Virus record (IMG/VR): IMGVR_UViG_3300036850_000052
Coordinates: 1-22,863 of that record
Strand: one strand, 5' to 3'
Origin: a virus
Length of the DNA stretch: 22,863 nucleotides
Part shown: piece after piece, positions 1-22,863 of the stretch
Position numbering within the stretch: position 1 is the first letter of the stretch
Layout of the letters: the number at the start of each line of letters is the position of its first letter
The notes under the pieces: generated by a model
What the model was told of the DNA's origin: nothing
Seen by the model: the letters and a program-made list of their open reading frames with translations, nothing else
Databases searched by the model: none
Made by a program: the position numbers and the translations under genes

Positions 1-339
1 GCCCCCGCGGTAGCCGCCACGCTTGCCCGGCCTGGTCTTGCCGCGCCGTTCCGACGGCGGTATCGGGTCCGGCAGCACCGGCTCAATCCCGTTGCTGACC
101 AGTTGGTACCGCCACCGCCCGGCCACCGCGTGCCAGAAGTCCCGGTCCCTTTCCGCCCAGTTGGCCCGCTCGTCCGCCGCGTCGCGGGCCCGGGCCAGGT
201 CGGCGATCGACTCCCGCTCGTGGGCTCGCGCACCGCCGCGCAGGCTGCCGTAGCCCTTGAAGATGGCCTGCAGGAACGCCAACCCGCCACCACCGAGCAG
301 CACGGTGACCAGCGGGACGACCAGGTCGGAGGCCTTCAC
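1..339 (-). CDS. Holin-like membrane protein, partial (C-terminus beyond window edge)
   Basis: This open frame starts at a GTG at 339 and runs off the window edge at base 1 with no stop (113 codons visible). The N-terminus, about residues 5-26 (LVVPLVTVLLGGGGLAFLQA), is one hydrophobic membrane segment. It is followed by a charged, probably helical stretch rich in Arg, Ala, Asp and Glu (about 35-75) and a Pro/Arg/Lys/Gly-rich basic tail. One N-terminal helix plus a charged cytoplasmic tail is a common design of actinophage holins and of accessory lysis proteins. The start overlaps the stop of the upstream membrane protein gene as GTGA, so the two are probably translationally coupled. With the endolysin just upstream this forms a lysis module. 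Which of the two membrane proteins is the true holin cannot be told from sequence. Confidence 0.75.
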   Translation of the reverse strand, partial: MKASDLVVPLVTVLLGGGGLAFLQAIFKGYGSLRGGARAHERESIADLARARDAADERANWAERDRDFWHAVAGRWRYQLVSNGIEPVLPDPIPPSERRGKTRPGKRGGYRGG

Positions 340-740
340 TGGACCTCCCGCGGGCGGTGTTGGTTAGCCCGGTCCGCCTCCTGCCTGACTCGGCTGATAT
401 CCCGCCACCGTGCCAGCAGGATCAACGCGATGGCGCCGAACACCAGACTGATGGCCGCGCCGGGGATCGTGAACGCCAAGCCGAGGACCACGAAGTACAC
501 GCCGAACGCGGAGCTGATCAGCGGCAGGCCGATCAGTTCCCCGATCCACTGGTCGGTGACCGCCCCGTACGCGCAGGCCAGCCCACCGATCAGCAGGAAC
601 GCGGCCCACAGGTACACCAGCCAGCCGGTGCTGGACTCGATGCTGCGCACCGGGATCGCGAACGCGACACCGCCGGCGGCGGCCATCATCAGGTATCCGG
701 CGAGGCGCACCCTGCGACGCGGCGGCCCTGGCAGCGGCAT
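336..740 (-). CDS. Four-helix membrane protein, putative holin
   Basis: The 134-residue protein has a basic N-terminus (RRR at 8-10) and four hydrophobic segments at about 12-30, 40-60, 70-92 and 94-111. It ends in a charged tail (RWRDISRVRQEADR). The gene follows the endolysin with a 2-base gap and overlaps the next membrane protein gene by GTGA. Position and topology suggest a lysis role, such as a holin that lets the endolysin through the membrane. I recognise no family motif, so the holin call is inference from context. An antiholin or another membrane-modifying lysis protein is equally possible. Confidence 0.75.
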   Translation of the reverse strand: MPLPGPPRRRVRLAGYLMMAAAGGVAFAIPVRSIESSTGWLVYLWAAFLLIGGLACAYGAVTDQWIGELIGLPLISSAFGVYFVVLGLAFTIPGAAISLVFGAIALILLARWRDISRVRQEADRANQHRPREVQ

Positions 741-742
741 GG

Positions 743-1642
743 TTAACCGTTGACGGGCGGCGCGAGCAGCGCGCGCAGCTCCGCGATGTCGGCCGACAGT
801 TGCGCGATGGCGGCGCTCTCCGCCGCCTGCCCGGCGAGCAGCTCGGTGGCCGCGGCCAGCAGATCCGCCGCCTTGGCCAGCAGTGCTACCGAGTTCTGAT
901 ACGCGCCGGTCTGCAGTGCGACGGCTACGTTCGGGCCGGAACTGCCGAGCGGCTTGGAAAGCAGCTTGCTCACGGTGGCATCGCTGATGCCGTTCTGCAG
1001 GGCCACGCCCACGGTCGGCCCGGACGTGCCGAGTGGAGCGGACAGCAGACCGGTCACGATCTCATCGACGGTGGGCATGTTGACGTCCTCCAGTTCGGCC
1101 TGGACTAGGTCCAGGAATTGTGACCACGGGAAGTTCGGGCCCGGGTCAGTATGAGTGCCGTTGTCCTGCGGGAACGCGTACGTGATCTCGACATGCCCGC
1201 AGAAGCCTTTCACCCCGTCGGCGACCTGCGCGACGGTCAACTTCCGCACCGGGATACCCCACTTGCGCGCGTCCCGTGCGCACTGCCGGGCCGCCTGCCG
1301 CAGCGTGCCCTGACTGACCGGATCGGCCCAGCCGGCACTGCCCTGGTAGGCGCTGCCGCACAGCTCGTGCTGGATGCCGCGCAGGTTCCCCTGATGCCGG
1401 GCGGCATGCGCGATGTCCTCCGTGCGCACACACTGCACCGTCGAATCGGAGTCGTGGAAGAAGTGCGTGCTAGTGCCGTCGGTGCGGCGCTGGTCGTACG
1501 CGGCGCCATCCTCCGCCGACATGGGACCTTCGCTGCCCTCGGTGGTGTGGATGACGATCAGCTGCACACTCGTCCGGTTCGCGTTCGTCCACGACGCCGG
1601 CGGCATCCATCGCAGGTCCGGATACTCGGGGGAGCTGGCCAT
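743..1642 (-). CDS. Endolysin: N-acetylmuramoyl-L-alanine amidase (Amidase_2/PGRP-like)
   Basis: This 299-residue enzyme is predicted to cut the amide bond between N-acetylmuramic acid and L-alanine in host peptidoglycan at lysis. The catalytic domain spans about residues 8-180. The zinc site is readable as H32 (VIHTTEG), H150 (CGHVEIT) and D166 (HTDPGPNFPW), matching the His/His/Asp pattern of AmpD-type amidases. At the position of the AmpD catalytic lysine (KTDPG) this protein has H164. The C-terminal part (190-299) has two copies of a motif of the form LLSxPLGxSGPxVxVALQ at about 199 and 227, then an Ala/Leu-rich probable coiled coil. This may bind the cell wall or mediate oligomerisation. 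No signal peptide is seen, so export needs a holin; the two membrane protein genes just downstream fit. A GAGG ribosome binding site lies about 8 bases before the ATG. Confidence 0.92.
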   Translation of the reverse strand: MASSPEYPDLRWMPPASWTNANRTSVQLIVIHTTEGSEGPMSAEDGAAYDQRRTDGTSTHFFHDSDSTVQCVRTEDIAHAARHQGNLRGIQHELCGSAYQGSAGWADPVSQGTLRQAARQCARDARKWGIPVRKLTVAQVADGVKGFCGHVEITYAFPQDNGTHTDPGPNFPWSQFLDLVQAELEDVNMPTVDEIVTGLLSAPLGTSGPTVGVALQNGISDATVSKLLSKPLGSSGPNVAVALQTGAYQNSVALLAKAADLLAAATELLAGQAAESAAIAQLSADIAELRALLAPPVNG

Positions 1643-1654
1643 AGGCTTACCTCT

Positions 1655-2002
1655 TCACGGTGAGGGGACGAGCTGCACGAGCGGGCGGACCGGCACCAAC
1701 TCGCCCACGTACTGGCCGGGCGGCCGCGTCGGATGCACCAGCACCCGCCACCGGTCCCCGGGCTGATCGGTCGCCACCCGCTGGTAGACGTTGCCGGCGG
1801 CGTCCCGGTACAGCTCCCCCGAGATGTAGGCCGGTTCGGTGGCCGGGAGCAGCTCGTACGCGAAGCCGGGATCGTTGTTGATCGCCTTCGGGAAGACGAC
1901 CGTGTTGCCGCCGAACGAGTTCACGGTGATGGTGGTCGAGTCGACGGCGGTGACCGTCGCCACCAGCCGCAACCGGACCACATCACCGGCCGCGAGCGGC
2001 AT
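1655..2002 (-). CDS. Hypothetical beta-rich protein between tail-tip and lysis genes
   Basis: The protein has 115 residues. The N-terminal half alternates hydrophobic and polar residues (VVRLRLVATVTAVDSTTITV), typical of a small beta barrel. The C-terminal half is Pro/Val rich (GQYVGELVPVRPLVQLVPSP). I recognise no family. Its ATG overlaps the stop of the upstream gene by one base (TGATG), and the endolysin gene follows after 12 bases, so it belongs to the same late operon. By position it could be a minor tail accessory protein; that is inference only. Confidence 0.75.
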   Translation of the reverse strand: MPLAAGDVVRLRLVATVTAVDSTTITVNSFGGNTVVFPKAINNDPGFAYELLPATEPAYISGELYRDAAGNVYQRVATDQPGDRWRVLVHPTRPPGQYVGELVPVRPLVQLVPSP

Positions 2003-2202
2003 CAGGGCTCAGAAACCATAAAGGCGGGCGAGCGCTTCCAGACGTTGATCACGCTCGGACCAGAGACATCCATCTGGTGCGCGAGGGCCCAGATGTCCTC
2101 GTCGGAGATTTCGTTGAAGGTGTAAATCTCTGTGTTTAGAGATCCGCCGATGACGAAGTGGTACGTGTAGACATCGCTGATTTGGTCGGTCAAGGACGAC
2201 AT
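2002..2202 (-). CDS. Small hypothetical protein of lower GC than its neighbours
   Basis: This 66-residue soluble protein is rich in Asp, Glu, Tyr and Phe and has no membrane segment or recognised motif. It has a clear purine-rich Shine-Dalgarno sequence (AAAAGGAGAAAAG) directly before the ATG, stronger than most in the window. By hand count the gene is about 55% GC, well below the surrounding genes, which suggests a later acquisition. The stop overlaps the next start as TGATG. Codon structure, the good ribosome site and tight packing support a real gene. Function is unknown. Confidence 0.75.
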   Translation of the reverse strand: MSSLTDQISDVYTYHFVIGGSLNTEIYTFNEISDEDIWALAHQMDVSGPSVINVWKRSPAFMVSEP

Positions 2203-2238
2203 CTTTTCTCCTTTTCTATTCCGTTGAGGATGGCTGCG

Positions 2239-2748
2239 TCAGGACACCCTGCGCAGCAGCATGAACCCGCCGCCCTTCACGGTGGTACCGCTGGCATTGG
2301 AGGTGTTCTGCGCCCACTGCAACCGGAATGTACCCGCCGTCCCGGCTGTGGTGAGGATGCCCTGGAAGAGGATGGGAAGGTTGAAGGTGGCGATACCACC
2401 GAACTGGATGCCGTGGGCGCCGGTGCCGACCTCCGCCCCGATGGTGTCGGCGAGCGAGGCGGCGGTGCCGGACGGCCCCCGCGCCTCACCGGAGAAGCCG
2501 TACCCGGCCGGGCCGGTCCAGCCGGTCTTGAAGCCGGCGGCCGGCTGCGACAACTCCCTGATCGAGACGATGGTGTGATATTTCGCGTTGGCCTCCACGC
2601 TGACGAACAGGTCGTTGTCGTCCTGCAGCGTCGCGTTCGAGCTGATCGTCTCGTCGCCGGGTTTCTGGGCGAACAGGACGTTGACGAACCACGAGTTGAC
2701 CTCAGCGGCCGAGGGCACGTTCCCCGTGACATAGACCGGTGCCGCCAT
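2239..2748 (-). CDS. Minor tail protein, beta-rich (putative tail-tip or receptor-facing)
   Basis: The 169-residue protein begins MAAPVYVTGNVPSAAEVNSW, an opening I associate with actinophage minor tail proteins. The rest is Gly/Thr/Ala-rich with beta periodicity and ends in a strand-like segment (TFRLQWAQN... GGGFMLLRRVS), as in small jelly-roll tail-tip domains. It follows the larger minor tail protein by 12 bases. Gene order (tape measure, minor tail protein, this gene, lysis) supports a tail-tip role. Whether it binds the host receptor cannot be read from sequence. Confidence 0.7.
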   Translation of the reverse strand: MAAPVYVTGNVPSAAEVNSWFVNVLFAQKPGDETISSNATLQDDNDLFVSVEANAKYHTIVSIRELSQPAAGFKTGWTGPAGYGFSGEARGPSGTAASLADTIGAEVGTGAHGIQFGGIATFNLPILFQGILTTAGTAGTFRLQWAQNTSNASGTTVKGGGFMLLRRVS

Positions 2749-2760
2749 GCGGGCCCCTTC

Positions 2761-4044
2761 CTAAAACGAAATGGCATTGAGCCCGATGCGCCCGAGAATC
2801 GGATCGCCGATCGTGAAGAAGCTGTAGCGGTCGGCCGCCTGCAACGTGAAGCCGACCTTCCAGTCGGCGCCGTTCGAGGACATCGACACGCCGCGGATGA
2901 ACACGTCCCGCTGGTTCGTGCCCCCACCGGGCGGCCGGCGGATCACGGTGACCCGATCGGCCAGGCCCAGCCCGAGCACGACCGGCCACACCGTCGCCGA
3001 CAGCGGCGCCCGCGGCACGTTCAACGCGATCGACTGGAAACGCAACTCCGGTGTGGAGTTCTGGTACAGCACCGCCTGCACCCACTGCAGGACGTCCGAG
3101 TCGGTCTGCAGCAGCAGGTCACCGCCAGGCGAATACGTCTTGGCGAGGTAGCGGCTGATGCTGGTCGCGTCCGTCGCGGTCTGCGCCGTCCCACCCACGC
3201 GCGTCGCGGTGACCGAGTTGGTCATCGTGTCGTCGTTGGTGTCCACCGGCGCGGCCGCGTACGGGATCTCGCTGCCGCCGCCGTCGCCGAACGTCGCTTG
3301 CGACACGGCGGACCGGCCGCCGAGGATGTCGTGCCGCTCCCGGAACGTCGCCATGCCGGACGGGTTGATGAAGAACTCGCCCTGCTCCGAGTCGGTCACC
3401 GAGAACAACTCGGCCAGCCCGGCGCCGGACAGGTCCGTCGCCTGCAGGGTGCTGTCCCCGGTCGAGATCGACCGCAGGTCAGTCGGCCAGTTCAGCGAGT
3501 TGAGTACCCGGCTCACCCGCGCACCGGACAACTCGCCGACGCCGACCGGTGTAACAGCCGCCCGGTCGACGTTGAGGACCTTGAACCCGTCGGTCGCGGT
3601 GAGCGTCGTCGTCGACCACGTCGGCTGGTCGGTGTCCGGCAGCCACCGGTCGGCGAACCCGGACCACAGCGGATACCGCACCCCCGCCCAGATCGCCGAC
3701 GCCCGGATCCGCACCATCGGCGTCAGCTGCGAAACGCCGGCCACCACGAACGGGCCGGACAGATTCGCCGGGTCGAACGCGCCGTCACCGTTGTTCAGCT
3801 CGGCTGTCAACGTGCCCGCGTCGTAGCGGATCGGGCCCGGGTTCGACACCCGCGTCATGCCAGTCTGCAGCGACCAGTTCCGCACGGCGTAGGTGATGTC
3901 CACCCAGATGTTGGCCGCGCCGATCGCGGCGACCCCGACCTGTCCCGAAGTCGGCGAGCCGATCTGCCACACCGCCGGGTCGACCAGCGCGCCGGACAGG
4001 CCGGCCTCAAGGCGGAATTCGGGGATCCACGGCGACCCCGTCAC
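2761..4044 (-). CDS. Minor tail protein (tail-tip / baseplate hub candidate)
   Basis: The protein has 427 residues. The start ATG overlaps the tape measure stop as ATGA (4041-4044), so it is probably translated by coupling. It has a first beta-rich domain with WxDIT and GPIRYDAGTLTAELNNGDGAFDP segments, typical of actinophage minor tail proteins. The C-terminal half resembles hub-like regions (ADRVTVIRRPPGGGTNQRDVFIRGV). It is the only large protein after the tape measure, where siphophages usually have separate distal tail (Dit) and tail-associated (Tal) proteins. It may therefore combine these jobs in a compact tail tip. No peptidase or collagen-like repeat is seen here. Confidence 0.82.
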   Translation of the reverse strand: MTGSPWIPEFRLEAGLSGALVDPAVWQIGSPTSGQVGVAAIGAANIWVDITYAVRNWSLQTGMTRVSNPGPIRYDAGTLTAELNNGDGAFDPANLSGPFVVAGVSQLTPMVRIRASAIWAGVRYPLWSGFADRWLPDTDQPTWSTTTLTATDGFKVLNVDRAAVTPVGVGELSGARVSRVLNSLNWPTDLRSISTGDSTLQATDLSGAGLAELFSVTDSEQGEFFINPSGMATFRERHDILGGRSAVSQATFGDGGGSEIPYAAAPVDTNDDTMTNSVTATRVGGTAQTATDATSISRYLAKTYSPGGDLLLQTDSDVLQWVQAVLYQNSTPELRFQSIALNVPRAPLSATVWPVVLGLGLADRVTVIRRPPGGGTNQRDVFIRGVSMSSNGADWKVGFTLQAADRYSFFTIGDPILGRIGLNAISF

Positions 4045-7000
4045 TTGCGCCAGCCCGAGCCGTTGGCCGCCTCATACTGCTGGATCAAGTACACCGCCTC
4101 GCGGCCGATTTCCCGCGGGTGCGACAGCGGCGTCGCGTTGATCGTGATCTGGTAGGTGTTCCCGCCGCCCATGTCGCCCGCGGCGGTCCCGGGGATGACC
4201 GTCTCCGGGCCACGCTCGGCGAAGCTGTACGTGTCACCGGACGCGCCGACGCCGAACACCGGCTCCCGGAGCACCCCGCCGCCGGCCATCGCCCAGTGGT
4301 CGTGCGCGTTGCCGCCGGCGAAGTTGTGCTGCCGGAACACCGCCCCGGAGTAGGAGTGCCGGGCCCCGTTGTGGATGTTCAGCTCGTTCCACGGGGTGAT
4401 CAGTTCCTTCGTCCGCGACTTGTACATGTAGTTGATCCACTCGGCGAGCGGCCGCGACGGCGGCCAGTCCGTGGCCCGCTTGAGCGCGTGGTACGACAGC
4501 GCCCCGGACAGGGTGTGCGCGCCAGGCCGGTAGCCGGAGATCAGATGCAGGCCCGGGAACGCGGCCCGGACGACCTGCACCATGAAGTTGAGGGTCTGCC
4601 CGCCGGGCGGCAGCGCGGGCACCGGCATCTTCGTCTTGCTGGTGGTGTACGGGAACGGCATCACGACACCACCGGCCGCGTAGCCGGGCCAGCGGCCGGT
4701 GCGGTTCATGTAGTCCAGCGCGCCGGGCTTGGCGGCCTCGATCTGCTGCCGGGACTCCTTACGGACCACGAACTCGTCGGCGTGCACCACACCGGCCGGC
4801 TTGTACTTCGGGCCCGGCCCGGTCCAACCGCCGCCGGCGAAGAAGTGGCCGAGCTCGCGGTTGGCCTCGTTGACGCTGATGCCCTGCTTCGCGGCCTGCT
4901 GCGCGGCGAGCAGGTGCCGCAACTTGGTCGCCGTGTCCGCGTAGCCGGTGGTGTGGATGTGCGCGGTCCAGTTGCCGTCGACGCCCTTGAGCTTGTCCCA
5001 CAGGGTCTGGGTGTTGGTCTTCGCGTCCTTCATGCCCGGTTGGTTGATCTTCGTATCAACCTTTGGCGGGATCACCTTGTAGGAGCCGAGCAGCTGGTCG
5101 ACGGCCTTCTTTGAGAACCCGGCCTGCAGCATGCTCTTACGCAGACCGGCGATGTCCTTGGTGTACTTGCCCTGCGCTTGGTCCAGGGTCCAGCCGTGCC
5201 GCAGTCGGGCCTCTCGCAGATCGTCGATCGCGGCAAGTTGATCCAGCACCGCGGACCGGTTCTTGCGGCCCTCGGCACTGTTCAGGCTCAGCGACCGGGC
5301 GCCGGACTTCAGCTCCTTGCCCAGGTCGACCATGCCGTTGCGCAGCGCGATCTCGGCCCGGTCGAGGCTCATCTGCGCGCCGAACAACTCCTTGACGGCG
5401 TCGTTCATCTTCTTGATGTCCTCGGCCGACTGCGCGGCCGCGCCGCCCACACCCTTGACGCCGGCCTTCGCACCATCCAGCGCGGCCTTCGCCTTATCGG
5501 ACATCGGTCCGACCCAGTTCAGCGAGTCGGACAGCTTCTTCGTCGAGGTGCCAGCCGTCTCAACCGCCGCCGCGTAGGCCGGGAACTTCTTCCGGACTTC
5601 ATCTACAGTGACGCCGTTGACCGCCAGCACGCTGCTCAGCCGGGCGAACGTTGCCGCAGCGCCGGCCGTGTTGCCTGAGGTGACCATCTGCGCCAGGGAC
5701 TGGTCGACGGCGGTGATCCGCTCCTGCGTCTTGGCCAGGGACTCGTTCGTGCCCTTCAATCCGGGCGCCAATGCTTCCAAGCCGGTCTCGAGATGCTTGA
5801 CCGCCATGGTCCGGCTGTTGTCATCGTCGGCGAGGAACTTGAACTTCCCCTTCAGCGAGTCCATGTCCGAGCCGAGGACCCGAGCCGCCTCGCCGGAGAG
5901 TTGGGCGCCGTTCGCCCACCTCTCGAGCCCGAGGGCCAGCGCATCGGTTTGCGGGTTCAGATCGTCCTGGAACGAGCTGACGACCGCCTGGGCTACCTGC
6001 AGGGCGATGAATGCTGTGGCGGCCTTGCCGGCGGCGGACGCTACCCGGCCCAAACCCGTCGCGGCCTTCTCGCCGGCCGGACCCATCGCATTGAGCTGCG
6101 CGGCGGCTTCGGCGATGCCCTTGCGGACCTTGATGAATCCGGCCAGCGCCAGCAACGATGCGCCGCCGACCCCGGCCAGCACCGTGACCGACGAGCCGAC
6201 CGCCGGGGGCAGACTGATGAATTGGTTGACGAGACTATTCAGGCCCTTGGTCAGCAGCCGTATGCCGCTGTTCGCGCCGGACCCGGACTCGATAGCCAGC
6301 GTCTCGAGCGAGCCCTTGAGGCGTTCGATGTCACCGGCGAGGTTGTCGGTCTTGATCCGCGCGGTCTCGGCCGCGTAGCCGGCGTCGTTGGTCTTGTCGA
6401 TCCAGCCCTGGATCCCGGCCGTGCCCTGCTTGTACAGCACGTTCGCCGCGCGGATCGCGTCAGTGCCGAATATCTGCGCCAGCGCCGCATCCCGCTGCGC
6501 CTGAGTCAACCCGCCCAGCTTCGTCTGCAACTGGCCAGCCAGGTTGGTGATACCGACGAAGCCGCCCTGCGCGTCGTAGGCATTGATGCCCAGCTGCTTC
6601 ATCAACTCTTTGGTCTTGTCGGCCGGGTTCGCCAAGCTCAGCAACATCTGCTTGAAGCTGGTGCCAGCGTCGCTGCCGATCAGCCCGGCCGACGCGAACG
6701 CCGCCAGCGTCCCGGTCGTGTCCTCGACGCTCAAGCCGAATTGGCTGGCGACCAAGCCACTCTGCTTGAGCGCGAAGCCCATATCGTGCACCGAGCCCTG
6801 CGCCTTGCCCGCCGCGGCCGCGAGCAGGTCCGCAATGTGTGGGACCTGGCCGCCAGAAAGGCCGAATTGGGTCATCGCCGTGGCCGCTGTCTCGGCCGCC
6901 TCACCGACGTCGAGCTGGCCGGCCGCGGCGAGGTCTAGGGCACCTTTCAGGCCGCCGCCGAGGATGTTCGCCGTGGACACGCCGGCCTTGGAGAGTTCCT

Positions 7001-7340
7001 CAATGCCCTGCGCCGCCTGCGTGGCCGAGAACTGGGTGTCTTTGCCGGCCTGCAGCGCGGCCGCTCGCAGTTGGCTCATCTCGGCGGCGCTGGCATGCGT
7101 CGCTGCGGCGACGCTGCTCATCTGCTTGTCGAAGTCCGCGGCCGACTTGACGACCAGACCGAACGCGGCGACACCGACCACACCGAGGCGCAGCGCCTGG
7201 TCGGAGACCTTGTCCAGCTTGCCGCCTTTGGCTGCTTGGTCGAGACCGCCCGCAAAGTCCTTCGTGGCGACCCCGGCCCGCTTCAGGCTGGTCATGTACT
7301 GGCTGACATCGGCCACCAGCTTCACGCCGACGGTGCGCAC
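4041..7340 (-). CDS. Tail tape measure protein (TP901-type core) with C-terminal M15-like peptidase signature
   Basis: This is the longest gene (1099 residues). It encodes the protein that sets tail length and passes through the tail at infection. Residues about 60-350 match the TP901-type tape measure core (AADFDKQMSSVAAATHASAA, long Ala/Gly/Leu helices, DNLAGDIERLKGSLETLAIE). A hydrophobic, probably membrane-active stretch lies at about 384-404. Near the C-terminus SYHALKRATD (949-958) followed by NAHDHWAM (about 1011-1018) fits the SxHxxGxAxD and distal HxH motifs of M15 D,D- or L,D-peptidases, with H951, D958 and H1013/H1015 as candidate zinc ligands. The conserved Gly is Lys. Such a domain would help DNA entry through peptidoglycan. 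Translation starts at GTG after a GGGGGTGAG ribosome site. A start this far from the chaperone gene (264 bp) is unusual. Confidence 0.93.
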   Translation of the reverse strand: MRTVGVKLVADVSQYMTSLKRAGVATKDFAGGLDQAAKGGKLDKVSDQALRLGVVGVAAFGLVVKSAADFDKQMSSVAAATHASAAEMSQLRAAALQAGKDTQFSATQAAQGIEELSKAGVSTANILGGGLKGALDLAAAGQLDVGEAAETAATAMTQFGLSGGQVPHIADLLAAAAGKAQGSVHDMGFALKQSGLVASQFGLSVEDTTGTLAAFASAGLIGSDAGTSFKQMLLSLANPADKTKELMKQLGINAYDAQGGFVGITNLAGQLQTKLGGLTQAQRDAALAQIFGTDAIRAANVLYKQGTAGIQGWIDKTNDAGYAAETARIKTDNLAGDIERLKGSLETLAIESGSGANSGIRLLTKGLNSLVNQFISLPPAVGSSVTVLAGVGGASLLALAGFIKVRKGIAEAAAQLNAMGPAGEKAATGLGRVASAAGKAATAFIALQVAQAVVSSFQDDLNPQTDALALGLERWANGAQLSGEAARVLGSDMDSLKGKFKFLADDDNSRTMAVKHLETGLEALAPGLKGTNESLAKTQERITAVDQSLAQMVTSGNTAGAAATFARLSSVLAVNGVTVDEVRKKFPAYAAAVETAGTSTKKLSDSLNWVGPMSDKAKAALDGAKAGVKGVGGAAAQSAEDIKKMNDAVKELFGAQMSLDRAEIALRNGMVDLGKELKSGARSLSLNSAEGRKNRSAVLDQLAAIDDLREARLRHGWTLDQAQGKYTKDIAGLRKSMLQAGFSKKAVDQLLGSYKVIPPKVDTKINQPGMKDAKTNTQTLWDKLKGVDGNWTAHIHTTGYADTATKLRHLLAAQQAAKQGISVNEANRELGHFFAGGGWTGPGPKYKPAGVVHADEFVVRKESRQQIEAAKPGALDYMNRTGRWPGYAAGGVVMPFPYTTSKTKMPVPALPPGGQTLNFMVQVVRAAFPGLHLISGYRPGAHTLSGALSYHALKRATDWPPSRPLAEWINYMYKSRTKELITPWNELNIHNGARHSYSGAVFRQHNFAGGNAHDHWAMAGGGVLREPVFGVGASGDTYSFAERGPETVIPGTAAGDMGGGNTYQITINATPLSHPREIGREAVYLIQQYEAANGSGWRK

Positions 7341-7377
7341 CGCTCACCCCCGGCATCCACTGACAGATCAACGACAG

Positions 7378-7608
7378 ATGTTGCTAGATCGCTACTGGCC
7401 GGTCACACTCGGTGCTGTGGCACGCCCTGAGACCCACCCGCGCACCGACGCATCACGCTGGTCGCTGTCGAGCACCGGTAACCGCGTCATGTGGTCGGCG
7501 CTCGTAGCGCTGCTGACCTGGATCGCTCTGCAGCATGCCGTCGCGGCGCTGCTCGCCGGGGTCGTCCTCTATGTCGTGCTTACTGCGATCGTGAGCACTC
7601 GCCGTTAA
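7378..7608 (+). CDS. Small membrane protein on the opposite strand (possible moron)
   Basis: A 76-codon plus-strand frame fills most of the 264-bp gap between the tail chaperone and tape measure genes. Residues about 38-72 (VMWSALVALLTWIALQHAVA then ALLAGVVLYVVLTAIV) are strongly hydrophobic: one long or two short membrane helices, closed by STRR. The stop TAA lies in GTTAAC and is back to back with the chaperone stop on the other strand (4-base overlap). Upstream, CTGACA at 7360 and TAGATC at 7385 are only weak promoter candidates, and no good Shine-Dalgarno is seen; a start at the internal ATG (7492) is also possible. The frame continues open upstream against the tape measure gene, as antisense frames in high-GC DNA often do, so it could be spurious. 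Confidence 0.45.
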   Translation: MLLDRYWPVTLGAVARPETHPRTDASRWSLSSTGNRVMWSALVALLTWIALQHAVAALLAGVVLYVVLTAIVSTRR

Positions 7609-8515
7609 CGCTTCCTCGGCTTGACGCTCCACAGGCTGGCCCGCGGATACTTCCGCTTCTCGGCGACCCCGGCCTGCGCCTCCTCAAGGGCCAGTCGCGC
7701 CGTGCACGTCGTCTCGGTGATCTCCCACCCGGGACCCTCGGCCTCAGGGATCAGAGTCAGCGCGGCTGGCTGACCACACCCGCATGGACAGGGGCGTTCC
7801 CGGTACAGCGACAAGGCGAGCACCTCGGCCCGGTCCTGTTCCGTCCAGCGTGGTTCGCTCTTGGTCACCGACCGCATGAGCCGGCCCGCGTCGTCGTACT
7901 CGTACTCGGTGACCTCGGCCGGCTCGCGGCCGTCGAACCTAGACCCGGGGATACCGAGCCGTTCGGCGGCCTCTACTCGTCGGCGGAAACCCGGTTGATC
8001 CGCGATGCGGCGAGCGAGAAAGGGACGTCGATTTCACCCCGGTTGAGACCCCACGCCGCATCCGACAACTGCTCGTACTGCTTGTCGGTCAGCGCCGCCT
8101 CGGTGCGCCGCCACTTCTCGTCGTCCAGCACCGGGTCGATGAGGCAGGCGCGGATCAACGCGTCCCAGAACGTCTCGACATTCATGCCCATGAACTTGTC
8201 CGCGTCGACCAGCTCACCGTCGTCGCCACGCCGCGGCGGATGCGCAGCGATCAACGCACGGAACTTCGGCTTCGGCATCGCCCGAAGCCGGAACAGGTAC
8301 GTGTGCTCCCGCATCTCCGCCTGCAGGGCGTCCATCCGGTCAAGCAACGCGCCGACGCCGTTGCCGTCCAGGCTGTCGGAGTTCTTGCGTTGCGCCTCGG
8401 TGAGTTGCCGATCGAGCTCTTCGAATTCGGCGGCCAGGTCTCCGCGCAGGCACACCGGTACGGTCTTCTCCGGCAGCTTCGCCCCGTCGAGCAGGGCGTC
8501 GAAGTCGGCGCTCAC
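7605..8515 (-). CDS. Tail assembly chaperone G-T, made by -1 ribosomal frameshift
   Basis: The long product shares its first 166 residues with chaperone G. It then shifts to the -1 frame at the CCCTTTC heptamer (8024-8018) and ends at 7605, giving about 303 residues. The -1 frame is open from the slip site onward and reads LARRIADQPGFRRRVEAAER, then GIPGSRFDGREPAEVTEYEY. This is the familiar start of the T part in actinophage chaperones. The remaining T region has a Cys cluster (CPCGCG) and the WTEQDRAEVLALSLY segment. G-T coats the tape measure protein during tail assembly and recruits major tail protein. The join is complement(8018..8515) with complement(7605..8018), the base at 8018 being read twice. 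The ATG at 7877 inside T is not the expected start. Confidence 0.85.
7973..8515 (-). CDS. Tail assembly chaperone G
   Basis: This 180-residue zero-frame product is an acidic, mainly helical protein (VSADFDALLDGAKLPEKTVP at the N-terminus, then DLAAEFEELDRQLTEAQRK). It holds the place of lambda gpG and its actinophage equivalents before the tape measure gene. The start is the GTG at 8515, which overlaps the stop of the upstream gene as GTGA; the longer frame to 8545 would overlap further and starts with an unlikely sequence. The slippery CCCTTTC near the 3' end supports the family call. The normal G product should be in large excess over G-T. Confidence 0.88.
   Translation of the reverse strand: MSADFDALLDGAKLPEKTVPVCLRGDLAAEFEELDRQLTEAQRKNSDSLDGNGVGALLDRMDALQAEMREHTYLFRLRAMPKPKFRALIAAHPPRRGDDGELVDADKFMGMNVETFWDALIRACLIDPVLDDEKWRRTEAALTDKQYEQLSDAAWGLNRGEIDVPFSLAASRINRVSADE
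8018..8024 (-). promoter_or_regulatory. Programmed -1 frameshift slippery heptamer CCCTTTC
   Basis: On the coding strand the codons are GTC CCT TTC, so the heptamer C-CCT-TTC sits in the correct X XXY YYZ phase. Codon CCT is codon 165 counted from the GTG at 8515. After a -1 slip both tRNAs can re-pair (CCC, TTT), and the new frame stays open through the T region to 7605. A nearby GGGTTTC (7992-7986) is out of phase. Confidence 0.85.
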
Positions 8516-8811
8516 GCGATCAGGCCTTCCGTGAATTCCGGCCAACTCGGCTCGGCGCCGAGATCAACCACGACGGGCCGAGATGCGATCTGCTGACTGG
8601 CCTGGTCGATGTATTTGTGGCCATCACTGTTGCGCAGATGCTCCGTGACGTGCAGCTCCCAGCCGCCCCGGCCGCGGACGATCGCGAACTTAGCGCCGAT
8701 GTCGGCCGGCACGAGTCCTAGCGCGCTCACCCACTCGATGCATGCCCTCAGGTGGTTGGGGGCGAGCAGTGAGGTGTCCACTCGGTAGGGGACATACGGA
8801 TTGGTTGCCAT
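8512..8811 (-). CDS. Hypothetical protein between major tail protein and tail chaperone
   Basis: This is a 99-residue soluble protein with a possible small alpha/beta fold: AKFAIVRGRGGWELHVTEHL in the middle and RPVVVDLGAEPSWPEF near the end. A strong Shine-Dalgarno (AGGAGAG) lies six bases before the ATG. It is the first gene after the hairpins that follow the major tail protein gene, and its stop overlaps the chaperone start as GTGA, so the two are likely coupled. In most siphophages the chaperone directly follows the major tail protein, so this is an extra gene. I do not recognise a family. Confidence 0.78.
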   Translation of the reverse strand: MATNPYVPYRVDTSLLAPNHLRACIEWVSALGLVPADIGAKFAIVRGRGGWELHVTEHLRNSDGHKYIDQASQQIASRPVVVDLGAEPSWPEFTEGLIA

Positions 8812-8845
8812 GGTTCTCTCCTGATCCCGAACATCCCGAACGGAA

Positions 8846-8881
8846 GTGCCCGGCCGACGGTTCGGGGCGTCGGCCGGGCAC
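8846..8881 (-). terminator. 14-bp perfect hairpin downstream of the major tail protein terminator
   Basis: The arms 8846-8859 (GTGCCCGGCCGACG) and 8868-8881 are perfect reverse complements around an 8-base loop. The stem is very GC-rich and lies directly after the U-tract of the preceding terminator on the minus strand. It lacks a U-tract of its own (followed by TTCC). It could act as a second, back-up terminator, a 3' end stabiliser protecting the major tail protein mRNA, or an attenuator. Confidence 0.7.
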
Positions 8882-8882
8882 G

Positions 8883-8903
8883 AAAAAACCGCCCGATAGG
8901 CGG
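8883..8903 (-). terminator. Rho-independent terminator after the major tail protein gene
   Basis: Read on the minus strand: CCGCC, loop TATCG, GGCGG, then TTTTTT (8888-8883). This is a compact canonical intrinsic terminator 25 bases beyond the major tail protein stop. Because no promoter is visible before the next gene, partial read-through probably feeds the downstream tail genes. That would set a high ratio of major tail protein to tape measure and chaperones. Confidence 0.85.
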
Positions 8904-8928
8904 CTGACTTGACGGAAGGTTGACGGAA

Positions 8929-9408
8929 CTAGGCGACCGTTGCGCGCAGCGACGGCGATGCCGTCACCTTGATCGGGATCTCGTACCGCTCCACCGTGTT
9001 CGGCGCCGGGTCCATGCGAGACACCTCGCCGCACAGCGCCGGGTACACCTCGACGGCCTGCGCCGACGCCCACGCCGTGGTCGACGCGATCGACCGGCGG
9101 ATCACCACATAGCCGGCCGTGTCGCGGGTCAGCGTGGTGAAGATGGTGTCGCTGCCGGACTGTTTCTTCAGCCGCAGCATCGTGTTGCTGAAGCTGGTCC
9201 GGCCGTTCACGGTCGTGTTGAACGTCGAGTCCAGCGCCGACGTGTCCACGTCGGCGGTGTCCGGGTTGAAGCCGTTCAGACCGTCCGCGGTCAGTGTCGA
9301 CTGCAGCGCGATGCCGGCGTTCAGCTCGGCTACCGTCGGCGCGGCGGTGTTCGCGATGGTCGTGACCCAGTACGCGCGGGTCTTGCCATCAGCGGTGATG
9401 TCGGGCAT
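8929..9408 (-). CDS. Major tail protein (tail tube subunit)
   Basis: This 159-residue beta-rich protein begins MPDITADGKTRAYWVTTIAN, in the style of actinophage major tail proteins. It is predicted to stack as rings forming the tail tube. The fold looks like alternating strands (TIFTTLTRDTAGYVVIRRS, RYEIPIKVTASPSLRATVA). An AAGGAG ribosome site overlaps the stop of the upstream gene, four bases before this ATG, suggesting strong translation. The gene is followed by an intrinsic terminator plus a long hairpin, as expected for a highly expressed structural gene. Position between tail terminator and chaperones supports the call. Confidence 0.85.
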   Translation of the reverse strand: MPDITADGKTRAYWVTTIANTAAPTVAELNAGIALQSTLTADGLNGFNPDTADVDTSALDSTFNTTVNGRTSFSNTMLRLKKQSGSDTIFTTLTRDTAGYVVIRRSIASTTAWASAQAVEVYPALCGEVSRMDPAPNTVERYEIPIKVTASPSLRATVA

Positions 9409-9412
9409 CTAC

Positions 9413-9760
9413 CTACTCCTTCTTGTCGCCGCTGGTGGCGGGCTTGCTGGTGGACTTCGGGGTCTCGGCAGGCTTGGCCGGCTCCGCCGCGGCGGCACGC
9501 TCCGGCGGGATCGCAAGATTCACCGGCTCGGGCGGGGCGCACGGCTGCCAGCCGCGGTCCGTCCACAGCGGCACGGCCTGGGCGTTGAACTTGCCCTTGC
9601 CGCCGTGATCGTCGTTCTGCAACCAGACGAACTCGAGGCCCTCGGGTTCGGTGGTCTCCGACCAGCCGTGAACCCTGACCCAGAAATCGCGCTCATCGGC
9701 ACCGTCGACAAGGGCCTTCACGCCGTCGACGTCGGCGATCCAGTACGTGTTCTTGGACAT
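9413..9760 (-). CDS. Small tail-associated protein with Ala/Pro/Lys tail
   Basis: The 115-residue protein has an N-terminal domain (SKNTYWIADVDGVKALVDGA, DFWVRVHGWSE, FVWLQNDDHGG) with several Trp residues. A disordered Ala/Pro/Lys/Thr tail (EPAKPAETPKSTSKPATSGD) follows. The ATG at 9760 is chosen because it sits 5 bases after the previous stop; the longer frame to 9865 would overlap the upstream gene and adds an Arg/His-rich stretch. Its place directly before the major tail protein is typical of small actinophage genes without known function. It may be structural or assist tail assembly. Confidence 0.78.
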   Translation of the reverse strand: MSKNTYWIADVDGVKALVDGADERDFWVRVHGWSETTEPEGLEFVWLQNDDHGGKGKFNAQAVPLWTDRGWQPCAPPEPVNLAIPPERAAAAEPAKPAETPKSTSKPATSGDKKE

Positions 9761-9765
9761 GCGGC

Positions 9766-10098
9766 TTAGGCCCTCCACAACTCGTAGGTGACGCCGGTGG
9801 TCGGCGTGAAGGTGACGGTTGCGACGCCGGTAGCCGGATTGACCGCCGCATTCGGGATCAGCCATTGCCGGCTACCGGTTGCGGGCATGGCCTGCCCGGT
9901 GACGGTGCCCGGGTTGCCGGACGCGGTAGTGCCGGGATCAAGAACGGCGACGGTGGAAATCGTGCCGGTGGTGATGACCCGGATCCACACGCCCTCGGTG
10001 CCGAAGCTGCTCTGCGCGATGGTGTCCGACGCGGACGGCGTGATCGGCGTCGGCGCGACCGCGGTCGTGGTGACCGACTGAGATGCCTGGAGCGCCAT
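9766..10098 (-). CDS. Hypothetical small beta-rich structural protein
   Basis: The 110-residue protein is rich in Thr, Val, Ala and Pro, with strand-like segments (GVWIRVITTGTISTVAVLDP, ATVTFTPTTGVTYELWRA) and no charged clusters. It looks like a small jelly-roll or immunoglobulin-like virion protein. The ATG at 10098 is preferred over the GTG at 10107 because AAAGGGG lies eight bases upstream of the ATG. It lies between the tail terminator and the major tail protein genes; an HNH gene on the other strand separates it from the former. Function is unknown. Confidence 0.72.
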   Translation of the reverse strand: MALQASQSVTTTAVAPTPITPSASDTIAQSSFGTEGVWIRVITTGTISTVAVLDPGTTASGNPGTVTGQAMPATGSRQWLIPNAAVNPATGVATVTFTPTTGVTYELWRA

Positions 10099-10152
10099 GC
10101 GGCGCACCCCTTTCTGTTAATGCGTTCGCACGGGTTTATGCAGGTCATCGCG

Positions 10153-10158
10153 TACAAT
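10153..10158 (+). promoter_or_regulatory. -10 element of a leaderless promoter for the plus-strand HNH gene
   Basis: TACAAT fits the actinobacterial -10 consensus TANNNT and ends six bases before the ATG at 10165, so transcription would begin at or next to the start codon. No Shine-Dalgarno is present. The upstream context TCGCG matches the TCGTG before the -10 of the HNH gene at 18721. No convincing -35 box is seen. Confidence 0.65.
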
Positions 10159-10164
10159 GGACGC

Positions 10165-10758
10165 ATGGCCGAACAATGCTCAGACTTCGAATGCGATCGC
10201 CCAGTCGACGCTCGCGGCATGTGCCCGATGCACTATCGGCGCTGGTATCGGGCTCTCGGCCGAGGTGGACGCCATTTACGACTCGCGCCGATGGATCGGT
10301 TCATGAGCAAGGTCGACAAGGCGGGACCCATCCCTGACTACCGGCCGGATCTCGGGCCGTGCTGGTTGTGGACCGGTTTCATCGCGGACACCGGCTACGG
10401 CAAGTTCACAGTCGGCGCAACGTCACCACGTGGTGCGCACCGGTGGCTCTGGGAACAGATCAATGGTCCAGCGTCATCGAAGCTGCACATCGACCATCTG
10501 TGCCGGGTGCGACGCTGCGTCAACCCCGACCACCTCGAGTTGGTGACCCACTCGGAGAACATTCGCCGGGGCGCGCATCCTCGGTACAACTCGCTCAAGA
10601 CCCATTGCCCGCAGGGCCACCCCTACGACGAGGCGAACACCTACTGGAACGTGAAGGGCACATCACGAAGCTGCCGGACATGCGAACGCGAACGGAACCG
10701 ACGTCGCCGCGCTAACCGGGAATCGATCTCAACACATATTGATCGATCTGGTCCATGA
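10165..10758 (+). CDS. HNH homing endonuclease (HNH_3-type), antisense to late genes
   Basis: This 197-residue free-standing nuclease has an N-terminal Cys/His cluster (C5, C10, C20, H23). A CWLWTGFIADTGYGKF segment follows, then the beta-beta-alpha metal finger with H108/D110/H111 (KLHIDHLCRVRRCVNPDHLE), N120 and H123. A C-terminal zinc ribbon (CPQGHPYDEANTY...CRTC, 148-173) and an Arg-rich tail end the protein. The pattern is that of phage HNH_3 homing enzymes that cut one strand or both and spread their own gene. It is read against the late operon from its own leaderless promoter. Its 3' end overlaps the tail terminator gene 3' end by 47 bases. The ATG at 10165 is chosen from the promoter spacing. 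Confidence 0.92.
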   Translation: MAEQCSDFECDRPVDARGMCPMHYRRWYRALGRGGRHLRLAPMDRFMSKVDKAGPIPDYRPDLGPCWLWTGFIADTGYGKFTVGATSPRGAHRWLWEQINGPASSKLHIDHLCRVRRCVNPDHLELVTHSENIRRGAHPRYNSLKTHCPQGHPYDEANTYWNVKGTSRSCRTCERERNRRRRANRESISTHIDRSGP

Positions 10759-11116
10759 CCAGCACGCCCGTTGACTCGTCGCGCTGCGGCGGCGTCCCCG
10801 GCTCCCGCGTGATCGGGAAACACGTCCGGCCCGAGATCGTCGGCCGCACCGCAAGCAGCGCCGTCCGTGCCAGGTCGGCCATCTGCCGGGCCGCCTGCGC
10901 GTTACCGCCCACGCAGTGACACGTCACGGTCATCTCGAACCGCCACGGGTTGGCCTCGAAGTCGAACTCCGGATCGTTCGAATCGGGGTACACGAGCACG
11001 TACGGGGTCGCCGCCGGATCCGTGTTCGCGTCGACCTTCCCGTCGAACACCTTCCGCGGCGGCGTGATCACCGCGTTCAGCAGCGCTAGCACTGCAGCCA
11101 TATGCTCATCGATCAT
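10712..11116 (-). CDS. Tail terminator protein (tail-completion family)
   Basis: This 134-residue protein has an N-terminal helix (HMAAVLALLNAVITPPRKVF), then beta strands (PYVLVYPDSND, RFEMTVTCHCVGG), a helix (AARQMADLARTALLAV) and a final strand. This is the layout of lambda gpU / HK97 gp10-neighbour terminator proteins that cap the tail tube for joining to the head. The start overlaps the previous stop as ATGA. Position after stopper and gp10-like genes and before the major tail protein supports the role. The last 47 bases are shared antisense with the HNH gene at 10165-10758. Confidence 0.78.
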   Translation of the reverse strand: MIDEHMAAVLALLNAVITPPRKVFDGKVDANTDPAATPYVLVYPDSNDPEFDFEANPWRFEMTVTCHCVGGNAQAARQMADLARTALLAVRPTISGRTCFPITREPGTPPQRDESTGVLVMDQIDQYVLRSIPG

Positions 11117-11505
11117 GAGGGCCCGCCGAGCACGTCAGCGGCGGCCTTGTCCAGGAAGTGCTGCCAGCTCGGGATCTCCTTGTCCCCGGCCGGCCGGAAC
11201 CCGGGGTGCGGCGCCGACGTCGGAGTGCCGTACTCGGCGACCCACGCGAGCTTGCCTTGCGCGCGGTTGTGGTCGGCGCCGACCTCGCCCACGACCAGGC
11301 CGCCGAACATGTGCACGTCGTAGTTGACCGCGTAGGGCAGGCGCCGCAGGTGTGGCATGCCCTTCCACCGACGCTGCACGTCCCGCTTGATTTGCAACAT
11401 TGCCTTGCCGGTGACCTTGGCGGCCTCGGGCCGGATCTTCACGCCGGCGTTGCGCAGGTCCGTCTGGAGCTCGTCGAAACCGAACTTCTCGAACCGCAGC
11501 GTCAC
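11113..11505 (-). CDS. HK97 gp10-like neck / tail completion protein
   Basis: The protein has 130 residues. The start is taken as GTG at 11505, which overlaps the stop of the upstream gene (GTGA); the longer frame to 11748 only runs antiphase through that gene. The sequence has a basic helix (KVTGKAMLQIKRDVQRRWKG), a central HMFGGLVVGEVGADHNR strand pair, and the typical gp10 ending VAEYGTPTSAPHPGFRPAGD with a C-terminal helix. HK97-gp10-family proteins act at the head-tail junction or in tail completion. The call is firm from the EYGT...APHPGFRPA motif and gene order. Confidence 0.85.
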   Translation of the reverse strand: MTLRFEKFGFDELQTDLRNAGVKIRPEAAKVTGKAMLQIKRDVQRRWKGMPHLRRLPYAVNYDVHMFGGLVVGEVGADHNRAQGKLAWVAEYGTPTSAPHPGFRPAGDKEIPSWQHFLDKAAADVLGGPS

Positions 11506-11891
11506 GACGTCACCTCGATGATCTCGGCGCGGCGGCTGGTCAGGTGCGTCTTCGACGTCACCGAGCGGATCACGTACACCCGGCCCACCAGGTCCGGATC
11601 CAGCGCGGAAGCCGTCAGCGTTATCTGGTCGCCCTCGAGCAGCCCGGTCACGGTGATCGGCACTTGCAGCTCGCGGCGCTCCAGCACCACGTACGCCTCG
11701 CCGACGTCGCGGCCCTGACCCTCCAACTGCCGGGTCTGGATCCGGCATTTGCCGGTGTAGAGCGTCGACCAGGTGGGGGTGATGACGCCGCCGCTGGTGG
11801 TCTCGCCGGTCCTGCGCTTGATCGTGCAGGTGTCCTGCATCAGGTTCTCAGCGGCGGCGCGGCCGCGGGCGAGCGCGGTCTCGATCGACAT
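11502..11891 (-). CDS. Head-tail stopper (DUF6093-like)
   Basis: This 129-residue protein has an N-terminal helix (SIETALARGRAAAENLMQDT), then a small barrel: CTIKRRTGETTSGGVITPTW, LYTGKCRIQTR, and strands to RVYVIRSVTSKTHLTSRRAE. This is the layout of the actinophage family I know as DUF6093, usually placed as head-closure stopper that gates DNA exit after packaging. It leads the neck run stopper, gp10-like, terminator, all joined by 4-base stop-start overlaps. The adaptor gene, normally its direct neighbour, lies 3.2 kb away beyond four extra genes. Confidence 0.82.
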   Translation of the reverse strand: MSIETALARGRAAAENLMQDTCTIKRRTGETTSGGVITPTWSTLYTGKCRIQTRQLEGQGRDVGEAYVVLERRELQVPITVTGLLEGDQITLTASALDPDLVGRVYVIRSVTSKTHLTSRRAEIIEVTS

Positions 11892-11903
11892 CGCGTCCCC
11901 CTC

Positions 11904-13577
11904 TCAACAGGGGTTTTCGGTTTCACCCGTGTCGGGCCGGACCGTGATGCCGGTGGACGGGCGCGCAGTCGTGGCCAGCGCGTAGGCGGTGCTACCCGTG
12001 TCGGGCCGGGCGGTGGTGCCCGTGGAGGGCCGCGGGGTGAAGCAGACGGCAACCGGGGCGAATCCACTCGACAACAGCGAAGCCGTCCACACCGGCCAGC
12101 GGAAGATCGGCCCGACCAGCAGCGGTTTGGGGCTGCCGACGGCCGGCCGTCCCAATGGTTGCGACCAGGTCAGGTAGTTGCGGGGGATCGTCACCGGTTG
12201 CCACGGCGGTCCGATCACCAGCAGGCCGGGGGTTCCGACAGCAGTAACGGCGGGAGCTGCCGGGGCGGTAAAGATGTCGGCGCCGGGAACCTGGGTGGCG
12301 GTGAACGGCGGGGTGATGATCAGTGGCTGTGGCGAGCTCGTGGCCGGGTTGCCGAGCGGCGCCGACCAGGTGATGGTTGTGTCGGGGATCGGCACGGGCG
12401 CGAACGGTGGGGTGACTACCAGCGGGCCGGGGGTGGCCACAGTAGTGACGGGTGGTGGTGGGGCGCCGGGGCCGAACAGCAGCGCGCCGGGAACCTTCGC
12501 CACCGTCGTGGTGGAGACGACCAGAGGGCCGCCGGTGCCAACCGCCGGGTTACCCAACGGCTTGTTGCTGGTGACGGCGACCGGCGGGATGGCAGGCCAC
12601 GCGAAGGTCGGGCCGGCGACGAGCGGTTCAATGGTTGACGCCGCTGCCACGACTGCGGCGGGCGCGCCGGGGCCGAGGAGCAGCGGCTCGGTGGCCGGGG
12701 CCGCCCACGGGGTGGTGACGACGAGCGGCTGCGGAGTGCCGGTGGCGGGGTTCCCGAGCGGCTCCGACGAGGTGACGACGGGTGGCGGGACGACGGGCCA
12801 GGCGAACGGCGGCCCGGCGACCAGCGGCCCGGGTGTCGGGGGCGGCGCGGCGACCTCGGGCGGCGGCGCGGCTGCCTTCTGCCGGTGCTTGAACCGGCGC
12901 CGCCACGTGCGCCCCGGCCGGGCACCGACGGCCCCGCCGCCCGGGGCGGCGAGCTTGAACGCGCCGGTGAACGCCGCCCACTGGCTGGGCGCCGCGGTGA
13001 ACGACCAGGAGGTGGGGTCGCTGCCGCCGGACGTGTTCCCGTAGCCCACGCACGCGTTCGCGTTCGCGCTCGTGTTGATCGAGCTGGCGTCGAGCGTGAG
13101 CCCGGACGGCACGGTGCAGGTGGAGGAGTTGCCCCAGTCCCCGAAGTAGGTGAACAGGAACTCGCTCGCCTTGGTGGACGAGTAGGTCGGGGCGGCCGGC
13201 GAGGCGGTGCCGTTCGCGAGCCCGCACGCCCCGTCGAGGCAGGCGGTGGTGTTCCCGGCGAGCAGGCCGGACACCTCCAGCGCGTCGCCGCCGAGGTTGC
13301 TGGAGCCGCTGGCGGTGACGGTGAACGTCGTCGAGGGCGTCGCGGGCACGTCGTAGAACCAGAGGCTGGACTCCACGTTGGAGGCGTTGACCGACGAGGC
13401 CCCCTGCGTCAGGGAGACGAGGTTGCCGTCCTTGACGGTGGAGACGGTCGTGCCGTTGACGCACGACACGAACACCGCGACCTTGTTGCCGGCGACCGGT
13501 GTCCCGGTGAACGTGATGGTGAGGGTGGTCGACGCGGTCGAGGAGTTGCTCTTGGACTGGACCCGAGCCCACGCCAC
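11904..13577 (-). CDS. Repeat-containing proline-rich virion protein with N-terminal beta domain
   Basis: The 557-residue protein starts at GTG after GGAAGG. Residues about 1-212 form a Ser/Thr/Gly-rich beta domain with eight Cys visible across it (for example VSCVNGTT, TACLDGACGL, STCTVPSG). A basic linker follows (RTWRRRFKHRQK, 223-234). Residues 249-516 hold four repeats of exactly 67 residues with core PLGNPAxGxPxPLVV, aromatic-Pro segments (GPPFAWP, GPTFAWP, GPPWQP) and no gaps. Each repeat looks like two half-repeats of about 33. The tail (512-557) repeats RPSTG/RPDTG and ends in Cys. The design suggests an extended fibre, head fibre or collar whisker. I know no precise family. No catalytic motif is seen. 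Confidence 0.8.
   Translation of the reverse strand: MAWARVQSKSNSSTASTTLTITFTGTPVAGNKVAVFVSCVNGTTVSTVKDGNLVSLTQGASSVNASNVESSLWFYDVPATPSTTFTVTASGSSNLGGDALEVSGLLAGNTTACLDGACGLANGTASPAAPTYSSTKASEFLFTYFGDWGNSSTCTVPSGLTLDASSINTSANANACVGYGNTSGGSDPTSWSFTAAPSQWAAFTGAFKLAAPGGGAVGARPGRTWRRRFKHRQKAAAPPPEVAAPPPTPGPLVAGPPFAWPVVPPPVVTSSEPLGNPATGTPQPLVVTTPWAAPATEPLLLGPGAPAAVVAAASTIEPLVAGPTFAWPAIPPVAVTSNKPLGNPAVGTGGPLVVSTTTVAKVPGALLFGPGAPPPPVTTVATPGPLVVTPPFAPVPIPDTTITWSAPLGNPATSSPQPLIITPPFTATQVPGADIFTAPAAPAVTAVGTPGLLVIGPPWQPVTIPRNYLTWSQPLGRPAVGSPKPLLVGPIFRWPVWTASLLSSGFAPVAVCFTPRPSTGTTARPDTGSTAYALATTARPSTGITVRPDTGETENPC
11926..12037 (-). repeat. Short tandem repeat coding RPSTG/RPDTG motifs
   Basis: Two similar segments of about 43 bases (11926-11968 and 11995-12037) share an identical 15-base start (CCCGTGTCGGGCCGG on the plus strand) and lie 69 bases apart. 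Each encodes RPSTGxTxRPDTGxT, giving a 23-residue period at the C-terminus of the repeat protein. The pattern points to slippage or unequal recombination at the 3' end of the gene. Confidence 0.75.
12030..12833 (-). repeat. Four in-phase 201-bp coding repeats (4 x 67 residues)
   Basis: Units are 12633-12833, 12432-12632, 12231-12431 and 12030-12230 in reading order. Each codes 67 residues beginning with PG/IE plus (P/L)LV and carrying PLG(N/R)PA at unit positions 25-30. Units 1 and 2 are most alike (PLVAGPxFAWP); unit 4 is the most diverged. Equal unit length despite divergence implies a structural constraint on the period. DNA identity is only moderate, so the duplication is not recent. Confidence 0.85.
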
Positions 13578-13596
13578 GTCAGGCCCGCCTTCCGGG

Positions 13597-13971
13597 TTAC
13601 GGGACGGTCGTTACGGAACCCGCGATGACGACCTGCACCGGCCCGCTGACGGTGATGACCGCCCCCACCACCGTCGCGCCGGGGTTCATCCCGCCGACGC
13701 TGACCGCGTTCGCGTCGACCTGGCCGTGGTGGTCGGTGAAGATGCCGCCCGTCGTGGTGAGGCCCCCGCCCTCGTCGTTCCAGGTCACCCCGTCCGGCGA
13801 CGACTGGATCGACATCTCGAACGTGGTGGTGGCGTCCAGCTCGTTGAGGCCGCCGGGCACGGTCCGGTCGATCGTCACCGAGAAGCCCGTCGTGCCGGGC
13901 GGTATGTCGAACGGCCCGGCGAACGTGGTGCCGACGGGAAGGGTGGACTGCGAGATCGGCGTGACTGTCAC
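13597..13971 (-). CDS. Hypothetical beta-sandwich virion protein
   Basis: The 124-residue protein is nearly all strand-forming: an opening VTPISQSTLPVGTTFAGPFD, TGFSVTIDRTVPGG, FEMSIQSSPDGVTWNDEGGG, and closing GAVITVSGPVQVVIAGSVTT. The SxDGxxWxDEGG segment is found in many phage and bacterial beta domains that bind surfaces or other virion proteins. It starts at a GTG with a GAGGGG ribosome site. It belongs to the four-gene accessory block between adaptor and stopper. The role is unknown; capsid decoration or an appendage is plausible. Confidence 0.72.
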   Translation of the reverse strand: MTVTPISQSTLPVGTTFAGPFDIPPGTTGFSVTIDRTVPGGLNELDATTTFEMSIQSSPDGVTWNDEGGGLTTTGGIFTDHHGQVDANAVSVGGMNPGATVVGAVITVSGPVQVVIAGSVTTVP

Positions 13972-13993
13972 AGGCGGGGTTCCCCTCTCACAT

Positions 13994-14575
13994 CTAGTTC
14001 AGGCCGAACAGCATCAGCTGATGCAGGGTGGTGGTGTTGCCCGCGGCGGACGCCGACCAGGTGCCGAATAGCTCGATGTAGTACTGGGTCGTGTCCAGCA
14101 GGCCGGTCAGGGTGCCCGCGAAGCCGACCGACAGGCCGGTGGCCACCGCCGCGCCGCCGGAGGCCGAGCCGCACATGTACCACTGGCCGTTGACCTGCAG
14201 GGTCATGCCGCCGGTCGTGCCGACCGCCTGGCAGGTGTAGTAGACGTCCAGGTGCCACGGGGCGGTGATGGCCGCCACGGGCGCGGTCGCGGCCATCACC
14301 GCGACCGCGTTGGCCTTGGTGCCCGCGACGGAGTCCAGGCCCAGGTTCACCGCGAACGTGGCCGCGGACGTGGTCGCGATGGTCCCCTCGGCGTGCAGGT
14401 ACAGGCCGCGGCCGACGCCGTTCGGCACCGACCCGAAGTACCCGCCCGGGATGGTCGGCAGCGGGGCGGTGGCGGCCAGCGCCGAGAACACCGCCTCGGT
14501 GGTGTACGTGTTCTTGGTGACCGCTGCCGGCAGTGTGTAGAGCAGTTCGGCCTGGGTGCCGGTTAAGAAGCTCAC
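13994..14575 (-). CDS. Hypothetical Ala/Gly/Thr-rich beta virion protein
   Basis: The 193-residue protein begins SFLTGTQAELLYTLPAAVTK and then shows alternating short strands and Gly turns (GGYFGSVPNGVGRGLYLHAE, WHLDVYYTCQAVGTTGGMTL, YYIELFGTWSA). It ends in NTTTLHQLMLFGLN. Low charge and strand periodicity resemble jelly-roll phage surface proteins. The start is GTG, with GAGGGCGGG a few bases upstream. The neighbour upstream ends nine bases away, so the four genes form one transcription unit. I recognise no family. Confidence 0.72.
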   Translation of the reverse strand: MSFLTGTQAELLYTLPAAVTKNTYTTEAVFSALAATAPLPTIPGGYFGSVPNGVGRGLYLHAEGTIATTSAATFAVNLGLDSVAGTKANAVAVMAATAPVAAITAPWHLDVYYTCQAVGTTGGMTLQVNGQWYMCGSASGGAAVATGLSVGFAGTLTGLLDTTQYYIELFGTWSASAAGNTTTLHQLMLFGLN

Positions 14576-14584
14576 GGCCCGCCC

Positions 14585-15037
14585 TCAGCAGCGCTCGAAG
14601 ATCATGGTGGCGTTGCAGTTGACGGCCTGCGCCGCCGTCAACCGCAGCCCGATCAGGTTCGACACCGCCGTGTCCGGGGTCCGATCACGCGGGTAGTCGT
14701 AGACGATCGCACCACCATTCGGGGTCAACGAATACCGGTCCACCGCCGTCGGGGTGGTCGGCTCCACCGAGTAGTTGTACTTGGTGGTGAACCCGGCGGT
14801 AATCGCCCGGCCGTACGCCTGCACCACCGTGCCGGCGGTGCCGGTCCCGTCCGTCGTCCAGGTGACGATCTCCACCACGACCGGTGTGTTGGCCGCGGTG
14901 ACGCCATCGAACCCGAGCCGGAAACCGACCAGGTCGACGCCGAACTGCGCCGGTGCGATCACCGAGAGGACGGTTTTTGCGGTGCCGCCCACCAGCGCAA
15001 CGGGAGCGCCGACCTCGGCGGTGTATCCAGCTTTCAT
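14585..15037 (-). CDS. Hypothetical beta-rich protein, first gene of the accessory neck block
   Basis: The 150-residue protein has a good AGGAGAG ribosome site before the ATG. The sequence has clear strands (KTVLSVIAPAQFGVDLVGFR, VVVEIVTWTTDG, TKYNYSVEPTTPTAVDRYSL) and a closing LIGLRLTAAQAVNCNATMIF. This style is common in phage capsid-attached or tail-surface proteins, but I cannot name a family. The order adaptor, this gene, three further beta-rich genes, stopper is unusual. A role on the virion surface near the portal vertex is inference from position only. Confidence 0.74.
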   Translation of the reverse strand: MKAGYTAEVGAPVALVGGTAKTVLSVIAPAQFGVDLVGFRLGFDGVTAANTPVVVEIVTWTTDGTGTAGTVVQAYGRAITAGFTTKYNYSVEPTTPTAVDRYSLTPNGGAIVYDYPRDRTPDTAVSNLIGLRLTAAQAVNCNATMIFERC

Positions 15038-15104
15038 GACATCTCTCCTGCGTTGGTGGGCGATGTGCGGTAGCGGTTCGGATCAGGCGGCGATCGGGCC
15101 GATG

Positions 15105-15638
15105 TCAGGCGACGGCGATGGGCCGGTAGCGGGCGATCACGGCCGCCGGGTCTTCGCTGACGTAGATCGGCTTCCCGTCGTAGCGGACCGTGTAGTCATC
15201 GATCTGTTCCATGGACACACCCGGCGTCGGCTGCGCGTACTGCCGGCCGGCCATCTGCAGCACGGCTTTCTTCACGTCGTCGGGGACGGTGGTGTAGCCG
15301 AACGTGTAGTCGATTTCCAGTTTGTCGGGTGGGAAGCCGTTACTGGCGCCGAACGCCGACGACGAGTAGACGACGTCGCCGATGAGAGTCCAGCTGCTGG
15401 TGACCACTACCCCGTTGAGCCGCACCTGTGTGACAGCGGTGACCGGGTGGGCGGGAAGGTAGATGCGGTAGTCGCCCTCCGCCGCCCGCGTGTACGTGGC
15501 GGTCTGCGACGCGAACCAGGTGGACGCCGCGGTCGAAAAGTCAGCTGACGCGAGCGTGAGCGCCTGCGTGGCCGAATAGGTGTCGAGATCTTTCTGCAGA
15601 AACCCGGCGAGCTCGGTGGGGGTCGCGTACATCACCAT
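15105..15638 (-). CDS. Head-tail adaptor / connector (HK97 gp6-like)
   Basis: This 177-residue protein begins YATPTELAGFLQKDLDTYSA, has a helix with the STAASTWFASQT segment, and then a beta hairpin (DYRIYLPAHPVTAVTQVRLN). DKLEIDYTFGYTTVPDDVKK and a C-terminal helix (AVLQMAGRQYAQPTPGVSME) follow. This helix-strand-helix layout with the YGYxxVPxDVK motif is characteristic of gp6/gp15-type adaptors that bind under the portal ring. A GTAGGGGG ribosome site lies eight bases before the ATG. A structured 115-bp gap separates it from the preceding small head gene. Confidence 0.88.
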   Translation of the reverse strand: MVMYATPTELAGFLQKDLDTYSATQALTLASADFSTAASTWFASQTATYTRAAEGDYRIYLPAHPVTAVTQVRLNGVVVTSSWTLIGDVVYSSSAFGASNGFPPDKLEIDYTFGYTTVPDDVKKAVLQMAGRQYAQPTPGVSMEQIDDYTVRYDGKPIYVSEDPAAVIARYRPIAVA

Positions 15639-15753
15639 GTCAGCGACCCCCTACCTGTTCGGTTGATCCGGTGTTGAAGTGTCGGGGCCGAGTGTGGTGC
15701 TCGCTTGCTTAGCCGCCAGTGTGGCCACCCCTGGCGGAACCCCGACACCCCGT
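15639..15753 (-). other. Intergenic region with nested hairpin between head and adaptor genes
   Basis: This 115-base gap holds a nested inverted repeat. The outer arms GTGTCGGGG (15679-15687) and CCCCGACAC (15740-15748) are perfect complements (9 bp). The inner arms CCGCCAG (15713-15719) and CTGGCGG (15731-15737) pair over 7 bp. There is no U-tract, so a classical terminator is unlikely; an RNA processing site, a 3' stabiliser or a translation control element are options. Confidence 0.65.
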
Positions 15754-16053
15754 CTACTTCTGCCGAAGCAGTGTGGCCGTGCCATCAGCGACGGTGGCAC
15801 CCACCGCCGGCGGAGACGGCTCTGACGCCGCCGTGGTGCCCGCCACGGTCACGATGTACTTCGTGCCGCCCGCGAACTGCAGCTCCTGGTTCAACGTGAC
15901 CGCGGTCGTGTTGGCCCGCAGAATCCGCCGCAATGCCCGACCCATGAAGTCGGCCGTGGCTGTGGTCGCCCGGCCTAGGGAGTCGAGCGAGTTGACCGTC
16001 GGCGCCTGCAGGTCCCGGCCTAGGAAGTCCTCGCGGAAGTTCGTCGTCGCCAT
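15754..16053 (-). CDS. Small head-associated protein with DFLGR motifs
   Basis: The start is placed at the ATG at 16053, giving 99 residues that open MATTNFREDFLGRDL. The longer frame to 16104 adds an Arg/Pro-rich stretch overlapping the upstream gene. Three related motifs are spaced 11-15 residues apart: DFLGR (9-13), DSLGR (24-28) and DFMGR (35-39). A beta-rich C-terminal half follows (AVTLNQELQFAGGTKYIVTV). The gene sits two genes downstream of capsid and before the adaptor. Similar FREDFLGR openings occur in actinophage head-region proteins as I recall; a decoration or head-fibre-like role is a guess. Confidence 0.75.
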   Translation of the reverse strand: MATTNFREDFLGRDLQAPTVNSLDSLGRATTATADFMGRALRRILRANTTAVTLNQELQFAGGTKYIVTVAGTTAASEPSPPAVGATVADGTATLLRQK

Positions 16054-16057
16054 GGCG

Positions 16058-16396
16058 TCACTGCGCCCTGGCTGCGGCGATCTCGGCGCGGAGCCGGTCC
16101 GCACCCCACCGCTTGTCGACCTTCACGCCGAGGGCTTCCGCCTCGGCCCGCAGCTGCTCGAGGTCGCTGTCGTCCTGCGGCTCGACCGGCTGCTCGTCGG
16201 GCTGCGGTGCCGACTCGGGTGTGACCTCGGCGTCCGAGTCCTCGGCGTCGTCCTCGGCGGCGGGCTCCTGACCGGCCTGCACCTCCGCCTTCAGCGCGTC
16301 GAGTTGCGCCTTGGCCTCGTCGGTCTTCGGCTCGATCTCGTCCAGCTTCGACACGTCGATCGACCCGGTGACCGTGCCGTCTTCACTTACTTCCAT
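16058..16396 (-). CDS. Acidic hypothetical protein downstream of capsid
   Basis: The 112-residue protein has a highly acidic, low-complexity centre rich in Asp, Glu, Ala and Pro (AEDDAEDSDAEVTPESAPQP, about 47-75). A C-terminal helical segment (LEQLRAEAEALGVKVDKRWG) resembles the short helix-extension-helix modules of Rho-N/HeH-like domains. It has a GGAGAGG ribosome site and lies just after the capsid gene. Such small acidic proteins are common there in actinophages, but their job is unknown. They are too small to replace a scaffold, and here the scaffold appears fused to the capsid. Confidence 0.78.
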   Translation of the reverse strand: MEVSEDGTVTGSIDVSKLDEIEPKTDEAKAQLDALKAEVQAGQEPAAEDDAEDSDAEVTPESAPQPDEQPVEPQDDSDLEQLRAEAEALGVKVDKRWGADRLRAEIAAARAQ

Positions 16397-16428
16397 GATC
16401 TGCTTTCCTCTCCAGGGGCTAACGCGAC

Positions 16429-17679
16429 TCAGACCAGGTTCACAATCCGCTGCACGCCCGCCGTCTCGATCAGCATCGGCGTGAAGTACCCGGCGTAGGC
16501 GACCTGCACGCCGAGCACGCTCGGCTCAGTGACCTGGAGAGCACCGACCCGCTGCTCGTACACCTCGATCGCCCCCGAGGACACCACCGAACCGAGGTGG
16601 TTCGTGACCGTCGGGTAGCCGGGCGAGCAGATCACCGGGATGCCGGAGATGTTCCCCACCGTCCCCGCGCCGAAGTCGGCGGCGTTGAAGCCAGTCGACT
16701 GCGCGTTCTGCGGGTTGATCGGCGCGAACAGGGCGCCCCAGATGCCCAGCCGCGACGGCGGCACGACCAGCGCGACCCGGCCGACACCCTTCATCGTCGC
16801 GTACACGTTCGCGACCGCCGTCCACAGCGCTGCCGTCAGGGTGGCGGCCGTCTCAGCTCCGGCGGCACCGGCTACTTCCACGTTGTTCGCCTGGGTCTGG
16901 ATCAGCGTGCCCAGCACCGCCTCGGTCTGGACGGCGTACTGCGCCGCTAGGTCGGTGACCACGACGTCGAGCATGGACGGCTGTGCGAAGTCGATGTCCT
17001 GCCGGGACACGTTGACGTAGCCGCCGTAGGTGACCGCGGTGCCGGTGAGCCGGGTGATCGTCATCTTCTGCGACACCAGCTCGGTCTTCTCATCCGCGGG
17101 CGCACCGGCGGTGCCCTGCACGGCCACGGTAGTCCGCTGGGTGACCTTCGGCCGGTACCAGGTGGCCGACGGCAGGCTCCGCGGGCCGAGGAAGTTCACG
17201 GCCGGGCGGGAGGCGTCGATGAAGTTGACGACGTCGCCGATGATCGGGTCCGGGACGACACCGAGGTTGTCGGACGTCTTCTGATGCGCGGCGGCACGGG
17301 TGTACACCTCGAGCCGCTCCATCGCATCCCGGGAGCCGATGCTGCCGGCGATGTAGTCGACAAGATAGGCGCCGGTGGAGCGGTACTCGACCGGGCCGGA
17401 GTCGACCTGATTGCGGAGCCGGTCGAACTCGCGGTGCACGTCGGCGGCACGCTGCCGCGCGGCGGTGGTCCGCGACCGGTTCTCGTACAGGGACTTCAGC
17501 TGGTCGTCCAGGTTCTCCAGCCGCTTGCGGGCGTTGGCGGTGAGTTCCTTCTCGTTGTCGGATAGGTCACGGTCGCCGTCCTGGGCGTTCGCGATGACGC
17601 CTTCGATGAATGAGGAACGCTCTTCGATCTCGCGCTCGAGGCGCTCGATCATGGCGTCGCTGTGGGTGGTAGGTGGCAT
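16429..17679 (-). CDS. Major capsid protein (HK97 fold) with N-terminal delta/scaffold domain
   Basis: The protein has 416 residues from the ATG at 17679 (MPPTTHSDAMIERLEREIEE). The N-terminal ~100 residues are charged and coiled-coil-like (LEREIEERSSFIEGV, KRLENLDDQLKSLYENRSR), matching the delta domain that acts as scaffold and is removed by the prohead protease. The rest is the HK97 shell domain: strand-rich VVPDPIIGDVVNFIDASRPA, the EKTELVSQKMTITRLTGTAV segment, and a C-terminal P/A-domain region ending in VAYAGYFTPMLIETAGVQRI. An open frame continues upstream to 17853, but it overlaps the protease gene and lacks coding character. An AGAGAG ribosome site precedes the chosen ATG. Confidence 0.93.
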   Translation of the reverse strand: MPPTTHSDAMIERLEREIEERSSFIEGVIANAQDGDRDLSDNEKELTANARKRLENLDDQLKSLYENRSRTTAARQRAADVHREFDRLRNQVDSGPVEYRSTGAYLVDYIAGSIGSRDAMERLEVYTRAAAHQKTSDNLGVVPDPIIGDVVNFIDASRPAVNFLGPRSLPSATWYRPKVTQRTTVAVQGTAGAPADEKTELVSQKMTITRLTGTAVTYGGYVNVSRQDIDFAQPSMLDVVVTDLAAQYAVQTEAVLGTLIQTQANNVEVAGAAGAETAATLTAALWTAVANVYATMKGVGRVALVVPPSRLGIWGALFAPINPQNAQSTGFNAADFGAGTVGNISGIPVICSPGYPTVTNHLGSVVSSGAIEVYEQRVGALQVTEPSVLGVQVAYAGYFTPMLIETAGVQRIVNLV

Positions 17680-17809
17680 GGTGTCGTCTCTCTGAAGAGG
17701 GTTTGTGGTGTGTTCGGCCCTCTCGGCCAGGGAGCACCCGCTACGACCCGCCTCATTCGACGAGGCGACCACATCTGGGGGGTCGGTAGTGCTGAGGTCT
17801 TGCAAAAGG
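17680..17809 (-). other. Protease-capsid intergenic region with hairpins
   Basis: This 130-base gap contains CGCCTC (17749-17754) and GAGGCG (17762-17767), a 6-bp stem with a 7-base loop. A smaller GGCC-CTCTC-GGCC repeat lies at 17716-17728. Neither is followed by a clear U-tract and no strong -10/-35 pair is evident. It may set the higher expression of the capsid gene relative to the protease by RNA processing or a promoter I cannot resolve. Confidence 0.45.
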
Positions 17810-18679
17810 TCAGCGGCGAGACAGCCGCTCACGCTGCCACTCGAGCAGCTCATCGAGCGCCGGGGTTACCAGCGCCGGAAGCTCAGCGGCCAGCGCCGGC
17901 CGAACACCCTCACGGACGCTCAGCACTCGCGCGCCGGCGTAAGCCTCGTCGGAGGTGAACGCCAGGTGATCGACGAACGCCTGCTTGATGCGCCGGCTGC
18001 GGCTGCGCCGATCCAATTCCTGACCGGACCCGCGAACAGCGAACCCCACGGATACGCCGATCGCATCGTCCTCGGCTAGCGCCAGCGTGTCATGGCCCAG
18101 ATCGGTGTTCGCGATCTTGACGGCGGCGACGAGCCCCTCAGCCCGAGACGGGTGAAAGCTGAGCACCTTGCCGACGGTGAGCCGCTTGTCATGATCCCGG
18201 TTGGCGCGGACCCGATTCGGGCGCTTCTCGATCCCGTCGAAGGCGTGCGAGTCGAACGATTCCCGCCACATCTCTCCCCGGTACTCGACCATGGTCGGCT
18301 CGTCGTACGGCACCGCGATCACGTCGATGATCCGCTGCGGGATGTCGATATTTGCGACGTTCGACTCGCGGAACTCCAACGGCGCACGCGTCATCTCATC
18401 GTCGACCGCGAACGCGGCATCGGGGTCGGCTCGGTTCTCGGTGACTTTGATGCCGAACTTCTTCGCCGCGGCGCGGATCTTCGGCATGGCCTTGTCCCCG
18501 AACGGTGACTGCGGCGCGCGGGCCAGCGCATTGCGCACGTGCGCGGCGTCGTGGATCGGGAAGTGCCGCAGCGACCGCGGCACGGTCTTGCCCTGGTCGT
18601 CCTTCTTGCCGCCGCTTTCAATGTACGCAAAGGCAGAATCCGGGAGATCGTTGATTGCTGAGGACGACATCTCTGCCAT
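17810..18679 (-). CDS. Prohead protease (HK97/U35 type) with N-terminal DUF domain
   Basis: This 289-residue protein matures the prohead by cutting the capsid delta domain. Residues about 8-78 (INDLPDSAFAYIESGG ... FPIHDAAHVRNALAR ... KIRAAAKKFGI) match a small conserved phage domain often found in or next to head proteins. The serine protease domain spans about 100-250. H163 in NRDHDKRL and S210 in DAIGVSVGF fit the catalytic His and Ser of the U35 family. The C-terminus is Arg/Glu-rich. The order portal, protease, capsid is standard. Two HNH genes separate it from the portal gene. The start at 18679 is only 41 bases from the divergent HNH gene start. Confidence 0.9.
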   Translation of the reverse strand: MAEMSSSAINDLPDSAFAYIESGGKKDDQGKTVPRSLRHFPIHDAAHVRNALARAPQSPFGDKAMPKIRAAAKKFGIKVTENRADPDAAFAVDDEMTRAPLEFRESNVANIDIPQRIIDVIAVPYDEPTMVEYRGEMWRESFDSHAFDGIEKRPNRVRANRDHDKRLTVGKVLSFHPSRAEGLVAAVKIANTDLGHDTLALAEDDAIGVSVGFAVRGSGQELDRRSRSRRIKQAFVDHLAFTSDEAYAGARVLSVREGVRPALAAELPALVTPALDELLEWQRERLSRR

Positions 18680-18708
18680 GTGGACGGTCAGCCCCCAAAC
18701 AGTTCGTG

Positions 18709-18714
18709 TAGGCT
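18709..18714 (+). promoter_or_regulatory. -10 element of a leaderless promoter for the plus-strand HNH gene at 18721
   Basis: TAGGCT fits TANNNT and ends six bases before the GTG at 18721, so the transcript would start at the start codon. It is preceded by TCGTG, close to the TCGCG before the -10 of the HNH gene at 10165. No Shine-Dalgarno is present. The promoter lies in the 41-base gap shared with the divergent protease gene. Confidence 0.6.
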
Positions 18715-18720
18715 AAATCG

Positions 18721-19239
18721 GTGTCCGCCAAAACCTGTCTTCACTGCTCCGGGCCGATCGCGTCGCGTGGACCAAAGAGAGATGCGACCGTCAAGTTCTG
18801 CAGTCGGGACTGCGCCTTCGGTCACCAACGCGCTCGCTCCGCCGCAGATGGAACGGGCAGGCTGACCAAGGACTGCGAGACATGCGGGACGCCGTTCACG
18901 TACTACAAGTCGGTCCGGCCGCTCGCCGCCTACTGCTCCATAGGCTGCAAATCAGTCGGACATAGCAAGAAGCTCACTGGCAGGATCTTGGACGTCTATG
19001 GACGCGCCGCCACGTTCCGCAAGGCCATCCGTACGAAGTTCCTCGACCGCTGTGCGATCTGCGGCTGGGATGAAGCACCGAACGACGTCGCTCACATCGT
19101 GGCCAAGAAGGATGGTGGAGACGACTCGCTAGAAAACGTCGTGATGCTCTGCCCGAACCACCATCGCCTGTTCGACCGTGGCGAGATTCCTGTTGCGGAC
19201 ATCATCGCCGCCAGGTTGGCAATCGTTGTGCACGACTAG
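18721..19239 (+). CDS. HNH endonuclease with two zinc fingers, antisense to late genes
   Basis: The 172-residue protein starts at GTG. Two Cys4 zinc-finger-like modules come first (C6, C9, C27, C31 and C52, C55, C72, C76). The C-terminal HNH nuclease domain reads CAICGWDEAPNDVAHIVAKK with C111, C114 and H125, then ENVVMLCPNHHRLFD with N139, C144, H147 and H148. This is a free-standing homing-type nuclease; the fingers probably guide DNA binding. It is read against the late operon from its own leaderless promoter and converges on the minus-strand HNH gene, leaving seven bases between the stops. Its GC by spot count is about 60%, below the flanking structural genes. Confidence 0.93.
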   Translation: MSAKTCLHCSGPIASRGPKRDATVKFCSRDCAFGHQRARSAADGTGRLTKDCETCGTPFTYYKSVRPLAAYCSIGCKSVGHSKKLTGRILDVYGRAATFRKAIRTKFLDRCAICGWDEAPNDVAHIVAKKDGGDDSLENVVMLCPNHHRLFDRGEIPVADIIAARLAIVVHD

Positions 19240-19241
19240 CC

Positions 19242-19257
19242 GTCGGTCACGACCGAC
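19242..19257. other. Palindrome between two convergent HNH genes
   Basis: GTCGGTCACGACCGAC reads as a 6-bp stem with a CACG loop on either strand and spans the stop of the minus-strand HNH gene. It could form a hairpin in both converging transcripts. No U-tract follows on either strand, so terminator function is uncertain. Confidence 0.5.
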
Positions 19258-19284
19258 CAACACCCGTCAACGCCTGCGCAGCCA
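19247..19284. repeat. 38-bp direct repeat, distal copy (3' end of HNH gene)
   Basis: This copy matches 19828-19865 at 36 of 38 positions (differences at the 10th and 14th bases). It encodes the last residues and stop of the HNH protein, AAQALTGVGRS, against AAQALTGGGRS for the portal. The two copies are 581 bases apart start to start. Confidence 0.95.
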
Positions 19285-19831
19285 TCTCCTGCTTGAAGAT
19301 GCCGATCCAATCCGGCCCACCAGCCACGACCCAATCCAGGGCTTCCTGCTCCTGGCCCGGTTCAAAACTCGGCTGATATCGGTGGCACGAGCCACAGAGC
19401 GGAGCAAGATTCTGTGGCCCATCAAGGCCATCGAATACTCGGGTAATCAGGTGTGCTCGCTCTAGGTATGAACTCGATTGTTGCCAGCGCTCCCGTTCCC
19501 AGACTTCGCGAGCACGGGCAAGCTCGCGACGAACCGACTTCGCCGACTCTTCAAAGACCGCTATCCGACGTGCATAACGCGGGTGTCTACCAACGGCTAG
19601 CGCTTCCAGCATCACATCGATGGCGCTAATCGGATCAGCAAGATCCGGACAAGCGTCAGATTGGACTGGGATGTGTCTTCTGCAACCGAAGCAATGCGGG
19701 TTGGCCAGATCAACGTCGAAGGGTTCCCCGCGGTCATGCCAGTACCGCGCGATGGCGTACAGCGACGGCATCTGTCGCGGGCCACGATCACGAGAACCAA
19801 TGATCATCGCCCCGGATGACATCTCGCTCAC
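19247..19831 (-). CDS. HNH endonuclease inserted at the portal gene 3' end
   Basis: The 194-residue protein, read from a GTG that overlaps the portal stop (GTGA), has a CFGC pair at 47-50. A long Arg/Glu-rich helix (RRELARAREVWERERW) follows, then the HNH core ERAHLITRVFDGLDGPQNLA with H127 and N141, and LCGSCHRYQP with C146, C149 and H150. Internal ATGs at 19822 or 19807 are alternative starts. Unlike the other two HNH genes it is co-oriented with the late operon. Its final eleven residues repeat the portal C-terminus because the gene is bracketed by a 38-bp direct repeat. GC by spot count is about 57-58%, lower than the neighbours, consistent with a mobile gene. Confidence 0.92.
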   Translation of the reverse strand: MSEMSSGAMIIGSRDRGPRQMPSLYAIARYWHDRGEPFDVDLANPHCFGCRRHIPVQSDACPDLADPISAIDVMLEALAVGRHPRYARRIAVFEESAKSVRRELARAREVWERERWQQSSSYLERAHLITRVFDGLDGPQNLAPLCGSCHRYQPSFEPGQEQEALDWVVAGGPDWIGIFKQEMAAQALTGVGRS

Positions 19832-19865
19832 GACCGGCCACCACCCGTCAACGCCTGCGCAGCCA
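19828..19865. repeat. 38-bp direct repeat, proximal copy (3' end of portal gene)
   Basis: The copy covers the last codons and stop of the portal gene. With its partner at 19247-19284 it frames a 581-base unit carrying the HNH gene. Recombination between the copies would remove that unit and leave the portal reading frame and stop intact. Confidence 0.95.
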
Positions 19866-21117
19866 CCAGATCCCCACCATCCTCGCCATCGTCGTCGGGC
19901 ACGTCCGCGTCGATCAGTCGCTCCATCACCCGAATCTCCGCCGCGGTCAACGCCCCGAGCGCCGCCAACTTCTCGTACGCCTGCGCGCGCTCGAGCAGAG
20001 CCGGCCGCGAGTACTCGTCCCGGTTCAACTCCACCGACTGCCCGCGGGGCAGCGCCCACCCGGACAGTGCCGACATCACCCGCACCGCTGCGGTCTTCAG
20101 ATACCGGCGGTCGTGGAAGTCGAACACCTGGGACACGTTGGAGTAGGTCATCGACTCGCCTGTCGGCAACCCCAGCAGGAACGGGGGAACGCCGAGCAGG
20201 ACCGAGATCCGCGCCTCGTTGTACTGCAGCAGGTCCGTAAGGCCCATCTCGGCCGGAGACAGCTGCAACTTGTTGGCCTTCAGCCCAGAGGACAGGACCG
20301 CCGGTTTGAACGGCTCCCCGAAGGCCCCAATCCGGGACGCCCACCACCGGTCGAGCAGCTCGTTTGCCTGCGTCGGGGTCAAGGGCTGATCGGTGTCCAG
20401 GGTGTATTTGGGCACCGCGCCGCTCGCGGCGAAGTCTTGCGCGTACCGGGCCAGCATGGACGCCGCGACCAGCCGGGTACGCCCGGAGTCCAGCGGGCCG
20501 ATGCCGCGCGGCGTGTCGACCGTCGACTTGTAGCGGATATGCAGCATGTCGCCGGTGACATCCAGGCTGCCGATGTTGTACTCGCGGCCAGCCTTGCCCA
20601 TCTCCACGTTCACCAGCGGCGGCGGGATCACCCGGAAGTTGTACGGCCAGCCGTCGGCCGAGCGGGACATCGGCAGGACGAACGCCTCGCCGAGCTGGAA
20701 GTCCCAGAAACATTGCTTGGCCATCTCCGACCAGTCCGTGTACACGTCGGGGTCGGGGTTGCCCATCCACGCGGTCGCCGGCAGCACCCGACCGCCCCGG
20801 GTCCGGTAGACGGGCATCGCCGACAGCACCGACGAGTTCAGGTCCAGCGCGGCCCACGCGACGTCGACGAGTTCGTCGAGCTTCTGCCCGAGCCCGCCCT
20901 GACTCCACTGGGGGGATGCCCAACTGGCCGGCCACCCGTCCCACGGTGACGGCACGATCGCCGCCATGCGGTTCTGCACCGGTCCCGTGGCCGGCTCGAG
21001 TTCGACCCCGTTCGGGTCGCCCGGCCGGTAGCCGGGGCCGACCGAATCCGGATCGCCGACCGTGGAGTTGGGGACGGCGCCAGCGCCGGTCAACCATTGC
21101 CAGAAGCCCATAGCCAC
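19828..21117 (-). CDS. Portal protein (HK97 family)
   Basis: This 429-residue protein forms the dodecameric ring at the packaging vertex. The sequence has LDELVDVAWAALDLNSSVLS, the WPYNFRVIPPPLVNVEMGKA segment, and DMLHIRYKSTVDTPRGIGPL, which matches the conserved LHIR...GxSPL region of HK97-type portals. The clip/stem region ERxS-like EARISVLLGVPPFLLGLPTG is equally typical. A C-terminal Asp/Glu run (DADVPDDDGEDGGD) leads to AAQALTGGGRS. Length fits the family (about 400-450). The gene starts four bases after the terminase stop. Its 3' end is duplicated after the HNH gene that follows. Confidence 0.92.
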   Translation of the reverse strand: MAMGFWQWLTGAGAVPNSTVGDPDSVGPGYRPGDPNGVELEPATGPVQNRMAAIVPSPWDGWPASWASPQWSQGGLGQKLDELVDVAWAALDLNSSVLSAMPVYRTRGGRVLPATAWMGNPDPDVYTDWSEMAKQCFWDFQLGEAFVLPMSRSADGWPYNFRVIPPPLVNVEMGKAGREYNIGSLDVTGDMLHIRYKSTVDTPRGIGPLDSGRTRLVAASMLARYAQDFAASGAVPKYTLDTDQPLTPTQANELLDRWWASRIGAFGEPFKPAVLSSGLKANKLQLSPAEMGLTDLLQYNEARISVLLGVPPFLLGLPTGESMTYSNVSQVFDFHDRRYLKTAAVRVMSALSGWALPRGQSVELNRDEYSRPALLERAQAYEKLAALGALTAAEIRVMERLIDADVPDDDGEDGGDLVAAQALTGGGRS

Positions 21118-21121
21118 CCCC

Positions 21122-22552
21122 CTAGAAGAAGATCATCGGCGGCGAGGTCGCCTGCGAGAGTTGGAGCAGCCACGCCGCGCCCGTTGCCGACACCAGCGGC
21201 GAGATGTCGCCCGACTTACGCCGCGACCATGTCCACAAGTCGTCGCCGATGTCCCGCTTTACCGCCACCGACAGAGCCTGCACGTACAGCGGATCCCCGG
21301 AGTGGGTTATCCCGCCGTCGGCGATCAGCTTCTGCAGGTGCGCGCACGCCCGGCCCATGTCCTGATTCGTGAAAGGTTCCGACTTCACGCCGGCCATCTC
21401 CAGCTGCGGGATCAGCGCCGAAACCGCGCCGGACGCCAGGTGCGCGAACCGCGCCCCCGAATACCGCCCGGCCAGTTCCACCGCCCGGGTCACGAGCCCG
21501 TCGTATCCGCGGCGGTAGTCGGCCAACTCCACATGCGGCATGCCGTCGTTCTCCGCGGCCGCCGAGATGGACCATGATCCCAGCCCCGGGGAGCAGTCCA
21601 GGAAGAACACCGGGTCACCCGCAGGCCGGTCGGTCAGAGCCACCGCGTGGGCGTTCCACGCCTCGATGGAAATCAGCGAGGCGTCCAGCTCGTCCCAGAT
21701 CCCCAGGGCCTCGCGAATGTAGGATTCCTCGGTCAGGTTCTTGCGCATCCGCAGGATCGCCTCACGGGGCGTGCGCTTCGGGTAGGACGGGTTCGCCTTT
21801 GCCACCTGCGCCCAGTCGTCCGGCTTGGCGTTGCGGTCGGCGCTGAATTCGACATAGACCGTGTCGTCGGCCTCGCCTGACAGCGCATCAGCCCGCTTCC
21901 GGCGGAACACCTCGCCCGGGTCCGTCGGCTTCGGCGGGGTGCCCGTGAACAGGATCAGCGGGTTCGCGGCCTGGTTGGTCGCCGGGATCATGTCGTCGAG
22001 CGCGTTCTCCGTCAGGATCTGCGCCTCGTCGAACACCAGCACGTCCACCATCGAGAAACCGCGGCCGAAGCCCCGCTCCCGGGCACCGAACAGGATCCGC
22101 GACCCCTTCCGGAACCGGATCTCCTCTTCGCCCGACCCCAGGACCACCTTCGCCACATGCGGCGCGATCTTCTTCCGCCGCGCCATGGCCTGCATCGCCT
22201 GGAACGTCTCCGCCGCGGTCCGCAGCCGGTGCGCCGTCCAGATCACCGTCAGCCCCGGGAGCAGCAGGCACAACGCGAACACGATCGCGCCGAGCAGGTA
22301 CGTCTTGCCGACCTGACGCGGGATCGAGATGACCACGCCGCCGACGGTGGTCGCATACCGGCCGTTCGCCCTCTTCGCCAGGATCAGCCGACCGGTTCCG
22401 TGCTGCCACGGATCGAACAGCACCCCCAGCTCACGGCATTTGTCCCGAACCGCCGGCCAGCCCGTCGATGTGATACCGGAAGGGACCACGACGTGCCGGG
22501 CAAGCTCAGATAGCCGAGGAATCCCACTGTTCGTCGGCGGTTGGCTCGGCAT
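21122..22552 (-). CDS. terL: Terminase large subunit
   Basis: This 476-residue packaging motor combines ATPase and nuclease. The ATPase has a Walker A-like PRQVGKT at 78-84, Walker B VLVFDE at 171-176 and the coupling motif FTGTP at about 202-206. The nuclease domain begins near 313 with DPVFFLDCSPGLGS, where D319 is a likely metal ligand, and ends near SGDISPLVSATGAAWLL. The opening SELARHVVVPSGITSTGWPA is typical of actinophage terminases. The ATG lies inside the small subunit gene (47-base overlap), which suggests translational coupling. Confidence 0.95.
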   Translation of the reverse strand: MPSQPPTNSGIPRLSELARHVVVPSGITSTGWPAVRDKCRELGVLFDPWQHGTGRLILAKRANGRYATTVGGVVISIPRQVGKTYLLGAIVFALCLLLPGLTVIWTAHRLRTAAETFQAMQAMARRKKIAPHVAKVVLGSGEEEIRFRKGSRILFGARERGFGRGFSMVDVLVFDEAQILTENALDDMIPATNQAANPLILFTGTPPKPTDPGEVFRRKRADALSGEADDTVYVEFSADRNAKPDDWAQVAKANPSYPKRTPREAILRMRKNLTEESYIREALGIWDELDASLISIEAWNAHAVALTDRPAGDPVFFLDCSPGLGSWSISAAAENDGMPHVELADYRRGYDGLVTRAVELAGRYSGARFAHLASGAVSALIPQLEMAGVKSEPFTNQDMGRACAHLQKLIADGGITHSGDPLYVQALSVAVKRDIGDDLWTWSRRKSGDISPLVSATGAAWLLQLSQATSPPMIFF

Positions 22553-22814
22553 TGCCCGAATCCTCCTCGGCCGCCACGTCGATCGCCTCGATCTCCTTGG
22601 CGATCTCCAAAAGACGCCGGGTCAGAGCGGCCAGGTCGCGCGCGGGCGTATTCGGATCCTCAACCGCCTTAGCCACGCGGGCACGCATCGCCACCAGCAA
22701 CTCGCGGCGGTCACCGCCCTCGGCGGCACCGCTGACCGTCTTCGGCTTCGACTTCTCCGTGGCGGGCTTCTCGTCGGCGGCGACAGCGCGAAGCGACCCC
22801 CTGCGCGTGGTCAC
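22506..22814 (-). CDS. terS: Terminase small subunit
   Basis: The protein has 102 residues. A basic, Lys/Arg-rich N-terminus (TTRRGSLRAVAADEKPATEK) precedes a helical centre (RRELLVAMRARVAKAVEDPN, TPARDLAALTRRLLEIAKEI) and an acidic tail (EEDSGNAEPTADEQWDSSAI). The TPARDLAALTRRLLEI segment is the hallmark of the small DNA-recognition subunits that precede actinophage large terminases. It starts at GTG with a GAGGTGG purine run upstream. The remaining 49 bases to the window edge show no gene. A cos or pac site may lie further upstream, outside the window. Confidence 0.88.
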   Translation of the reverse strand: MTTRRGSLRAVAADEKPATEKSKPKTVSGAAEGGDRRELLVAMRARVAKAVEDPNTPARDLAALTRRLLEIAKEIEAIDVAAEEDSGNAEPTADEQWDSSAI

Positions 22815-22863
22815 GGACAGTCACCCACCTCACAAGGAAAAACGTCAGGGATAGAAAACGGAC

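Follow-up and report, generated by a model that had tools for sequence, protein, structure and literature searches.

A putative HNH nuclease gene at the portal-protease overlap of a viral contig, framed by a duplication of the junction

The window, by which we mean the whole of the 22.9-kb IMG/VR contig analysed, is from an actinobacterial-type phage and encodes terminase, portal, prohead protease and capsid proteins on its minus strand, and between the portal and protease genes it carries a free-standing gene with an HNH motif (hereafter HNH1). Our analysis points, with moderate confidence, to the insertion of HNH1 at a hotspot formed by the overlap of the portal and protease genes, accompanied by duplication of about 52 nt of the junction and probably achieved through one-sided, partly homologous repair of a break. 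The features of this region, which include a second HNH gene (HNH2), are the following:

19828-21117, minus strand: portal gene (429 aa), matching PF04860 (E=4.9e-37) and phrog_12.
19814-19865, minus strand: copy A of the junction (52 nt), made up of the last 38 nt of portal including its stop and 14 nt of protease start; 51/52 identical to positions 6253-6304 of the related locus L002.
19247-19831, minus strand: HNH1 gene, with an LERAH..N..CxxCH motif, a Pfam HNH match below the cut-off (E=0.0062) and distant relatives.
19285-19813, minus strand: inserted block of 529 nt with low GC3, absent from L002.
19243-19284, minus strand: first part of copy B, comprising the portal tail and GTGACCGA and encoding the C-terminus and stop of HNH1; 39/42 identical to L002.
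18674-19242, no strand: second insertion, which carries HNH2 and splits copy B; the L002 alignment stops at 6294 and resumes at 6293, a 2-nt overlap.
18721-19239, plus strand: HNH2 gene (172 aa), matching PF13391 (E=4.2e-10) and phrog_1271.
18662-18673, minus strand: second part of copy B (GAGATGTCGTCC, protease start region); 12/12 identical to L002 6293-6304.
17810-18679, minus strand: prohead protease gene, matching PF04586 (E=2e-6) and phrog_80.

An earlier note, made from the sequence alone, had reported that the last 38 bases of portal recur at the end of HNH1, and this repeat is real. On the minus strand of the window, 19243-19284 and 19824-19865 form a direct repeat (39/42 identical) with a spacing of 581 nt, of which the part running up to the stops of portal and HNH1 is identical at 36/38 positions; both frames, portal with 429 aa and HNH1 with 191 aa when read from its ATG, share the ending AAQALTG(G/V)GRS. 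Such a match was obtained in 0/100 dinucleotide shuffles, which rules out a chance origin. Convergence of the two tails on a gene end rich in Shine-Dalgarno (SD) sequence might be considered, in that LTGGG encodes an SD conserved across the family, but it is refuted by an identity that extends over 38-42 nt and includes bases outside the SD (GCTGCGCAGGCG), and we assign it a negligible probability. The size of 38 bp holds for the contiguous part common to both copies, whereas comparison with the empty site of L002 showed that the full duplication is 52 nt (L002 6253-6304) and consists of the last 38 nt of portal together with 14 nt of protease start (GTGAGCGAGATGTCATCC). In the DNA alignment of the window to L002 the portal side matches up to 6304, copy B corresponds to 6253-6294, and on the protease side the match starts again at 6293, with the HNH2 insertion lying between the two parts of copy B.

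Relatives of this region were gathered, 10 by a portal query and many more by a portal profile; among cultured phages, those whose portals are related (at about 50% identity or below) have mainly Mycobacterium and Microbacterium as hosts. In L002, whose portal is 92% identical, portal leads directly to protease via a GTGA overlap and the sequence is present once. The junctions of L004 and L005 are likewise empty, with portal running straight into protease, and alignment of the portal-protease junctions placed a single copy at the same position in L002, L004, L005 and L019, all of which lack HNH1. The AAQALTG tail is absent from the HNH1 homologs found elsewhere (in Gordonia phages, a chromosome and L140). 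Both results run against the refuting observations named in the note and bear out the proposal that HNH1 was inserted, with duplicated target sequence on either side of it. Its landing place is not portal itself, as had been suggested, but the 4-nt GTGA overlap behind that gene, and the start of protease forms part of the duplication. A group I or II intron or an intein was rejected, the insertion lying after the portal stop and yielding no Rfam match, in agreement with the earlier statement that no intron is involved.

Because both the 3' end of portal and the beginning of protease lie within the duplication, HNH1 draws its start signals from protease and its stop from portal: it opens with the codons of the protease start, GTG AGC GAG ATG TCA TCC, and closes with the codons and stop of the portal end. 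Translation could begin at this GTG (19831-19829), which overlaps the portal stop and gives 194 aa, or at the ATG at 19822 (191 aa), of which the former appears more likely. The protein displays C44-x2-C47, ERAH124, N138 and C143-x2-C146-H147, residues that are invariant between it and its Gordonia phage, L092 and L140 relatives. This conserved motif and the paired Cys-x2-Cys predict an HNH nuclease of the His-Me finger kind; the Pfam HNH match scores 17.1 bits, below the cut-off, and an AlphaFold model built from three sequences is poor (pLDDT 47). With a GC3 of 0.58, against 0.83-0.91 in portal, protease, capsid and terL, HNH1 is a foreign gene in its composition. Searches of IMG/VR, GTDB genome contigs, plasmids and PDB recovered no close relative of HNH1. 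Its distant relatives occur in Gordonia phages, one actinobacterial chromosome and the viral contig L140, and share with it the core CFxC...LERAH...N...CxxCH; in HNH1 the Cys pairs lie about 60 residues further apart. The chromosomal relative was the one strong match, alongside two marginal ones, among 395 genomes sampled from the class of a metagenome-assembled genome (MAG) bearing a related portal; in the Gordonia phages Murp, William and PrincePatrick the relative adjoins a serine integrase.

Computed pairing suggests that the portal tail is probably also the ribosome-binding site of the next gene. Its LTGGG is usually written ACxGGAGGTGG in relatives, and pairing of the tail with the 16S 3' end averages -10.2 kcal/mol across 23 relatives, compared with -2.5 for the median of the background; the corresponding values are -7.0 for both copy A and L002 and -4.1 kcal/mol for copy B. 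An insert at the overlap spares both neighbors only if the ribosome site is re-supplied at the end of the insert, and because the tail doubles as the SD of the following gene, keeping a copy of it behind the insert makes functional sense. The weaker SD of copy B fits HNH2 having parted this copy from protease. The HNH2 insertion, which is on the opposite strand, splits copy B of the junction with a 2-nt overlap, whereas the protease part of copy A is uninterrupted by it, which indicates that copy A stems from an allele lacking HNH2. In L006 a reverse-strand HNH_3 gene (1673-2167) ends 3 nt past the portal stop, in the same place and orientation as HNH2 of the window.

The course of events that we favor is as follows. 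A foreign free-standing HNH ORF would have entered the 4-nt GTGA portal/protease overlap in an ancestor or donor allele devoid of HNH2, and with its entry about 52 nt of junction sequence would have been duplicated. Copy A would have preserved the portal end and would now provide the ribosome site and start codon of HNH1, while copy B would give HNH1 its last codons and stop and would originally have re-supplied the SD and start of protease. The insertion and duplication, the foreign composition, the empty sites and, through computed pairing, an SD at the end of portal are evident from the sequences. We infer that the repair relied on homology on the side of portal and on an illegitimate join at the opposite side, where a recipient end, cut or resected, that lay about 38 nt within portal was joined to the end of HNH1, and that the duplication was kept because it leaves the translation of both essential neighbors undisturbed. 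HNH1 may have made the break itself, though other ORFs have entered the same junction with no obvious nuclease; HNH2 could have split copy B later, or might already have been present in the recombination partner. One-sided illegitimate repair of double-strand breaks is documented in the intron homing of phage T4 (PMC2988022), and homology-facilitated illegitimate recombination is known in bacteria (PMC3240628).

Alternatively, HNH1 could be a homing element that cut the end of portal with the nuclease it encodes, leaving the repeat as a footprint of cleavage and repair that marks the target. HNH genes do recur at the junction (HNH1 and HNH2 in the window and the reverse HNH_3 gene of L006), free-standing homing nucleases adjoin essential genes (PMC10448857), and homing repair may leave rearranged flanks, as in the loss of 35 bp from Omega gene 51 (PMC3706429). 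In its insertion polymorphism at a conserved site, empty in L002, L004 and L005, HNH1 is in keeping with a free-standing homing gene, and it resembles the T4 mob and the cluster J HNH genes in being an HNH ORF amid essential late genes, polymorphic in presence and foreign with low GC (PMC2988022, PMC3706429). However, of two cluster J HNH insertions one was precise and one lost 35 bp of target DNA (PMC3706429), whereas at HNH1 52 nt are duplicated and the ORF uses the start and stop signals of both neighbors. Furthermore, the free-standing homing nucleases known from phages usually cleave at a distance of hundreds of bp (PMC2988022), and cleavage by HNH1 is putative. The same repeat architecture also surrounds an ORF of 53 aa in which no nuclease motif was seen by eye, at the portal/protease junction of L043 (IMGVR_UViG_3300037478_000161), a case found by scanning all loci for portal-end repeats. 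This ORF starts at GTGA, ends in EGGRS and its stop, and lies between exact 19-nt repeats (AGGTGGCCGGTCGTGACGG), of which the empty relative L022 has a single copy. It forms a 164-nt unit and differs from HNH1 in this and in the missing motif, its insertion being independent of that in the window. Hence, a nuclease copying its own target, as the earlier note envisaged, is not needed, and we consider the homing origin of the repeat possible, if on the doubtful side. A paper on a Xanthomonas phage HNH gene was set aside as a precedent, no conserved flanks being reported in it.

Further ORFs have been gained at this junction, with at least six unrelated ones in relatives beginning exactly at the portal/protease overlap. 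The inserts of L135, L034, L028 and L039 have no long repeat, and most other junction inserts carry their own SD, again without a long repeat, which indicates that duplication is one route among several rather than obligatory. A scan of IMG/VR with the portal-tail pattern yielded no further contig in which the motif occurs twice in exact form. It seems quite unlikely that HNH1, the 53-aa ORF and a Cys-rich ORF of L043 all reflect one recurrent mechanism by which phage operons would gain ORFs of unrelated origin at 4-nt stop/start overlaps, with overlap and SD copied on both sides; inserts arising by such a route would begin with the start of the downstream gene and end with the tail of the upstream gene. 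The Cys-rich ORF (about 74 aa; L043 97-560) has a start, ATGGACCTGACCGAC, that recurs at the start of the next gene as a repeat of 15-18 nt, and a degenerate HNH remnant follows. In L142 (Catdawg) a methyltransferase and three glycosyltransferase genes (4227-6979) lie between portal and protease, and HNH genes are found upstream of terS as well as between terminase and portal.

The two copies in the window bear marks of more than one lineage, which makes a seam between relatives a serious rival, albeit one that we hold to be rather unlikely. The repeat would then mark an unequal join, in or near the 38-nt homology, of one phage contributing a portal end with HNH1 and another contributing a portal end with HNH2 and protease. 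The portal part of copy A is that of L002, while its protease part TCATCCGG is like L019 and the resident protease is like L002; in copy B, GGTCGGTCG is as in L019 and CCGA as in L004. The differences between the copies thus match different relatives (L002, L019 and L004), and the protease of the window is mosaic, but so few differences could represent drift in an unconstrained copy. Two lineages may therefore be involved, and the duplication, instead of being the product of one event, may be a seam left by recombination. In the protease mosaic (17810-18380) identity to L002 is 87-98% over the first ~300 nt and about 54-74% over the rest; portal and capsid of the window are near 90% identical to L002, unlike the 3' part of protease.

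A small self-restoring mobile unit that excises through recombination between its repeats was also proposed. Such recombination is topologically possible and would leave portal and its stop intact, but no excised form of the window phage came to light and there are no other signs of a dedicated element: the unit contains no integrase or recombinase and no inverted ends, and no second location of HNH1 with repeat ends was found in IMG/VR, GTDB contigs, plasmids and the sampled genomes. Moreover, since HNH2 has broken copy B, excision would leave the junction with protease unrestored. The idea of an element that excises or restores itself accordingly finds no support and appears very improbable. 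A DNA transposon or mycobacteriophage MPME was rejected as well, there being no inverted repeats pairing the unit ends, no transposase and no second site. The MPMEs are similarly small insertions (about 0.4-0.6 kb) with one ORF, but their termini are inverted repeats and 6 bp are gained at the target (PMC3029335), neither of which the HNH1 unit shows.

A closer parallel to the junction-duplicating insertion that we favor is provided by genes 43-46 of the cluster C1 mycobacteriophage LRRHood, a 1.35-kb segment with 29-bp direct repeats near a gene end (PMC3029335), which we reproduced in L144 (4043-4071 and 5399-5427, spacing 1356). There too extra genes lie between direct repeats near a gene 3' end, with a single copy in relatives, although the segment has four genes including a repressor and no HNH. 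Judged by its sequence, HNH1 fits this type of gene gain flanked by direct repeats. It is a case of ordinary phage gene gain and not a new class of element; what it adds is that the duplication gives the insert the start of one neighbor, and the stop and ribosome site of the other. Phages are seldom observed fitting new genes into tightly overlapping essential operons while translation stays intact; here, close relatives show a single junction empty, filled and doubly filled. The ends of the insert reveal which signals have to be duplicated for harmless insertion, namely the SD in the upstream tail and the start of the downstream gene, and this rule can be surveyed across large phage collections.

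In the reverse complement of L114, a 98-aa ORF (5323-5619) lies exactly at a start codon by comparison with L109, with flanks that are 98-99% identical and a 5-nt TCATG repeat. The 276-nt insertion in L114 with an apparent 17-nt overlap was discarded as a further duplication, re-alignment showing an exact insertion at ATG with only a 5-nt TCATG repeat. Within the window itself, a third HNH gene (10159-10758, plus strand; PF13392, phrog_826) is located between two minus-strand ORFs, in the orientation opposite to the structural genes.
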